This document shows positions 1 through 64,000 of a stretch of 64,000 bases of DNA, piece after piece. The DNA comes from Solimonas terrae (GTDB lineage Bacteria > Pseudomonadota > Gammaproteobacteria > Nevskiales > Nevskiaceae), in assembly GCF_011067135.1 (NCBI RefSeq), contig NZ_JAAMOW010000012.1:1-64000 (forward strand). Direction: 5' to 3'. The translations under genes and the position numbers were made by a program. Each line of letters starts with the position of its first letter. Within the stretch, counting starts at the first letter, position 1. Under the pieces are notes generated by a model. It made no database searches and was not told the DNA's origin. It saw nothing but the letters and a program-made list of their open reading frames with translations.

Positions 1-2
1 GC

Positions 3-206
3 ACGGTGATCTGGAACGGCGAGACGATCCCGAACCGGCAGGTGCTGGAAGCACGCCTGGTGCAGGCGGCCAATGCCGTGCAGCAGCCGGAGTTTCACAT
101 CCGGCCGAACAAGCTGGTCGAGTACAAGTACGTCGCCGCCGTGCTGGCCAGCGCCCAGCGTCTCGGTGTCACCAACATCGGACTCGTCGGCAACGAGGCG
201 ATGTAG
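3..206 (+). CDS. exbD: ExbD/TolR biopolymer transport protein, C-terminal part
   Basis: The gene enters from outside the window, so only the last 67 codons are present. The stretch VEYKYVAAVLASAQRLGVTN followed by IGLVG is the typical C-terminal periplasmic domain of ExbD/TolR, where one helix packs on a short beta sheet. ExbD works with ExbB and TonB in the inner membrane to pass proton-motive force to outer-membrane receptors. The TPR gene starts 41 bases downstream, and exbB-exbD-TPR arrangements are common in gammaproteobacterial TonB systems. The large TonB-dependent receptor at 2.5 kb would be a natural client. The single N-terminal membrane helix lies outside the window, so an ExbD versus TolR distinction rests on context. 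Confidence 0.8.
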   Translation, partial: TVIWNGETIPNRQVLEARLVQAANAVQQPEFHIRPNKLVEYKYVAAVLASAQRLGVTNIGLVGNEAM

Positions 207-247
207 ATAAAGAATCGCTGCAGAGTCGCCTCTGCAGGTCTGGAGGA

Positions 248-1480
248 ATGATGCGAGCTTCTTTAGGGACGCTGGTTGCGGCCGGCCTGCTGGCCGTGTC
301 ACTGGCGGCAGGCGCAGCGGATGCGGACAGCAAGGCTCAAACGGTGCGGCCGCAGGTTGGCAAGCCGCTGACCGAAGCGCAAGCTGACATTCAGGCGAAA
401 AAGTATGCGGACGCATTGACCAAGCTAGATGAGGCGGCTGCCGTTGAAAAGCTGACCGCCTACGAAAGCTACGTGATTGCGCGCATGCGGGCGAGCGCCA
501 CGCTCGGCACTGGCGACGATGCGGCGGCGTTGATTGCGTACAAGGCGGTACTCGATCGGCCCGAACTGGTCGGCGACGACAAGCAGGCGGTGCTCGATAC
601 GGTGGCGCGACTTTCATATGCGGGCAAGGATTACGCGAAGGCTGCCGAGTACGCCAAAGCCTATCGTGCCGCAGGCGGCACCGACGCCCAGATGCCCTTG
701 ATTCTGGCGCAGGCGCTCTATCTCAGCGACGACTATGCGGACGCCGAGCACGAATTGCTCGCGCAGTTCGAGCAGATGCAACAGGCGGGACAGACGCCGC
801 CGGAACTGCCACTCAGGCTTTACATGAGCTGCGCGGTCAAGCAGAACGACAAGACGGTCTATCGCGATGCCCTGCGCCGACTCGTGACGTACTACCCCAG
901 CGCGGATCTATGGCAGGAACTGATCACCCACACGGTCGCCCAGCCGGGGTTTTCCAATCGCCTGCTGCTCGACATGTATCGCCTGAAGGCGGCCACGGAC
1001 ACGATCGACAACGCCGATGAGTACGAAGACGCAGCGCAGCTCGCGCTCGCCGCCGGCTTGCCCGGCGAGGCCCAGCAATATATCGATCAGGGCTATGCGA
1101 AAGGCCTGCTCGGCGCCGGGCCGCGGGCGGTCAAGGACAAATCGCTAAAGGCGGCCGTTACCGCCAAGATCACCGAAGACAAGCGAACCCAGGCCGAGGG
1201 CGAAAGCGCGGCAGCCAAGTTGAAGTCGGGAGACGCGCTGATTAACACCGGCTTGAATTACGTCGGCTATGGTCAGTACGACAAGGGTATCGCGCTGATG
1301 CAGCAAGGCATCGACAAGGGCCATCTGAAGGCCCCCGATGATGCGAACCTTCACCTGGGCTATGCGCAGATGCGCGCGGGCAAGACTGCCGACGCGGCCG
1401 CGAGTTTCAAGAGCGTCAGCGGGCAGGACGGTGGCGCGTCGCTTGCCCAACTGTGGATGCTGGTGAAGCCGGCTCGCTGA
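248..1480 (+). CDS. Exported TPR-repeat protein downstream of exbD
   Basis: A 410-residue protein with a signal peptide (hydrophobic residues about 6-22, then AGA/AD as likely cleavage site), so probably periplasmic. The rest is alpha-helical with TPR-like repeats, clear around residues 40-170 (Ala-rich AxxxY/AxxxL spacing) and again at 330-400, where GLNYVGYGQYDKGIALMQQG is a good TPR unit. There are two adjacent ATGs, at 248 and 251; GGAGG at 242-246 is better spaced for the second. It follows exbD closely and is probably in the same transcript. TPR proteins linked to ExbB/ExbD/TonB loci are thought to assist energised transport, but the role of this one is inferred only from position. Confidence 0.8.
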   Translation: MMRASLGTLVAAGLLAVSLAAGAADADSKAQTVRPQVGKPLTEAQADIQAKKYADALTKLDEAAAVEKLTAYESYVIARMRASATLGTGDDAAALIAYKAVLDRPELVGDDKQAVLDTVARLSYAGKDYAKAAEYAKAYRAAGGTDAQMPLILAQALYLSDDYADAEHELLAQFEQMQQAGQTPPELPLRLYMSCAVKQNDKTVYRDALRRLVTYYPSADLWQELITHTVAQPGFSNRLLLDMYRLKAATDTIDNADEYEDAAQLALAAGLPGEAQQYIDQGYAKGLLGAGPRAVKDKSLKAAVTAKITEDKRTQAEGESAAAKLKSGDALINTGLNYVGYGQYDKGIALMQQGIDKGHLKAPDDANLHLGYAQMRAGKTADAAASFKSVSGQDGGASLAQLWMLVKPAR

Positions 1481-1509
1481 GCGCGATCGACCGACCTCTC
1501 GTCCGCGCG

Positions 1510-2289
1510 CTACTCGTCGGTGAATGCGCCGTGCCGGCCGCGGCCGGACGCGAAGCGCGTGGCGCCGCTGAGCGTCTCGCCGGATTCCAGGGTCTGCGTT
1601 CCCAGCGCGAATTCGTTGCGAATCGCTGCCGCCTCCGTCATGGACCATTGCGCGTACGAGGAGCGCCGGTCGTTGCGCATGCACAGTTGCGGGTGCTGCG
1701 CAATTTCGTGTGCCAATTGCAGGGCATGGGCTTCCAACTGATCCGGTGCGACCAGACGATTGACCAGTCCCCAGACATGCGCCTCGTCCGCGCGCACCGG
1801 GCGCCCGGTCAGGATCATGTCCAGCGCCCGTGACTGCCCGATCAGTCGCGGCAGGCGCACAGTTCCGCCATCGATCAGGGGAACGCCGAAGCGACGGCAG
1901 AACACGCCGAAGGTCGCTGTCGTGTCGGCGACACGCAAATCGCACCAGAGCGCAAGTTCCAAGCCGCCGGCTACGCAGTAGCCTGACACCATCGCGATCA
2001 CCGGCTTCGACAGCTGCATGCGCGTTGGCCCCATCGGGCCGTCGCCATCGGTCTCCAGTCGATTGCTGCGTCGCACATCCTGCGATGCGACCGCCTTCAG
2101 ATCCGCTCCAGCGCAGAAATGTCCGCCGACGCCGCTCAGGACCGCCACGGCAGCGGTCTCGTCGGTGTCGAAGCGCCGGAACGCATCGGCCAGTGCCGCG
2201 GCCGTCGCGCCATCGACTGCGTTGCGCGCCGCGGGGCGGTTGATCGAGACGCGATGAATCGGCCCGAGGGCTTCGTGGTGAACCGTCAT
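1510..2289 (-). CDS. Enoyl-CoA hydratase/isomerase (crotonase) family protein
   Basis: A 259-residue crotonase-fold protein. The oxyanion-hole and CoA-binding signature HFCAGADLK sits at residues 57-65, and AGGLELALWCDLRVA begins at about 108, with Glu111 in the place of the first catalytic Glu of enoyl-CoA hydratases. The second catalytic Glu is not evident: the equivalent stretch reads FGVFCRRFGVPL. The protein may therefore be a hydratase variant, an isomerase or a CoA hydrolase rather than a standard beta-oxidation hydratase. The start at 2289 (MTVHHEALGP) was chosen because the upstream 21 codons of the open frame do not resemble the family. It converges with the TPR gene and diverges from the TonB receptor gene. 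Confidence 0.85.
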   Translation of the reverse strand: MTVHHEALGPIHRVSINRPAARNAVDGATAAALADAFRRFDTDETAAVAVLSGVGGHFCAGADLKAVASQDVRRSNRLETDGDGPMGPTRMQLSKPVIAMVSGYCVAGGLELALWCDLRVADTTATFGVFCRRFGVPLIDGGTVRLPRLIGQSRALDMILTGRPVRADEAHVWGLVNRLVAPDQLEAHALQLAHEIAQHPQLCMRNDRRSSYAQWSMTEAAAIRNEFALGTQTLESGETLSGATRFASGRGRHGAFTDE

Positions 2290-2490
2290 TTCGGACCGTC
2301 CCGGCTGGCAGATGCGAAAGAGTACCAATCCATATCGATCTGGGGAAAACACCCAATTCTGTTACAGATTATTGACGCAGTTCACGACGCAGGCTTAGGC
2401 TCGAGCCGCATTCAATACAGCCGGTGGGGGCGTGTGTTCTTGCTTCCAGCCGGACCATGACAGCAGGTCGATTTCACTTGGGAGTGAAAA

Positions 2491-5274
2491 ATGGAAATGA
2501 CGTCTAAGCGCAAGCGGAAGGGCGTGCAGTTTGCCCTCACCGCGATCGCATCAGTCGCCGCGGTAATGTGTTTCGAGGGTGCGGCTTACGCACAGGATGC
2601 CGCAGCCACGGCGGGCGCAAGCGCCGACCAGACGACGGAACCGGCGGAAATCATCATCACCGGTTCGCGCATCCGTCAGGTGCAGAAAGAGGGGCCGACC
2701 CCGGTCACGATCATCACGCGCGACGATATCGACAAGGCCGGATACCAGTCGGTCACCGACGTGCTGGAAGGCATGTCCCAGAACACCGGCGGTTCGTTCA
2801 ACACCAGCACCTCGTTCTCGTTCGGTGCCGGTGCGCAGACCGTCGACCTCAAGGGCTTCGGCTCCAATCGCACGCTGATTCTCATCGACGGCCGCCGTCA
2901 GGCGATCGATCCGGTGTTCCTGTCGCAAACCAACCAGTCGGTCGATCTTTCGACGATTCCGCTGGCGATGGTCGATCGCATCGAAGTGCTGACCGACGGC
3001 GCGTCCGCCATCTACGGTTCGGATGCCATCGGCGGCGTCATCAACATCATCACCAAGAAGTCGATCAACGGGGGCATGCTCAGCGTTCGCGGCGGCACGA
3101 CGCAGCACGGCGGCCACGACAACGGTGAAATCCAGTTCGGTGCCGGTGTCGCGAACGACAAGATGTCGTTGAACGTCGCGGCTTCGTACAACAAGAGCAA
3201 CCGCCTGATGTTCACCGACCGCAAGTATTCGGAGTCGGACGCCACCAACGGCGGCACTTTCAGCGGTTACGGTTCGAATTTTGTCGATCCGTCAGGCGCC
3301 TTGCTTGCATCCGATCCGGATTGCGGCACGGGCAATGCCGGCGACTCGACTGCCGGTGCCGGCGTGATCGTGGGAACGCGTTGCCGTTTCGATCGCGCCA
3401 AGTACCGCGAATGGTATCCGGACTCCGAGCGCGGCTCGGTGACGGTCTGGGGCGACCGCACGCTGCCGTTCCTGGACGCGACTGCGTTCGGCCGCTTCAC
3501 CTACGTCAAGGAACAGCAGGCGTTCCGGCTCGAGCCGTTCCCGTATGGCGGCGGCGAGACCTCGAACGGCGTCATTCCCGACAGCGAATTTCCGGACGGT
3601 CGTGGCCTGATTCCGGCCGGCTCGCCGGGCAATCCGACGACCGGCACTGGTGACGAGCAGGACGGATATTTCAACCGGCGTCTGGTCGAGTTCGGTGGTC
3701 GCGGCAGTGACGTCTCGAGCCAGAACTACAACGGTGTGCTGGGCGTCCGCGGTCGTCTCGATGATTACGACTGGGAAGCGGCGGTGTCGCAGAGCCACGC
3801 GTCGGTCTATACGCGGACTCGCGGCAACTTCATCAGCAGCGTGCTCGACTATCTGGTCCTGTCGCGTGGGCTGAATCTGTTCGATCCGATTCCGCAGGAT
3901 GTGGTCGACGAGGCCGGCTACACGCCGACCAGCCTCGGTGTATCGAACAACACAGGTATCGACGCAACGGTCTCCGGTCCGCTGCACATCGATCTGCCGG
4001 GTGGTCCGATCCAGGCTGCTCTGCACTGGGATTACAACCACGAAGATTTCAGCAGCCGCAACGACAAACTGTCGGTGTTCGGCGATACGCCGGACGGCGC
4101 GGCGCCGGACGCGGCGGGTTCGCGTTCCTACTACGGTCTGGCATTTGAGTTGCAGCTGCCGATCATCAACAGCCTCGAGCTCGGTCTGGCGGGTCGTTAC
4201 GACGACTACAACATCAATTCCGTGGGTGGCCAGTTCAGCCCGAAGGTGTCGTTGGCCTATCGTCCGCTCGAGACCGTGCTGGTGCGTGCGTCGTACGGCA
4301 ACACCTTCCGCGCACCGGACCTGGTCGCGCTGTACGCCGGTCAGTCCTCGGGCTTCGAGACAGTGGTTGACACCCGCGCATGCCGTGCCTCCGGCCACAA
4401 TCCGGGCGACGACGTGCCGGAGTGCGCGGACATCCAGTCCGTGCCGGTCGTCAATGGCTCCAATCCCGACCTGAAGTCGGAGAAGGGCTGGAACTGGAAC
4501 GTCGGCGTCAGCTGGGAAATCGTCAAGGATCTGACCGTCTCGGTCGATCACTACACGATCTCGCTCAACAACATCGTCGAAGTACTGACGGCTCAGCAGG
4601 TGGTGGACAGCTGCGCAAACGAGGGGCTGCTCTGCGATCAGATCACGGATTCCGTTTCGCATCCCGGCTCGCCCAGTGGCTTGGGCAACGCGGTTGGTGG
4701 CTACTCCGACGCACAGATCAGCGCCGGCGCCGCGAACTTCGCGAGCCAGCGCCTGAAGGGAACCGACACCAAGATCGACTATCGCATCAATACCGGCGTC
4801 GGCAAGTTCACCAACACGCTGACCTGGACCTGGCTGCAGTCGCTCAAGGTCAAGATCGATCCTTCGGCGCCGGCGGAAGAGCAGCTCAATTACGGTGGCA
4901 GCGTGACCGTGCCCCGGCATCGTCTCTCTCTGGTCAACGATTGGTCGTACAGCGCCTATGGTGCCTATGTGAAGACGAACTTCATCGGCAAGCTGCCGGG
5001 TGCGTTGCCGAACGAGACCAGCGGTCCGATTGCGTCGGATGAGTTCTATCCGTCGTTCCTGACCATAGACCTGCAGCTGCGCTACACGCTGCCGGCTTCG
5101 CTGGGCATGGTTCGTCTCGGCATCGACAACATCCTCGATCGTGACTTCCCGCTCGATCCGACCGAGAAGGTGGGCGGTTCCAACACGGCGAACGAGTTCA
5201 TCACGGGTGCTGGTCCGTCGTACTTCAGCCCGCTGGGACGCGCCTACTACCTGCAGTACGAAGTCACGTTCTGA
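2491..5274 (+). CDS. TonB-dependent outer-membrane receptor
   Basis: A 927-residue TonB-dependent receptor. A signal peptide occupies roughly residues 1-34 (charged KRKRK start, cleavage near AYA/QDA). A TonB-box-like EIIITGSRI precedes the plug domain (about 50-190), which contains the conserved TPVTIITRDDIDKAGYQSV, TLILIDGRR and YGSDAIGGVINIITKK elements. The remainder is the beta-barrel, with the motif VRASYGNTFRAPDL and a terminal phenylalanine (QYEVTF) needed for outer-membrane insertion. The substrate is not evident; this receptor group in environmental Proteobacteria takes up iron complexes, oligosaccharides or peptides. It stands alone between a 201-base upstream region and a strong terminator. 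The nearby peptide permease and secreted protease make peptides one possible substrate. Confidence 0.93.
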   Translation: MEMTSKRKRKGVQFALTAIASVAAVMCFEGAAYAQDAAATAGASADQTTEPAEIIITGSRIRQVQKEGPTPVTIITRDDIDKAGYQSVTDVLEGMSQNTGGSFNTSTSFSFGAGAQTVDLKGFGSNRTLILIDGRRQAIDPVFLSQTNQSVDLSTIPLAMVDRIEVLTDGASAIYGSDAIGGVINIITKKSINGGMLSVRGGTTQHGGHDNGEIQFGAGVANDKMSLNVAASYNKSNRLMFTDRKYSESDATNGGTFSGYGSNFVDPSGALLASDPDCGTGNAGDSTAGAGVIVGTRCRFDRAKYREWYPDSERGSVTVWGDRTLPFLDATAFGRFTYVKEQQAFRLEPFPYGGGETSNGVIPDSEFPDGRGLIPAGSPGNPTTGTGDEQDGYFNRRLVEFGGRGSDVSSQNYNGVLGVRGRLDDYDWEAAVSQSHASVYTRTRGNFISSVLDYLVLSRGLNLFDPIPQDVVDEAGYTPTSLGVSNNTGIDATVSGPLHIDLPGGPIQAALHWDYNHEDFSSRNDKLSVFGDTPDGAAPDAAGSRSYYGLAFELQLPIINSLELGLAGRYDDYNINSVGGQFSPKVSLAYRPLETVLVRASYGNTFRAPDLVALYAGQSSGFETVVDTRACRASGHNPGDDVPECADIQSVPVVNGSNPDLKSEKGWNWNVGVSWEIVKDLTVSVDHYTISLNNIVEVLTAQQVVDSCANEGLLCDQITDSVSHPGSPSGLGNAVGGYSDAQISAGAANFASQRLKGTDTKIDYRINTGVGKFTNTLTWTWLQSLKVKIDPSAPAEEQLNYGGSVTVPRHRLSLVNDWSYSAYGAYVKTNFIGKLPGALPNETSGPIASDEFYPSFLTIDLQLRYTLPASLGMVRLGIDNILDRDFPLDPTEKVGGSNTANEFITGAGPSYFSPLGRAYYLQYEVTF

Positions 5275-5312
5275 ACGGACGTCGAACTTCAGAGCTGAAG
5301 CGGCACGAAATG

Positions 5313-5345
5313 AGGAGACGCCAGGTTTGGCGTCTCCTTTTTCTT
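5313..5345 (+). terminator. Rho-independent terminator after the TonB receptor gene
   Basis: GGAGACGCCA (5314-5323) pairs perfectly with TGGCGTCTCC (5328-5337) around a GGTT loop and is followed by TTTTTCTTT. It lies 39 bases after the receptor stop codon. Confidence 0.88.
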
Positions 5346-5553
5346 TGGCGGCCGTTTTTTGGCAATGTGACGCAGGGCAGACGGACCCTGGACACGCGCA
5401 GCAGGTCTGCTGCGGATCGACGGAGGTTCTCGCAGCGGTCGGGCGACCTCATAATCCGCCGGTCAGGCCGCCAGTCTCGATTCAGATCGGCAGCACTCGC
5501 CAACTGGACGTCCCTCGATGCAGGCAGAACGGCGTACGGATTAAGAAGATGCA

Positions 5554-6459
5554 ATGTTCGTGAACAGCAAGGGTTCGGTAGGCGGCGTCGCCTTCGCCTT
5601 CGCCATCGTCTATGTCGTCTGGGGATCGACCTATCTGGCGATCCGCATCGGCGTGCACGACGCGCCTGCGATCCTGTTTGCCGGCACGCGCTTTCTGCTC
5701 GCGACCGGCCCGATGCTGGCCTATGCGTACTGGCGTGGCGCGCGCCTGCCGAAAGCGCGCCGCGACTGGGCCGTGATCGCGATCACGTCGTTGCTGATGC
5801 TGGTTGGTGCCAACGGCCTCGTTACCTGGAGCGAGCAATGGGTGCCGTCGAACCAGGCGGCCCTGCTGGTGGCGACCTCGGCGCTGTGGATGGCCGGCTT
5901 CGGGACGCTGGGCCTCAGTGGCGAGGCCCTGAGTCGCTGGACGCTGGCTGGCTTGATCGTCGGATTTCTCGGTGTCGCGGTGCTGGTGGGTGACGGTTTG
6001 CGTGCGGCGCTCGCGCCCTGGCCGGCGTATCTGGCGCTGGTCATTTCGCCGATCTTCTGGGCGGCGGGATCGGTCGTGTCGCGACGGCATCCGGTCGGTT
6101 GTCCACCACCGATGGCCGCGGCCCTGCAGATGGCAATCGCCGGCATCGTGCAAACCGGACTGGGGCTGTCGCTCGGCGAGACGGCGCAGTGGCACTGGAC
6201 GTCCGGCACCGTCGGCGCGCTGATCTATCTTGCCCTGCTGGGCTCCTGTCTCGCGTATGGGGCGTACTTCTGGCTCGTGCACGAGGTGACGCCGTCGCAA
6301 CTCGGCACCTATGCCTACGTGAACCCTGCAGTTGCCGTCCTGCTTGGCTGGCTGGTGCTCGACGAGCGTCTGAGCGAAATGCAGATCGGCGGCACGCTGA
6401 TCATCCTGCTGTCGGTGATCGGCGTCAGCCTGGCGTCGCGGCAGCCCCGATCGGCATGA
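5554..6459 (+). CDS. DMT-superfamily (EamA/YedA-like) inner-membrane exporter
   Basis: A 301-residue protein with about ten transmembrane helices made of two EamA repeats. The N-terminal VYVVWGSTYLAIRIGV and the GANGLVTWSEQWVPSNQAALL segment are characteristic of the YedA/RarD-type branch of drug/metabolite transporters. These proteins usually export amino acids or small metabolites across the inner membrane; the substrate here is unknown. The stop codon overlaps the start of the following oppA gene (ATGA at 6456-6459), so the transporter is translationally coupled to a peptide importer. One speculative reading is that it removes surplus amino acids released from imported peptides. Confidence 0.88.
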   Translation: MFVNSKGSVGGVAFAFAIVYVVWGSTYLAIRIGVHDAPAILFAGTRFLLATGPMLAYAYWRGARLPKARRDWAVIAITSLLMLVGANGLVTWSEQWVPSNQAALLVATSALWMAGFGTLGLSGEALSRWTLAGLIVGFLGVAVLVGDGLRAALAPWPAYLALVISPIFWAAGSVVSRRHPVGCPPPMAAALQMAIAGIVQTGLGLSLGETAQWHWTSGTVGALIYLALLGSCLAYGAYFWLVHEVTPSQLGTYAYVNPAVAVLLGWLVLDERLSEMQIGGTLIILLSVIGVSLASRQPRSA

Positions 6460-8054
6460 GGCGGCGCGCGCTGCACTGCCTCGTGGGGTGCATCGCTGTG
6501 CTGTTGCCTGTCTGCTCTTCGGCGGCGATGGACTCCCTGCTGCGCATCGGCAACGGTCCGGAGCCGGAGTCGCTCGATCCGCAGCGGATGTCGAGTGTCA
6601 GCGCGCTCAACATCGCGCGTGATCTCGGCGAGGGCCTCACACGGATCGCCGCCGATGGGCGGGTGCTGCCGGCCGCCGCCCAAGGCTGGCAGATCGCCGA
6701 TGGCGGACGGCGCTATACCTTCGAACTTCGTGACCACCTGCATTGGTCCAACGGCGAGGCGCTGACCGCATCGGATTTCGTCGACGGCCTGCGTCGCGCC
6801 GTCGATCCGGCGACCGGTTCGCCGTTCGCGCAGCTGCTGTCGCCGATTGCCAACGCCGATGCGATCACCGGCGGCAAGGCGCCGGTGAGCATGCTGGCGG
6901 CGTGGGCCCTGTCGCCGACACGACTGCAAATCCTGCTGAAGCAGCCGACACCCTATTTTCCGAGCCTGCTGGCACACCCCGTGAGTTTTCCGGTCTACGG
7001 CCCGGCGCTGGCTCGTTACGGACGCGGCTTCGCAAGGCCGGGGCGACTCGTCAGCAATGGTGCATACCAACTGGTGGACTGGCAGGTGCAGGCGCAGGTC
7101 GAGCTGCGACGCAACGCCCATTACTGGGACGATGCCGACACGCACATCGACCGCGTTCAGTACCTGCCGACCGATGACATCGCCTCCGAACTCCAGCGCT
7201 ATCGCGCGAATGAAATCGACGTGAGCTCGGAGATCCCGCTGGTACAGGCGCCAGCCTTGCGTACGCAGTTCGGCGCGCAGCTGCATGTCGCCCCGTATCT
7301 CGGCAGCTACTACTATGGCTTCAATGTGCAGCAGCCGCCGTTCGCCGGCCGGCGCGATCTCCGGCTCGCCTTGTCGCTGGCGATCGATCGCGAGCTGATC
7401 GTCGACAAGGTCATGAACGGCCTCGCGCTGCCGGCCTATGGCTGGGTGCCGCCCGGCGTGGCCGACTATCGGGCGCAGTCGCCAGCGTGGGCGTCATGGT
7501 CCCGGCAGAAAAGCGTGAGCGAAGCGAAGCGCCTGTATGCGGCTTGCGGATACTCGAAGGACCGCCCGTTGCGAATCGAGTTGCGCTACAACACGCACGA
7601 TGATCACAAGCGCATCGCCACGGTGATCGCGGCGATGTGGAAGCAGACGCTGGGGGTCGAAACCAGCCTGATCAACGAAGAGAACAAGGTGTTTCTCGCG
7701 CAGCGCCGGCTGCGACGCATCACGCAGGTGTTTCGCGCATCGTGGATCGGCGACTACGATGATCCTTCCAGTTTTCTGGACGTTCTGACGGCCCGCAACG
7801 GACGCAACGACATGGGATGGCACGACCAGACCTACGACGCGCTGATCGACAGCGCTGCGCAACAGGCCGACCCGCGACGGCGCGCGGCACTGCTGGAACG
7901 TGCCGAGCGCCGCGCAGTCGACGACATGCCCTTCATTCCGATCTACTGGTACGTCTCCAAGCATCTCGTCAAGCCGCGCGTTCGCGGCTGGCACGACAAT
8001 CTGCTCGACGTGCACTACAGCAAGGATCTGCGCCTCGATGACCCGGCGGATTGA
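6456..8054 (+). CDS. oppA: Peptide ABC transporter substrate-binding protein (SBP family 5)
   Basis: A 532-residue periplasmic oligopeptide-binding protein. The start at 6456 overlaps the preceding stop and is followed by a clear signal peptide (RRR start, hydrophobic core, likely cleavage at SSA/AMD). Family 5 hallmarks include EPESLDPQRMSSVSALNIARD near residue 35, the AAAQGWQIADGGRRYTFELR segment, and GVPPGVADY-like text (WVPPGVADY) in the second half. It resembles OppA more than the dipeptide type DppA. It is the first component of an operon with two permeases and one ATPase. An open frame extends far upstream of 6456, but that part overlaps the exporter gene and is not coding. Confidence 0.92.
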   Translation: MRRRALHCLVGCIAVLLPVCSSAAMDSLLRIGNGPEPESLDPQRMSSVSALNIARDLGEGLTRIAADGRVLPAAAQGWQIADGGRRYTFELRDHLHWSNGEALTASDFVDGLRRAVDPATGSPFAQLLSPIANADAITGGKAPVSMLAAWALSPTRLQILLKQPTPYFPSLLAHPVSFPVYGPALARYGRGFARPGRLVSNGAYQLVDWQVQAQVELRRNAHYWDDADTHIDRVQYLPTDDIASELQRYRANEIDVSSEIPLVQAPALRTQFGAQLHVAPYLGSYYYGFNVQQPPFAGRRDLRLALSLAIDRELIVDKVMNGLALPAYGWVPPGVADYRAQSPAWASWSRQKSVSEAKRLYAACGYSKDRPLRIELRYNTHDDHKRIATVIAAMWKQTLGVETSLINEENKVFLAQRRLRRITQVFRASWIGDYDDPSSFLDVLTARNGRNDMGWHDQTYDALIDSAAQQADPRRRAALLERAERRAVDDMPFIPIYWYVSKHLVKPRVRGWHDNLLDVHYSKDLRLDDPAD

Positions 8055-8114
8055 TCGTGAACGGCGGCGCGACCGGTGCGTGCGATGCGCGCCGAATGTC
8101 CGGAACCGTCGCTG

Positions 8115-9038
8115 ATGTTGGCCTTCGCCTTGCGCCGTCTGTTCGCCGCATTGCCGACCCTGTTCGTGCTGCTGACCTTGGCGTTCTTCATGATGCGTGC
8201 GGCGCCCGGCGGACCGTTCGATTCCGAACGCAGCCTGCCGCCACAGATCGAGGCGGCGCTGAGAAGCGAATATCAGCTGGACGCGCCGCTGTGGCGCCAG
8301 TATCTGAACTACGTCGAGGCCGTGCTGCACGGCGATCTCGGTCCGTCGTTCCAGTACGAAGGCTATCGCGTGTCGGAGTTGATCGCCGCCGGTCTGCCGG
8401 TGTCGCTGGCGCTGGGTGTCTGTGCCCTGCTGCTCGCGCTGCTGGTGGGCGGCGCGATCGGCGTGCTGGCTGCGCGACGCCCCGGCAGTGTGCTCGATCA
8501 CCTGCTGATGAATCTGGCTCTGCTCGGCGTGTCGGTGCCGAACTACGTCGTCGCGCCGCTGCTGATCCTGCTGTTCGCGATCGTGCTCGGCTGCCTGCCC
8601 GCCGGCGGCTGGCGGCATCGCGACTATGCCGACATGGTGTTGCCGGTGGTGGCGCTCGCCTTGCCGCAGATCGCCTACATCGCGCGCCTGTTGCGTGCCA
8701 GCCTGATCGATGCCCTGGCAATGCCGTACCTGCGTACCGCGCGCGCCAAGGGTCTGCCGGAACATCTGCTGATCTTCCGCCACGCGCTGCGCCCGGCGCT
8801 GTTGCCGGTGATCTCGCATCTCGGACCGGCGACGGCCGGTCTGATGACCGGCTCGGTGGTGGTCGAGCAGATCTTCGGCATTCCCGGACTTGGGCGCTAT
8901 TTCGTGCAGGCGGCCCTGAACCGTGATTACACGCTGGTGCTCGGCGTGGTGCTGTTGTACGGCGCACTGATACTGGCGTTCAATTTTGTCGTGGATCTTC
9001 TGTACGGCGCGCTCGACCCGCGCCTGCGCAGGACATGA
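8115..9038 (+). CDS. oppB: Oligopeptide ABC transporter permease, OppB type
   Basis: A 307-residue inner-membrane permease with about six helices. The start FALRRLFAALPTLFVLLTLAFFMMRAAP without its first residues is the standard OppB/DppB N-terminus, and the cytoplasmic coupling loop reads YLRTARAKGLPEHLLIFRHA near residue 215. I chose the ATG at 8115 from that family match; an in-frame GTG at 8076 would add 13 unlikely residues. It starts 60 bases after oppA and its stop overlaps the start of oppC by four bases, as is usual in opp operons. Confidence 0.92.
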   Translation: MLAFALRRLFAALPTLFVLLTLAFFMMRAAPGGPFDSERSLPPQIEAALRSEYQLDAPLWRQYLNYVEAVLHGDLGPSFQYEGYRVSELIAAGLPVSLALGVCALLLALLVGGAIGVLAARRPGSVLDHLLMNLALLGVSVPNYVVAPLLILLFAIVLGCLPAGGWRHRDYADMVLPVVALALPQIAYIARLLRASLIDALAMPYLRTARAKGLPEHLLIFRHALRPALLPVISHLGPATAGLMTGSVVVEQIFGIPGLGRYFVQAALNRDYTLVLGVVLLYGALILAFNFVVDLLYGALDPRLRRT

Positions 9039-9868
9039 GGCCGCACACGACATCTCCGGGCATGCGCGCGGCACTGGCCGCACTCGCCTGCGTGGTCGCG
9101 CTGGTCATCGTCGGCCCATGGTTCAGTCCGTACGCCTGCGACGAAATCGATTTTTCCGGCACCTGGTCGGCAGCGCCGACGCTGGTGCACGCACACTGGT
9201 TCGGGACCGACAGCCTCGGCCGTGACCTGTTCGTGCGGACGCTCTGCGGTGGCCGGATTTCGCTGCTGGTCGGAGCGGTCTCGACCCTGGTATCGCTGCT
9301 GGTCGGCGTCGCCTGCGGCGCCGTGGCCGGGTACATCGGCGGGCGCCTCGACGGGCTGTTGATGCGCATCGTCGACGTGCTGTACGCCTTGCCGTTCATG
9401 TTCTTCGTGATCGTGCTGATGGTGTTGTTCGGTCGCCATCTCCTGTTGATGTTCGTGGCGATCGGTGCGGTCAACTGGCTGGACATGGCGCGCGTCGTGC
9501 GCGGTCAGACGCTGGCGCTGCGCGAGCGTGATTTCATCGCCGCCGCACGGCTGTCGGGTCTCTCCGATCTGCAGATCATCCGGCGCCACGTCGTGCCGAA
9601 TCTGTTCGGCCTCGTTGCGGTCTATGCGGCTGTGACCCTGCCACAGGTGATCCTCATCGAATCGTTTCTGAGCTTTCTCGGTCTTGGCGTGCAGGCACCG
9701 GCCACCAGCTGGGGTGCGCTGATCAACGACGGTGCGCGCGAGATGGACGTCACGCCCTGGTCGCTGCTGTTTCCGGCCGCGTTCCTGAGCGTCACGCTGC
9801 TGCTGCTCAATCTGCTCGGCGAGCAACTGCGCGCGCGCCTCTCCAGTCGCGGCGGGCCGGCGGCATGA
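9035..9868 (+). CDS. oppC: Oligopeptide ABC transporter permease, OppC type
   Basis: A 277-residue second permease of the peptide importer. It has the OppC-specific first helix, the periplasmic motif HWFGTDSLGRDLFVRTLCGG near residue 55, and the coupling segment RERDFIAAARLSGLSDLQII near residue 163. ATGA overlaps link it to oppB upstream (9035) and oppD downstream (9865), so the three genes are almost certainly translated together. Confidence 0.93.
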   Translation: MRPHTTSPGMRAALAALACVVALVIVGPWFSPYACDEIDFSGTWSAAPTLVHAHWFGTDSLGRDLFVRTLCGGRISLLVGAVSTLVSLLVGVACGAVAGYIGGRLDGLLMRIVDVLYALPFMFFVIVLMVLFGRHLLLMFVAIGAVNWLDMARVVRGQTLALRERDFIAAARLSGLSDLQIIRRHVVPNLFGLVAVYAAVTLPQVILIESFLSFLGLGVQAPATSWGALINDGAREMDVTPWSLLFPAAFLSVTLLLLNLLGEQLRARLSSRGGPAA

Positions 9869-10842
9869 GCCTGCTGAGCGTCGACCGTCTGTGCATTGGA
9901 CCAGTGGATTCGGCGGCGGCGCCGATCGTCGATGGTCTGTCGTTCACGCTGAGCCGTGGCGACAGTCTGGCGATCGTCGGTGAGTCCGGCTCCGGCAAGA
10001 CCCAGGCGGTCCTGTCCTTGCTGGGCCTGCAGGGTGCGGGACTGCGTGTCAGCGGCAGCGCGCGCTTCGACGGGATCGAGCTGATCGGTGCGCGTGATTC
10101 GATGCTCGATGTCGTGCGTGGCACGCGCATCGGCATGGTGTTCCAGGACCCGGCTTCAAGCCTCAATCCCTACCTGACGGTCGGCATGCAGATCGGCGAA
10201 TCACTGGAGGTGCATCGCGGATTGTCACGTGCCGAGTCGCACCGCGTCGCGCTGCGTCTGCTGGATGCGGTGCGCGTCGCCGATGCCGCACGACGGCTGC
10301 TCCAGTATCCGCACGAGCTTTCCGGCGGCATGCGCCAGCGCGTGATGCTGGCCGCAGCACTCGCGTGCCGCCCGGAACTGCTGATCGCCGACGAGCCGAC
10401 GACGGCACTGGATGCCACGGTGCAGCGACAACTGATCACGCTCTTGCGCGAATTGCAGCGCGATTTCGCCTTGAGTCTGTTGCTGATCACGCACGATCTT
10501 GGCGTCGTCGGCGAACTCTGCACCCGCACGCTGGTGATGTATGCCGGGCGCGTGATGGAGGAAGGTGACAGCGAGCGCCTGCTGCGGGCGCCGACACATC
10601 CGTATACACAGGCCCTGCTGCGGGCGCGGCCACGGCTCGACACCGACCCCGATGCGCCGATGTTCGCGATTGCCGGCAGCCTGACGCGCGCCGAAATCTC
10701 GCCGCTGGCGTGCTGCTTCGCGCCGCGTTGCGAGCATGCCGTCGATCTCTGTTACCGGCTGCGGCCACCGCCCGAGTCCGTGGCCGACGGCGTGCGTCAT
10801 TGCCATCGCAGGCCGGAGGACATCGCGACTGCGCCCGGTTGA
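9865..10842 (+). CDS. oppD: Oligopeptide ABC transporter ATP-binding protein, OppD type
   Basis: A 325-residue ATPase with all expected motifs: Walker A GESGSGKTQ (about residue 37), Q-loop GMVFQDPASSLNP, signature LSGGMRQRVMLA, Walker B ELLIADEP and the H-loop LLITHD. The C-terminal oligopeptide-transporter extension has the Cys-containing segment CCFAPRCEHAVDLC that in relatives binds an iron-sulfur cluster or forms a zinc-like knuckle. Importers of this class normally use an OppD/OppF pair. No oppF follows: the next 250 bases are non-coding and then the protease gene starts. The partner may be encoded elsewhere or OppD may act as a homodimer. Confidence 0.92.
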   Translation: MSLLSVDRLCIGPVDSAAAPIVDGLSFTLSRGDSLAIVGESGSGKTQAVLSLLGLQGAGLRVSGSARFDGIELIGARDSMLDVVRGTRIGMVFQDPASSLNPYLTVGMQIGESLEVHRGLSRAESHRVALRLLDAVRVADAARRLLQYPHELSGGMRQRVMLAAALACRPELLIADEPTTALDATVQRQLITLLRELQRDFALSLLLITHDLGVVGELCTRTLVMYAGRVMEEGDSERLLRAPTHPYTQALLRARPRLDTDPDAPMFAIAGSLTRAEISPLACCFAPRCEHAVDLCYRLRPPPESVADGVRHCHRRPEDIATAPG

Positions 10843-11093
10843 TCCGGGCACTTCGCCGGGCCGTCGCAGGCCTTCTGGCAGGTCCGATCAAGCGGGGCGG
10901 CTTGCCGGACGCGACAATCACCGTCGCGCGTGCGCGCCGTTGGCGGACAGGCGTCTAGTGGTTTTTACCATTGCCGAAATCCGGCGCCCGGCATGTAATG
11001 AAACCTGAAATACCAGTGCCCGGATTCGCCTCCAGGCGGTGACATCGTCCTGCCGGAATTCGAGCACCGGAAAAGCCTTGGGGGGCTTTCCTT

Positions 11094-14000
11094 ATGCGTT
11101 CGATCGGTCGCTCTGTTCCGATGCTGTGTGCCGTTGCGCTGTTTGGCGCCACGACGGTCGCCAATGCGGCGTCGGCCTGGGTCAGCACCAGCACCAGGGC
11201 GTTGCCGCTGGATCCCGGCTTTTCGAGCAGCGCGGTGCCATCGGCGCAGACGATGCATGTCATCGTCAGCCTCAATGTCCAGCACAAGGACCAGCTGAAG
11301 GCCTTCCTCGCCAACCAGCACCACGCCGGCAGCCCGCAGTATGGCCAGACACTGACATCGGCGCAGACCATCGCCAGCTACTCGCCGAGTGTGGCGCAGG
11401 TGCAGTCGGTCGTCGACTACCTGAGCGCACAGGGTTTTCGTCACATCGTCGTGTCCGACAATCGTCTGCTGATCAACGCCGACGTCAGCGCCGCTGCGGC
11501 GCAGGCGGCGTTCAACACGAGGCTCGTCAACATCGTGTCCGGCGGCAAGACGCTGCGCATCAATACGCGCGACGTGCAGGTACCGGCAGCACTGTCCGGT
11601 CTGGTGCTCGGCGTGCAGGGTCTGCAGAACGCCATCAAGCCGCATACTCATATCTCGGCACTCGTCAATGGTGCCGACGTCAGTCACAAGGCGCAGTCGG
11701 CCAGCGCCGCGGCGCCGGCGCTGAGCCCGGCCGATGCGGGCTCGGCAGCGCTCAACGAGACCTTCACTGCGGCGGCGTTTCGCAAGGCCTACAACGCCGA
11801 TGCAACACCGACCGGTGCGAATACGACGATCGGCATCATCTCCGGCGGCTCCGATCTGGCGCAGGTCATCGCCGATCTCCGTCAGGCCGAGACCGATGCC
11901 GGTCTGCCTTACGTGCCGGTTGAAGTGAAGCAGGTCACCGATCTGCCGGATCCGCAGGATCACAGCGGCGACAGCGAGTGGGATCTGGACAGCCAGTCCG
12001 CAACCGGCATCGCCACCAATCTCAAGAAGGTGATCTTCTACAACGGCGCCGGTCTCGACGACGCAATCCTCAACGGCACCAACCAGTTCGTCACCGACAA
12101 TGTCGCCAAGGCGCTGAATATTTCGATTGGCGGCTGCGAAGCGCTGAACGTGCTGCTCGGCGACAGCGACATGGAAGATCAGCTGTACATGGAAGCGATG
12201 GCGCAGGGCCAGACGGTATTCGTTTCGGCCGGCGATGCAGGCGCCTCGTGCTCGGTGCTGATCAACCTTGGTACGCCGGACAGCGGTCCGCCATCGGTCG
12301 AATATCCGGCATCCTCGCCATACGTCGTCGCCGTCGGCGGTACGTCGCTGTTCACCGACACCGATTACAACTATGTGCAGGAAATCACCTGGACCGGCAC
12401 CGGCGGCGGTACCAGCACCTTCGAACCGGCACCGGACTGGCAGAAGGGTATCGTGCCGACCTCGCTGCTCGGTCTGCGTGCGGTGCCGGACGTGTCGATG
12501 GATGCCGGCTTCAACGTTGCCGTCGCGTTGTTCTATTCGGCAGCCGACGTCGTGGTGGGCGGCGTGCACAGCGCGGTGATCGGCACCAGCCTCTCGTCGC
12601 CGCTCAGCACCGGCGTCTGGGCGCGCATCCAGACGGCGCATTGCAACAGCTACGGCTTCGCTGCGCCGATGTTCTACGCGCTCGACAGCAGCGGCGGCCC
12701 CTTGTCGAAGGCGGCCGGTTTCCACGACATCACGCTCGGCACCAACGGCCTTTGGGTTGCAACGCCGGGCTGGGACTACACGACCGGCTTTGGCAGCTTC
12801 GACATCACCGCCGTGAACGCGGCGCTGCCCGCTGCCACTTGTGCCGACAATACCCCGCCGGTCGCGGCGCTGCAGGCCGATCAGAGCGAGGGCGATGCGC
12901 CGCTGGCCGTCACGTTCGACGCCGCGGCCTCGCATGACATCGATGGCGATGCGCTGGACTACTACGTACTCAATTTCGGCGACAACTCGCCGCTCGTGTT
13001 CCAGAGCACGCCGGTTTTTCCGGCGCATGTCTACGCTGATCCGGGCACCTATACCGCGACCCTGCAGGTGCGCGATGCGCGTGGTGGCACCAGCGCGTCG
13101 GTCACGCACACGATCACGGTCGATGGCGTGCCCAAGGCTTGCGTTGCGCCGGGCGCTACCCTGATCACCAGCCCTGCCGGTGTGTCGTCCGGCGTCGAAG
13201 GCATCGACATCGCGCAGGGTACGGACGACCTGCTGTCGACGCAGTTCGCCGAGCCGGCCGAGCTGGACGACCAGCTCGTCATCACGATGACGGTCGACAA
13301 TCTGAGCACGGTATTGCCCGGCTTCCGCTGGGTCACCTACTTCAACATTGCCGGTGATCCGGACACCGAATACTACGTCGCGATGGTGAGTTCGGACGGT
13401 GCTGTACCGGTGTTCAACTACGGCACGCACAGCTCGATCCCGTTGGCTGGTGTCGGCGACTTCACCGTGCTCGGCAGTCTGAATCCGGCGAGCAACTACA
13501 GCGCCGATGGCGTGATCACGCTGGTGCTCGACAAGAGCGCACTGGGCTTGAAGACCGGCGATCAACTCACCGGCATCATCAGCAGTACACGCATCTCCAC
13601 GCCGGACGACACCAGCGGCAATCTGCCGCTTGGTGTCGGACTGACGCAGGACTCCGCCGGTTCGGCGCAGCCGTACACGCTGATCGGCAACGACAACTGC
13701 GCCACGCTGCTCAATGGCGGCGGCGATACCACGGGTGGTACGACCACCGGTGGCGATACGACGGGTGGCGATACCACCGGCGGCAGCACGACCGGTGGCG
13801 ACACCACGGGTGGCACGACCACCGGCGGTGACACGACCGGCGGCGATACCACGGGCGGCACGACGACGGGCGGCGACACGACCGGCGGCATGACCACCGG
13901 CGGAGATACGACGGGTGGCGATACCACCGGTGGCGACACGACGGGCGGCGATACCACGGGTGGCACCACGACCGGCGGCACGACCACAGGCGGCACGACG

Positions 14001-14171
14001 ACGGGTGGCGACACGACGGGCGGCACGACGACCGGCGGCGACGGTGGCACCACGGGCAGCAGCGTCGGCACCCGCAGCGGCGACAACGGCAGTGGCGCCT
14101 TCGGTGGCGGCACGCTGCTGGTGCTCGGCGCCGCAGCGCTCGCGCGTCGCCGTCGTCGCGCGCTTCACTGA
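11094..14171 (+). CDS. Secreted sedolisin (S53) serine-carboxyl protease with PKD domain, Thr/Gly repeats and sorting-type tail
   Basis: A 1025-residue exported endopeptidase of the sedolisin/kumamolisin family. In order: signal peptide (1-23); pro-kumamolisin activation domain with HHAGSPQYGQTLT; S53 catalytic domain with Glu295 and Asp299 (SEWDLDSQ), oxyanion Asp381 (SAGDAG) and nucleophile Ser499 in GTSLSSP; a PKD domain near 585-680; a further beta-rich domain; then about 105 residues of TTGGDTTGG-type repeats. The C-terminus has GSGAFGGGTLLVLGAAALA followed by RRRRR, a glycine-rich, hydrophobic, arginine-capped tail like GlyGly-CTERM (rhombosortase) sorting signals. A GGGGGG ribosome site precedes 11094. 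It probably degrades extracellular protein at acid pH; products could feed the adjacent opp operon. Confidence 0.92.
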   Translation: MRSIGRSVPMLCAVALFGATTVANAASAWVSTSTRALPLDPGFSSSAVPSAQTMHVIVSLNVQHKDQLKAFLANQHHAGSPQYGQTLTSAQTIASYSPSVAQVQSVVDYLSAQGFRHIVVSDNRLLINADVSAAAAQAAFNTRLVNIVSGGKTLRINTRDVQVPAALSGLVLGVQGLQNAIKPHTHISALVNGADVSHKAQSASAAAPALSPADAGSAALNETFTAAAFRKAYNADATPTGANTTIGIISGGSDLAQVIADLRQAETDAGLPYVPVEVKQVTDLPDPQDHSGDSEWDLDSQSATGIATNLKKVIFYNGAGLDDAILNGTNQFVTDNVAKALNISIGGCEALNVLLGDSDMEDQLYMEAMAQGQTVFVSAGDAGASCSVLINLGTPDSGPPSVEYPASSPYVVAVGGTSLFTDTDYNYVQEITWTGTGGGTSTFEPAPDWQKGIVPTSLLGLRAVPDVSMDAGFNVAVALFYSAADVVVGGVHSAVIGTSLSSPLSTGVWARIQTAHCNSYGFAAPMFYALDSSGGPLSKAAGFHDITLGTNGLWVATPGWDYTTGFGSFDITAVNAALPAATCADNTPPVAALQADQSEGDAPLAVTFDAAASHDIDGDALDYYVLNFGDNSPLVFQSTPVFPAHVYADPGTYTATLQVRDARGGTSASVTHTITVDGVPKACVAPGATLITSPAGVSSGVEGIDIAQGTDDLLSTQFAEPAELDDQLVITMTVDNLSTVLPGFRWVTYFNIAGDPDTEYYVAMVSSDGAVPVFNYGTHSSIPLAGVGDFTVLGSLNPASNYSADGVITLVLDKSALGLKTGDQLTGIISSTRISTPDDTSGNLPLGVGLTQDSAGSAQPYTLIGNDNCATLLNGGGDTTGGTTTGGDTTGGDTTGGSTTGGDTTGGTTTGGDTTGGDTTGGTTTGGDTTGGMTTGGDTTGGDTTGGDTTGGDTTGGTTTGGTTTGGTTTGGDTTGGTTTGGDGGTTGSSVGTRSGDNGSGAFGGGTLLVLGAAALARRRRRALH
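13722..14045 (+). repeat. Short tandem repeats encoding the (T-T-G-G-D) linker of the sedolisin
   Basis: About 36 imperfect 9-base to 15-base units of the type GGC-GAT-ACC-ACG-GGT encode Thr-Thr-Gly-Gly with Asp, occasionally Ser or Met. Synonymous codons vary freely between units while the amino-acid pattern is kept, which indicates selection on a flexible linker rather than recent slippage alone. Confidence 0.85.
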
Positions 14172-14438
14172 TCACGGCATGATCCGATCCGCCGCTGGCG
14201 CGCGGCGGGTCGGCGATCGCCGGGCTTCTGCGCTGGTGCTGCCTGCCGCGTACGGCACGGAGTTGCTGCTTCCCCGGTAATCGAAAATCTCCTTGCGCCA
14301 GCAAGGTTTCCGCCGATAATCGAATCGCAAGCGATGTGTCGCATCTGAGCGTGGACGTGAGCCGCGCGAACATCGCGAACGCCGACATGAATCGGCGGCA
14401 CCCACAGAGGTGCAACCCACGAAAAATGGGGGAGAGCC

Positions 14439-17075
14439 ATGCAGCAGCGTTACGCGTTTGCGTTCGCGTGGGGGGCCGCATTGTTGGGCCTGCACTCGAT
14501 CACCGCGCAGGCACTCAGCTTCGATGTGCCGCTCGGCGACGATCTGCAGATCGACGGCACGCTCAACACGACGGTGACGGCCGGCATTGCGGTTCGCATG
14601 CAAAGCCGCTCCAGGAGCCTGGTCGGCAAATCCAACAATGACCCCGGTGTCTGCGGTCGTGTCGACAGCGGCGGCACCGAACGCATCCATTACCAGTCCT
14701 GTCAGGGGCTGTTCCGCGAGCAGACGTTTCCCGCGACGGAACTCGCCAGGGCGCCGGGCCAGTTCTCGATCAATTCCGATGACGGTGATCTCAACTACGA
14801 CCGCTACGACATCGTGCAGGCGCCCTTCAAGATCACCCAGGATCTGAATCTGACAGTCGGCGACTGGGGGCTGTTCGTCAAAGGCCTGTATTTCTACGAC
14901 GCCGTCAACGCCAATTTTCGCGAGTATCACCCGAACCGGATCACCTCCGACAACTATCTCGATGTCGGCTATGCGTCGACACCGGGCTCGGAGCTGCTGC
15001 CGGTCAATCTGCCCCTGCCGGTTTCGACGCTGATCGTGCGCAATGATTCGCGCCCCTGTCCCGCCTATCGCAACCCCACCGGCGGCCCCTGCGGCATCGT
15101 CTACGGACCCGGTGGCGTGGTGCGCAACAAGCGCAGCGATGGAGAAACGCTCAAGCAGATCGGCACTGACCTGCAGCTGCTCGACGCTTACGTCTACGGC
15201 CACCTGCCGCTGCCGTTCGACAAGGAGCTGACGGTCAAGATCGGCCGCCAGACCCTGAACTGGGGCGAGTCGACGCTGCTGGTGTTCGATTCGATCAATT
15301 CGATCAATCCGGTCAACACCAACAACTTCTTCCGCGTTGGCTATCAGGTCGAGGAGGTGTTCACGCCGGTCGGCATGGCGTTCGCCTCGTTCGAGCCGTT
15401 CGACGACGCGACGATCGAAACCTTCTATCAGTACGAATGGGAACCGCTGGAAGCGCCGGCGCCCGGCTCGTATTTTTCATTCCTCGATGTCGGCACGCGC
15501 AACGCCGTCAATCAGGCGAGCGTCAGCTTCGGCGGTGCGGCGGAAGATCCGCAAAGTCTGGGCCTGCTGCTCGACAATCCCCTGTCGGGCATCACCAACA
15601 CCTCGACCACCATTCAGCGCCTGCGCGATCGGGATCCGCGCAATGGCGGGCAATACGGTGCCGCGTTCAAGTACTACGCGGAAGGGCTGGGCAGCGGCAC
15701 CGAGCTGGCGTTCTACTTCGAGAACTATCACGCGCGTGCGCCCTACGTGAGCTTCTACGCGACTGAAGAGTCGTGCGCCAAGCACACGACCAGCACGGTC
15801 GAATTCCTCGCCGCCTGCGGCGACGTGCCGCTGCTGCACGCGCTGCTCAATCCCAACGATCCGGAAGGCGCGAGCAGCGACGCGGTCGGCTTCGATTCAG
15901 CGAAGCTGCAGGTCGAGTATCCGGAGAACATCAAGCTTTTCGGCCTGTCGTTCAACACGACGGTCGGAGCATGGTCGCTGCAGGGTGAGGTGGCCTATCG
16001 GCCGAACGAGCCGATGCAAGTCGATCTGGAAGATCTCGCGTTCGCGGCATTCGGGCCGACGCTGACCAACTGTCATCTGCCGGACGCCGGCTGCGCCGGC
16101 ACCGGCAACGGTCTGGGCATACCGGCCGGTGCCTTGCCCGCGCAACTGCAGCAGGCATTCGGTGCACTGGCGTCGTCGCTGGGGCTGAACAACATCAATG
16201 CACTGGGCGGCATCGGCATCTACGAAGATCCGAGCGTATGCAGTGCGATACTGACCCCCGACGCCTGCATTTATCGCGGCAGCGATTTTGTCACCGCCAA
16301 TGGCAGCGGCGGCTACAACGACACCTACGATCTGCTGGTCGGCCACATGCCCGGCTCGGGGCGCGCGTTCCCGTCGTTCGTCATTCCGTATCGCGGCGGC
16401 GTGGTCGGCACCAATCCCGGCTCGGATCCGAGCAAGCCGTACAACCGTCGGAACCCCGGCTATATCCGCGGCTGGGAAAATTTCGACAGCTACGAATTCA
16501 ACCTCGGTTCAACCTATGTGATGGGGGCGACCGATACCTTCAATTTCATCAAGGCCGACCAGATCATCACCCTGTTCGAGTTCGGTGCGACCTGGGTGCC
16601 GGGTCTGCCGGCGCTCGATCGCCTGCAGCTCGAAGCGCCGGGCACCTATACGCATGCCAGCGCCGGTGCCGATGGCTCCGGTGCCGACGGCTCGCGTCAG
16701 GCGTGCTCGACCAACCAGGCTTGCAGCTACGGTCCGGACGGTCTGCGCTTCAATCCGCATCAGCAGAACCGCAAATATTTTCCCGACAAGTTTTCCTGGG
16801 GCTACGTGATCATTTCGCAGATCAAGTACGAATCCGTGCTGCCGGGCATTTCGCTGCAGCCGCAGATCGTCTGGAAGCATGACGTCCAGGGGACGGCGCC
16901 CGGCCTTGCGGCCAATTTCATCCAGGGCCGCAAGCAGGCCGATGTCGGGGTCGAAGTCCGTTACCGCTCCAGCCTGTCGCTGAACCTCGGCTACACATGG
17001 TTCTTCGGTGGTGGCGACGGCAACCTGCTGCGTGACCGCGACGTGGCGCGCACCTATCTGAAGTATCAGTTCTGA
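14439..17075 (+). CDS. DUF1302-family outer-membrane protein
   Basis: An 878-residue exported protein. The signal peptide ends near AQALSF (about residue 26) and is followed by the DUF1302 signature region LGDDLQIDGTLNTTVTAGIA. The family is predicted to be an outer-membrane beta-barrel. It often lies beside a DUF1329 gene and has been linked in Pseudomonas relatives to steroid, lipid or quorum-signal handling; no DUF1329 gene is present here. The C-terminus (DRDVARTYLKYQF) ends in the aromatic residue expected for outer-membrane insertion. The start at 14439 follows a GGGGGAG ribosome site. It is the last gene of the left-hand plus-strand block and converges with the CsaA-like gene. Function unknown. 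Confidence 0.85.
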   Translation: MQQRYAFAFAWGAALLGLHSITAQALSFDVPLGDDLQIDGTLNTTVTAGIAVRMQSRSRSLVGKSNNDPGVCGRVDSGGTERIHYQSCQGLFREQTFPATELARAPGQFSINSDDGDLNYDRYDIVQAPFKITQDLNLTVGDWGLFVKGLYFYDAVNANFREYHPNRITSDNYLDVGYASTPGSELLPVNLPLPVSTLIVRNDSRPCPAYRNPTGGPCGIVYGPGGVVRNKRSDGETLKQIGTDLQLLDAYVYGHLPLPFDKELTVKIGRQTLNWGESTLLVFDSINSINPVNTNNFFRVGYQVEEVFTPVGMAFASFEPFDDATIETFYQYEWEPLEAPAPGSYFSFLDVGTRNAVNQASVSFGGAAEDPQSLGLLLDNPLSGITNTSTTIQRLRDRDPRNGGQYGAAFKYYAEGLGSGTELAFYFENYHARAPYVSFYATEESCAKHTTSTVEFLAACGDVPLLHALLNPNDPEGASSDAVGFDSAKLQVEYPENIKLFGLSFNTTVGAWSLQGEVAYRPNEPMQVDLEDLAFAAFGPTLTNCHLPDAGCAGTGNGLGIPAGALPAQLQQAFGALASSLGLNNINALGGIGIYEDPSVCSAILTPDACIYRGSDFVTANGSGGYNDTYDLLVGHMPGSGRAFPSFVIPYRGGVVGTNPGSDPSKPYNRRNPGYIRGWENFDSYEFNLGSTYVMGATDTFNFIKADQIITLFEFGATWVPGLPALDRLQLEAPGTYTHASAGADGSGADGSRQACSTNQACSYGPDGLRFNPHQQNRKYFPDKFSWGYVIISQIKYESVLPGISLQPQIVWKHDVQGTAPGLAANFIQGRKQADVGVEVRYRSSLSLNLGYTWFFGGGDGNLLRDRDVARTYLKYQF

Positions 17076-17196
17076 GCCATCGCGACATCGGGTGCATGGC
17101 GAGCGGCGACGACGCCGTCCGGCGCGTCACTGCGCAATCCGGCTTCGCGGCGGATCGCGTCGCGGTACTCGCCACCACGAGCGCATGGGATTTTCC

Positions 17197-17592
17197 TCAA
17201 GCGATCGGCGCGCCGTCCGGTGGCGCGCCATCGGCCGCGAGCAGATGCGCCTGGCCATCCGGCGCCAGTGCACCAAGCACGAGGAACTGGCTCTTGAAAC
17301 CGGCGATGCGCCTTTCGCCCAGATTGAGTGCACCGACCACGCGCCGCCCGATCAGTGTAGCGATCGCATAGTGCGTGATCTGTGCGCTGGTCTCGAGCAC
17401 GCCGACGGCCGGGCCGAAATCGACGCGCAGGCGGTACGCGGGTTTACGCGCCGCGGCAAACGGCTCGGCCGACACGATGGTGCCGATGCGCAGGTCGACG
17501 GCGAGAAAGCCGTCGATGCCGCAGGGTTCCTTGCGCGGCAGCTTGTCCGGCGCATACGGCAGCGCATCGCGATCGATGACGTGTCGGACCAT
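17197..17592 (-). CDS. CsaA/YgjH-like tRNA-binding (EMAP/OB-fold) domain protein
   Basis: A 131-residue protein with the tRNA-binding OB-fold domain from about residue 28: VDLRIGTIVSAEPFAAARKP, then TSAQITHYAIATLIGRRVVG and the end motif FKSQFLVLGA. These are the conserved segments of CsaA, the MetRS C-terminal domain and Arc1p/EMAP proteins. CsaA has been described as a secretion-related chaperone, but direct tRNA binding is better supported for the family. ATG at 17592 is preferred; a TTG two codons upstream is possible. It stands alone, 195 bases from ilvE, with a palindromic repeat in between. Confidence 0.85.
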   Translation of the reverse strand: MVRHVIDRDALPYAPDKLPRKEPCGIDGFLAVDLRIGTIVSAEPFAAARKPAYRLRVDFGPAVGVLETSAQITHYAIATLIGRRVVGALNLGERRIAGFKSQFLVLGALAPDGQAHLLAADGAPPDGAPIA

Positions 17593-17654
17593 ATTCAAAA
17601 ATCCGTGAAGAGCATCGCGAAGCTTGTAGGGACGCGTTGCATGCGCCGTGCGGG

Positions 17655-17760
17655 CCTCGATACACCGCGCAGTCGCGCGGCACTCGGCATGAGCGGGCAG
17701 TTAAAGCGGCCCCTCACTTTGTCGTTCGCCCCGAGTGGCGCCGCAGGCGCTGTATCGAGG
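17655..17760. repeat. Palindromic intergenic repeat (REP-like)
   Basis: CCTCGATACA at 17655-17664 is exactly complementary to TGTATCGAGG at 17751-17760, and CACTCGG (17681-17687) to CCGAGTG (17731-17737), giving a long imperfect hairpin between the CsaA-like gene and ilvE. Elements with this CCTCGATAC...CACTCGG layout are familiar intergenic repeats in gammaproteobacteria related to Xanthomonas. Confidence 0.6.
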
Positions 17761-17787
17761 GGGCTGCATCGTTGGTGAACGATATCT

Positions 17788-18858
17788 TCACGGATTCTGC
17801 GGTGTCGGCACGGCCACGCGCCATTCGCGCAGGGCGTGTGTCGCGCCTTCCTGAACCTGCTTGAGCCGTTCGTAAAGTCGCGCGGCCAGGCCGGTATCGC
17901 GGAAACGGATCGCGGTCGTGCCATCGCTGATCTCGCTGATCGTGACCAGGCGCGCCGCGGTGCCGACGCCGAACGCGGTGCCGAGCTGACCGGCCATGCC
18001 GGCCGCGGCGAGTTCGTCGAGCGTGATGCGATGTTCGGATACGCGCACGCCATCGGCGTGCAGCAGGCGCAGCACGGAGTCGCGGGTGATGCCGGCGAGG
18101 ATGGTGCCGTCCAGCGGCGGCGTCACGACTTCATCGCCGATCTGCACGAACAGGTTCATGGTGCCGGCCTCGGCGATTTCGCGATGCGTCAGTGCGTCGA
18201 GCCAGACCACGTCGTCGAAACCGTTGGCGCGCGCGCGCATCTGGCCGGCAAGGCCGGCTGCATAGTTGCCACCGGTCTTGGCGGCGCCCAGACCACCGGG
18301 CGCGGCACGGATCAGTTCGGTTTCCGCCCACAGGCGCTGCGACTTCGGCAGCGGATCGGAGCACGGCGTGACGGCGACCGCGAGACGATGCCGCGTCGCC
18401 GGGCGAAAGCCCAGGGCGTCCTCTTCGGCGTACAGCGTCGGGCGCAGATACAGCGAGCCGCGACCGAACGGCGGCACGTAACGCGCGTGGACCTGCACCG
18501 CCAGCTGGCACAGCGTCATGAACACTTCTTCCGGCGGTTCCGGCATCACCAGCCGCTGCGCGCTCTGCTGCAGGCGACGGGCGTGGTCGCGCGGCCGGAA
18601 CAGGTGGATGCGGCCGTCCGCATCACGGTAGGCCTTCAGGCCCTCGAATACCGAGAAGCCGTATTGCAGGCCGCCGCCGGCAACCGGCACGCTCAGGGCG
18701 CTGCGCGCGCTGACGGTCGGCGCGTGCCAGCCGCTGTCCTCGCCATGTTGCGCGTGCGCGAGATAGGGGCCGAGGATACGGCCGAAACCGAGGGCTTCCG
18801 GTTCCGGCCAGTCGGCCGGCAAGGGCGCTTCGTAAAGCCCGGTTGGAGGTGTGTGCAT
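17788..18858 (-). CDS. ilvE: Branched-chain amino acid aminotransferase
   Basis: A 356-residue fold-type IV PLP aminotransferase catalysing the last step of leucine, isoleucine and valine synthesis. The length and N-terminal segment (FGRILGPYLAHAQHGEDSGW) fit the eukaryote-like BCAT group (EC 2.6.1.42). The PLP lysine lies in LGAAKTGGNYAAG, and EAGTMNLFVQIGDEVVTPPLDGTI, seen in two parts, is the conserved cofactor-phosphate and active-site region. ATG at 18858 is the family-consistent start; the open frame runs on to 19584 but overlaps ilvG and is not coding there. It lies 188 bases downstream of ilvG and is probably cotranscribed from the attenuated ilv promoter. Confidence 0.94.
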   Translation of the reverse strand: MHTPPTGLYEAPLPADWPEPEALGFGRILGPYLAHAQHGEDSGWHAPTVSARSALSVPVAGGGLQYGFSVFEGLKAYRDADGRIHLFRPRDHARRLQQSAQRLVMPEPPEEVFMTLCQLAVQVHARYVPPFGRGSLYLRPTLYAEEDALGFRPATRHRLAVAVTPCSDPLPKSQRLWAETELIRAAPGGLGAAKTGGNYAAGLAGQMRARANGFDDVVWLDALTHREIAEAGTMNLFVQIGDEVVTPPLDGTILAGITRDSVLRLLHADGVRVSEHRITLDELAAAGMAGQLGTAFGVGTAARLVTISEISDGTTAIRFRDTGLAARLYERLKQVQEGATHALREWRVAVPTPQNP

Positions 18859-19046
18859 CGTCGGATTCCGTTGTGCGTTGGCAAGATTAGCGAATCGGGA
18901 TGAAGGTTTCTCTTCGGCGTGGCTGCGCGGCGACCGAGGCCTGTCGACGTTATGGACGATCGCTGCGTTGCTGCCCGGAATGGCGCCAGGCAAGGCGCGA
19001 ACCGCAGCACTCCGTCGCAGCGATTGCCATGGCGTCAACGGAGGCC

Positions 19047-20762
19047 CTAGCCGAGCGCCTCGACATTGGCGCCACCCGGGACCACCACCGGCAGCACCAT
19101 TTCTTCGACGGCAATCGGCGCACGGATCAGCATCGGTCCGGGCTGCGCGAACGCGCTGCGCAGGGCCTGCAGCGGATCGCGCGCGAAGCCGAGATCGATG
19201 GCGGGCACGCCGAAGGCCTCGGCGACCGCGCAGCAGGATGGCGGGTGACGATACAGCGAAGCGCTGTAGCGTCCGTCCCAGAACTGGTTCTGCTGCTGGC
19301 GCACCATGCCCAGCGCGCCATTGTCCATGACGATGATCTTCACGTTCGCTTGGAGTTCGGCCAGCGTGGCGAGTTCCTGCACGCTCATCATCAGGCTGCC
19401 ATCGCCGGAAAAGCAGATCGCACCGGCCTGCGGGTTCACCAGCGCCGCGCCGATCGCGGCGGGCACGCCGAAGCCCATGGTGCCGAGTCCGCCGGAGGTC
19501 AGCCAGCGGTGCGGCGTGGAGAGGGAATCCGCCATCGTTTCGCCCGTCGCCCGGTGTGTCAGCGGATAGCTTTGTGCGACCCACATCTGGTGCTGGCCGA
19601 CGTCGGTCGTGATCGCGGCATCCGGATCGGCGATCGCGGCGACTGCGCGCATCAGTCCGTGCGGCTTGCGCGGATCGTCGGCACCCGGCCGCGGCATCGG
19701 CGATTCGCGGTGCAGGCTGCCGACGCGTGCGAGCCAGTCGGTGCGCAGTTGCGGCGTCACCGCCTTGATCAGCGCGCGCAGCGCGGCGCCGGCATCGGCT
19801 TCGATCGCCAGTTGCGGCTTGCGCAGCTTGCCGAGTTCACGGCGGTCGGCGTCGATGTGAATCACCCTGGCGTTTGGCGCGAAGCGATCGAGGCGGCCGG
19901 TCGCGCGATCGTCGAAACGACAGCCGATCGCGATCAGCAGATCGCATTCGTCGATCACGCGGTTGGTGTAGCGCGCGCCATGCAGGCCGAGCATGCCGAG
20001 CGCCAGCGGATGGTCCGGTGGCATCGTGCCGAGCGCCATCAACGTGGTCGTGGTCGGCAGACCGGCGCGTTCGGCGAAGGTCTGCGCCAGATGCTGAGCG
20101 CGCGCCTGCACCACGCCGCCGCCCAGATACAGCACAGGACGCCGCGCCCGCGCGATCATCGCCGCAGCGCGGGCAATGGCGTCGGCGCCCGGCTCTCCGG
20201 CGCGTGCCACGGCGCACGGCAGCGGCAGCTTGTCGAGCTGCAACGCCTCCGTCTGCACATCCTTCGGCAGTTCGATCAGCACCGGTCCCGGTCGGCCGCT
20301 TTCGGCGATGCGGAAGGCTTCCGGCAACAAATGCACGAGATCCGCGGCGGCGCGCAACTCGAAATGCGCCTTGGTGATCGAGTCGACAATGTGGCCCGTG
20401 CGCACCTCCTGGAAGGCGTCGCTGCCGATCAGTGCCCGCGGCACCTGCCCGGCGAAGCAGACCAGCGGCACCGAATCGGCCTTGGCATCGGCCAGCGCGG
20501 TCACGGTATTGGTCAGCCCCGGCCCGGAGGTCGCGAGGCAGACACCGGCATGGCCGCTGACGCGGGCGATGCCTTGCGCGATGAAGCCGGCACCCTGCTC
20601 ATGGCGCGCGAGTACATGTGTCAGGCGCGAGTCGGCGAGCGCGCGATACAGCGGCAGCAGCGCGCCGCCGGGAATGCCGGCAACGATGCCCGCCGACGCG
20701 CCGAGCGCGTCCATGCGGGCTTCGAGAAAACGGGTGATCAGGTTTGCACCGTTGATGTCCAT
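19047..20762 (-). CDS. ilvG: Acetolactate synthase large subunit (ThDP enzyme)
   Basis: A 571-residue thiamine-diphosphate enzyme joining two pyruvates, or pyruvate and 2-oxobutyrate, at the committed step of Val/Leu/Ile synthesis. The N-terminal domain contains the catalytic Glu in ARHEQGAGFIAQG and the CLATSGPGLTN motif; the C-terminal domain has the ThDP/Mg motif GDGSLMMSVQELATLAELQ ending in VIVMDN-like IIVMDN. It follows a leader peptide and attenuator, so expression is tied to charged Leu/Val tRNA. No small regulatory subunit gene (ilvM/ilvN) fits in the 188 bases before ilvE. The subunit may be elsewhere, or this paralogue may work alone. Confidence 0.92.
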   Translation of the reverse strand: MDINGANLITRFLEARMDALGASAGIVAGIPGGALLPLYRALADSRLTHVLARHEQGAGFIAQGIARVSGHAGVCLATSGPGLTNTVTALADAKADSVPLVCFAGQVPRALIGSDAFQEVRTGHIVDSITKAHFELRAAADLVHLLPEAFRIAESGRPGPVLIELPKDVQTEALQLDKLPLPCAVARAGEPGADAIARAAAMIARARRPVLYLGGGVVQARAQHLAQTFAERAGLPTTTTLMALGTMPPDHPLALGMLGLHGARYTNRVIDECDLLIAIGCRFDDRATGRLDRFAPNARVIHIDADRRELGKLRKPQLAIEADAGAALRALIKAVTPQLRTDWLARVGSLHRESPMPRPGADDPRKPHGLMRAVAAIADPDAAITTDVGQHQMWVAQSYPLTHRATGETMADSLSTPHRWLTSGGLGTMGFGVPAAIGAALVNPQAGAICFSGDGSLMMSVQELATLAELQANVKIIVMDNGALGMVRQQQNQFWDGRYSASLYRHPPSCCAVAEAFGVPAIDLGFARDPLQALRSAFAQPGPMLIRAPIAVEEMVLPVVVPGGANVEALG

Positions 20763-20821
20763 GTCGGTTCCGTGTGAATGGCGGAAACCCTTGGAGGCGA
20801 TGGACCGGTGGCGAACCCTCA

Positions 20822-20862
20822 GAAAACAGAAAACCCCCGCCGGTCGTGTGCGCCGGCGGGGG
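20822..20862 (-). terminator. ilvG attenuator (Rho-independent terminator)
   Basis: Read on the minus strand, CCCCCGCCGG (complement of 20853-20862) pairs perfectly with CCGGCGGGGG (complement of 20834-20843) around a nine-base loop and is followed by TTTTCTGTTTTCT. The hairpin lies 20 bases after the stop codon of a Leu/Val-rich leader peptide and about 60 bases before the ilvG start, the position of a transcription attenuator. Stalling in the leader should favour an antiterminator; I did not define the alternative pairing exactly. Confidence 0.88.
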
Positions 20863-20882
20863 TTCTTGATGTCGAACAGCCC

Positions 20883-20945
20883 CTACGGCGCGTCGCTAAC
20901 GACGACCGCTACAACGAGAAGGGCGAGCTGCTTGAACAGGTTCAT
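20883..20945 (-). CDS. ilvL: ilv operon leader peptide
   Basis: A 20-residue peptide, MNLFKQLALLVVAVVVSDAP, starting with ATG at 20945 and ending 20 bases before the attenuator stem. Ten consecutive codons, residues 7-16, are Leu, Ala or Val (three Leu, five Val, two Ala), with no Ile codon. This matches leader peptides of branched-chain amino acid operons, where ribosome stalling at Leu/Val codons under low charged tRNA prevents termination. A longer open frame upstream of this ATG exists but is not needed. Too short for routine gene prediction, so it may be missing from automated annotation. Confidence 0.85.
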   Translation of the reverse strand: MNLFKQLALLVVAVVVSDAP

Positions 20946-20973
20946 TGCTTTGGTTTTGCGAAAAAGCGCCGCG

Positions 20974-21003
20974 AGTCTAGCGGGATGGATCGTCCGTGCG
21001 CAA
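20974..21003 (-). promoter_or_regulatory. Candidate sigma-70 promoter for the ilv leader
   Basis: On the minus strand, TTGCGC (complement of 20998-21003) and TAGACT (complement of 20974-20979) are separated by 18 bases and lie about 30 bases upstream of the leader peptide ATG. Each hexamer matches consensus at four of six positions. Confidence 0.4.
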
Positions 21004-21045
21004 GTCGCGAGCACCGCCCGCGCGCGAGATGTCGAGCGCAGCAGC

Positions 21046-21435
21046 TTATCGTGCGTTCCGCTCGATGAATTCGATCTTGTAGCCATCCGGATCTTCAACG
21101 AAGGCAATCACGGTCGTGCCGTGCTTCATCGGCCCGGCTTCGCGCGTGACCTTGCCGCCCCGCTGGCGCACGAGATCGCAGGTTTGCGCGGCGTTGTCGA
21201 CTTCCAGTGCGATGTGACCGTACGCGGTGCCGAGTTCATAGCGATCGGTGCCCCAGTTGTAGGTCAACTCGATCACCGCACCCTCGGCCTCGCTCTGATA
21301 GCCGACGAACGCGAGCGTGAACTTGCCTTCCGGATAGTCCTGGCGGCGCAGCACTTTCATGCCGAGCACGTCGCGATAGAACGCGATCGAGCGATCGAGG
21401 TCGCCGACGCGAAGCATGGTGTGAAGAACGCGCAT
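21046..21435 (-). CDS. gloA: Lactoylglutathione lyase (glyoxalase I)
   Basis: A 129-residue enzyme converting the methylglyoxal-glutathione hemithioacetal to S-lactoylglutathione. The start [20 protein letters not shown] at 21435 supplies metal ligand His5; the other ligands are expected in the segment ending VIELTYNW, in [11 protein letters not shown], and at the Glu of YKIEFIER at the C-terminus. This pattern and length match the nickel-type bacterial GloA. An open frame continues upstream to 21561 but has no family similarity. It is a single gene between the ilv leader region and the DUF2884 gene. Confidence 0.94.
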
Positions 21436-21514
21436 GGGGACTCCCGAAAGGAAAGGGCGCCAAAGTGCCAGCGCGCCCCCGGGAGTGCAAGCCTGGTCCG
21501 TGCCGCGGCCCCGC

Positions 21515-22282
21515 TCAGAACGACAGCGTGAAGCCGTGCCGATGTGCGTGCGCATCGCCACCGGCGTCGTGCTGGGTGATGGCGTCGATGCCGATCAGCG
21601 GCTCCAGTGCGTCGAGCCGCGCGAACTCCTCGCACAGCGGTTCTGCACGCGCCTCGAGCGCGTCCGCCTTCGGCTGGATGCGCTGTTCGACGAGGCGCTC
21701 GGTTGCATCGGCGCGCGCTTCGATGCGGCCCGGATGGATCAATGCAGTGAATACCAGCGACGTCACGCTGCCGCTGATGTCGGCCGCGAAGTCTTCGGCC
21801 ATGTCGGAAATCTCGGCGTCGAGCTCGTTGTCGTCGCCATATGCACCGAGGCGGTCGCGCCGCAGTTCACGGCCGTTGAAGCGCGCGTGGATCTTCTCGC
21901 CGAGTTTCTCGCTGCGGCGCTCGTACTTGTGCAGATCGTCGGGATCGTTGCCCAGTGCGGCGAAGGTCATCGTCATCGCTTCCAGGCCGAGCATCGCGCC
22001 ATCGAGAGCGATGCCGCTGACCTGCGGCACCAGGCTCTGCATGCCGCGCCGATAGTCGGCCACCGCGGCGTGCTGCCGGGCGTCGAGACGGACCTCGCGG
22101 CCATCGTGGATCAGGCGGTCGCCTTCCAGACGGTAGACGCCGTCGTCACCGCGCAGCTCGACAGCGTCGCCGTCGAGGGCGACATCGGCACGCAGGCCAC
22201 AGTGACATTCGCGGTCCGCCGCTCTCGCGCTCAGCGGCAGCAGGGCGGCCACGAAAATGGTGACGATCAGTGGCTTGTACAT
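21515..22282 (-). CDS. Exported DUF2884 (YggN-like) protein
   Basis: A 255-residue protein with a signal peptide ([21 protein letters not shown], likely cleaved before ADRECHC). The [18 protein letters not shown] start, the long acidic helical centre rich in Asp/Glu, and the overall length match the DUF2884/YggN family of periplasmic proteins of unknown function. The ATG at 22282 was chosen for the signal peptide; the frame upstream passes through a REP palindrome and is not coding. The C-terminus [14 protein letters not shown] is His-rich and might bind metal, which is a guess. Confidence 0.75.
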
Positions 22283-22460
22283 GCGAGGGGCTCCCGGTTT
22301 TTGAATCTGTGCCGGGAGTGGAGCAAGGCCTTTGCCAGGTTTCGAGCCTTTTTGAATCAAAGCCTTACGGAATCTGTCGATTCCGAAGTGGCGAGAATGG
22401 CGAAGCGTTTGGTCGCCCTCGCTGGAAATCGGCGAGCAATCGCAGCCGGCTTGCGTGTCT

Positions 22461-22527
22461 GCAGGCGCGGCGCGAGTCGCGAACCCTGCCTGGGTTCGAA
22501 AAGCTTTCGCGACTCGCGTCGCTCCCA
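22461..22527. repeat. REP-type inverted repeat pair
   Basis: The arm 22461-22483 (core GCGCGAGTCGCGAA) is complementary to 22506-22527 (TTCGCGACTCGCGTCGCTCC). Read from the minus strand the second arm gives GGGAGCGACGCGAGTCGCGAA, the well-known GGGAGCGAC...GTCGCG REP motif of pseudomonads and xanthomonads. It lies between the DUF2884 gene and the saccharopine-dehydrogenase-like gene; a related pair occurs at 41126-41187. Confidence 0.8.
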
Positions 22528-22544
22528 CAAAAACGACGAGTCGT

Positions 22545-23594
22545 CTAGCTGATCTGCAAGGGTCCGGAGCCCGGCAGTTTCTGTACGAGGTCGGCACCGC
22601 ACAGTTTCGATGGGGTGTAGCTGCCGCCGGCCGGACGGTGTTCGCGGAGAAAATCGACGACCGCCAGCGAGCCGGTGACGGTCAGCGCATAGCCGTTGGC
22701 AACCCGGATTCTTGCGGTCCGCGTGACGCCCGCGGCGTTGCGGACTTCGCCCCAGACGTGGGTCACGAGCTTGGCGCGTTGCGACTCGCTGGGTCCTTTC
22801 ACGGTTTTGGCGATACGGTTCTTCATCAGGCGCTGGACCGGCGCCAGACCGAGCAGCCAGCGAAAGTAGTTGGCACGTCTGGCATTGGCGATCATCGCCG
22901 GCGAGCCGGGAATGAAGACCTCGATGTTCGGGATGCCGGTGCTTGCGTACGCGGTCGAGACGTCGCCCCAGGGAATCGTCATCGCCAGCTTCTCGCCGTC
23001 GCCGAAGTCGATCTTGCGGACGTGGTAGGCCAGCGGCACCGCGCGGATCTTGCCGTTCTCGCGAACCTTGCCGCCCTGCGCCAGACCTTCGACCGAGGTT
23101 TTCGCCGTGCCCGGTGAAAAGCCCGAACGCGAATCGAAGCCGAGCACCAGATGTGTCGCGTCTGGCAGCGCCGCCTTCAGCGAGGCCGCGACGCAATCGG
23201 TCGGGATCACGTCGAAGCCGACACCAGGGCAGACCACGACGCCGGCCTGTTGCGCGCGCGCGTTCTGCGCCTGCGCATGTTCGAACACCGAAATCTCGCC
23301 GGTGATGTCGAGATAGTGCGCCTTGGCCTGCAGACAGGCCTCGATCATCGGCGCGCTGGTGGCCGAGAACGGGCCGGCGCAATGCAGGACCAGCTCGATG
23401 CCCTGCAGGCCCTTGGCCAGCTGCCCGGCATCGTCGAGTCCGAACGCGCGCGACTCGAGTTTCAGTTCACGCGCCAGTGCCGCGAGCTTGTCGGCGTTGC
23501 GGCCGGCAAGGATCGGCGTTTGCCCGCGCTTGACCGCTTCGCGGGCAATCAGTTCGCCGGTGTAGCCGTTGGCGCCGTAGATCATCCAGTTCAT
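22545..23594 (-). CDS. Saccharopine dehydrogenase-like NAD(P)-binding protein
   Basis: A 349-residue protein with an N-terminal Rossmann fold: MIYGANGYTGELIAREAVKRG carries the GxxGxxG dinucleotide site and PILAGRNADKLAAL the next strand and helix. The family includes trans-acting enoyl reductases of mycobacterial lipid synthesis and saccharopine reductase; the sequence resembles the former group (VCPGVGFDVIPTDCVAASL is a hallmark). The start MNWMIYG at 23594 has GGAG seven bases upstream, better than ATGs at 23600 and 23606. It is the last of seven minus-strand genes apparently concerned with lipid or acyl-CoA metabolism; the substrate is unknown. Confidence 0.85.
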   Translation of the reverse strand: MNWMIYGANGYTGELIAREAVKRGQTPILAGRNADKLAALARELKLESRAFGLDDAGQLAKGLQGIELVLHCAGPFSATSAPMIEACLQAKAHYLDITGEISVFEHAQAQNARAQQAGVVVCPGVGFDVIPTDCVAASLKAALPDATHLVLGFDSRSGFSPGTAKTSVEGLAQGGKVRENGKIRAVPLAYHVRKIDFGDGEKLAMTIPWGDVSTAYASTGIPNIEVFIPGSPAMIANARRANYFRWLLGLAPVQRLMKNRIAKTVKGPSESQRAKLVTHVWGEVRNAAGVTRTARIRVANGYALTVTGSLAVVDFLREHRPAGGSYTPSKLCGADLVQKLPGSGPLQIS

Positions 23595-23652
23595 CGTCAT
23601 CTCCATCACGTTTGTTGCGGTCGCGCGCAGCGCGCGCTCCGGCAATTTGACA

Positions 23653-24399
23653 TCAACCCATCTTCGCGACGACGCGGAGCGGCAGATGCCGCATCGCGAA
23701 GCCGAGCGGGATCCAGGGCCAGCCCGGCACGCTGGCGTTCGCCGGTTCGCGTTCGATCGCGCGCACCAGCGCGCGGCAGCCGGTTTCCGTGTCGACCATG
23801 AACGGCGTCTTTTTCACTTTCTCGTTGATCTCCGAGCGGATGTAGCCCGGATAGATCGTGCTGACCTTGATCGGCTTGCCGAGCAGGTCGGCGCGTATGC
23901 CTTCGGCGAGCGCGGCGACGCCGGCCTTAGTCGCGGCGTAGGTCGTCAGATTGCGCGGCATGCCGCGCATGGCGCTGATCGACGAGATCATCACCAGATG
24001 ACCATCGTTCTGCGCGCGGAAGATCTCGAGGGCCGCTTCGCATTGCGCCAGCGCCGCGACGAAATTGGTTTCCGCGGTCTTGCGATTGGCGTGAAAGTAG
24101 CCGGTGCCGAGCGGCTGCCCCTTGCCGAGTCCGGCGTTGACGATGATGCGGTCCACGCGGCCGAAGTCATCGCGGAACGCGCGAAAGACTTCGAACACCT
24201 GCTCGTAGTTCAGCACATCGAGTGCGCGCAACGAGACCTTGATGTCCGGGTTGGCCGCGAGCAGCTCGGTTTTCAGTTCTTCCAGCCGTTCGGTGCGGCG
24301 CGCACACAGTGCGAGATCGTGGCCGCGACCGGCAAACTCGCGTGCCATGCCGCGGCCGAGGCCGGAGCTGGCACCTGTGATCAGGATGGTCTTGCGCAT
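23653..24399 (-). CDS. Short-chain dehydrogenase/reductase (SDR)
   Basis: A 248-residue classical SDR. The cofactor motif is TGASSGLGRGMA near residue 8, NAGLG at about 91 and the catalytic YAATK at about 155, with Ser in MISSISAM. The arginines in LCARRTERLEEL suggest NADP preference. The C-terminus is basic and hydrophobic. It lies 9 bases downstream of the histidine-phosphatase gene, probably in one transcript running from the acyl-CoA dehydrogenase at 29.1 kb. Confidence 0.9.
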   Translation of the reverse strand: MRKTILITGASSGLGRGMAREFAGRGHDLALCARRTERLEELKTELLAANPDIKVSLRALDVLNYEQVFEVFRAFRDDFGRVDRIIVNAGLGKGQPLGTGYFHANRKTAETNFVAALAQCEAALEIFRAQNDGHLVMISSISAMRGMPRNLTTYAATKAGVAALAEGIRADLLGKPIKVSTIYPGYIRSEINEKVKKTPFMVDTETGCRALVRAIEREPANASVPGWPWIPLGFAMRHLPLRVVAKMG

Positions 24400-24408
24400 G
24401 ATGAGGTC

Positions 24409-25098
24409 CTAGCGATAGGTGATGAGCGAGCTGTCGTGCTCGAAGTGCGCGTGCTCGTTGAGCGTCGACAGATAGATGCCGCGCTCGCTGTAGATCAGTT
24501 TGGTGACGGCGGCATTCGCCAGCGTCCAGTTCAGGCGGATCGCGCGCTCGCTGGACAAGCCGAGCAGATGCCGCGCGACTGCCGAGATCGGTCCGCCGGA
24601 AGTGAAGACCAGCGCCGTCTTCGAACGGCCGAGCGCAGTTTGCAGGCGCAGCGCCGCGTCTTCGCAGCGCGCGCAGAACGCAACCCAGCTCTCCGGGTAA
24701 TCGGCATCGTGTTCGCCGCCGATCCAGCGCTTCATCGCCTCCGCGAACACGTCCTGGAATGCGCGCCGCGGATTCAGCGATGCCGCCAGTTCGGCCGCCA
24801 TCACCGCCTTGTTGCGAAAGCGCGGCCGGTAGGCCTCGACCATGTTCTCGTGATCGTATTCGTTCCAGGCCGGATCTTCCTGCCAGTTCGCCGCAAGCTT
24901 CATCGCATCCAGGCAGGCCTGCGCGGTTTCGCGATGACGCAGCATGCCGCCGCAGACAACGCGGTCCGGGGTCACGCCACGCGCCGCGAGCGCGCGACCG
25001 AGTACGGTGCCCTGTTCGACGCCTCGTTTCGAGAGTTTGTCGTAGTCGCCGGCGCCGAACGACGCCTGGCCATGCCGGATCAGGTAGATCGCGCCCAT
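24409..25098 (-). CDS. Histidine phosphatase (phosphoglycerate mutase-like) family protein
   Basis: A 229-residue member of the branch-1 histidine phosphatase family. The N-terminal LIRHGQASFGAGDYDKLSKRG contains the phospho-accepting histidine in RHG, with a second arginine following. VFTSGGPISAVARHLLG replaces the usual late GHGG-type histidine motif by SGGP, where the second catalytic His is not in its common context. Its start overlaps the stop of the phosphotransferase gene at 25098. Next to a kinase-like gene and an acyl-CoA dehydrogenase it might remove phosphate from a phosphorylated intermediate, but this is inference. Confidence 0.85.
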   Translation of the reverse strand: MGAIYLIRHGQASFGAGDYDKLSKRGVEQGTVLGRALAARGVTPDRVVCGGMLRHRETAQACLDAMKLAANWQEDPAWNEYDHENMVEAYRPRFRNKAVMAAELAASLNPRRAFQDVFAEAMKRWIGGEHDADYPESWVAFCARCEDAALRLQTALGRSKTALVFTSGGPISAVARHLLGLSSERAIRLNWTLANAAVTKLIYSERGIYLSTLNEHAHFEHDSSLITYR

Positions 25099-26177
25099 CA
25101 GTTGCCCCTGCCACTTTGTTTGATCAGTTTGCGGCTGCGCCAGATCAGGTAATTGGCCAGCAGCCAGAATTGCCTGAAGGCCGGATTGCGGGTCTGCTTG
25201 TGGTGATATCGGTAGTAGATCTGCTGGATGATGACGGCGAGACGGAACAGGCCATAGACCTCGTAGAACGCCCAGTTGCCGGGGCCGAGATTCATCTTGT
25301 CGCAGTAGTACTCGACGATCTCGCGACGCGTCAGCATGCCCGGCAGATGCGTCGGCTGGCGGCGCATGCTCAGGATGAAACGATCGTCGTCCGCCTGCGC
25401 CCAGTACGCCAGCGTGGTGCCGAGTTCCATCAGTGGATCGCCGAGCGTCGCCATCTCCCAGTCGAGCACACCGATCACCTGCGTCGGATCACGGGCGTCG
25501 AAGACGATGTTGTCGAGCCGCCAGTCGTTGTGGATCACGCAGGTCGCGACATCGTCCGGCGTGTTGGCCTTGAGCCAGCGCATCACGTCGCGACCCGGCA
25601 TCACGTTCCAGGTCCGTGCCTTGTCCCAGCGATCGCACCAGCCGTCGATCTGCCGCTTCGCATAACCCTGGCCCTTGCCGAGCTTGTCGAGACCGGCGGC
25701 CCGCCAGTCGACGCGATGCAGTTCGATCAGCTTGTCGATCACGTTGACACACAACTGGCGTGCCTGTTCGGGGCCCAGTTCGACGCCCGCCGGCAGATTC
25801 CGGCGCGGGATCAGGCCGGCGATGCGGTCCATCACGTAGAACTCGCAGCCGATCACGGTCTCGTCGTGGCACAGCGCGACCATGTTGGCGACCGCCGGGT
25901 AGACCGGCTTCAGTGCCTTCTGCACTGCATACTCGCGATTCATGTCGTGCGCGGATTTGGCCTTGGTGCCGGCCGGCGGCCGACGCAGGATCAGATCGCG
26001 ATTTGCGTATTCGAGCCGATAGGTCCAGTTCGATGCGCCGCCGGCGAACTGCGTCACCGTCGGTTCGCCGTCGAGTGTCACGCCCTGGGCGCGCAGCCAA
26101 TGGCTGACGGCCGCGGCGTCGAGTTCCTCGCCGGCGCGAACGCTGCCGGCGCGATCAGTGCTGGGAGTTTCGGTCAT
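25098..26177 (-). CDS. Aminoglycoside-phosphotransferase (APH)-fold kinase, ACAD10/11 N-domain-like
   Basis: A 359-residue APH/choline-kinase-fold protein. The N-lobe has FAGGASNWTYRLEY and the ATP-binding lysine region DLILRRPPAGTKAKSAHDMN; the catalytic loop is CVIHNDWRLDNIVFD and the metal-binding Asp follows in VIGVLDWEMATLGDP. This subfamily corresponds to the N-terminal half of ACAD10/ACAD11, where the kinase phosphorylates 4-hydroxyacyl-CoA, and to LvaA of bacterial levulinate catabolism. An acyl-CoA dehydrogenase of the matching type lies two genes upstream. The ATG at 26177 overlaps the end of the hydrolase gene by 23 bases; a TTG at 26186 is less likely. It is not an antibiotic-resistance gene. 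Confidence 0.87.
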   Translation of the reverse strand: MTETPSTDRAGSVRAGEELDAAAVSHWLRAQGVTLDGEPTVTQFAGGASNWTYRLEYANRDLILRRPPAGTKAKSAHDMNREYAVQKALKPVYPAVANMVALCHDETVIGCEFYVMDRIAGLIPRRNLPAGVELGPEQARQLCVNVIDKLIELHRVDWRAAGLDKLGKGQGYAKRQIDGWCDRWDKARTWNVMPGRDVMRWLKANTPDDVATCVIHNDWRLDNIVFDARDPTQVIGVLDWEMATLGDPLMELGTTLAYWAQADDDRFILSMRRQPTHLPGMLTRREIVEYYCDKMNLGPGNWAFYEVYGLFRLAVIIQQIYYRYHHKQTRNPAFRQFWLLANYLIWRSRKLIKQSGRGN

Positions 26178-27006
26178 GGTTCGCAATCATCTGGTCGATC
26201 AGTGCATTGACGATGTCCGGGCATTCCAGCCCGGCAAGGTGTGCCGCGTTCTGCAGCAGCTCGAAGCGCGCGCCGGGAATGGCCCGGGCCATGGTGCGCG
26301 CCTCGGCGACCGGAAATACCCGATCTTCGGCGCCTGCCACCACCAACACCGGCGTGCGGATCGTCGTGAGCAGCGGACGCTGATCGGGGCGTCGCGGCAC
26401 GACACTGTTGACGGCCCAGTAGCTCGAACGCGTGTTCACCGTCGCCAGCGATTCGCGAATCGCCTGCACGACCTGCGGCCGTTCGCGGCGCGTGCTGGGG
26501 CCGACGAAAGCGTCGACGACGCGCTCGGTCAGCGGACCGCGAATGCCGCCGAGTGCGCGGGCGGCGTGCGCGAGCAGCGGAAATTCGAGACGGTGGCGCC
26601 AGCCTGCCGCGGATGCCGTGGCATTCATGAGCACGGCAACGCCGACTCGTTGCGGATGTCGCGCGGCGAACGTGCCGCCGATCATGCCACCCCAGGAATT
26701 GCCGACCCAGTGCGCGCGATCGATTTGCAGTGCGTCGAGAATCTGCACGATGCACTGTACGCATTCGTCGAACGTGAAATGACGTGTCAGCGCTTCGCTG
26801 GCGCCGGCGCCCGGCGGATCGATCAGCACGACGCGAAATCCGCGTTCGGTGAAGTGCGCCGCCTGCGCCCGCCACATCGTGCCGTCCATCAGCAGGCTCG
26901 GCCAGAACAGGATCGCCGGTCCGGTGCCGGCAACGCGGACCTGCAGCGCGCCGAGCACGCTCGGCACGCGATGCGGGATCAGCTGCGCATCGATGCGCTT
27001 CAGCAC
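26155..27006 (-). CDS. Alpha/beta-fold hydrolase
   Basis: A 283-residue alpha/beta hydrolase. The nucleophile elbow is WVGNSWGGMIGG, the oxyanion region is near FWPSLLMDGTMW, the acidic residue follows in VVAGAEDRVFP and the catalytic histidine is in LLQNAAHLAGLE close to the end. Such enzymes act on esters, lactones or C-C bonds; no substrate can be deduced. It starts 7 bases after the SDR stop at 27014 and overlaps the kinase gene downstream, so it sits inside the same operon. In this setting a lactonase or thioesterase acting on hydroxy-acids is attractive but unproven. Confidence 0.87.
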   Translation of the reverse strand: MLKRIDAQLIPHRVPSVLGALQVRVAGTGPAILFWPSLLMDGTMWRAQAAHFTERGFRVVLIDPPGAGASEALTRHFTFDECVQCIVQILDALQIDRAHWVGNSWGGMIGGTFAARHPQRVGVAVLMNATASAAGWRHRLEFPLLAHAARALGGIRGPLTERVVDAFVGPSTRRERPQVVQAIRESLATVNTRSSYWAVNSVVPRRPDQRPLLTTIRTPVLVVAGAEDRVFPVAEARTMARAIPGARFELLQNAAHLAGLECPDIVNALIDQMIANHDRNSQH

Positions 27007-27013
27007 CGGCCGC

Positions 27014-27847
27014 TCACGATCCGTCGCGTGCGCGCTGCGCGGCCTTGCCCATCATCTGCCGCGTCGCCTTCAGCATCATGCGCGAGAACATCGGATATGG
27101 CAGCAGACGTTTGAGCCGCCAGATACGTGCCTCGCGCTTGTGCGTGAGGATATGGAAGTCGCCGCGCTCGATGCCATCATGGACCAGCGCGGCGATCTCG
27201 TCGGCACCGCGCCGTGCCTTGGTGACCAGCTTGTTCATCATGCGGCTGGAATCCGCGTCGCCGGCGCGCGCGGTTTCCGTCAGGTTCGTGCGGAAGAATG
27301 CCGGGCAGACGACGGAGACGCCGATGTTGTCGTCCGCCAGTTCGACCTTGAGCGTCTCCGACAGGGCGACGACCGCGGCCTTGGTCGCGTTGTATGCCGA
27401 CATCAGCGGCGGATGAATCAGGCCGGCCATCGACGCAACGTTGACGATGTGACCGCTCTTCTGCTTTTTCAGCAGCGGTGCGAACGCCTTGCAGCCGCGT
27501 ACGACGCCCAGCACATTGATGTCGACGATCCACTGCCAGTCGGCGAGCGACAGTTCGGTGATGCCGCCGCTGGCGGCAACACCGGCATTGTTGACGACGA
27601 TGTCGACACCGCCCCAATGGGTCTGCATCCACTGCGCGGCGTTGTCGAGATCGGCTTCCTGCGTGACATCGCAATGCAGGTAATGCGTCTCGACGCCTGC
27701 GGCGCGCAGCGCCTGCAGCGTTTCCGATCCGCGCTGATCGTTGACGTCGCCGATGCAAATGCGCGCGCCGTCGCGCGCGTAACGTTCGGCCAGCGCGCGC
27801 CCGAGGCCGGAAGCGCCGCCGGTAATGAAAACGCGTTTGCCGTTCAT
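27014..27847 (-). CDS. Short-chain dehydrogenase/reductase (SDR)
   Basis: A 277-residue SDR with TGGASGLGRALA near residue 9, DVNDQRG after strand two, NNAGVAASGG, and the catalytic YNATKAAVV near residue 158. The C-terminal tail is basic (RLLPYPMFSRMMLKATRQMMGKAAQRARDG), which may bring it to membranes or CoA substrates. The Asp after the second strand (IGDVND) suggests NAD dependence. The start codon overlaps the stop of the acyl-CoA dehydrogenase gene (ATGA at 27847), showing tight coupling. It may oxidise a hydroxy-acyl intermediate. Confidence 0.9.
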   Translation of the reverse strand: MNGKRVFITGGASGLGRALAERYARDGARICIGDVNDQRGSETLQALRAAGVETHYLHCDVTQEADLDNAAQWMQTHWGGVDIVVNNAGVAASGGITELSLADWQWIVDINVLGVVRGCKAFAPLLKKQKSGHIVNVASMAGLIHPPLMSAYNATKAAVVALSETLKVELADDNIGVSVVCPAFFRTNLTETARAGDADSSRMMNKLVTKARRGADEIAALVHDGIERGDFHILTHKREARIWRLKRLLPYPMFSRMMLKATRQMMGKAAQRARDGS

Positions 27848-29100
27848 CAGTGCTTTCCCGTGCCGAGTTGCGCCATCAGCTTGGCGTACTTGCCGAGTTC
27901 GACGCGGGCGATCATGCCGCGATGCACGGCGTCCGGACCATCGGCCAGTCGCAGCACGCGCGCGGTGGCGTACAACGCCGCGAGCGGGAAGTCATGCGAC
28001 AGGCCGGCCGCGCCGTGGATCTGGATGGCCTCGCTGACCACCTGTTCGAGCACGCCCGGCGCGACGACCTTGATCGCCGAGATCTCGGTCAGCGCCGCGT
28101 GCACGCCGATCTTGTCGATCTTCCAGGCCGCGAACAGTGTCAGCAGCCGTGCCTGGTCGATGGCGATGCGCAGGTCGGCGATGCGCTCGCGGTTGCCGCC
28201 CAGGTTGATCAGCGGCTTGCCGAAGGCGACGCGGCGCAGGCCACGCTCGATCATCAGTTCGAGCGCGCGCTCGGCGGCGCCGATGCAGCGCATGCAGTGG
28301 TGGATGCGACCCGGTCCGAGGCGGCCCTGGGCAATCTCGAAGCCCTTGCCGACGCCCTTGATGAGATTCGCTTTCGGCACGCGCACCTTGTTGAAGTGCA
28401 CCTCGCCGTGACCGTAAGGCTCGTCGTATTCGCCGAACACCGGCAGCATGCGTTCGATCGTCACGCCCGGGGTGTCGAGCGGCACGATCACCATGCTGTG
28501 CTGCTGGTGGCGATGCGCGCCGGTGTCGGAGAGGCCCATGAAGATGACGAAGCGGCAGTTCGGATGGCCGATGCCGGTCGACCACCACTTCTTGCCGTCG
28601 ATGACGACCTCGTCGCCGTCGAGCACGGCGGTCGCCTGCATGTTGGTGGCATCACTGGATGCGACGTCCGGCTCGGTCATGCAGAACGCCGAACGGATCT
28701 CGCCGGCCAGCAGCGGCTGCAGCCAGCGCTGCTTGTGCTCGTCGCTGCCGTACTTCCACAGCACTTCCATGTTGCCGGTGTCCGGCGCATTGCAGTTGAA
28801 CACCTCCGGTGCCAGGAAGCTGCGGCCCATTTCCTCGGCGAGCGGTGCGTATTCGACGTGACTGAGGCCGGCGCCCAGTTCGGCATCGGGCAGGAACAGG
28901 TTCCACAGGCCGGCTTCGCGGGCCTGCGCCTTCAGCGACTCGACCTGCGGCGAGACCTGCCATTGCGTCCAGTCGCCACCACGCCTGGCGGCCATCTGTT
29001 CGCGCAACAGGGCTTCTTCGACCGGCTGGATGTGGTCGCGCATGAACGCGCGGATGCGCTTGATCAGGTCCTGCGCGCGGGCGCTGTGGGCAAAGTCCAT
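27847..29100 (-). CDS. Acyl-CoA dehydrogenase, ACAD10/11-like
   Basis: A 417-residue flavoprotein with the three acyl-CoA dehydrogenase domains: the helical N-domain, a middle domain with AFCMTEPDVASSDATNMQ (FAD/substrate loop) and KKWWSTGIGHPNCRFVIFMG, and a C-terminal domain ending in RVLRLADGPDAVHRGMIAR. The ADGPDxVH end is characteristic of the ACAD10/ACAD11 branch rather than of ordinary beta-oxidation enzymes. It is the first gene of the minus-strand operon and faces the LysR gene across 98 bases. With the APH-type kinase it could form the two-enzyme route for 4-hydroxy acids (phosphorylation and elimination, then hydration). Confidence 0.9.
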   Translation of the reverse strand: MDFAHSARAQDLIKRIRAFMRDHIQPVEEALLREQMAARRGGDWTQWQVSPQVESLKAQAREAGLWNLFLPDAELGAGLSHVEYAPLAEEMGRSFLAPEVFNCNAPDTGNMEVLWKYGSDEHKQRWLQPLLAGEIRSAFCMTEPDVASSDATNMQATAVLDGDEVVIDGKKWWSTGIGHPNCRFVIFMGLSDTGAHRHQQHSMVIVPLDTPGVTIERMLPVFGEYDEPYGHGEVHFNKVRVPKANLIKGVGKGFEIAQGRLGPGRIHHCMRCIGAAERALELMIERGLRRVAFGKPLINLGGNRERIADLRIAIDQARLLTLFAAWKIDKIGVHAALTEISAIKVVAPGVLEQVVSEAIQIHGAAGLSHDFPLAALYATARVLRLADGPDAVHRGMIARVELGKYAKLMAQLGTGKH

Positions 29101-29181
29101 TGCCGGTCTCCTCCGGTGGTCAGGCGCACACCATAAGCCTGTCCTATCATTCGGTCGACTAATATTTCTGAATCAAATGAC

Positions 29182-29196
29182 ATTCACATGGTGAAT
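29182..29196. promoter_or_regulatory. LysR-type operator in the divergent promoter region
   Basis: ATTCAC-ATG-GTGAAT is a perfect 6-3-6 palindrome containing the T-N11-A core of LysR binding sites. It lies two bases upstream of the LysR start codon and 82 bases from the acyl-CoA dehydrogenase start. A looser TGAAT...ATTCA pair (from 29169) sits beside it. This is consistent with autoregulation and control of the operon. Confidence 0.5.
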
Positions 29197-29198
29197 CA

Positions 29199-30134
29199 AT
29201 GAAACCGGATGTCGAGCGTGCGACAAGCCGCGTCGATCTCAATCTGTTTCGCGTCTTCGATGCGGTGTTCCGTGCCGGCAGCCTGACGCAGGCGGCCGCC
29301 CAGCTGCATCTGACGCAGCCGGCGATCAGCAATGCGATCGCAAGGCTGCGCCTGCAGTTCGGCGACCCGCTGTTCGTGCGTGACGGCCGCCGTGTCGCGC
29401 CGACACCGCGCGCGCGCGCCGCCGCCCCGGAAATCAGCGCTGCCCTGCAGGTCCTGCAGCAGACCCTGGCGACACCGCAGGTGTTCGATGCCGCGTCCAG
29501 TTCGCGCCGCTTCGTGCTTGGCATGCGGGACGTGCTCGAGTTCGCGATGATGCCGCGCCTGACACAGGAACTGCTGGCCGAGGGGCCGCGTCTGCAGCTG
29601 CAAAGCGCGCGCATCGAGCGCCGGCGCCTTGATCGCGAGCTGGCCGCCGGCGCGCTGGACCTGTCGATCGACATTCCGGTGCCGGTCGGCGAAGGCATCG
29701 TCCAGGAAGCGCTGTTCGAGGAGACGCTGTGTGTCGCGATGCGGCCGGATCATCCGCTGGCGCGTGGCCGGCTGAGTGTCAAGCAGTGGCTGGCCGCCCG
29801 GCATGTCGCGGTGTCTTCACGCCGGCTCGGTCTGGTGCTGGAAGACGTGGTGTTGCAGCGGGAGGGCCTGCGCCGCGACGTCGCCGTGCGCTGCCAGTAC
29901 TACTACGCGGCCTGCCACGTTGCCGCGACCAGCGATCTGCTGCTGGTCCTGCCGCGCTACTACGGCGAGTGGTTCACCGCACATCTGCCATTGAAACTCG
30001 TGCATCTGCCGTTGGAACTGCCGAGCCTGCAGGTGATGCTGTACTGGCACCGCAACGCCGAACACGACCCCGGCCATGCGTGGCTGCGCGAGCGGGTTCG
30101 CACATTGACGCGCCGCGGCGCCCCGCGGCCCTGA
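29199..30134 (+). CDS. LysR-family transcriptional regulator
   Basis: A 311-residue LysR regulator. The N-terminal winged helix-turn-helix is clear (NLFRVFDAVFRAGSLTQAA then LHLTQPAISNAIARLR, residues about 10-60), and the remainder is a type-2 periplasmic-binding-fold effector domain beginning near RRFVLGMRDVLEFAMMPRL. The effector type resembles NodD/LinR-like regulators of aromatic or hydroxy-acid catabolism. It is divergent from the 22.5-29.1 kb operon and probably controls it; the inducing ligand may be an acid or CoA ester of that pathway. Confidence 0.92.
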   Translation: MKPDVERATSRVDLNLFRVFDAVFRAGSLTQAAAQLHLTQPAISNAIARLRLQFGDPLFVRDGRRVAPTPRARAAAPEISAALQVLQQTLATPQVFDAASSSRRFVLGMRDVLEFAMMPRLTQELLAEGPRLQLQSARIERRRLDRELAAGALDLSIDIPVPVGEGIVQEALFEETLCVAMRPDHPLARGRLSVKQWLAARHVAVSSRRLGLVLEDVVLQREGLRRDVAVRCQYYYAACHVAATSDLLLVLPRYYGEWFTAHLPLKLVHLPLELPSLQVMLYWHRNAEHDPGHAWLRERVRTLTRRGAPRP

Positions 30135-30157
30135 GCAGGGCGTGCCGACGGCGGGCG

Positions 30158-31087
30158 TCAGTTGCTGAAGGTGACGGTGCTGGTCGTTGATGCCGAGACC
30201 GTGACCGTCTCACTGTCCTGGAACGTCAGCCCGTCGTCGACGTCCGGCTGCTCGGCATCGGCCTGGCAGGTCCAGGCGATGGTGTAGGTGTCCGGCGCCA
30301 GATTGTCGATCTCGAAATCGTAGGCGTCATCGCTGGCACTGTAGTGGACGAAGGCCGCGGCGACCGGCTGCTTGACGTTGATGACCGTGTCGGTGCGGAA
30401 ATAGTCGCTCGGCGTCACGCCACTGCCGGTGTAGAGATAAGCCGCGACCCCCGTGCCGGCCGTGCGGCCGTTGCGGCAGCCGCTGGCCTGGACGAGGCCG
30501 GTAGCGATGGTGCCGGCAATGGTCCCGGCGGTGTCGACCCGGGCGACGCGGATCACCGGCTGCAGCTCGTAACTGCCGCTGCTGCTGACCTGGTTGATCA
30601 GCGAGAACGGCAGTTCCAGGGTCAACACCAGATTCGCCGAATCATTGTTGCCGATGTCGAGCGCATAGCTCTGGTAGTCCGGCTGCGCCGCCAGGCTCAG
30701 CGGATATTGGGCGCCGCTGCTGTCGGTGATGCTGGCGTTGCTGACGTCGAAGCGTGGCCGCACCGACACATAGTTGCCCTTGGCGCTGTTGTCGCTGAAC
30801 AGCTTGTAGGTGTCGGCATCGTTGCTGCTGTCCGAATCGCTGTAGTGCTGCAGCGTGTCGAAGGCGTCGCCGCGTTCGGTGTCGAAGCTGTGGATGGCGC
30901 CGTCGCTGTCTTCGAAGTCGACATACGGAATTGCCAGGGTGACGGCCTTGATCGTCGCGGCGGGCTGGCTGACGCCGAGGTCGGCGCCGAGTTTGGCTTC
31001 ACAGCCGGTCAGCAGGACCGCGCCGGCCAGCAGGGGCAGGGCGAAAAGGAGGCGGGTCGAGGCGGCAAAACGGATCGAAAAGGACAT
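30158..31087 (-). CDS. Putative lipoprotein with DUF4382-like domain
   Basis: A 309-residue lipoprotein. The signal peptide ends in the lipobox LLTGC (Cys at about residue 28), reached from the ATG at 31087; the frame upstream of it has no signal. The mature part starts with an acidic beta-rich domain (VTLAIPYVDFEDSDGAIHSF and onward) resembling DUF4382, followed by an Ig-like or carboxypeptidase-regulatory-like end (DNLAPDTYTIAWTC). Its Asp/Ser-rich loops suggest calcium binding or surface exposure. It lies on the minus strand immediately before a two-component system reading the other way. Function unknown. Confidence 0.65.
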   Translation of the reverse strand: MSFSIRFAASTRLLFALPLLAGAVLLTGCEAKLGADLGVSQPAATIKAVTLAIPYVDFEDSDGAIHSFDTERGDAFDTLQHYSDSDSSNDADTYKLFSDNSAKGNYVSVRPRFDVSNASITDSSGAQYPLSLAAQPDYQSYALDIGNNDSANLVLTLELPFSLINQVSSSGSYELQPVIRVARVDTAGTIAGTIATGLVQASGCRNGRTAGTGVAAYLYTGSGVTPSDYFRTDTVINVKQPVAAAFVHYSASDDAYDFEIDNLAPDTYTIAWTCQADAEQPDVDDGLTFQDSETVTVSASTTSTVTFSN

Positions 31088-31241
31088 GAGCCGGGCGGGT
31101 TCTGGGGTGGCGCCACGGTAGTGGCGATCGGCCGCCCGTGCGGTGTCGGCGTTTTCGAGAATTGTTTCGAAATGTATCGAGATGGAACGACCCGCAAGGA
31201 CTTGGGTCAGACTGCCGGTGTCATTGCGGGGTCCCCCAATC

Positions 31242-31952
31242 ATGAAAGCGAAAGTCCTGCTGGTCGACGACGACGTGCGGCTGCGTCAGATGACGGCCGA
31301 ATATCTGTTGCGTCACGGCATCGATTCCGACGGGGTGTCGACCGCCGCCGCCGCCGTGCGCGCGCTGACGCGGACCCGCTTCGATCTGATCGTGCTCGAT
31401 CTGATGCTGCCGGACGAAGACGGCATTGCGCTGTGCCGGCGCTTGCGCAGTGCCGCCTCGCCGATCCCGATCATCATCCTGTCGGCAAAGGGCGATGACG
31501 TCGACCGCATCGTCGGCCTCGAGGTCGGCGCCGACGACTATCTGGCCAAGCCCTGCAATCTGCGCGAGCTGGTCGCCCGCATCTTCACGGTGCTGCGCCG
31601 CATCGGCCAGACCGCCCGTGCCGAAACCGTCAGCACGCCGAAGACCGCGCGCATCGGCGACTTCGAACTCGATCTGTGGGCGCGGACGCTGAGCCGGCAC
31701 GGCGAGGCGGTGCATATCACGACACGCGAATACCAGCTGCTGGAAGCGTTGGTGTTGCACGCACGGCGGGTGCTGAACCGCGACGAGCTGATGACCCTGA
31801 CCAGCGGCCGCCCCAGCGATGCGCTGTCGCGTTCGATCGACATCCTGATTTCGCGTCTGCGACAGGTGCTGGAGCCGGACCCGGCCACCCCGCGCTATAT
31901 CCAGACGGTCTGGGGTCGCGGCTACATGTTCGTGCCCGATCAGCCTGCATGA
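31242..31952 (+). CDS. OmpR-family response regulator
   Basis: A 236-residue response regulator. The receiver domain has acidic D9-D10-D11, phospho-acceptor Asp53 in LIVLDLMLP, Ser/Thr switch at Ser81 and Lys103 in YLAKP. The C-terminal winged-helix domain (about residues 135-230) has REYQLLEALVLHARRVLNRDELM and ends with IQTVWGRGYMFVPD, typical of OmpR. ATG at 31242 gives the standard N-terminus MKAKVLLVDDD. The stop overlaps the start of the kinase gene by four bases. Targets are unknown; the lipoprotein genes on both sides are candidates. Confidence 0.94.
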   Translation: MKAKVLLVDDDVRLRQMTAEYLLRHGIDSDGVSTAAAAVRALTRTRFDLIVLDLMLPDEDGIALCRRLRSAASPIPIIILSAKGDDVDRIVGLEVGADDYLAKPCNLRELVARIFTVLRRIGQTARAETVSTPKTARIGDFELDLWARTLSRHGEAVHITTREYQLLEALVLHARRVLNRDELMTLTSGRPSDALSRSIDILISRLRQVLEPDPATPRYIQTVWGRGYMFVPDQPA

Positions 31953-33169
31953 GCCTGCGCGTTCTGCTCGGCCTGCTGGTGGCCGCCGCGGTGGTGATGG
32001 TGCCGACCATCAATCTTGCATTGCTGCAGCTTTTCCCTCCGCCGGAAGTGGCGATCCACATTCGCAGCTGCGGGCCGGACGAGCTGCCGCAGGACGAGCG
32101 CGGCGGTTGCGTGCACGTCAATCCGGACGGCAGCGTCGATCGCGTGCTGCGCATGCGGCCGGGCGGCGGCGATCATCTGTTCGCGTTCTCCACGCACCGC
32201 CTGCCCCCCGACGATCCTCGCGTCGTGACGCCCGATGGCGGACCGCCGCCGATCGAGCACCGGCCGGGCGAGCATCACGGGCCGTCGACGTTCGGCGCCG
32301 CGCCGTTCGAATTCGGCGAAATCCGTGCGCACTTCCTGTGGATCAACTTCGCGAGCCTCGGCATCGTCGTGCTGCTCGCGGTGCTGGCATTCAGTCTGAT
32401 CGTGCGCTGGCCGATTCGCGGGCTGCTCAGCGCCATCGAGGACATCGAACACGGCAGCGTGCCGGCGGCGGGCGGCATGGCGGCGCCCAGCGAACTGCGG
32501 CAGATCGGTGCGGCGCTGCACCGGCTCGCGCGCCAGTTGCGTGGCAGCACGCAGGAGCGCGAGATGATGCTGGCCGGCATGTCGCATGATCTGCGCTCGC
32601 CGCTGGCGCGAATCCAGGCCGCGATCGAACTGCGGGCGCGCCCCGGCGACGACTGGACGCCCGTGTTGCGCGACGTTCGCGAAATCGATCACATCATCGG
32701 CCAGTGCATCGACTACGTGCGCGATGGTCAGGACGAAGCGACAACCCTGATCTCGCTCGACGAAGTCGTGCGCGCCGTGCTGCACGATCCCGACGACGCC
32801 GTCGTCGAATGCGATCTCGCCGCACCGCAGCTGCTGCCCTTGCGCAGGCAGTCGCTGATGCGTGCGCTGCGCAATCTGATCGACAATGCCAACGCGCACG
32901 GTGCCTCGCCGATCCGGCTCGGGACACGCAGTGACGGCCAGGCGGTAACGGTGACGATCGAAGATCACGGACCCGGTATCGACGCGGCGCATTGGGAGCG
33001 CCTGCTCAAGCCGTTCGCGCAGGGTTCGCGTGCGCGCAATCCGGGTGGTGCCGGTCTGGGTCTGGCGATCGTGCAGCGTGTCGCACAGCAGCACGGCGGC
33101 GCGCTCACCATGCGTGCGGCGAAAGACGGCCAGCCGTTCGCAATCGAACTTCGCCTGCCACTTCCCTAG
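31949..33169 (+). CDS. EnvZ-type sensor histidine kinase
   Basis: A 406-residue membrane histidine kinase. The first helix (about residues 4-26) is followed by a periplasmic domain of about 100 residues, a second helix near 130-152 (FASLGIVVLLAVLAFSLIV), a HAMP linker, the dimerisation domain with H-box AGMSHDLRSPLARIQ, and the ATPase domain with NLIDNANAHG, EDHGPGID and GGAGLGLAIVQRV. Translational coupling (ATGA) to the regulator identifies the pair. The periplasmic part contains an unusual His/Pro-rich segment (DPRVVTPDGGPPPIEHRPGE in part) that might sense metal or pH; this is speculative. Confidence 0.93.
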   Translation: MSLRVLLGLLVAAAVVMVPTINLALLQLFPPPEVAIHIRSCGPDELPQDERGGCVHVNPDGSVDRVLRMRPGGGDHLFAFSTHRLPPDDPRVVTPDGGPPPIEHRPGEHHGPSTFGAAPFEFGEIRAHFLWINFASLGIVVLLAVLAFSLIVRWPIRGLLSAIEDIEHGSVPAAGGMAAPSELRQIGAALHRLARQLRGSTQEREMMLAGMSHDLRSPLARIQAAIELRARPGDDWTPVLRDVREIDHIIGQCIDYVRDGQDEATTLISLDEVVRAVLHDPDDAVVECDLAAPQLLPLRRQSLMRALRNLIDNANAHGASPIRLGTRSDGQAVTVTIEDHGPGIDAAHWERLLKPFAQGSRARNPGGAGLGLAIVQRVAQQHGGALTMRAAKDGQPFAIELRLPLP

Positions 33170-33392
33170 GAATTTCCTTCGCTGCGCTGCCGCCGCTCCC
33201 CGGCGTGGCGGGACGCGACGTGTTGCCGCGGGCACGACTGTCGCCAGCGCGGTCCGCAACGGCCTCCTGTGCGTCGTCATTGTTACAACTACATACAAAC
33301 TGTTTCAGCGCCTTGCACGCCTTCCCGGCACCATCGCTGCCTTGGCGGCCCCGCCGGTCGCATCATTCCCCGTTTTGCGTCAAGGAGTCTTC

Positions 33393-34637
33393 ATGCGTCT
33401 TCGTCGTGCCTTCGCGGCTTCTTCGTTGTCCGTCCGGCGCCTGATGCCGAAATCCGCGCTGGCGCTGATCGCCTCGGCCTCGCTGCTGACGGCCTGCGGC
33501 GGTGGCGGCGGCAGCGGCAAGATCGACTGGCAGACCGCATTCCAGGTGATCGGCCACACGGACTTCATGAAGACGAGCACCAATGACGGCCAGTCGACGC
33601 CGCAGGGCTACACGCTCGCGACGCCGTTCGGCAATGTCGGCACTGACGGAACCAAGCTGTACGTCGCCGATACGGCCAACAACCGCGTTCTGGTCTGGCC
33701 CAGCATTCCGAACACCAACGGTCAGGCGGCGACCGTCGTCATCGGCCAGACCGATCTGACCAGCAAGTCCAGCGGCACCACAAGCACCAAGCTGTCGAGC
33801 CCGTCGACGGCGTTCCTCAGTGCGTCCGGCCAGCTTGTCGTCGCCGACACCGGCAACAATCGCGTGCTGATCTGGAACACCGCGCCGACCACGCAGGCGC
33901 AGGCCAACACGGCGCCGGACGTCATCGTCGGTGACGGCGGCAGTGGCGTGACCGGCCACACCCTCAATGGCCCGACGTCGGCGATCATCGTCAACAACAA
34001 GCTGATCGTTTGCGACACCTACAACAACCGCGTGCTGGTCTGGAACAGCGTGCCGACGTCGACGACGCAGGATGCGAGCATCGTGCTCGGCCAGGCGAGC
34101 TTCACCACCAACGGCGACGATGACGACGCCAAGAGCATGTTCCAGCCGAACTCGGTCTGGAGCGACGGCGCGCAGCTGCTGGTTGCCGATACCGGCAACT
34201 ATCGCGTTTTGTACTGGAGAACGTTCCCGCAGGTGACGGCGGGCCCGGCGACCAATGTCGTTGGCCAGACCGACTTCTCGCGCTCGACGTACAGCACCTC
34301 GGCTTCGACTTTCGTGTCGCCGACCGGCGTCACCTCCGACGGTGCGCAGTTCTGGGTCGCGGATCGCGGCAGCAATCGCGTCCTGAAGTTCGATTCGATG
34401 CCGGCTTCGAACGGCCTCAGCGCGTCGCTGGTCTACGGGCAGGGCGACCTCAGCTTCACCTCGTCGGCCGCCAATGACGACAACCAGGACGGCAAGACCG
34501 ACAACGACGATAGCGACCAGAAGAACGGTGCAGCCACCGAGCACACGCTCAACGGCCCGACGGGCGTCTACGTCGAAGGTGGCGTCCTCTACATTACCGA
34601 TCGCAGTAACAGCCGCGTGGAGATGTACATCCCGTGA
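33393..34637 (+). CDS. NHL-repeat (beta-propeller) lipoprotein
   Basis: A 414-residue lipoprotein. The signal peptide ends in LLTACGGGGGSG (lipobox Cys about residue 35). The mature protein consists of five or six repeats of about 55 residues with the pattern LYVADTANNRVLVWPSIPN, VVADTGNNRVLIWNTAP, LIVCDTYNNRVLVWNS, LVADTGNYRVLYW and FWVADRGSNRVLKF, which is the NHL propeller blade; between blades there are VIGQTDLTS or VLGQASFTT strands. ATG at 33393 follows AAGGAG. Such propellers mediate protein or polysaccharide contacts at the cell surface. It overlaps the next lipoprotein gene (GTGA at 34634-34637), so the two are coexpressed. Confidence 0.85.
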   Translation: MRLRRAFAASSLSVRRLMPKSALALIASASLLTACGGGGGSGKIDWQTAFQVIGHTDFMKTSTNDGQSTPQGYTLATPFGNVGTDGTKLYVADTANNRVLVWPSIPNTNGQAATVVIGQTDLTSKSSGTTSTKLSSPSTAFLSASGQLVVADTGNNRVLIWNTAPTTQAQANTAPDVIVGDGGSGVTGHTLNGPTSAIIVNNKLIVCDTYNNRVLVWNSVPTSTTQDASIVLGQASFTTNGDDDDAKSMFQPNSVWSDGAQLLVADTGNYRVLYWRTFPQVTAGPATNVVGQTDFSRSTYSTSASTFVSPTGVTSDGAQFWVADRGSNRVLKFDSMPASNGLSASLVYGQGDLSFTSSAANDDNQDGKTDNDDSDQKNGAATEHTLNGPTGVYVEGGVLYITDRSNSRVEMYIP

Positions 34638-35995
34638 CGGCAATTCGCCTGTGCTGCGGCGCCTTTCTGGGCGCCGCAGTCTTTTTGGCCGCATGCAGCA
34701 ACGGTTCACCGATCGGTTCCGGCAAAGGCCCGCAGGCGCTGGCGGTGACCTACAACGGCAACACGGCGGCGGTCGACATGGTCGAATGCCAGACGACGTC
34801 GCTGACGGCCACGGCGACGTTCGCTGACGACAATGGCGATCACGCCAGCACGTCGGTCGTCACCTCGCGCGTCGTCTGGAGCAGCAGCGCACCCGGCATC
34901 ATCGACGTCAGCAATGGCGATGTCGAAACCTATGCAGGCTCCGGGGCCTATTACCCGGTCGGCACGGTGATCGCGCGCGCCACCGGCAACGCCGTGATCA
35001 CGGCCACCTACGCCGACGCGATGACGGCTTCGATCAGCGTCAGCGCGGTCGATATTTCGAGCATGCGGATCTCTCCGGTATTGACCAGGATGGCGCCGGA
35101 CTCGACAACGACCTTCCATCTCTATGTCCAGCCACAACTCGATCAGATCGAGCAGGACCTCACGGCCAATGTGAACTGGATGATCACCGACTCCGGCGCG
35201 CCGGCGGTGGTATCCGGCACGTCGACGGTGGTCGCGTCGCGGACTCCGGTCGATCAGAACTTCACGCTCGAAGCGCGATTGCCGACCTGCAATCTGAACC
35301 TGTCGCAGACCATGAGCATCGGCACGGTCGCGAATCTGCAACTGAGTTACGAGCAGCCGCAGAACCAGCCGGTGCCGGTCACGCTCGGCGATCGCGTGCG
35401 GGTCGATGCCGTATTCGACGACGCCAGCGCACCGCCTCAGGATCTTTCCGATCAGGTCGAAGTCGACGCTGCCGACGGATACAACAAGGCCAACGCCAGC
35501 GCGCTGTCGGCTGCCGCGTCGACCGTGACGGACGTCAACGGCAATACATATCTCGAATCGACGCCCTATCTGGTCGTGTCGGGAGATGCCGATCGCCTTG
35601 ATCGCGAGATCGCATTCAAGCTGACCTATGACAAGGCCGGCATCGACTTGACGACGACGACGCGGGTCTACACATTCTCGGATGCCGACATTCTCAGCAT
35701 GAGAATCGATCCCACGCAGACCGACCTGACCTATCCGAATCTGGGTCACTTGCAGGCCTATGGCGTGTTCGACGACGGCGTCGAGCGTCCGGTGAGCCGC
35801 GCCGTCAGCTGGAGCCTGATCGACACCGGCGATTCCGATCTGCTGTCAGTGAATGGCTCGGGTCTGGACGGCGGCTTGCTGGTTCCCTTCAACGTCGGCG
35901 GCAACGCCCGTGTATTCGCGACGATCGACAGCACGTCGGTCGGTCAGATTCAGGAACACGCAACCGTCAGTGTTCATCGGCAGCACAACGATTGA
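34634..35995 (+). CDS. Large lipoprotein with Ig-like (BIG-type) domains
   Basis: A 453-residue lipoprotein starting with GTG at 34634, overlapping the stop of the NHL gene. The signal peptide ends in FLAACSNGSPIG (lipobox Cys21). The mature part is beta-rich; SSAPGIIDVSNGDVETY...GNAVITATYADAMTASISVS is a typical bacterial Ig-like (BIG2) unit, and a second similar region (YGVFDDGVERPVSRAVSWSL) lies near the end. Such domains occur in adhesins and surface structural proteins. Together with its NHL partner it forms a coupled lipoprotein pair. Function unknown. Confidence 0.72.
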   Translation: MTAIRLCCGAFLGAAVFLAACSNGSPIGSGKGPQALAVTYNGNTAAVDMVECQTTSLTATATFADDNGDHASTSVVTSRVVWSSSAPGIIDVSNGDVETYAGSGAYYPVGTVIARATGNAVITATYADAMTASISVSAVDISSMRISPVLTRMAPDSTTTFHLYVQPQLDQIEQDLTANVNWMITDSGAPAVVSGTSTVVASRTPVDQNFTLEARLPTCNLNLSQTMSIGTVANLQLSYEQPQNQPVPVTLGDRVRVDAVFDDASAPPQDLSDQVEVDAADGYNKANASALSAAASTVTDVNGNTYLESTPYLVVSGDADRLDREIAFKLTYDKAGIDLTTTTRVYTFSDADILSMRIDPTQTDLTYPNLGHLQAYGVFDDGVERPVSRAVSWSLIDTGDSDLLSVNGSGLDGGLLVPFNVGGNARVFATIDSTSVGQIQEHATVSVHRQHND

Positions 35996-36372
35996 AGCGA
36001 TTCTCGTGCGGCCTGGCGCGGTCCGTCCCGGCGCGCCGGCAGCACGAACAGCAGTACGCACCATGCTGCGGCAACTTGGTGTGCGCCGATCAGGACCCGA
36101 ACGCGTGACAGGCAAGGCGAATCCAGGACGCGTCGCCCTTGTCGGAGGACCGGCCTGCGACGACGTTTCCGGCGTGAAACTTCGGCGCGCGCGACGTTAG
36201 ACGACGTGCCAAATGTCGGTGTAAATTCACTGCTGCAGGCGTGTCTCAGGCAAGGTTGCTGCGGCGGGACGCAGTATTTTTCTTGGTGTCGGCCCCGGCT
36301 ACGGTTCTTGAACACTGTTTGCACCGGAAGGGTGTGAGCCCGTTTTTCAATTGACGTCAGAGGGGATGTTGC
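35996..36372 (+). other. Intergenic region upstream of cspA, probably including its long 5' leader
   Basis: No supported gene lies in these 377 bases. The part nearest cspA is less GC-rich and contains TAAATT at 36222-36227, a possible -10 element that would give an mRNA leader of about 140 bases, typical of cold-shock genes, whose leaders act as temperature-sensitive RNA structures. A ribosome site AGGGG lies at about 36360-36364. A convincing -35 element was not seen. Confidence 0.4.
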
Positions 36373-36585
36373 ATGTCCAATGTATCGACCGGCACCGTCA
36401 AGTGGTTCAACGATGCCAAAGGGTTCGGTTTCATCACGCCGGAAGGCGGGGGCGAAGATCTGTTTGCGCACTTCCGCGAAATCCAGGGCACCGGGTTCAA
36501 GACACTGAAGGAAGGACAGAAAGTGCAGTACGAAGTGCGGCGTGGCCCCAAGGGTCTGCAGGCCGCGGCGATCCAGCCGCTCTGA
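36373..36585 (+). CDS. cspA: CspA-family cold-shock protein
   Basis: A 70-residue cold-shock domain protein, an OB-fold RNA/ssDNA chaperone. It starts with [21 protein letters not shown], containing RNP1 (KGFGFI), followed by RNP2 (DLFAHF) and ends at the usual length. A long upstream leader and a strong terminator downstream mark it as a single-gene unit. Which paralogue it is cannot be told. Confidence 0.96.
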
Positions 36586-36615
36586 GCCTCCCGCTTTCGG
36601 CGCCGTTGCCGGACC

Positions 36616-36641
36616 AGCCGCGGCCGATGCCGCGGCTTTTT
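36616..36641 (+). terminator. Rho-independent terminator of cspA
   Basis: AGCCGCGGC (36616-36624) pairs perfectly with GCCGCGGCT (36629-36637) around CGAT, followed by TTTTT. It lies 30 bases after the cspA stop. Confidence 0.9.
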
Positions 36642-36931
36642 CATGACTGCTGAACGGGCTTCTGCTTCGCCGAAGCTCGCCGCCCGGCCCCTCGACGCGC
36701 CGCGCCGTCGTTCGCGATCAGGCCTGCCGGCGCATCGACGGGGATCGTGGCGGCAGCGCATGGCACCACGCTTGCTTGCGGTGTGCGTCGATCCGCATAT
36801 GCTGATGTGCCGCGGCAGGTCGCTGCGGCTGGGGGTACACGCCATGGTGCGGAGCGACGCGCCATGCCGTTCAGGGATGAAAGCCGCGGGACCGGCGCAG
36901 GTCAGTTCCGTGCGGCACGCCGGGAGGCGTC
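36642..36931 (+). other. Non-coding stretch between the cspA terminator and a small membrane-protein gene
   Basis: About 290 bases without a convincing gene; open frames on both strands here are Arg-rich and lack family features. The only clear signal is GGGAGG just before the start at 36932. Confidence 0.4.
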
Positions 36932-37336
36932 ATGAAAGGGATGGGCGGGATTCGCTTTTTCGCATTGCTCGATGTCTTGATCACGGCACCGCTGGCAGTA
37001 CCGGGCCTGACACACGCGTGGGCCCTGCTGCTGCTGTCGGCGGCTGGCCTGTTGCCGGTGCCCGAGCGGTGGTCGCAATTCACGCCGGCGACGCTCCTGT
37101 TCGCACAGCTGCTTGGCGTGCTGGGGGCCTGCTGGAACGGTGCGCGCCTGTTCCGGCCCGATGATCGTCGACTGCTCGGGATCGATGCGGTCGCACGTCT
37201 GGCCGTGGCGGTATTGCTGGTGATCCAGCTGGTCGTCGGCGCGCCGCCGGCGCTCGGCTTTTTCGTCGTCACGGAACTGGTCGGTGCGACGCTCGCGTTC
37301 CTGTATTTGAGGCGTCGTCGCGCTGCAGGCTGGTAA
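36932..37336 (+). CDS. Small integral membrane protein
   Basis: A 134-residue protein with four predicted transmembrane helices (about residues 6-26, 28-46, 55-75 and 85-123 as a split hairpin), a positively charged end (YLRRRRAAGW) and a good ribosome site (GGGAGG). The layout resembles small four-helix DoxX-like or hypothetical inner-membrane proteins, but no signature is decisive. It has no close operon partner. Function unknown. Confidence 0.65.
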   Translation: MKGMGGIRFFALLDVLITAPLAVPGLTHAWALLLLSAAGLLPVPERWSQFTPATLLFAQLLGVLGACWNGARLFRPDDRRLLGIDAVARLAVAVLLVIQLVVGAPPALGFFVVTELVGATLAFLYLRRRRAAGW

Positions 37337-37436
37337 GCCGTTTCCGGCGATGCCGGTCAGGGCTCGCGCAAGATGATCACGAGTGCCGCCTGAAGCGCTA
37401 TGTCCGGTGTCCCGGCGAGCAGGCACGGGCGGCGCT

Positions 37437-37919
37437 TCAGGCCGCGGCGCGCTTGCGCTTGGGACGCAGCATCGTGCCCGTGCACTTGCGGGCACCACAG
37501 CGGCAGGCCCAGATCTTGCGCAGCTTCGGCGTGTGCGGCTCGTCCAGCGTGATGCCGTAGTCGTAGGTCAACTCGGTACCGGCCGGTATTGCCTTGATCG
37601 TTTCGATGAAGATGCGATCGCGCTTCGGATTGCCCTTCGGGTCTTCGACGATCACGGCTTCGCAATTCGGCGCGCAGCTGGTGTTGATCCAGCGCGCGAC
37701 ATTGCCGCCGACATTGGCGTCGATCACGTAGTGCTCGTTGAGCGTGAACAGGAAGGTGTGGCCGGAGTCGTACTCGCCGCCGTAGCAGTCGTCGACTTCC
37801 TCGTGGGGGCGCAAGGTGCCGCGGTACTGGACGAGACGGGTGCCGGCCGGCAGGTCGCGGGCGGCGAAGACGCCATTGCCGTGAATCGGCGAGCGGCGGA
37901 GAGCGATATTGCGAGGCAT
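37437..37919 (-). CDS. SET-domain protein lysine methyltransferase
   Basis: A 160-residue protein made almost entirely of a SET domain: SPIHGNGVFAARDLPAGT at the start, then GGNVARWINTSCAPNCEA (the NHSCxPN-like AdoMet site), ELTYDYGI and the cysteine-rich post-SET segment WACRCGARKCTGTM. These match bacterial SET proteins, possibly acquired from eukaryotes or from Chlamydia-like lineages. The product would methylate lysine in a protein, perhaps a histone-like or ribosomal one. ATG at 37919 gives the family-consistent N-terminus; the frame to 37970 adds 17 residues of no similarity. It is divergent from the PA2779-like gene. Confidence 0.9.
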   Translation of the reverse strand: MPRNIALRRSPIHGNGVFAARDLPAGTRLVQYRGTLRPHEEVDDCYGGEYDSGHTFLFTLNEHYVIDANVGGNVARWINTSCAPNCEAVIVEDPKGNPKRDRIFIETIKAIPAGTELTYDYGITLDEPHTPKLRKIWACRCGARKCTGTMLRPKRKRAAA

Positions 37920-38105
37920 GAACGGAAACGCGTGGACGAGGTCGTCTATTGTCACGCAAATACTGTGCACGCTGAAACTCTCGGTACGATTGCGCGGTGC
38001 GCCGCCGGCCCCGACGCCCCCGTTTTCAGCATTCGTTCAGTGCTGCCGGGCGAGCGTACGGTCCACGCCAAAGGGCGTTTCACCGGATCACGCAAGGAGA
38101 GAACC

Positions 38106-38489
38106 ATGGAAGGACTAGCTCGTGGGGCGTTCATCGGCATGCTGTGTCTTGGCGTGACGGTGACGATGACACCTGCGCCGGCGCGCGCCAGCATGATCGG
38201 AACCGAACAGATGGTGGCTGCGCACACGCGCGCCGACGATCTCAGTACGGTGACGGCGTTCATGTCCCGTGACCAGGTGGCCAGTGAATTCGAGAAGATG
38301 GGCGTCGATCCGGTCGACGCACAGAACCGGGTCGCATCGCTCAGTGACGAGGAGCTGAGCCAGCTCGCGCAGCATGTCCGCGAGCAACCTGCGGGCGGCG
38401 ATGCCTTGCTCGCGGTCATCGGTCTGGTGTTCGTGATCCTGATCATCCTCGAGCTGGTGGGTGTCACGCACATCTTCAACGGCATTTGA
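38106..38489 (+). CDS. PA2779-family membrane protein
   Basis: A 127-residue protein with an N-terminal signal peptide or anchor (GAFIGMLCLGVTVTMTPAPA), a helical region with MSRDQVASEFEKMGVDP, DAQNRVASLSDEELSQLAQ, and a C-terminal membrane helix (ALLAVIGLVFVILIILELVG). These are the features of the PA2779 family of unknown function, always found beside a PA2778-type peptidase. An AAGGAGAG ribosome site precedes 38106. Its stop overlaps the start of the peptidase gene. Confidence 0.85.
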   Translation: MEGLARGAFIGMLCLGVTVTMTPAPARASMIGTEQMVAAHTRADDLSTVTAFMSRDQVASEFEKMGVDPVDAQNRVASLSDEELSQLAQHVREQPAGGDALLAVIGLVFVILIILELVGVTHIFNGI

Positions 38490-39451
38490 AGCGCTGGGTC
38501 GCGGTCGTCGCAGCCTGCTTCCTGGCAGGCTGTGCGGCCGTGCCTGCTCCACAGCTGAAGCTGCCCGGCGGCAATGAAGCGATCGAGTTGAGCGGGACGC
38601 CGTTTTTCCCGCAGAAGCGCTATCAGTGCGGGCCGGCAGCGCTGGCGACCGCGCTCGGCGCAAGCGGCGTGGACGTCACGCCGGATGACCTGGTCGCCGA
38701 TGTTTACCTGCCGGGCCGGCACGGCAGCCTGCAGGCGGAACTGATCGCGGCGACGCGACGGTATCAGCGCGTCGCCACGCAGATCGAGCCTGATCTCGAA
38801 GGCCTCGTGCAGGAGTTGCGGGCTGGCCATCCGCCGTTGTTGCTGCTCAATCTCGGCTTCTCCTGGCTGCCGGTCTGGCACTACGCGGTAGTCGTCGGCT
38901 ACGAGCCGCAGAGCAGCAGCTTCATCCTGCGATCCGGCACCCGGAAGCGCGCACGCATGTCGGCCGCGGAGCTGATGCGCAGCTGGGCATACAGTGATCG
39001 CTGGGCGGTTATCGTGTCCGGGTTGCAGACGCCCCCCGCGACCGCCACGGCCGTGCAGTGGCTGACGGCTGTGGCACCGTACGAATCGCTGGGGAAGCTT
39101 GACGATGCCGAGCGAGGTTATCGTGCCGCCACGATGCGCTGGCCCGACTCCGCGCTGGCCTGGACCGCGCTCGGCAACATCGACGCGCGGCGCGCAGAGT
39201 GGATTGCGGCAATTGCGGCGTACAACCGTGCGCTCGAACTGGGCGACGACATCGTCACGCTCAACAACCGCGCCAGTGCACTCGGTTCCCTGCAATGCCG
39301 CAGGCTCGCGCTCGGCGATCTCGATCGCGCGGCCGCGCTCGATGTCGATCGACGTTATGCGGCGGCGTTGGGCGATACGCGCACGGAGTTGCCGCCGCTC
39401 GATCATTGTTCTGCCGACAGCGTCGACCGGCTGGCCGAATCGGCACCGTAG
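38486..39451 (+). CDS. PA2778-family C39-like cysteine peptidase lipoprotein with TPR
   Basis: A 321-residue lipoprotein. The signal peptide ends in FLAGC (Cys16). The N-terminal domain is a C39-like peptidase: nucleophile in RYQCGPAALATAL, His in WHYAVVVGYEPQ, followed by ILRSGTRKR. The C-terminal half has two TPR-type units (ERGYRAATMRWPDSALAWTALGN and IAAYNRALELGDDIVTLNNRA). It most likely starts with TTG at 38486, overlapping the stop of the PA2779-like gene; no ATG gives the signal peptide. Anchored in the outer membrane, it may process exported peptides, but the substrate of this family is unknown. Confidence 0.88.
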   Translation: MKRWVAVVAACFLAGCAAVPAPQLKLPGGNEAIELSGTPFFPQKRYQCGPAALATALGASGVDVTPDDLVADVYLPGRHGSLQAELIAATRRYQRVATQIEPDLEGLVQELRAGHPPLLLLNLGFSWLPVWHYAVVVGYEPQSSSFILRSGTRKRARMSAAELMRSWAYSDRWAVIVSGLQTPPATATAVQWLTAVAPYESLGKLDDAERGYRAATMRWPDSALAWTALGNIDARRAEWIAAIAAYNRALELGDDIVTLNNRASALGSLQCRRLALGDLDRAAALDVDRRYAAALGDTRTELPPLDHCSADSVDRLAESAP

Positions 39452-39527
39452 CGCGGTGCGACGGCACTGCTGACGGCGTCGTGCCGCCAAGGCATCATGC
39501 CGGCTGGCCCGGATCGCAACCCTACGC

Positions 39528-40412
39528 ATGCCGCAAGCTGCCAGCAACGGACTGACCCTGCATTATGAAACGGCAGGTGATCCCGGCAACCCGCCCGTGC
39601 TGCTGGTGATGGGCCTGGGCGGCCAGCTGATCACCTGGCCGCAATCGCTGTGCGACGCGCTGGTCGCGGCAGGTCATTATCTGATCCGCTTCGACAATCG
39701 CGACGCCGGTCTGTCGACACAGATGAGCGAACTGGGCAAACCGAATCTGCTGCGCGCCGGCATTGCCAGCACCCTGCGCTTGCCGGTGCGCGCGCCCTAT
39801 CAGCTTGAGGACATGGCCGACGACGCGCTCGGGCTGCTCGACACGCTGCAAATCCCGTCGGCGCATGTTGTCGGCGTGTCGATGGGCGGCATGATTGCGC
39901 AACTGATGGCGATGCGGCAGCCGGCGCGTGTCCGCCGCCTCGTGCTGTTGATGACGCATTCCGGCAATCCGCGTCTGCCCGGCGCGCGCTGGCCCATCCG
40001 GCTGCGCATGGTGCGGCGTCCGCAATTGCGCGTGCGTGATGACATCATCCGCTACTCCATGCAGACCATGCGCCTGATCGGCAGTCCGCAATTCGTGACG
40101 CCACACGATGAGTTGCAAGCGCAGAGCGCCGCGCAATTCGATCGCAGCCACCGCCCGGCCGGTGTTGCGCGACAGACCGCAGCGATTCTCGCCGCGCCGA
40201 ATCGTGTCGCGTCGCTGCGCAGGCTGCAGCAAGCCACGCTAATCGTTCACGGAACCGATGACCCCCTGATTCCGGTGGCGGCAGGGCGCGAGTTGCAGCG
40301 CGTGATTCCGGGCGCAAGGCTCGAAACGATCACGGGCATGGGCCACGACCTGCCCAGGATGCTGATGCCGAAAATCGCCGACATGATCGCGCAGCACCTT
40401 GGGTCGACGTGA
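39528..40412 (+). CDS. Alpha/beta-fold hydrolase
   Basis: A 294-residue alpha/beta hydrolase. The strand-three motif LLVMGLGGQLITWP carries the oxyanion residues, IRFDNRDAGLS is typical of the EstB/aclacinomycin-methylesterase-like group, the nucleophile is in VVGVSMGGMIAQ, the acid in HGTDDPLIP and the histidine in GMGHDLP. An esterase or hydrolase of unknown substrate. It stands alone between the PA2778-like gene and the small outer-membrane protein gene. Confidence 0.9.
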   Translation: MPQAASNGLTLHYETAGDPGNPPVLLVMGLGGQLITWPQSLCDALVAAGHYLIRFDNRDAGLSTQMSELGKPNLLRAGIASTLRLPVRAPYQLEDMADDALGLLDTLQIPSAHVVGVSMGGMIAQLMAMRQPARVRRLVLLMTHSGNPRLPGARWPIRLRMVRRPQLRVRDDIIRYSMQTMRLIGSPQFVTPHDELQAQSAAQFDRSHRPAGVARQTAAILAAPNRVASLRRLQQATLIVHGTDDPLIPVAAGRELQRVIPGARLETITGMGHDLPRMLMPKIADMIAQHLGST

Positions 40413-40509
40413 TATCGCGGGGCATCGGAATGTCCTGAATTCAGCCGGGATAAAGCCGTCGGCCTTCACGCTCTGCGCCGCAATGAACATCATCCAGCGG
40501 AGTACAACG

Positions 40510-41073
40510 ATGAAAAAAGCGACCCGATCCCATCTGCTGAAGGCCGGCGCGGCTGCGCTGTTGCTGGCACCCGCGCTCGCGTTCGCGCACAACTACAACT
40601 ATCTCGAGGGCGGCTATGTCCACCGCGATCAGGCTGGTGACGAGGACGGTTTTCGCGCCAACGGTTCGTTCGACGTGCTGTCGCCGGTCGCGGTTTTCGG
40701 CGAGTACGACGATGTCGGTCACTTCGAGCAGCTCAGCGTCGGCGGTCTCTGGCACACACCGCTGACCCGCAACGTCGACCTCGACCTCGGCGGTTCGTAC
40801 GAGCACTACGACTACAACCACGGTGGCAGCGACAGCGGATTCGGCTTGCGTGGCGGCGTGCGCTGGATGGTGCCGAACACGCGCCTTGAACTTGATCCTG
40901 GCCTTCGCTACGTCGACCTCGGCCACGGACACAGTGATACGTCTGCACGGCTCGACGGCCTGTATCAGCTCACCGCCGCGCTCGATCTGCAGGCCGCGGT
41001 TCAGTCCGGTGACGATGATCGCTTCGAAGCCGGCGTGCGCTACAACTTCGGTCCGCGTCTGACCGGACGCTGA
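40510..41073 (+). CDS. Small outer-membrane beta-barrel protein
   Basis: A 187-residue exported protein. The signal peptide ends in PALAFA/HN (about residue 26). The mature part has alternating beta strands with aromatic girdle residues (YNYLEGGYVHRDQAGD, YEHYDYNHGGSDSGFGLRGG, LELDPGLRYVDLGHGH, FEAGVRYNFGPR), consistent with an eight-stranded barrel like those of YfaZ or OmpW-size proteins. His- and Asp-rich loops may bind metals. ATG at 40510 was chosen for the signal peptide. Function unknown. Confidence 0.78.
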   Translation: MKKATRSHLLKAGAAALLLAPALAFAHNYNYLEGGYVHRDQAGDEDGFRANGSFDVLSPVAVFGEYDDVGHFEQLSVGGLWHTPLTRNVDLDLGGSYEHYDYNHGGSDSGFGLRGGVRWMVPNTRLELDPGLRYVDLGHGHSDTSARLDGLYQLTAALDLQAAVQSGDDDRFEAGVRYNFGPRLTGR

Positions 41074-41091
41074 GCGGCGCCGAACTGGACC

Positions 41092-41119
41092 AGCCCTCGT
41101 TCCGCATGGAGCGAGGGCT
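41092..41119 (+). terminator. Possible weak terminator hairpin after the outer-membrane protein gene
   Basis: AGCCCTCGTTCC (41092-41103) pairs with GGAGCGAGGGCT (41108-41119) with one mismatch and a GCAT loop. No strong T-run follows, so termination efficiency is doubtful. Confidence 0.4.
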
Positions 41120-41125
41120 TGGTCT

Positions 41126-41296
41126 GCAGGCGCGGCGCGAGCTGCGACCGTTTGCGAGGAGAACATCGCGGCTCACGCCGCGCCTGCCTGGAGACGAGTC
41201 TGGCGGTGGGCACCGAGCCGTCTTTATTTGTTTCATGCACAGCGCAGGAGCCGTTATCGGGCCTGCCCGGTTTCGCGAGCAGATCCAGCGCTCCCG
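41126..41296. repeat. REP-type palindrome cluster
   Basis: The arm 41126-41147 (GCAGGCGCGGCGCGAG...) is complementary to 41166-41187 with two mismatches. It shares the core GCAGGCGCGGCGCGAG with the pair at 22461-22527. A further REP-like half, GGTTTCGCGAGCAGATCCAG followed by CGCTCCCGC, spans about 41269-41296. The block fills the gap before the flavodoxin-like gene. Confidence 0.7.
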
Positions 41297-41307
41297 CAGA
41301 GGGCACG

Positions 41308-41766
41308 TCAAAAAATCCCGCTCGCCAATCCGGCTGCCAGAGCCTCGCCAAGATCGCGACACCGCTGCAAACCGGCCTCGCCGACATCACCCTTCAGGAT
41401 CAGGGGCTCGGCGATCGCTTTCCAGCCGTAGCCAGTGGCGATCCGCTCGACTGCGCGCGCGGCGCCGCTGCCATCGTTGCCGGCACTGACGAACAGTGCG
41501 TACGGCAATCCCAGTGTCTTGCCTTCGGCCGGGTAGTAGGTGCGATCAAAAAAATCCTTGAGCAGACCGCTCATGTACCCGAAGTTTTCCGGAGTCCCCA
41601 GCAGCAGGGCGTCGGCCCAGAGCAGATCGTCGAGAATTGCTTCGGATGCCTGCCGGCAACGTGTTTCAACACCGGCAGCTTCGGCCGCGGCGCCTGCACA
41701 CACGGCGTCGCACATTGCCTGCGTATGTCCGGACTGACCGCTGTAGATGACGAGCAGATGCTTCAC
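41308..41766 (-). CDS. Flavodoxin-like NAD(P)H-dependent oxidoreductase
   Basis: A 152-residue flavodoxin-fold protein. The FMN phosphate loop is IYSGQSGHTQAMCDAV at the N-terminus; LLLGTPENFGYMSGLLKDFFDRTYY is the typical second FMN-binding region. The start is the GTG at 41766 (reads MKHLLVIYSG), which places the phosphate loop at the usual distance; the ATG-type frame at 41793 adds residues without similarity. It could be a quinone reductase or WrbA-like electron carrier. It lies downstream of the comEA-like gene, separated by that gene's terminator. Confidence 0.85.
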   Translation of the reverse strand: MKHLLVIYSGQSGHTQAMCDAVCAGAAAEAAGVETRCRQASEAILDDLLWADALLLGTPENFGYMSGLLKDFFDRTYYPAEGKTLGLPYALFVSAGNDGSGAARAVERIATGYGWKAIAEPLILKGDVGEAGLQRCRDLGEALAAGLASGIF

Positions 41767-41794
41767 GGGTCGATCGTGCCACGTTTGGCGCAAT

Positions 41795-41820
41795 AAAAAA
41801 CGGGCGGAAGATCCGCCCGT
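41795..41820 (-). terminator. Rho-independent terminator of the comEA-like gene
   Basis: ACGGGCGGA (41800-41808) pairs with TCCGCCCGT (41812-41820); on the minus strand the hairpin is followed by TTTTTTATT. It lies 23 bases after the comEA-like stop. Confidence 0.88.
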
Positions 41821-41843
41821 TCTTCACCTCAAAATTGCCGGTA

Positions 41844-42107
41844 CTACTTCGCGGACTTGCCGGCTGTCACCGTGACTTCCGGTTCGAGAACCTTGTAGGT
41901 CTTGTCACCGATGCCGTCGACCTTCTTGAGGTCTTCCTTGGTCTTGTAAGGCCGATGCGCAATGATCGCCTTGGCCTTCGCCGGGCCAACACCCGGCAGC
42001 TTCTCCAAGGCCTTCTGGTCGGCGGTATTGATGTCGACCGCCGCAAACGACGGCGTTGCGAGTGCGAGACCCAGGCCGAGCAGTACGGCTGAAAGGGTTG
42101 TTTTCAT
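41844..42107 (-). CDS. ComEA-like helix-hairpin-helix DNA-binding protein
   Basis: An 87-residue exported protein. The signal peptide ends at ATPSFA/AV (about residue 22), followed by two helix-hairpin-helix units (VDINTADQKALEKLPGVGPA with KAIIAHRPYKTKEDLKKVDG and IGDKTYKVLEPEV). This is the DNA-binding module of ComEA, the periplasmic receptor that draws in transforming DNA. In Gram-negative bacteria the ComEA-like protein can be this small. With type IV pilins encoded in the same window, natural competence is possible. ATG at 42107 is supported by the signal peptide. Confidence 0.9.
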   Translation of the reverse strand: MKTTLSAVLLGLGLALATPSFAAVDINTADQKALEKLPGVGPAKAKAIIAHRPYKTKEDLKKVDGIGDKTYKVLEPEVTVTAGKSAK

Positions 42108-42469
42108 CTTCAGGCTCCCTGTCAGCACGGGACGTTCCGTGCCAGGCGAGTATCCGAACCACACACCGCGATTTCCGCGACGACGATCACATTTTGATCA
42201 ATCACTTGCCGTAAGCGGGCATCAACTGTGTGCCAGGTCACAGGGATGGCAGGCTGGGGAATGTGCCGGCATACTGCCGCCCGGGACGAGGGGGATGAAT
42301 CGCAGGGTGATCTCGGCCGCGGTGCCTCGTGCTGATCGCGCCACGTGAGCCCACGACGAAAGGCTCAATGGCACCGCTGGCTGCACTCGAAAGTTGACGA
42401 CCCTGGCTTGGCAATAGCAGGCGATGAGCGTGTCTTCCGGATCGCCGCAATCACGAAACAGGACCAAAT
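42108..42469. other. Intergenic region between comEA-like and the first glycosyltransferase gene
   Basis: 362 bases carrying divergent promoters. No reliable gene is present. An AT-richer patch at 42183-42205 (CACATTTTGATCAATCACTTG) could hold the comEA-side promoter. It marks the left border of the glycan locus. Confidence 0.4.
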
Positions 42470-43324
42470 TTGAGCGACGTCAGCATTATTCTGCCGGCCA
42501 AGAACGAAGCCGCAGCGTTGAAGGGCTTGTTGCCTCGGTTGCTGGCGGCGCAACCGGACGCCGAAATCATCGTGGTCGACGATGGTTCAACCGACGACAC
42601 TCGTGCACTTTGCCTGCAAGCCGGTGTGCAGTGCCTGTCATCGCCGTATTCGATGGGCAACGGCGCCGCGATCAAGCGAGGCGCTCGCGCTGCGACCGGC
42701 AACATCCTGGTCTTCATGGACGCCGACGGCCAACATGATCCGGCCGATATCGAACGTCTCAGAACGAAACTCGAAGAGGGCTACGACATGGTCGTCGGTG
42801 CCCGGAACTGGGAAGGTCAGGCCGGGGTCGGTCGCGGTCTGGCCAACACGCTCTACAACTGGCTGGCGTCACGGATGACCAACTGCCAGGTTGCAGACCT
42901 GACCTCGGGCTTTCGCATCGCCAGAGCCGACAAGTTCAAGGAATTCCTGCATCTGCTGCCCAACGGATTTTCGTATCCGACGACCAGCACGATGGCGTTT
43001 TTCCGCAGCGCCTACGCGGTCGCCTACCTGCCGATCGCCGTCAGCCAGCGTGTCGGCAAAAGCCACATCAGGCCGATCCGCGATGGCATGCGCTTCCTGC
43101 TGATCATCTTCAAGATCGCAACACTCTATTCGCCATTGAAACTCTTTGTTCCTGCCAGCGTGATGTTTTTCCTGCTCGGCTTCGGGCACTACATGTTCAC
43201 GTTTGTCACCGAACATCGCCTCACCAACATGAGCGTGCTGCTGTTCTCCGCGGCCGTGGTCGTGTTTCTGATCGGATTGATCTCGGAGCAGATCACGGCA
43301 CTGACCTATCGGCGCGCCGACTGA
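42470..43324 (+). CDS. Family 2 glycosyltransferase (membrane-associated)
   Basis: A 284-residue GT2 enzyme. The N-terminal GT-A domain has SIILPAKNEAAALKGLLPRL, the nucleotide-sugar site VVDDGSTDDT (about 38-47) and the metal-binding FMDADGQHDPADI (about 82). Two C-terminal membrane helices (LFVPASVMFFLLGFGHYMF and VLLFSAAVVVFLIGLISEQI) resemble dolichyl- or undecaprenyl-phosphate hexose transferases. It starts with TTG at 42470, after AGGAC; no ATG is available. It may load a sugar onto undecaprenyl phosphate. It heads the plus-strand part of the glycan locus. Confidence 0.88.
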   Translation: MSDVSIILPAKNEAAALKGLLPRLLAAQPDAEIIVVDDGSTDDTRALCLQAGVQCLSSPYSMGNGAAIKRGARAATGNILVFMDADGQHDPADIERLRTKLEEGYDMVVGARNWEGQAGVGRGLANTLYNWLASRMTNCQVADLTSGFRIARADKFKEFLHLLPNGFSYPTTSTMAFFRSAYAVAYLPIAVSQRVGKSHIRPIRDGMRFLLIIFKIATLYSPLKLFVPASVMFFLLGFGHYMFTFVTEHRLTNMSVLLFSAAVVVFLIGLISEQITALTYRRAD

Positions 43325-43327
43325 GCA

Positions 43328-44476
43328 ATGGCGAGAAGGAAGCGGGTTCTGATTGTTGCTCGAAATCTTCCCCCTTATTGGGGCGGCATGGAGCGACTGA
43401 ACTGGCATATCGCCGAAGAACTATCTCGAGAAGCCGAGGTGCGCATAGTTGGACCTTCGGGTTCGGCGGCATGTGCACCGGCAGCGGTTGCAGTCAGTGA
43501 AATTCCGCTCAAGCCACTGCCATGGTTCCTGCTGAAGTCCATGTGGCGGGCGCTCCAGCTTGCGCAAAAATGGCAACCCGACATTGTGCTCGCGGGAAGC
43601 GGACTGACGGCGCCTTTGTGCTGGATCGCGGCACGAGTGTGCGGTGCGTCATCTGTCGTTTACGTGCATGGACTGGATGTTGCGGTTTCGCACCCGATCT
43701 ATCGCGCCATCTGGTTTCCGACATTACGGAGAATGGATCGCGTTGTTGCCAATAGCCGCGCTACGGCGGCTCTGGCTGCTGAACTGGGCATTCGCGCAGC
43801 GCGCATCAGCATCATTCATCCGGGCTCTGATATTTCGTCGCGATCACCGGATGTTGCCGCCGCGGGAATATTCAGGAGCCGGAGCGACATTCGCGACAGG
43901 CCCTTGCTGCTATCAGTTGGCCGGCTCACGCGACGCAAGGGATTGCGCGAATTCGTGAGCGACGTCTTGCCGAAGATCGTTGCGCGGCGACCCGAAGTTC
44001 TGCTGGTCATCGTCGGCGATGCGCCGACGCATTCGTTGCATGCTGAAGTTCAGACACGACAGAGCATTCAGGATGCTGCCGACGCGGCAGGCGTCGGCGC
44101 GAATATCCTGTTTCTGGGTGTCATCACGGATCAGCAGCGACTCGACGAAGTCTATCGATCGGCTGATTTGCACGTTTTTCCGGTGCGCGAGATTCCTGGC
44201 GATCCCGAAGGTTTCGGGATGGTTGCGCTGGAGGCTGCCGCGCGCGGAGTACCTACCGTTGCATATTCGACCGGGGGCATCCCCGACGCGGTTGCAGATG
44301 GCGTTTCGGGTGTTTTGGTCCAGCCGGGAGATCATGAACGGTTCGCTGCGGAAGTCGTTCGTCTCATGGCGGACCCGGCGGCCGACGAATTCCGACGGAC
44401 AACCTATCAATTCGCCCGGCAGTTCGGGTGGGGCGAATTTGGGGCGAAGCTGCGCGCTACCATTCTTGAGAGGTAA
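43328..44476 (+). CDS. Family 4 (GT-B) glycosyltransferase
   Basis: A 382-residue GT4 enzyme. The N-terminal acceptor domain starts RKRVLIVARNLPPYWGGMER; the C-terminal donor domain has LLSVGRLTRRKGLREFV and the EX7E-type motif in PEGFGMVALEAAARGVPTVA followed by GGIPDAV. Retaining transfer of a nucleotide-activated sugar to the lipid-linked glycan is expected. It starts 3 bases after the GT2 gene and is surely cotranscribed; it converges with the minus-strand glycosyltransferases. Confidence 0.9.
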   Translation: MARRKRVLIVARNLPPYWGGMERLNWHIAEELSREAEVRIVGPSGSAACAPAAVAVSEIPLKPLPWFLLKSMWRALQLAQKWQPDIVLAGSGLTAPLCWIAARVCGASSVVYVHGLDVAVSHPIYRAIWFPTLRRMDRVVANSRATAALAAELGIRAARISIIHPGSDISSRSPDVAAAGIFRSRSDIRDRPLLLSVGRLTRRKGLREFVSDVLPKIVARRPEVLLVIVGDAPTHSLHAEVQTRQSIQDAADAAGVGANILFLGVITDQQRLDEVYRSADLHVFPVREIPGDPEGFGMVALEAAARGVPTVAYSTGGIPDAVADGVSGVLVQPGDHERFAAEVVRLMADPAADEFRRTTYQFARQFGWGEFGAKLRATILER

Positions 44477-44566
44477 GTCTGGCGCTTTTCGATTTTCGGC
44501 TAACAGCCCTCGAGCCGGATGGCATTGTTGGCACGCGATGGGACGGAACGCTGGTTCGGTATCGCG

Positions 44567-45631
44567 TCACGCAAGCAGTTCTTCAAGACGCAGCGCACTG
44601 GTATCCCATGATGGCGGCAGCTTGTATTCGGGCGTGCGCATGCTGCGGTTCTCCATCATCCGTTGCGCGTGGCCGGCGGAATCGCCTATGCGAGCAAGGA
44701 AGTGTGCATTGTCGCTCAGCATCCAGGACACGGCGGCGGTCGCCGAAGCGGCAACGGCTACGCCGCACGCCATGGCTTCACAAAGCTTTACGGGATAGCT
44801 GTATCGCCCGAACGAAGTGTCTGCAAGCACGACGCAGCACAGGTCGACTGCGTTCGTCACCACGGGCATCGCTGCATCGTCAACGTAGCCGAGGCTGATT
44901 ACACCTGGTGCCGAGATGGCGTGCGCTGGCGGCCTGCCCGTAAGGACCATGTGCGATTCCGGAAGTTGTTTGCGAACGGCTGCGAATGCATCGAGGATCA
45001 GATTTGATCCGCGGCTCTTCGACCATCCTCCCGCGTAGCCGAACAGCGTGGCACGCTCTGGCAATCCTAGCCGCCTGCGACATTCGCCACGATCCATCCG
45101 AAAGAAGTTCGGGTCGGCACACATCGGCAGGATATGCACGTCGGATGGATTCTGCCGCGAGCGACCGAGCTTTTCCGCAAGCTGTGGACCGGCTGCGATG
45201 ACGAGATCGGCGGCCCGCACCGCACGACGCCACAACCAGTGCAGCGGCAGGTTGGCTGGCAGATAGGCTTCATAGTTGTCATAAGCGTCGATCGCCAGCC
45301 TGCAATCTGCGGAGCGCGATAAACGATGGGCCAGCCATCCCGCCCAGGCGTCCGAGCAACCGACGATCCAGTCTGGTCTGAAAGCGCGGACTTCCGACTC
45401 TACAGTGCGCCATAGCTTCGGAATGCCGAGCGTAAGGAAATCGTGGCTCGACCAGACAATGCCGTCGCGATCGATTTCCAGTGAAGGCTGTTTCTGGTAT
45501 CCGCACAACTGTACGCGCACGTCGTGACCGAGCGCGGCCAGCGCGACCGGCAGATGGTAGAAACGACCATAGGGGCGGGCGATCAGATCCCTTTGCTGGG
45601 GATGTCGCTTGCAGACGAAGAGTACTCGCAA
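44567..45631 (-). CDS. Family 4-like (GT-B) glycosyltransferase
   Basis: A 354-residue GT-B glycosyltransferase. MRVLFVCKRHPQQRDLIARP at the start and the donor-site region (TLFGYAGGWSKSRGSNLILD, then YSYPVKLCEAMACGVAVAAS) are the recognised elements. The Glu of KLCEAMACG is the nucleotide-ribose-binding residue. The sugar transferred is unknown. It is the last gene of the minus-strand glycan operon, 31 bases after the preceding glycosyltransferase gene. Confidence 0.85.
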   Translation of the reverse strand: MRVLFVCKRHPQQRDLIARPYGRFYHLPVALAALGHDVRVQLCGYQKQPSLEIDRDGIVWSSHDFLTLGIPKLWRTVESEVRAFRPDWIVGCSDAWAGWLAHRLSRSADCRLAIDAYDNYEAYLPANLPLHWLWRRAVRAADLVIAAGPQLAEKLGRSRQNPSDVHILPMCADPNFFRMDRGECRRRLGLPERATLFGYAGGWSKSRGSNLILDAFAAVRKQLPESHMVLTGRPPAHAISAPGVISLGYVDDAAMPVVTNAVDLCCVVLADTSFGRYSYPVKLCEAMACGVAVAASATAAVSWMLSDNAHFLARIGDSAGHAQRMMENRSMRTPEYKLPPSWDTSALRLEELLA

Positions 45632-45662
45632 GAATGTCTCACTTCAGTTTGCTATGTGAAGG

Positions 45663-46868
45663 CTATACGTCGTCACGGGCTCGGCAGCCATCAAGGTATG
45701 TGACGATGGTGCGAGCCAGATGTTTCAGTCGCTGGTCTCCCAGCCAGAGGAGTTCGTCGCGCTGCGGGCGCTCGTGTGGTGTGGCTATCATCTCGGCAGC
45801 GGCCGTGGCCAAGCTTCGGTGGTCTCCCGCCGCGAAGAAACTTATATTTCCGCAATCGATCTCCCTGTTGACGGGAATGTCCGACACCACGGTTCGAACG
45901 CCTAGACCGACCGCTTCGTAGACTGAGCCGCCTCCAGGGCCTCCCTCGAACAAGGTGGGCTGCAGTAGCGCTTCGCATCCGCGTAGAAGTGCTAGCTGAT
46001 CGCGCTTGGGGATGAGTCCAAGGTACTTTACGTCGGCGTTGATCTGAAGCGACCGTGCAAGGTCAAGCAGTCGCCCGTAGTGAGCTGGATCGCGATGATC
46101 TATCGGATCGCCAGTCAGTACTAAACGTAGATTTGACCACTTTGAATCCTCTTTCATGAGGGCGAAGGCTCGCAATGCCGTTGCATGATCCTTGTGTTTC
46201 CAGAAATGGTTGCATACAAGAAGGTACGGACCGCTGATGTCGTAACGCTTTTCTATAACCGCAGGATCAGCGTCAAACCACCACGGCATCGCATAGGGCG
46301 TGAATGGCATTGCCAATATGCGAGAAGCATCAACGTGAAGGAACTTTGAAACATCTCGTGCCGTATCTTTCGAGTTGACGACAACGCCGTCCGATGCTGC
46401 GGCAATGGCGCGGAATCGCCGGTCGCGACGGTATCGGGTATGCGGGGCAAAGAGGTGCGGCATGTGACGATGCTGGAAGTCGAAAATGTATCCGATACGG
46501 ATTGCACTCTCCCTAGCTAATGGGAGCATGGTTGGAAACACGATATCCGCCCCAATTTTTTCGGCAGCTTGCAGTATCCCGCTCCCGCTGTTGGCACATC
46601 TCACGAGGCAGTGATCACCGGCTATGCTGCGAGCGATACCTGCCAGCGAAGGTGCACTAGAGCCTGTCGTGGATTTCGAACGTATTGATCGCCATTTTCG
46701 CATTGTCCTTTGCCACGCCCGCTGAGATAGCGAAGGCTCCGGAAGCGCGCAGTGAAGGGAAACGTCGGCAGCCACTGAATGGTGGCTCAGCGCTGCGACC
46801 AGCATTCGTGAGAAGTCCAAGCCGCCGTTCCACGCAATGAATCCATGCAGTGGTAGTAGAACCCTCAC
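45663..46868 (-). CDS. Family 4 (GT-B) glycosyltransferase, probable deoxyhexose or mannose type
   Basis: A 401-residue GT-B protein. It most likely starts with GTG at 46868, which overlaps the acetyltransferase stop by four bases and gives the N-terminus VRVLLPLHGFIAWNGGLDF; the frame continues to 47051 without similarity. The donor domain has YLLVCNHFWKHKDHATALRAF, GLIPKRDQLALLRGCEALLQ, then PTLFEGGPGGGSVYEAVGLG with VRTVVSDIPVNRE, typical of GT4 enzymes using GDP-sugars. Base composition here is visibly lower in GC than in the flanking core genes. Confidence 0.85.
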   Translation of the reverse strand: MRVLLPLHGFIAWNGGLDFSRMLVAALSHHSVAADVSLHCALPEPSLSQRAWQRTMRKWRSIRSKSTTGSSAPSLAGIARSIAGDHCLVRCANSGSGILQAAEKIGADIVFPTMLPLARESAIRIGYIFDFQHRHMPHLFAPHTRYRRDRRFRAIAAASDGVVVNSKDTARDVSKFLHVDASRILAMPFTPYAMPWWFDADPAVIEKRYDISGPYLLVCNHFWKHKDHATALRAFALMKEDSKWSNLRLVLTGDPIDHRDPAHYGRLLDLARSLQINADVKYLGLIPKRDQLALLRGCEALLQPTLFEGGPGGGSVYEAVGLGVRTVVSDIPVNREIDCGNISFFAAGDHRSLATAAAEMIATPHERPQRDELLWLGDQRLKHLARTIVTYLDGCRARDDV

Positions 46869-47512
46869 GTCTTCGGCCTCGCCGGTGTTCCAATATAAAC
46901 GCCTGGCGCGAGAATGGATCTGATCACCGTTGCGCCCGCGCCAATCGTGCAGCCGTCGATAATTGAGAGGCTGTCTTTGACTACCGCGCCGGCTCCGACG
47001 AAACAATCCGAACCAAGGCTTACGCGCCCAGATATTATTCCGCCGGGGCACACTGTAGAAAAGTCGCCTACTCGGCTATGGTGCGCTATGGCGACTCTCG
47101 GATTGATATGTACAAAATTGCCGATTGCGACCTCAGTGCTCAGCGACGCTCCGGGATAGACGATTGCGCCATGGCCAAACGTCACCTTGCCTGGTCGCCT
47201 GTCCATTACGACCGACGGATGGATCAGCGGCGGGTAGCGCCTGTTCGGTAGTTTCTCGGCCGCCGTCAGTGCTCGCCGTTTCGCCGCACTGTCACCGATC
47301 CCAATGTACACGTCGACTAGTTGTTTTCCGCACAAGTCCTGAAGCTGGCCCTCGGCTGTCACCGGGATACCGTCGATTACTTCGCCCGGGCGCCAATCAG
47401 AGTCGGAGACGACGAACGCGGCAACGCGCTCCGATCCATCTCGTGGGTTCATTTCGTCGAGAAGCCACGCGATTTCGAGCGCTACACCGCCGGCGCCAAA
47501 TACCAAGATCAT
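46865..47512 (-). CDS. PglD/PerB-like sugar N-acetyltransferase (left-handed beta-helix)
   Basis: A 215-residue two-domain enzyme. The N-terminal Rossmann-like domain (ILVFGAGGVALEIAWLLDEM) is the nucleotide-sugar-binding domain of PglD/NeuD/PerB; from about residue 95 a left-handed beta-helix of hexapeptide repeats follows (IVYPGASLSTEVAIGNFVHI, CPGGIISGRVSLGSDCFVGA), with the proposed catalytic His in IAHHSRVGDF. It lies directly after the perosamine-synthase-like gene (ATGA overlap at 47509-47512), so acetylation of GDP-perosamine by acetyl-CoA is the best guess; acylation of another amino sugar cannot be excluded. Confidence 0.85.
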   Translation of the reverse strand: MILVFGAGGVALEIAWLLDEMNPRDGSERVAAFVVSDSDWRPGEVIDGIPVTAEGQLQDLCGKQLVDVYIGIGDSAAKRRALTAAEKLPNRRYPPLIHPSVVMDRRPGKVTFGHGAIVYPGASLSTEVAIGNFVHINPRVAIAHHSRVGDFSTVCPGGIISGRVSLGSDCFVGAGAVVKDSLSIIDGCTIGAGATVIRSILAPGVYIGTPARPKT

Positions 47513-48612
47513 GCGGTTTCCCCGAAGTGCGCCAAGATCAGATCGATGATGATTTCGAACCCATCTTCGGACAAGCTCTGCCAGCTTGGAAAGTTCAGGC
47601 CGCGCGACGCAATGTTGACGGCCACGGGATACTGCTCCGAGTCTTCACGGTACATTGGCATCGTGTGCACTGGATGGAATATCGGTCGCGTTTCAACTCC
47701 ACCGGCCGACAGAGCCGAGCGTAGCTGGTCACGCTGCCTTTCACTTGGTGTCAGAGCAGTTACCATCCAGTACGAGGACTCCTCTCCGCTGCGCACTCCT
47801 TGGAAAGTAAGAGGTGTACCGGAAAGACGGGTGCGGTAACGCGTGGCGAGTTCAATCTTGCCATTCAGAATGGCATCAACCCGTTCGAGCTGCGCCACCC
47901 CGAGTGCGGCGCATATATTGGTCATGCGGTAGTTGTAGCCCACCTCGTCATGCCAGTATTCGCGATGTGCTACCAAGCCTTGACCGCGCAGGTGACGCAA
48001 GCGAGCGTCGAGCTCTGCGTTCCGACAGACGATCATACCGCCTTCGCCTGTTGTAATCGTCTTGTTCCCGAAAAAGCTAAAAGTGGCGACATCTCCGAAG
48101 GTGCCGACATGCCGTCCGAAAAGTCGGGTGCCGATCGCTTCTGCGCAATCCTCCACTAGTAGCAAGCGGTGGCGCGCGCAGGTTGCTGCGAGCCTCTCCA
48201 TTTCGCATGCGCCGCCGTATAGATGTACGGCCATTACTGCTCGTGTACGCGGTCCAATCTTGCGCTCGACGTCGTCAGGATCGACCTGCCAAGTATCGGC
48301 GAGGGAATCCACGAAAACGGGCACCGCGCCAACGTAGCGGATCGCATTTACGGACGCGACGTACGTCAGTGTCGGAACGATAACCTCGTCACCTGGTCCA
48401 ATACCGAGTGCTAACAAGGCCAAATGCAAGGCGACTGTGCCGTTGCACACGGTTGCTGCGTAGGGCGCATCGACATAGTTCGCGAAATTCCTCTCGAATA
48501 TTTCTATAAAGCGTCCCTTGGACGAAATCCAGGTGCTGTCCAAGCACTCGGCGACGTAGGCCTTCTCGTTACCCGAGAGATCAGGTTGGTAGACTGGTAT
48601 TCGGTATTGCAT
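47509..48612 (-). CDS. per: GDP-perosamine synthase-like aminotransferase (DegT/DnrJ/EryC1)
   Basis: A 367-residue PLP enzyme. The start IPVYQPDLSGNEKAYVAECL, then DSTWISSKG, GDEVIVPTLTYVASVNAI and the PLP-lysine region FSFFGNKTITTGEGGM are very close, from memory, to Vibrio cholerae RfbE/Per-type perosamine synthases, which aminate GDP-4-keto-6-deoxymannose at C4 using glutamate. The substrate would come from Gmd encoded downstream in the same cluster. It starts 14 bases after the flippase stop and overlaps the acetyltransferase gene. A role on another 4-keto sugar is possible but less likely given gmd. Confidence 0.85.
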   Translation of the reverse strand: MQYRIPVYQPDLSGNEKAYVAECLDSTWISSKGRFIEIFERNFANYVDAPYAATVCNGTVALHLALLALGIGPGDEVIVPTLTYVASVNAIRYVGAVPVFVDSLADTWQVDPDDVERKIGPRTRAVMAVHLYGGACEMERLAATCARHRLLLVEDCAEAIGTRLFGRHVGTFGDVATFSFFGNKTITTGEGGMIVCRNAELDARLRHLRGQGLVAHREYWHDEVGYNYRMTNICAALGVAQLERVDAILNGKIELATRYRTRLSGTPLTFQGVRSGEESSYWMVTALTPSERQRDQLRSALSAGGVETRPIFHPVHTMPMYREDSEQYPVAVNIASRGLNFPSWQSLSEDGFEIIIDLILAHFGETA

Positions 48613-48626
48613 CGCGACTCCGCGAA

Positions 48627-49988
48627 TCAGTACGTCTTTGCGAGAACGTCAGTCAGGATCCGACGGCTAAACAGTATCAGGGGAAGAAGGCTGCATCCTA
48701 TATAGCTAATCAGCGTAGTCCACGGCATCGCCACGACGCCAATATTGGCTAGCGCCCAGATTTTTGCAGAGAAGCAAACCGCAGCGAATGTGCAGCCGAC
48801 GATGATTTGGTAGCGCATCACACTGGCGGCGTTCAGGAAGGTGCCAATTGCGGAGCCGACAGATTCAAATATCGACCAGAGCGCAAATCCCGTCAGCAAC
48901 GCGCTTGGCACGTCTATTGGGTGATGCATCCAGAACCGCAGGATGTACTTGAACCCGAGCACAAGCACAGAAGCGAACAAGATCGAGAAGATGCCCGCCA
49001 GCGCTAGCGAATTTCTAAGCGTCTTTAGCACCCAATGCTGGTCTTTAGCTGCAAGCGCGTTGCGATAGGCCGGCCACAATGGTGCCCATATTAGGCTGAG
49101 GGCCAGGGGAATAACTGAGAAGAGCCGCTGTACGATAGCGTAAACACCAGCTTGTGTTGGATCCTGCAGGGCTGAAATCAACGGCAGGTCCGCCGAAAAG
49201 GCAAGTGCTGCTGCCAGCTGCATTACGAAGAACAGCGAACCTTCGCGGCGAATCTGCGTGGCGATTCTGGCTTGATATGGAACAATCTCTGAGGTTTGCG
49301 TCGCTGGATCGTGTGCGAGCGAAAATGTATTGCCTATTGACGCGAGCAGCGGTGTGCCGACTGCGGCCAGAGTAAGCCAGGGCAGAGTGGCTCCCAGAAC
49401 GGAAGCTGCCATCACGACCGCAAGCGCCAGCAGCTGCCCCGCAGTTTGCCAGCGGAACGCGCGCGCGCCATGGCCGAGGCCAAGCTGTACGCGGTTTGCC
49501 AGATTTAGCGGTACTGCGGCTACTATTGAAAAAAGAACCGCTGCGAACGCGAAACGGCAATCCGTCGACATGGTCTCGGGAAGTCCGAGTAACCGGTGCC
49601 ACGGCGCCAGCGGGAGCGCAATCAGCACGGTAAGTGCCAGACACGCGGCGACCTTAAAAAGAGTGCGCCGGCCTTCACGTAGAATTATCGGAATTTCGCT
49701 GCTCTGACCACGACCGCGCGCCGCGGCGACGAGGTTCATCGTTCCGCTGCCAAAACCGAAATCTAGGAAGCCCGCAAAATATACGAGCGACACAAGTGTC
49801 GCCCAAGCGCCAAATTCCTTCGGCCCCAGCGAGCTGAGTACGAATGGCACCGCAACGAATAGATTTGCGGCGGCGGCCAGCTTGGCCGCCAGCGCCCAAC
49901 TGGCGGTGTTGGCAATGTTGCGTCCACGATGCCCTATCAAAGAGGATGGGCGCGGTGAGGTCAGAATGCGCGCCAAGCGGGCAGCCAT
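48627..49988 (-). CDS. Wzx-type polysaccharide flippase
   Basis: A 453-residue integral membrane protein with about twelve helices and no large soluble domain, opening with TASWALAAKLAAAANLFVAV. This layout is that of the Wzx/MOP-family flippases that move undecaprenyl-linked oligosaccharides across the inner membrane. Sequence conservation in the family is low, so the call rests on size, topology and its position among sugar-nucleotide and glycosyltransferase genes. Its start overlaps the end of the GDP-fucose synthase gene (shared base at 49988). Wzy, the polymerase, is not evident in the window. Confidence 0.85.
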   Translation of the reverse strand: MAARLARILTSPRPSSLIGHRGRNIANTASWALAAKLAAAANLFVAVPFVLSSLGPKEFGAWATLVSLVYFAGFLDFGFGSGTMNLVAAARGRGQSSEIPIILREGRRTLFKVAACLALTVLIALPLAPWHRLLGLPETMSTDCRFAFAAVLFSIVAAVPLNLANRVQLGLGHGARAFRWQTAGQLLALAVVMAASVLGATLPWLTLAAVGTPLLASIGNTFSLAHDPATQTSEIVPYQARIATQIRREGSLFFVMQLAAALAFSADLPLISALQDPTQAGVYAIVQRLFSVIPLALSLIWAPLWPAYRNALAAKDQHWVLKTLRNSLALAGIFSILFASVLVLGFKYILRFWMHHPIDVPSALLTGFALWSIFESVGSAIGTFLNAASVMRYQIIVGCTFAAVCFSAKIWALANIGVVAMPWTTLISYIGCSLLPLILFSRRILTDVLAKTY

Positions 49989-50974
49989 CAGGATGACCTG
50001 ATCTGACGGGCCCTGATGTTGCCCAGAGGTAATTCCCGATCGGCGACAACCGCAGCGTAGGTGCTTACGATGCCAGCTTGGAGTCTGATGCCGGCTTTCC
50101 AGCCGAGCGCGTCCATCCTTGATGTATCGAGGCGCTTGCGTGGCGTTCCGTCCGGGCGCGATGGATCGAATTCCATGCGTCCACGGAATCCCGTCGCTTC
50201 CGCGATCAGTTGTGCCAGTTCGGCAATGCTGACCTCGTCGCCGGAGCCGATATTGACAATTTCCTCGCTGCTGTAACGCTGCATCAGCAGCAATGCAGCG
50301 TCAGCGAGGTCATCCACATGCATGAATTCGCGCAATGGCGTGCCGGTGCCCCAGATCGTCACCGTGTCGTCTCCGCGTTGCACGGCCTCATGAAAACGTC
50401 GGATCAGGCCGGGGAGAACGTGCGAATCCAGCGGATCGAAGTTGTCGCCCGGGCCGTAGAGATTGGTCGGCATCGCGCAGATCGCGTCAAAGCCGTATTG
50501 GCGACGATAGGCCTGGCAGGTCTTGATGCCGGCGATTTTGGCGATCGCATACCACTCGTTGGATGATTCCAGAGGGGCTGTCAGCAGCGAATCTTCACGC
50601 AGCGGTTGCGGCGCCAGCTTGGGATAAATGCACGACGAGCCGAGGAACAGCAGCTTGCGGGTTCCGTTCCGCCAGGCCGAATGGATGATGTTGTTCTGGA
50701 TCGCGAGGTTGTCGTGGACGAATTCGGCTGGATACGTGCTGTTGGCGCGAATGCCGCCGACCCGCGCGGCTGCGAGGAACACATAGTCGGGGCGGTGTTC
50801 GGCAAAGAAGTGTTCGACGGCGGCCTGATTGGTCAGATCAAGCTCGTCGTGACGGCGCAGTATGAGATGCTCGGCGCCGGCCTGACGGAGTCTGCGCACC
50901 AGAGCAGCCCCCGCCAGACCGCGATGACCCGCGACATAGATTCGGGCCGAAGCATCAAAACCTGTTTCACTCAT
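49988..50974 (-). CDS. fcl: GDP-L-fucose synthase
   Basis: A 328-residue extended SDR making GDP-L-fucose from GDP-4-keto-6-deoxy-D-mannose (epimerisation at C3 and C5, then NADPH reduction at C4). The motifs are [44 protein letters not shown] and [12 protein letters not shown] (catalytic Tyr/Lys), with [12 protein letters not shown] and [12 protein letters not shown] later. ATG at 50974 ([17 protein letters not shown]) was chosen; 50989 and 51028 are in-frame alternatives. It overlaps the gmd stop by eight bases, so translation is coupled to gmd. Confidence 0.95.
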
Positions 50975-52079
50975 GCTGTCTGGGTACATGGTAGCCCGCA
51001 GAATTGACCAGGGCGTCGCGGCGTGCAAGCTCCAGGTCGCTGCGCGTCATTTCACTCACCAATTCGGCAAAGCTCGTTTTCGGCGTCCAACCCAGCTTCT
51101 CGCGTGCCTTCGTCGAATCGCCCAGCAGGGTTTCCACCTCCGCCGGGCGGAAATAGCGAGGGTCGACCTCGACGACGCGCTGCCCCGGCTTTACCGCCGA
51201 ATCAGAAGGCGCCATCACCGCGACGGCATGCTCATGTCGGCCCTTCTCGCGCCATTCCAGGGTGATACCAAGTTCGCACGCGACGGCAGTGACAAAGTCA
51301 CGAACCGAATATTGTGTTCCGGTTGCGATGACAAAATCTTCAGCGGCAGCCTGCTGCAGCATCAGCCACTGTGCCTCCACGAAATCGCGGGCATGACCCC
51401 AATCGCGGCGTGCATCCAAATTGCCCAGATACAGGCAATTCTCCAGTCCCAGGTGAATCCTCGAGAGTGCCCGGGTGACCTTGCGAGTAACGAAGGTTTC
51501 ACCGCGAACCGGCGATTCGTGGTTGAACAGGATGCCATTGCAGGCATACAAACCGTAGGCCTCACGATAGTTAACCGTAATCCAGTACGCATATAGCTTG
51601 GCTACGCCATAAGGCGAACGCGGATAGAACGGCGTTGTCTCGCGTTGTGGGGTCTCCTGAACCTTTCCGAACAATTCGGAAGTGGAGGCTTGGTAAAAAC
51701 GCGTTTTGGATCCCAGGTCCAATATCCGGATCGCCTCGAGCATGCGCAGCGTGCCGATCGCGTCGGCGTTTGCGGTGTACTCGGGCGTTTCGAACGAAAC
51801 CTGCACATGGCTCTGGGCGCCTAGATTGTAGATTTCGTCCGGCTGGATCTGCTGGATGATGCGGATAAGATTGGTCGCATCGGTGAGATCACCGTAGTGC
51901 AAGGTGAACCGGCGCCCGGAGGCATGTGGATCTTCGTAAAGATGGTCAATGCGCTCGGTATTGAAAGACGAGGCGCGGCGTTTGATCCCATGAACCGCGT
52001 AGCCCTTGGACAGCAGGAACTCCGCAAGGTAAGAGCCGTCCTGTCCGGTGACTCCGGAAATTAATGCGCACTTCGCCAT
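50967..52079 (-). CDS. gmd: GDP-mannose 4,6-dehydratase
   Basis: A 370-residue extended SDR converting GDP-D-mannose to GDP-4-keto-6-deoxy-D-mannose, the branch point to GDP-fucose and GDP-perosamine. Seen are the NADP motif [20 protein letters not shown], the [20 protein letters not shown] loop, [31 protein letters not shown] and the catalytic [10 protein letters not shown]. Length fits the family. It lies 7 bases downstream of the GT2 gene and overlaps fcl. Confidence 0.96.
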
Positions 52080-52086
52080 CGGGCCC

Positions 52087-53061
52087 TCAAGGAAGATTTG
52101 ACGAATTCTGTGACGAGGAAGGTAGCGACAATTCGAGCTTTCGAATCCGCCATTCGATGCGCTCCAGGAGGCGTCGATTTGTTGCGATCAGGTCGGCAAG
52201 GAAGCCGAGCATAAATAGCAGGAAGCCGAGCGTCACGCAAAGCGTGGACAGGATCACCGACTGGACGTGACCGGCCCCATGCCCCGTTGCCATGTACGCA
52301 AGAAATCGTACCCCTGACACCAGACCCGCAAGCGTGAACAGACCGCCGAGTATCCAGAAGAACAGCATTGGCCGATAGGTTGCGAAGATGCGCACGATGG
52401 TGCCCAGCGAACGCATCACATACTGAGCGATATTCTTTACCAGGCGGGATGGCCGCATGTCCTGGTTGGTACGAATTGCGACGGACGCTACCCTGATGTT
52501 GCTGCGGCCGGCCTGAATGATGGTCTCCAGCGTATAGGTGTAGGTATTGAACACATTCAGGCGCAGTGCCACGTTGCGTGTCATGGCGCGGAAGCCGCTC
52601 GGCGCATCCGCGACAGTCGTTCGCGAAGCGATGCGGACCACCGTGCTTCCTAGCTTCTGCAGCGCGCGCTTGATCCAGGAGAAATGCCGGATGGTTGCAA
52701 TCGGCCGCGCGCCAATCACGAATTCCGCCTCGCCCTTGATGATGGGTTGCACGAGGGTTTCGATATCGCGCGCGTCATACTGATTGTCCGCGTCGGTATT
52801 GACGATGATGTCTGCTCCTCGCGCCACCGCTGCGTCGAGCCCAGTCATGAAAGCCGCTGCCAGACCGCGATTGACGGGATGGCGTACGACATGCTCCACG
52901 CCGCACCGATGTGCCACGGCCGAGGTGTCATCGCTGGAGCCGTCGTCAATGACCAGCCATTCAACTGAACTGCACCCCGCAATGCTGCGCGGCAGCGCCG
53001 CAAGAGTCACGGGCAGCGATTCGGCTTCATTGAGACACGGAATCTGGATGATTAACTTCAT
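52087..53061 (-). CDS. Family 2 glycosyltransferase with C-terminal membrane helices
   Basis: A 324-residue GT2 enzyme. GT-A motifs are [53 protein letters not shown] and the acceptor region [10 protein letters not shown]-like [13 protein letters not shown]. Two C-terminal helices ([20 protein letters not shown] and [20 protein letters not shown]) anchor it in the inner membrane as in GtrB/ArnC/DPM-type transferases acting on polyprenyl phosphate. ATG at 53061 is preferred over 53073. It lies 8 bases after the stop of the downstream-of-pilin membrane protein gene and upstream of gmd. Confidence 0.88.
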
Positions 53062-53069
53062 GAACTGTG

Positions 53070-55118
53070 TCAATGAACTTGGGCAGGGGAGCCGGCAACC
53101 GCCGCTGCATCAGCGTCGGGAGTCGGCATTTCGGGTGACGGTGTCGTCGGCTTTGCCATTGCTGCGGCTTTCCCATTTGCAACTTCATTGCGCAGCGTCG
53201 CGATCAAGCCGTCCAACGCCCCGCCATGGTTCAGCGGCGCGATGCCGGAAATCTCGGATTCGGCTGCGTCGAAATGGCCGATATCGATCAGCAAGCGAAC
53301 AAGATTGGCGCGGTAGATCGGCACATCCGGCTTTGCGTCCACGACTGCGCGCGACATTCTTTCCGCCAATTCGCTGTCCCCGAGACTGTTGAGCGCGAAG
53401 TCCGCGTATGCGCTCATCAAATAGACGTTGCCATCCGAGGATTCCAGTCCGGCGGCAAACACGGACAGCAATTCCGATGTCTGCTTCGGACATTCGCCGC
53501 GATACTGGCAGTGATACAGCGAGATAATCGCGCTGACATCGGTCGAATCCGGAGGGCGGCTGCGAAGCTTCTCGGACATTGCCTGCCACCATCGCGGATC
53601 GATCTTCTCTGGCTCGTGGCGCCTGGCGAAGATCAGGGCTTGCAGCGGCGCGATCCCGCTGTCCGGCCGCATGGCGATGCGCTCGAGAATGCCGATCGCC
53701 TTGGGAATCAATGGCGAGTTCTCGTCTTTTCCGGCCGCGACGACCAGCGTGCGTGCGAGCTCGTATTGCGCGCGCGGAGAGTCGGGGCGCTTGAGCGCTT
53801 CGGAATAGGCCAGGCGCAGCGGATCAGACCATTCCTCTGAACGCAAGAGGGTCGTGAACGCGCACGCCGCAATGAATGCGCCCGCAATCGCGGCGCGTGC
53901 GCTCGGAAGACGCAATCCGGGTTCGATGGCGAGCAGCGATGCCACGGCGAGCAAAAGACCGGCTGACGCAAAATAGTTGCGATGCTCGAAAACCAGCTCG
54001 AGCATGATGACCGTACCCGTCAGGACGTGGCCGGCGAAGAACCAGAGCACGCCTAGACAGAACAGGGGCTTGCTTCGTCGCCACCGCAGCGCGAGCCCCA
54101 GCAGGGCAAACAGGGCAATTATCGCGACCAGCGTGGTCGGCGGGTCAAAAAGGGTATGCGAAGCTTTGATGTCGTCGTGATAAAACGACAGCGCATTGAG
54201 ATTCGGCGCGAGTGACCAGCCGATGTAATCCATGATCACGCGCGGCTCGGTCAGCAGGCGCTCCCCGACGGTGAACGTGCGGGAATGTGCCATGCTGCGG
54301 AAGATCCAGGTGGAGATCCATGCGCAGCCCGCAATGAGGGGCGGCCCGAGAAAAATCCCGTGCAGCCACAATGCCGGGCGACTGAGCGCTCCATCGGCTT
54401 TTCGGAAGCGGGTGATCGAGAATTCTGCGCACGCGGTATAGAGCGGCAGCATGGCGCCGGTTTCCTTTGCGCCGAGCGCCAACGCCGTGCTGACCAGCAT
54501 GCAAACGAACAGCATCGGACCGGAGCCTCCCTGCGCATCGGTAGCGTAGCCGCGCCGACGCACCCGGAAGTACCAGAACAGTCCCAGGAAGATGAAGACA
54601 TTGGCGAGGGACTCCATCCGCTGCGCGACATACGCCACGCCGGTGAAATTGATCGGCAGCAATAGCCAGACCGCCGCGATGACGGCTGCGATCACGTCGC
54701 CGGGCATTGCGTCCGAGTCGAGTCGCGCTACGGTCAGTCGAAGGCGAAACAGCTCGCGCATCAACAGGAAAAGCAAAAAACCGTTGAGCAGGTGGATCGC
54801 GACATTGGTGAGTTTCGGCCAGAACGGATCCAGCCCCGTAAAGTAGTAGTTCGCGGCAAAGCTCAGCATGCTCAGTGCGCGGAACTGATTGGTGCCGCCG
54901 TGGAATTGCTGCAACGCGGCCTTGATCCAGTCGCTGCTGTTCAACGTGGTGACGTGCACGTCGGTGTTGTCGACGAAATAGATGTAGTCGTCGAAGATGT
55001 AGCCGCCATGCAGCATCGGCCAATAGACCAGCACGGTCAGTACCATCGCGGCGGCAACAAGCCCCCAGGCGAGGTGTTGCGGTTTGAGGCTGCGTACGGA
55101 TGCTGGCGAGATCAACAT
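53070..55118 (-). CDS. Large membrane protein, GT-C-like N-terminus and TPR-like C-terminus (candidate glycan transferase)
   Basis: A 682-residue protein. Residues 1-430 hold about ten to twelve membrane helices; the first periplasmic loop carries GGYIFDDYIYF, an acidic pair placed as in GT-C/PMT and TMTC-type O-mannosyltransferases, and a later loop reads IMLELVFEHRNYFASAG, a motif common to these bacterial membrane-TPR proteins. The last 250 residues are helical and TPR-like. It is a paralogue of the neighbouring 686-residue protein. ATG at 55118 is chosen over the frame to 55169. Transfer of a lipid-linked sugar or oligosaccharide to a protein, perhaps pilin, is inferred from fold and place; an O-antigen polymerase/ligase role is the main alternative. 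Confidence 0.75.
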   Translation of the reverse strand: MLISPASVRSLKPQHLAWGLVAAAMVLTVLVYWPMLHGGYIFDDYIYFVDNTDVHVTTLNSSDWIKAALQQFHGGTNQFRALSMLSFAANYYFTGLDPFWPKLTNVAIHLLNGFLLFLLMRELFRLRLTVARLDSDAMPGDVIAAVIAAVWLLLPINFTGVAYVAQRMESLANVFIFLGLFWYFRVRRRGYATDAQGGSGPMLFVCMLVSTALALGAKETGAMLPLYTACAEFSITRFRKADGALSRPALWLHGIFLGPPLIAGCAWISTWIFRSMAHSRTFTVGERLLTEPRVIMDYIGWSLAPNLNALSFYHDDIKASHTLFDPPTTLVAIIALFALLGLALRWRRSKPLFCLGVLWFFAGHVLTGTVIMLELVFEHRNYFASAGLLLAVASLLAIEPGLRLPSARAAIAGAFIAACAFTTLLRSEEWSDPLRLAYSEALKRPDSPRAQYELARTLVVAAGKDENSPLIPKAIGILERIAMRPDSGIAPLQALIFARRHEPEKIDPRWWQAMSEKLRSRPPDSTDVSAIISLYHCQYRGECPKQTSELLSVFAAGLESSDGNVYLMSAYADFALNSLGDSELAERMSRAVVDAKPDVPIYRANLVRLLIDIGHFDAAESEISGIAPLNHGGALDGLIATLRNEVANGKAAAMAKPTTPSPEMPTPDADAAAVAGSPAQVH

Positions 55119-55190
55119 TTGTTCGTTCCGGGACGGGCCGCACCGGCTGCGGGGCGAGCATGCCGCCATTTATGGGTAGACCATTCGAGA

Positions 55191-57251
55191 TCAATCTTGC
55201 CGTTTCGCATCGTGTTCGTCTTGTTCCAGAACAGTACGCAGGTGCGAGAGTTCGTTGTCCGTGTATTGCTGCTTTTGCAGTACCAGTTCGTGCAGTCGTG
55301 GCATGCCCCAGCCCGGCTGGTACGCGCGCTCCTTGATCGTTGCGTAATAGTCGAGGTGCTCCAGGCCCAGTTTCGGGTAGCCCGCGGATCCCAGCAGCGC
55401 AGCGTAGCGCATGGCTGCCCCGCTGCGGACCTGCAGGGCGAGGGCACGATCGAATTCGGCCAATGCAGCGTCGCCGTCCTTGCGTTTGATGGCGAGCGAG
55501 CCGCGCAGATAATGAAGATCCTGCAGCCGCCCTGGCTGATTCGCGGTGAAAGGATTGGCAAACGCCGCGGAGATCAGGCGATCCGCTTCGTGCAGATCGA
55601 GGCCCGGGCACGAATCCTCGGCAGCGTTGATAATCATGCGTTCGAACCAGCCAACCAGCAAGGTGCCGCCTTCGCGGGCCGTGCGTAGTGCGTTCTCCGC
55701 AGAGTGAAGCGAGCCTGAGTCGGCGCCACCGAGCATGCAACGTGCGGCGATCAGATTGAGCGCGAGCTGGGTCTCGTCCGGATGCGCTGCGAGTGCGCGC
55801 AGCAGCCGCGCCTGGGCGCGGTCCGGCATGCCGGCGGACATTTCGATCTGGGCGGCATTGGCCTGCGCACGGGGTGAGGCGGGGTTCATCTGCGCCCACA
55901 AGATCGCCTGATCCCGGACATTGCCCCAGAGGCTGGAGCGGGCGTGCGTCATCAGTGTCAGACCGGCGAGGATCGCAACGGCGAGGGGGAGCCGTACTCT
56001 TGCAAATGCGCCTGGACTGGCGAGAGACATGCCGCTTGGCGCACGAAGCTCAAGTCCACAGATCCACCATGCCAGCGGCCAGAACAGCAGCACGGCCGGA
56101 ATGTAATTCCGGTGCTCGTAATAGAGTTCAAGCGGGATTGTAGTGGACTCGAGCAGCTGGCCGGCAAAAAAGAACAGCAGCGCGGCAGCGACAATCGGAT
56201 AGCGCTTTCTGGCAAAGCAGGCGAACGCCAGCAACCCGGACACGATCAGGATCGAGAGTGCGGTGCCAGGAGGGGACAGCAAGCTGCGCGACGCCGCAAT
56301 CTGGTCGTTGAACAAACCGGTCGTAAATGGCTGTGGCAGCAGGAGCAGTCGCAGATATTCAAGGACAACCCGGGGCTCGGTCAGCAGACGTTGCGTCAGC
56401 GTCCAGGGACGCAGGGTTCCAATGCCGGATGCGATGCCGCGATAGCCTTCCCAGCCGAGGTATGCCAGAAGTGCGATGGTCGGCAACCCCGCCAGCAAGC
56501 CGAGCCAGCGGTAGTAGCGCGCTTGGATCGGCGACGGAAGTGGCTGGGCGGCGCGCAGGATGCTCCGCTCCAGTAGCAGTACATAGACCGGCAGCAATGC
56601 GCCATTGGCTTTGCTCAACACGCCGAAGCACGTCCCGGCGCCGATGCCGACGAGTATCCAGGCCAAGCCCGGACCGGGCCTTGCTGCAGCAAAATGCGTT
56701 CGTCCGTGTAGCCACGCGAGCAGGCCCAGCATGACGCAGGTTGCAGGGAGCATCGCTTCGCGTTGCACGACATACAGCGTTGTGGAAACGAATAGCGGAT
56801 GCAGCAACCACAGCGCTGTGCCGAATACGGCGGCCATTTCGACGCGCTGTGCGGCGGTGGGTGGGGAGGGCTTGGCCAGCAAGAAACCCAGTTGTCTCAG
56901 CAGGTGCCATAGCAGGACGCCATTCAGCATGTGCAGCAACAGATTCGTGCGCTTGAAGGCAAAGGGGTCTGCGGGCCAGTCGCGCGCGTCCAGCAGAAAG
57001 CTCAACAGCGTCAGCGGCCGACCCGTCGGATCGGCAGTTCCCGATGTGATGTAGCGCCAGAATGCCGGCCAGTTGTCGACCGGGCCGGTCGCGCCGATCG
57101 CCGGCAGATTGGCGAAATCATCGAAAAGAAAAGCGCCATGCAGGCCGGGCGCGTACACGAGCCACACTGTCGCCAGCGTAACGGCCATCAGACCGCAACC
57201 CAGAAGCGCGTATCGGCCCTGGGGGCGTAAATGAGTCGTGATGTTGAACAC
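55191..57251 (-). CDS. Large membrane protein, GT-C-like N-terminus and TPR-like C-terminus, adjacent to pilin
   Basis: A 686-residue protein with the same architecture as its downstream neighbour: an N-terminal helix, a loop with HGAFLFDDFANLP, many membrane helices up to about residue 420, the motif TTIPLELYYEHRNYIPAVLL and a soluble helical C-terminal part with TPR-like repeats (MNPASPRAQANAAQIEMSAG and so on). It appears to begin with GTG at 57251; an ATG 21 codons later would cut into the first helix. It lies 93 bases after the pilin gene, beyond that gene's terminator. Genes in this position beside pilA encode pilin glycosyltransferases or accessory proteins in several gammaproteobacteria; that role is an inference here. 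Confidence 0.75.
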   Translation of the reverse strand: MFNITTHLRPQGRYALLGCGLMAVTLATVWLVYAPGLHGAFLFDDFANLPAIGATGPVDNWPAFWRYITSGTADPTGRPLTLLSFLLDARDWPADPFAFKRTNLLLHMLNGVLLWHLLRQLGFLLAKPSPPTAAQRVEMAAVFGTALWLLHPLFVSTTLYVVQREAMLPATCVMLGLLAWLHGRTHFAAARPGPGLAWILVGIGAGTCFGVLSKANGALLPVYVLLLERSILRAAQPLPSPIQARYYRWLGLLAGLPTIALLAYLGWEGYRGIASGIGTLRPWTLTQRLLTEPRVVLEYLRLLLLPQPFTTGLFNDQIAASRSLLSPPGTALSILIVSGLLAFACFARKRYPIVAAALLFFFAGQLLESTTIPLELYYEHRNYIPAVLLFWPLAWWICGLELRAPSGMSLASPGAFARVRLPLAVAILAGLTLMTHARSSLWGNVRDQAILWAQMNPASPRAQANAAQIEMSAGMPDRAQARLLRALAAHPDETQLALNLIAARCMLGGADSGSLHSAENALRTAREGGTLLVGWFERMIINAAEDSCPGLDLHEADRLISAAFANPFTANQPGRLQDLHYLRGSLAIKRKDGDAALAEFDRALALQVRSGAAMRYAALLGSAGYPKLGLEHLDYYATIKERAYQPGWGMPRLHELVLQKQQYTDNELSHLRTVLEQDEHDAKRQD

Positions 57252-57295
57252 CGGGCTGCGTGGCTTGGAAGAGCGCGTGAATTTTCACCGATTAC

Positions 57296-57329
57296 AAATA
57301 AAGAAGGGCCGCACGTAGCGGCCCTTCTT
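57296..57329 (-). terminator. Rho-independent terminator of the proximal pilin gene
   Basis: AAGAAGGGCCGC (57301-57312) pairs perfectly with GCGGCCCTTCTT (57318-57329) around ACGTA; on the minus strand it is followed by TTTATTT. It separates pilA from the glycan operon and may allow read-through. Confidence 0.92.
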
Positions 57330-57344
57330 GCGCAGCTGAAAAAC

Positions 57345-57776
57345 TTAACGGCAGGACGACGGCAGATACTTGGACGGAAGGTCAGTTGACTTGCAGGTCC
57401 AGGCGATGCTGCCGCCATTCGGGATCGCCGAAATCAGCAGCGTGTCATCCGTAATCTTCGCGTTCGCTTTGACGCCGTAGGTGACGGTGATCACGCCGGT
57501 CGTGGCCGACACGTCGAGGCTCTTCACGTAGTTGCCCGTGATCGAGGTGGCCGAGGCCAGGCCCGCCGACGCGTTGTCTGCCGGCATGACGCCCTTGTTC
57601 GAGTAGAACTCGGCGAGCGCCGTCTTGGCGCCATCGGCCAGCGACAGACCTTCCGACACCTGCGAACGGATGGTGTAGTCCTGGTAGGCCGGGATGGCGA
57701 TGGCAGCGAGGATGCCGATGATCGCGACCACGATCATCAGTTCGATCAGCGTAAAGCCCTGTTGCATCTTCTTCAT
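57345..57776 (-). CDS. pilA: Type IV major pilin
   Basis: A 143-residue type IVa pilin. The seven-residue leader MKKMQQG is followed by the prepilin-peptidase site and the hydrophobic assembly helix ([20 protein letters not shown], with Glu5). The globular domain ends with a disulfide-bonded loop region ([19 protein letters not shown]). ATG at 57776 follows GGAGAG; an in-frame start at 57788 is less likely. A consensus sigma-54 promoter lies 62 bases upstream, as for PilR-regulated pilA genes. Serines near the C-terminus are potential O-glycosylation sites. A second pilin gene lies immediately upstream. Confidence 0.95.
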
Positions 57777-57837
57777 TTGTCTCTCCATGGATGGTTCAAA
57801 ACCCCGCTGGGACGTCCCCCGCGTAGCGGTTTTTTCC

Positions 57838-57852
57838 GCAAGCCCTGTGCCA
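57838..57852 (-). promoter_or_regulatory. Sigma-54 promoter of pilA
   Basis: On the minus strand the sequence TGGCAC-AGGGC-TTGC (complement of 57838-57852) matches the -24/-12 consensus TGGCAC-N5-TTGC exactly. Transcription would start near 57827, giving a leader of about 50 bases before the pilin ATG. This predicts RpoN and the PilS/PilR system as regulators. Confidence 0.9.
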
Positions 57853-58053
57853 CTAAAGCCCTTTTTTCCGAACCGTCGTCCGGATCAGGCGCGAGACGCC
57901 GGTTACAGGATCAATTCCGGACAGAAGCAGTTGCCTGCCCGTGTCCATTTCGTCAGTTATTGACAAAAATGGTCAGTCCGTCATCAGTCGATTCGGACTG
58001 AAATTCCGGATGAAAGTCTTTGATCAGTCGAGTCTGCACGCATGGGCGCGTCG

Positions 58054-58488
58054 TCACAGGCGGCACGTCGTCGGCCGATACTTGGACGAAAGGTCGCCGC
58101 CCGTGCATTGCCAGATGATGCTGCCAGCTTGCGTCGTGGCCGACATCAGCAAGGTGCTGCCATTGATCCTGGCATTTGCCTTGTTGCCGAAGGTAATGGT
58201 CACATTCCCGCCGGCAACATTTACTGAAGAGACGTAAGTGCCGGAAATCGATTGTGGTGATGCGAGACCTGCGCTGGCGTTGTTGATCGGCATGCTGCCG
58301 CGATTGGAAATGAAATCCCAGAGCGCCGCCTTTGACCCGGTGGCGAGGCTCAAACCTTCCGCAACCTGGGCACGAATCGTGTAGTCCTGGTACGCCGGAA
58401 TCGCAATGGCGGCCAGGATGCCGATGATCGCGACAACGATCATCAATTCAATCAGAGTGAAGCCGGAAACCGGCTTGCGGCGTGTCAT
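58054..58488 (-). CDS. Type IV pilin, second copy
   Basis: A 144-residue pilin with a nine-residue leader (MTRRKPVSG) and the same assembly helix after the cleavage site ([20 protein letters not shown]). The globular domain is homologous to but clearly diverged from that of the neighbouring pilin; the C-terminal pair [19 protein letters not shown] keeps the disulfide loop. ATG at 58488 follows AGGGGA. A degenerate sigma-54 site lies upstream, and the copy order suggests an old tandem duplication. One copy may be the main subunit and the other minor, adhesive or used for DNA uptake. Confidence 0.94.
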
Positions 58489-58526
58489 TTTTCTAGTCCC
58501 CTGAGTCTGTGACGACTGAGTTACGG

Positions 58527-58541
58527 GCATTGTTCATGCCA
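58527..58541 (-). promoter_or_regulatory. Possible degenerate sigma-54 promoter of the second pilin gene
   Basis: TGGCAT-GAACA-ATGC on the minus strand (complement of 58527-58541) has the -24/-12 spacing of sigma-54 promoters with two deviations from consensus. A start near 58516 would give a short leader of about 28 bases. Confidence 0.4.
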
Positions 58542-58620
58542 GCCGCCTCGGGGCCCGCCCCCCCAATTGGTCGTGCCGGGTATTTGACGCGCTGCGGTCG
58601 CGGTTCATGGCCGCTGTTAA

Positions 58621-61329
<2,709 letters not shown>

Positions 61330-61355
61330 GCACCTGTCCATGGCAAAAAATCCGC

Positions 61356-61396
61356 AGGAGCGGCGTTTGGTGCCCCTTGCGGCTTGCGCCGCTCCT
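61356..61396. repeat. REP-like inverted repeat between leuS and lptE
   Basis: AGGAGCGGCG (61356-61365) is complementary to CGCCGCTCCT (61387-61396). The minus-strand reading GTAGGAGCGGCGCAAGCCGC is a common gammaproteobacterial intergenic repeat unit. No T-run follows, so it is not an ordinary terminator. Confidence 0.7.
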
Positions 61397-61428
61397 ACAA
61401 TGGCGTTCACTCGTGATATGGAACGGCC

Positions 61429-61977
61429 GTGCGCGCATTCCTGATTCTTCCCGTGCTTTTGCTGCTGTCGGCCTGCGGCTTCCACCTTGCTGGCGGCAAG
61501 CCGTTGTCGGACGATCTGAAGAAGGTCTATCTCGACACGACGATTCCGTATTCCGTCACTGAACCGCCGATCGAGACGCAGCTGCGCGCGATTCTGCAGC
61601 GCCGCGGCGCCGAGGTTGCGAAAGACCCGTCGGCGGATGTGACGACGATCCGTTTGTCGAGCCTGCGCGAGAGTCGCGAGGTGTTGTCGCTCGGCACCGA
61701 TGGCAAGGCGGTGGAATTCCGACTGCTGACGCGGGTGCACTACGAAGTGTTTCGCGGTCCGCACACTCTGGTCACGCCGGGCGATCTCGTCGCCACGCGC
61801 GACTACAGCTTTGAACCGGAACAGGTGCTCGCGAAGGAGGCGGAAGAACAGCGCCTTCGAGAATTCATTCAGAGCCAGCTGGCGGAACTGCTGATGCTGC
61901 GCATTGATGCCGCGCTCACATATCACTCGGCCACTGTTGCGCCAGCAACGCCAGAGGGTGCAGCACCGGTACCCTGA
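61429..61977 (+). CDS. lptE: LPS-assembly lipoprotein LptE
   Basis: A 182-residue outer-membrane lipoprotein that plugs the LptD barrel and helps insert lipopolysaccharide. The signal peptide ends in LLLSACGFHLAGG (lipobox Cys16, with the typical LptE GFHL). The QLRAILQRRGAEV and VLAKEAEEQRLREFIQSQLA segments fit the family. It starts with GTG at 61429. The usual neighbour holA does not follow; instead its last 62 bases overlap the convergent glcF gene. Confidence 0.92.
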   Translation: MRAFLILPVLLLLSACGFHLAGGKPLSDDLKKVYLDTTIPYSVTEPPIETQLRAILQRRGAEVAKDPSADVTTIRLSSLRESREVLSLGTDGKAVEFRLLTRVHYEVFRGPHTLVTPGDLVATRDYSFEPEQVLAKEAEEQRLREFIQSQLAELLMLRIDAALTYHSATVAPATPEGAAPVP

Positions 61978-63160
61978 GGCCTCGCCGGCGCAGGCCGGCG
62001 GCAATGTGCAGGCTGCAGCCGATGTTGCTGCTCACGAGGATGTCGGGTTGCGCCGCAGCCAGTGCGTCGAGCTTGTGCTCGAGCAGGCGATCGGCCATCT
62101 CGGGCTGCGACACGAAGTAGGTGCCGGCGGCGCCGCAGCAATTGTGCTGCAGATCCAGAGGCTCTACGCGCGCTCCGGGAATCTTGCGCAAAAGCGCGCT
62201 CACCGCTTCGCCGTCACCCGTGACATTGCGCTGTGTGCATGGCAGATGCACGGCGATTTTCGCGTCGAGCTCGCGCAAGGAGACAGCGGACGGCCAGTGA
62301 TCCAGCAGAAAACGATGCGGGTCCGCGACACGCCCGGCCATCGCTGCTGCTTCGCCGTCGCCCTGGGCGATCAGTGCATATTCCTTGAGCGTTGCGCCGC
62401 AACCGCTGGCTGCGTAGAGAATCGGCGCGTTGCCGGAAAACGCCCTGACATTCCGCGCGACCAGCTGTCTGGCTTGATCTTGCACGCCGGCGTGCTGGTG
62501 CAGCGCCCCGCAGCAGGTTTGCGACGACGGTGTCTGCACCTCGAAACCGCATCGTTCGAGCAGCTCTTTGATGAGCTTCAGTGTCGCGCTGTCGGCGATA
62601 TCGCCGACGCAACCGCCGAACAACTGCACGGGTTGCCGCCGAGCCTGCACTCGCCAGTTGCCGACGGCGATCGCCTGCGAGCGCTGCGGTATCAGCGAAG
62701 CCAAACGGCCGACGCGACCCATCCGCCACGGCTTGCCGAGGGCCACGAGGCCTTGCAGGCCGCTGCGCTGATAGATCGCCAGCAGCGTGCGGGCGACGCG
62801 GCGCAAGCCTGCCGATGTCAGCCACGGTGCGAGCCAGCGCGTCAGACGCGGCGCGGAGCCGCGGCGCGCGACCAGCATCGCCCGACCGGCATCGATCAAT
62901 TCCCCATACGGGACCTTGGCCGGACAGACCCGCTCGCAGCTGCGGCAGCCAAGGCACCGATCAAGGTGCGCCTGCAGCGGTGCCGAGTCTTCGATCATGC
63001 CGCTGGCCAGACCCTGCATCAGCATGATGCGGCCGCGCGGCGACTCGGCTTCGTGGCGGGTTTCCTGATAGGTCGGACAATGCGGCAGGCACAGCCCGCA
63101 CTTCACGCAAAGGTCCGCCTTGGCGAGTGGAAACAGGGCAGCAGCTTGCGATTCAGGCAT
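61916..63160 (-). CDS. glcF: Glycolate oxidase iron-sulfur subunit
   Basis: A 414-residue subunit of membrane-associated glycolate dehydrogenase. The N-terminal part has two 4Fe-4S sets, CVKCGLCLPHCPTY and CLGCRSCERVCPAKVPYG; the C-terminal part has two CCG domains (QTCCGALHQHAG, ASGCGATLKEY and later LQHNCCGAAGTY, SSNIGCSLHIAAGL). ATG at 63160 is used; a TTG at 63169 is possible. glcD and glcE are not in the window on this side, so the other subunits must lie elsewhere or the gene serves another D-2-hydroxyacid dehydrogenase. It overlaps lptE tail to tail. Confidence 0.93.
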   Translation of the reverse strand: MPESQAAALFPLAKADLCVKCGLCLPHCPTYQETRHEAESPRGRIMLMQGLASGMIEDSAPLQAHLDRCLGCRSCERVCPAKVPYGELIDAGRAMLVARRGSAPRLTRWLAPWLTSAGLRRVARTLLAIYQRSGLQGLVALGKPWRMGRVGRLASLIPQRSQAIAVGNWRVQARRQPVQLFGGCVGDIADSATLKLIKELLERCGFEVQTPSSQTCCGALHQHAGVQDQARQLVARNVRAFSGNAPILYAASGCGATLKEYALIAQGDGEAAAMAGRVADPHRFLLDHWPSAVSLRELDAKIAVHLPCTQRNVTGDGEAVSALLRKIPGARVEPLDLQHNCCGAAGTYFVSQPEMADRLLEHKLDALAAAQPDILVSSNIGCSLHIAAGLRRRGLRVPVLHPLALLAQQWPSDM

Positions 63161-63213
63161 CGGCGCCAATAATAGTCGCTTCCCTTTTGTCCCCCAATCG
63201 GAGTTAGTACCCA

Positions 63214-63939
63214 GTGATGAATGTGAAAGGTTTCACCGTGCTCGCAGTTCTTGGCTTGTTGCCGGCAATGGCGCGGGCCGCCCCGTGGTCCGGCGACGTT
63301 GCCGTCGGCTATCTCGCAACCACCGGCAATTCGAAAACGAGTTCGTTGAACGGCAAATTCAGTCTGGTCTACGCACAGGAGCGGTGGAAGAACACGTTCG
63401 GCGCGTCGGCGATCAATACCTATGCGGACAACGAGAGTTCGGCGGAAAGCTATACCGCCAACGAGCAGCTCGACTACAACTTCACGCCGCGCGATTACGC
63501 ATTCGGCGCGGTCGAATGGAACAAGGATCTGTTTGCCGCGATTCGCGAGCGGACCTCGGAGACCACGGGTTACGGCCGTCATCTGCTGATCGGCCCCGTA
63601 CATTTTCTTGATCTGGAAGTCGGCCTCGGTGCGCGCCAGCAGCAGACCAACGACGTTCCCCGACAACGCGACGACGAATTCATCGGGCGCGGTGCGCTCA
63701 AATATCGCTGGGCGATCACGCAGACGACCTCGTTGACCGAGGCGCTGAAGATCGAATCCGGAAACAGCAACACCTACAGCGAATCGGCTACCGCACTGAA
63801 ACTGCAGATCGTCGGCAGCTTGTTCACGAACCTGTCGTATACGATCAAGAACAACACGCAGTCCGCACCGGACACGAGGAAGACCGACACCGAGGCCGCG
63901 GTGACCGTCAGCTACGAATTCGGCAAGGACAAGACCTGA
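63214..63939 (+). CDS. DUF481 (YdiY-like) outer-membrane protein
   Basis: A 241-residue exported protein with a signal peptide (cleavage near ARA/AP, residue 23) and a beta-barrel pattern opening with WSGDVAVGYLATTGNSKTSS, the DUF481 signature. The C-terminal strand (AAVTVSYEFGKDK) is aromatic-rich. The family is linked to acid or salt response but its function is unknown. It starts with GTG at 63214 or the adjacent ATG at 63217. It is divergent from glcF across 53 bases. Confidence 0.88.
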   Translation: MMNVKGFTVLAVLGLLPAMARAAPWSGDVAVGYLATTGNSKTSSLNGKFSLVYAQERWKNTFGASAINTYADNESSAESYTANEQLDYNFTPRDYAFGAVEWNKDLFAAIRERTSETTGYGRHLLIGPVHFLDLEVGLGARQQQTNDVPRQRDDEFIGRGALKYRWAITQTTSLTEALKIESGNSNTYSESATALKLQIVGSLFTNLSYTIKNNTQSAPDTRKTDTEAAVTVSYEFGKDKT

Positions 63940-63962
63940 GGCGGGCGGTCGGAGTCGGCTTT

Positions 63963-64000
63963 ATGGCACGTATCAATCCCATGTTCGCGGTGCCTTCACT
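63963..64000 (+). CDS. Probable start of a gene continuing beyond the window
   Basis: The last 38 bases read ATG with no stop (MARINPMFAVPS), preceded by GGAG nine bases upstream. The INPxFA-P opening is reminiscent of a 2-oxoglutarate/Fe(II) oxygenase family, but twelve residues are too few for a call. Confidence 0.3.
   Translation, partial: MARINPMFAVPS

Follow-up and report, generated by a model that had tools for sequence, protein, structure and literature searches.

The window analysed here, a stretch of 64,000 nucleotides from a contig of Solimonas terrae (Gammaproteobacteria; Nevskiaceae), carries on its minus strand, in order of transcription, a gloA gene, a promoter-like site, a short open reading frame (ORF) rich in leucine and valine codons, an intrinsic terminator, and two genes of branched-chain amino acid synthesis, assigned here to ilvB and ilvE (Table 1). 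The terminator is located between the short ORF and ilvB, which starts 67 nt past the T-run, and a gap of 188 nt separates ilvB from ilvE. The gene after ilvE (17197-17598, minus strand) encodes a small, putatively CsaA-like protein in which a tRNA-binding domain (PF01588) was found. A similar protein start (MVQHVID...) follows ilvE in five related loci (L007-L010 and L015), and the gene may belong to the ilvB–ilvE unit. A tRNA scan of the window found none.

Table 1. Features of the ilvB locus, in window coordinates.
Feature	Position	Strand	Description and basis
gloA	21435-21046	-	Upstream, same strand as ilvB; ends 42 nt before the -35 site
Promoter-like site	20974-21003	-	-35 TTGCGC (21003-20998), 18-nt spacer, -10 TAGACT (20979-20974); consensus scan and conservation
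Leader peptide ORF	20883-20945	-	20 codons and TAG, MNLFKQLALLVVAVVVSDAP; ATG at 20945, TAG ends at 20883
Helix 1:2 (pause/protector hairpin, predicted)	20885-20909	-	Over Ala-Val-Val-Val codons and leader end
Antiterminator segment 2	20880-20891	-	GCGCCG-UA-GGGG; covers the last two codons, the stop and a further three G; pairs with segment 3
Antiterminator segment 3	20850-20861	-	CCCC-GC-CGGCGC; overlaps terminator 5' arm; pairs with segment 2
Intrinsic terminator	20830-20864	-	12-bp stem (arms 20864-20853 and 20843-20832), 9-nt loop, T-run; alignment and folding
ilvB, acetohydroxyacid synthase (AHAS) I-type large subunit, 571 aa	19047-20762	-	Tree, Gln column, NCBIfam TIGR00118
ilvE, branched-chain aminotransferase, 356 aa	17788-18858	-	NCBIfam PRK13357 and TIGR01123 above cut-off

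The original prediction described a 20-residue leader with ten consecutive Leu/Val/Ala codons and no Ile codon, closed by a stop, and the reading frame bears this out. The run occupies residues 7-16, and the ORF holds five Val, four Leu and no Ile codons, with Val at positions 11, 12, 14 and 15. The window was scanned for ORFs 12-35 codons long that contain at least 10 Leu/Val/Ala/Ile codons in a row and have, no more than 60 nt downstream, a perfect stem (10 bp or longer) with a T-run. The scan retrieved this single ORF, and none in 100 dinucleotide shuffles; when the stem was dropped from the criteria, 0.05 such ORFs were found per dinucleotide shuffle. The perfect stem and T-run reported earlier are also present, except that the stem has 12 Watson–Crick pairs and not ten; it is followed by UUUU and CUGUUUUCU.

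Folding of the window transcript yielded the 2:3 helix when the transcript was cut at segment 3 and the terminator at full length. Among the minimum-energy folds of cut transcripts from the host family, the 2:3 helix was present in 20 of 32 and absent in 12 (8-pair criterion); as equilibrium folding of one strand, this says little about timing. The folded 158-nt region has a z of -2.31, a stability equalled or exceeded by 4 of 200 shuffles. At the gathering score, Rfam gave no match in the window, and the nine sub-threshold matches on the element that appeared with lax thresholds (rdlD, STnc310 and others), far below the cut-offs, probably reflect the strong stem.

The leader and terminator are present in all 22 loci of the host family that have an ilvB orthologue (60-100% identity). 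A covariance model, R1, was built from these 22 family sequences without any enteric sequence, and its search of 58 family genomes, the source genome among them, returned 32 elements at E <= 1e-9. Full-length ilvB occurs in 26 of the 58 genomes, with the element just upstream in every one; a 27th genome (G072) has an ilvB fragment only, at a contig edge, and no element was found there. In G062 and G077 the elements lie at contig edges before the ilvB start. An intact element also precedes an internally shortened ilvB of 336 aa in G016, an assembly only 79% complete (L158, reverse complement 630-1794), and a 114-aa ilvB remnant in G013 (L155, 544-1046). In G009 and in G026, the latter a 90% draft, no IlvB orthologue was found and the element stands directly before ilvE, whose frame begins about 60 nt past the terminator; this position favours the inclusion of ilvE in the controlled unit.

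All 32 family elements have a leader of 19-22 aa in which the frame, the stop and the Val-rich core are kept. Of the 160 residues at positions -9 to -5 relative to the stop, 118 are Val and one is Ile, and the Ile codons of the family leaders nearly always lie outside this Val core. The terminator (3:4) is paired in 99.2% of 372 alignment cells and has 4 pairs with compensatory changes, a result equalled by none of 500 shuffles. For the antiterminator (2:3), tested on an alignment fitted to 3:4 alone, 97.4% of 306 cells are paired and 3 pairs show compensatory changes (31 distinct sequences); 5 cells changed on both sides were reached by none of 500 shuffles and the 3 double-change pairs by one of 500, and pairing falls to 40-58% when the partner is slid by 1-3 columns. 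The double changes are GC to AU in L021/L022, CG to UA in L025/L026/L164 and CG to GC in L157. In L025/L026/L164, the change of the leader from GCG CCG to GCG TCG co-occurs with that of segment 3 from CGGCGC to CGACGC and with a change in segment 4; both helices are therefore kept. Helix 1:2 is paired in 91.4% of cells, with covariation no better than in shuffles. The conservation of the Val core, the stop and both helices in relatives, together with the compensatory changes in both terminator and antiterminator, supports the view that this is a complete ribosome-mediated transcription attenuator.

The span originally proposed also takes in the promoter-like site, from whose position transcription is predicted to start at about 20967, with a 5' leader of about 21 nt. 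The pattern TTG(A/C)NN, 18-nt spacer, TAG(A/T)(C/T)T recurs in 9 of 9 same-genus ilvB loci (L001, L007-L012, L016, L017). Shine-Dalgarno-like words (eight tested, -18 to -4) were found in none of 26 leader upstream regions, as compared with 11% of shuffled upstream sequence; the chance of this, if the regions were independent, is about 0.04, and the leaders are related, which makes the result a weak one. The ilvB start of the window likewise has no such word. Efficient translation of the leader is thus an assumption, since a Shine-Dalgarno-like word is absent. Only 6-9 nt separate the end of the best -10 hexamer from the ATG in three sets of relatives, L013-L015 (g8), L025-L026 (g10) and L027 (g2), the -35 being poor in L025 and L026. 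The position of this promoter motif suggests that the transcripts of these relatives start at the ATG or no more than about 3 nt from it and would be leaderless, a prediction that does not apply to the window copy. A leader start codon at the 5' end of the transcript is reported for trpL of Sinorhizobium meliloti in the account of that system (PMC7298713); the S. meliloti case differs in its amino acid, operon and lineage.

The gene downstream had been taken for ilvG, in a classic ilv operon, and the element could then be an ilvGMEDA-type (ilvL) attenuator that merely lost its Ile codons. The general anatomy is indeed common to such leaders, and the best NCBIfam model for the protein, PRK08155, scores 754 bits, below its cut-off of 870; TIGR00118 (AHAS large subunit) is above its cut-off. 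However, a tree of 56 selected AHAS proteins is divided by a branch with 100/99 support. The window protein and its 21 orthologues fall on the same side as Rhodocyclaceae and enteric IlvB and one row each from Myxococcales, Fibrobacteres and Fusibacter; the opposite side holds enteric IlvG together with IlvI-type proteins and those of Bacillus and cyanobacteria. Support for joining the family directly to beta-proteobacterial and enteric IlvB is only 91/77 and unstarred, and the tree program gave a long-branch warning. In three listed records of Escherichia coli, the matching locus is annotated ivbL, ilvB, ilvN.

The protein sequence offers a further, less decisive, character. At the Trp-464-type column, Gln is found in 22 of 22 family proteins and in 7 of 7 enteric and beta-proteobacterial IlvB rows, and Trp in enteric IlvG and in the source genome's own IlvI-type protein; Gln is not decisive for IlvB, because L028, L030, L031 and L101, all on the IlvG side of the tree, share it. 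Acetolactate is the precursor of valine and leucine. Trp at this column is described in a 2017 study as a key 2-ketobutyrate site, AHAS I having Gln and no preference for 2-ketobutyrate, and by the same account AHAS I in growing E. coli would make almost entirely acetolactate (PMC5727371). A Val/Leu leader without Ile therefore suits ilvB.

The RNA itself points the same way. R1 matches the ivbL region in all eight enteric ilvB loci given (L039, L040, L042-L045, L047, L048) with 55-63 bits (E 2e-15 to 1e-17, these E-values being rough), the beta-proteobacterial loci L036 and L037 with 47 bits each, and the Myxococcales and Fibrobacteres IlvB loci with 46 and 35 bits; these matches outside the family lie at the right place and on the right strand. 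In L038, L041 and L049 the match covers the terminator part only (25-33 bits), and L079 gave none. R1 had no match at E <= 0.01 in L087, L095 or L107, the three enteric ilvGMEDA loci it was given. Since R1 finds the enteric ivbL loci and not the ilvGMEDA leaders, the element is a member of the ivbL type and not merely an analogue. The neighbours in the window, gloA, ilvE and the tRNA-binding-domain gene, are likewise not ilvM, ilvD or ilvA. By tree and covariance model, then, the downstream gene is ilvB (AHAS I) and not ilvG, and an ilvL-type origin is improbable.

This assignment also removes an apparent oddity. The original prediction presented the lack of Ile codons as unusual, and it is to be expected because the attenuator is of the ilvBN/ivbL type. 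According to the study concerned, E. coli ivbL is responsive to Leu as well as Val, but only to Val once its Leu codons have been replaced (PMC11187965). Nor is the lack of Ile conserved, since Ile codons, one or more, occur in 29 of 32 family leaders, as an ilvL origin would allow; only three leaders, that of the window among them, have none, and the absence was rejected as a special feature.

The likeness to E. coli ivbL (ilvBN) extends from the Val/Leu leader without Ile and the control of the AHAS I large subunit to the details of the RNA. In both, the stop codon lies within the antiterminator stretch (GCGCCGUAG), the terminator core CCCCGCCGGCGC is nearly identical, and the leader end and stop pair with the 5' arm of the terminator; the same GCGCCGTAG and CGGCGC occur in the enteric ivbL regions L039, L042 and L048. 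The window leader differs in having 20 codons where ivbL has 32, a DAP end in place of NAP, and Val codons GTC, GTT and GTA, as opposed to GTG and GTC in ivbL; it also has ilvE downstream and no IlvN match or Shine-Dalgarno-like word. With enteric ilvL (ilvGMEDA) it shares the class of mechanism and the general layout, whereas ilvL holds several Ile codons and precedes an IlvG with Trp at the 2-ketobutyrate site.

Order-level relatives (L028-L032) with a Marinobacter-like leader also have a branched-chain leader and a terminator before an AHAS large subunit, but their leader ends in (P/T/S)(T/A/S)GG, the scan gives a 12-nt loop and the AHAS belongs to another clade of the tree. R1 matches them weakly (18-24 bits), at full length in L028 and L029 and partially in L030-L032. 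The leader in Marinobacter (L101, L103) is of the same GG-containing type. Val-rich leaders before AHAS genes were also seen in Fibrobacteres, Myxococcales, Breznakibacter and Spirochaetes loci (L050, L052, L096, L072); R1, run on L050 and L052 of these, matched both. In Rfam, no match was obtained on the ivbL region of L042. The family Rev39_5p_UTR (RF02744), whose description is that of a 5'UTR from soft-rot Enterobacteriaceae, has a match on the ilvGMEDA leader region of Citrobacter (L107, 3373-3663), and is probably the ilvL attenuator. Attenuators in proteobacteria were reportedly surveyed by Vitreschak and others in 2004. In the literature searched, no ilvB–ilvE attenuator and no ivbL outside the enterics was recognised, which is not proof of absence in print.

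What had been called a minimal ilvG–ilvE unit is an ilvB–ilvE unit lacking ilvN, and the missing ilvN is the less usual part. A small-subunit gene between ilvB and ilvE was rejected on account of the 188-nt gap and the lack of an IlvN match. With E. coli IlvN as query, the ~1.5 kb downstream of ilvB gave no match at E <= 1 in any of the 22 family loci; in loci L036-L048 the same query found a match immediately behind the AHAS gene every time (13 of 13). In the source genome, one AHAS small subunit was found, IlvH-like and beside ilvI, and an IlvN profile gave one match at E <= 4e-10 in each of 61 genomes, source included, the seven second matches being weak (E >= 2.9e-4). IlvB may work alone or borrow IlvH. 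Downstream of ilvB, ilvE is present in 17 of 22 orthologous loci, and was not found within 1.5 kb in five (L021, L022, L025-L027). Elsewhere, ilvI (plus strand) and ilvH–ilvC (minus strand) are divergent, with about 160 nt between the frames, at G000:C11 581441-584915 (L003, L116, L117), in place of a single ilvIHC operon; opposite strands were also seen in at least G002, G022, G023, G054 and G059. In L160 (G029; reverse complement 4103-5595), a dehydrogenase-like gene, so judged by eye, lies past ilvB–ilvE and is followed by a gene for a 144-aa protein with a weak IlvN-profile match (E 9.7e-4), probably an unrelated ACT-domain protein.

Codon choice in the leaders is unusual. The 115 Val codons of 22 leaders comprise 63 GTC, 26 GTA, 21 GTT and 5 GTG, as compared with 564 GTG among 860 Val codons in ilvB of the same loci. 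In the same comparison, CTG makes up 8 of 50 Leu codons in the leaders and 976 of 1405 in ilvB, and ATC 10 of 24 Ile codons and 553 of 642, respectively; over all 32 leaders, GTG stands at 9/169 and CTG at 12/69. Upstream of the last nine codons, which form the helix region, GTG is absent (0/30) and GTA, the rarest Val codon of ilvB (14/860), reaches 14/30. Ala is unshifted overall (GCC 30/64 in leaders, 881/1988 in ilvB), but upstream of the last nine codons GCC accounts for 23 of 25 Ala codons and GCG for none, with GCG at 893/1988 in ilvB; there, Gln stays CAG (23/23) and Pro CCG (5/5). A shift specific to Val, Leu and Ile was rejected because Ala is shifted too, and RNA-folding constraints may therefore explain part of the codon bias. 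Modelling work holds that the sensitivity of attenuation needs a particular choice among synonymous codons (PMC1183508).

Taken together, these data make it very probable that the element is an ivbL-type ribosome-mediated transcription attenuator controlling the ilvB–ilvE unit. Transcription would start just upstream of the leader ORF. With charged Val-tRNA, and probably Leu-tRNA too, in plentiful supply, the ribosome would reach the UAG inside segment 2 and mask this segment; segments 3 and 4 could then pair as the terminator, and transcription would stop about 67 nt before ilvB. When Val or Leu is short, the ribosome would stall on Val codons 11, 12, 14 and 15 and cover segment 1; segment 2 could then pair with segment 3, and RNA polymerase would read into ilvB and, as predicted, ilvE. 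Judging from codon positions, Val most likely dominates the control, and Leu, whose codons lie further upstream, comes second.

It might be supposed instead that the short ORF is unused, that the stem is the terminator of gloA, and that ilvB has a separate promoter downstream. The gloA gene does lie just upstream on the same strand, and strong terminators are common after genes. Against this, the Val-rich core, the stop and the leader-overlapping antiterminator are conserved, and gaps within the leader are multiples of three whereas those between stop and terminator are not. Moreover, the element stays with ilvB or ilvE while the sequence upstream of it differs, with a gloA-like end in L008-L011, other sequence in L013-L015 and an opposite-strand gene in L155. 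We regard a gloA terminator as slightly less probable even than an ilvL origin. Least probable of all is that the leader peptide acts in trans as a small protein, a role reported for peTrpL of S. meliloti in the account of that peptide (PMC7298713), since the N-terminal half of the leader varies freely across the family and pairing of the RNA with segment 3 could account for its conserved DAP end.

As an ivbL-type attenuator, the element works by what is an ordinary mechanism, and its interest is modest: it lies in the missing ilvN, in the switch before ilvE alone and in the leaderless prediction in relatives. A joint reading can be put forward tentatively, and we consider it rather doubtful: the AHAS I of the family would have lost its feedback subunit IlvN, leaving the attenuator as the main remaining valine sensor of this step, with a leader mRNA read without Shine-Dalgarno sequence and leaderless in three genera; on loss of ilvB, the attenuator would have been kept and re-used for ilvE alone. 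Control would then have moved from the enzyme to the RNA. The analysis provides a set of 32 related attenuators, matched by no Rfam family here, in which both competing helices show compensatory changes. The missing ilvN, together with the two genomes in which the switch precedes ilvE, offers a usable case for studying how attenuation and enzyme feedback replace one another.
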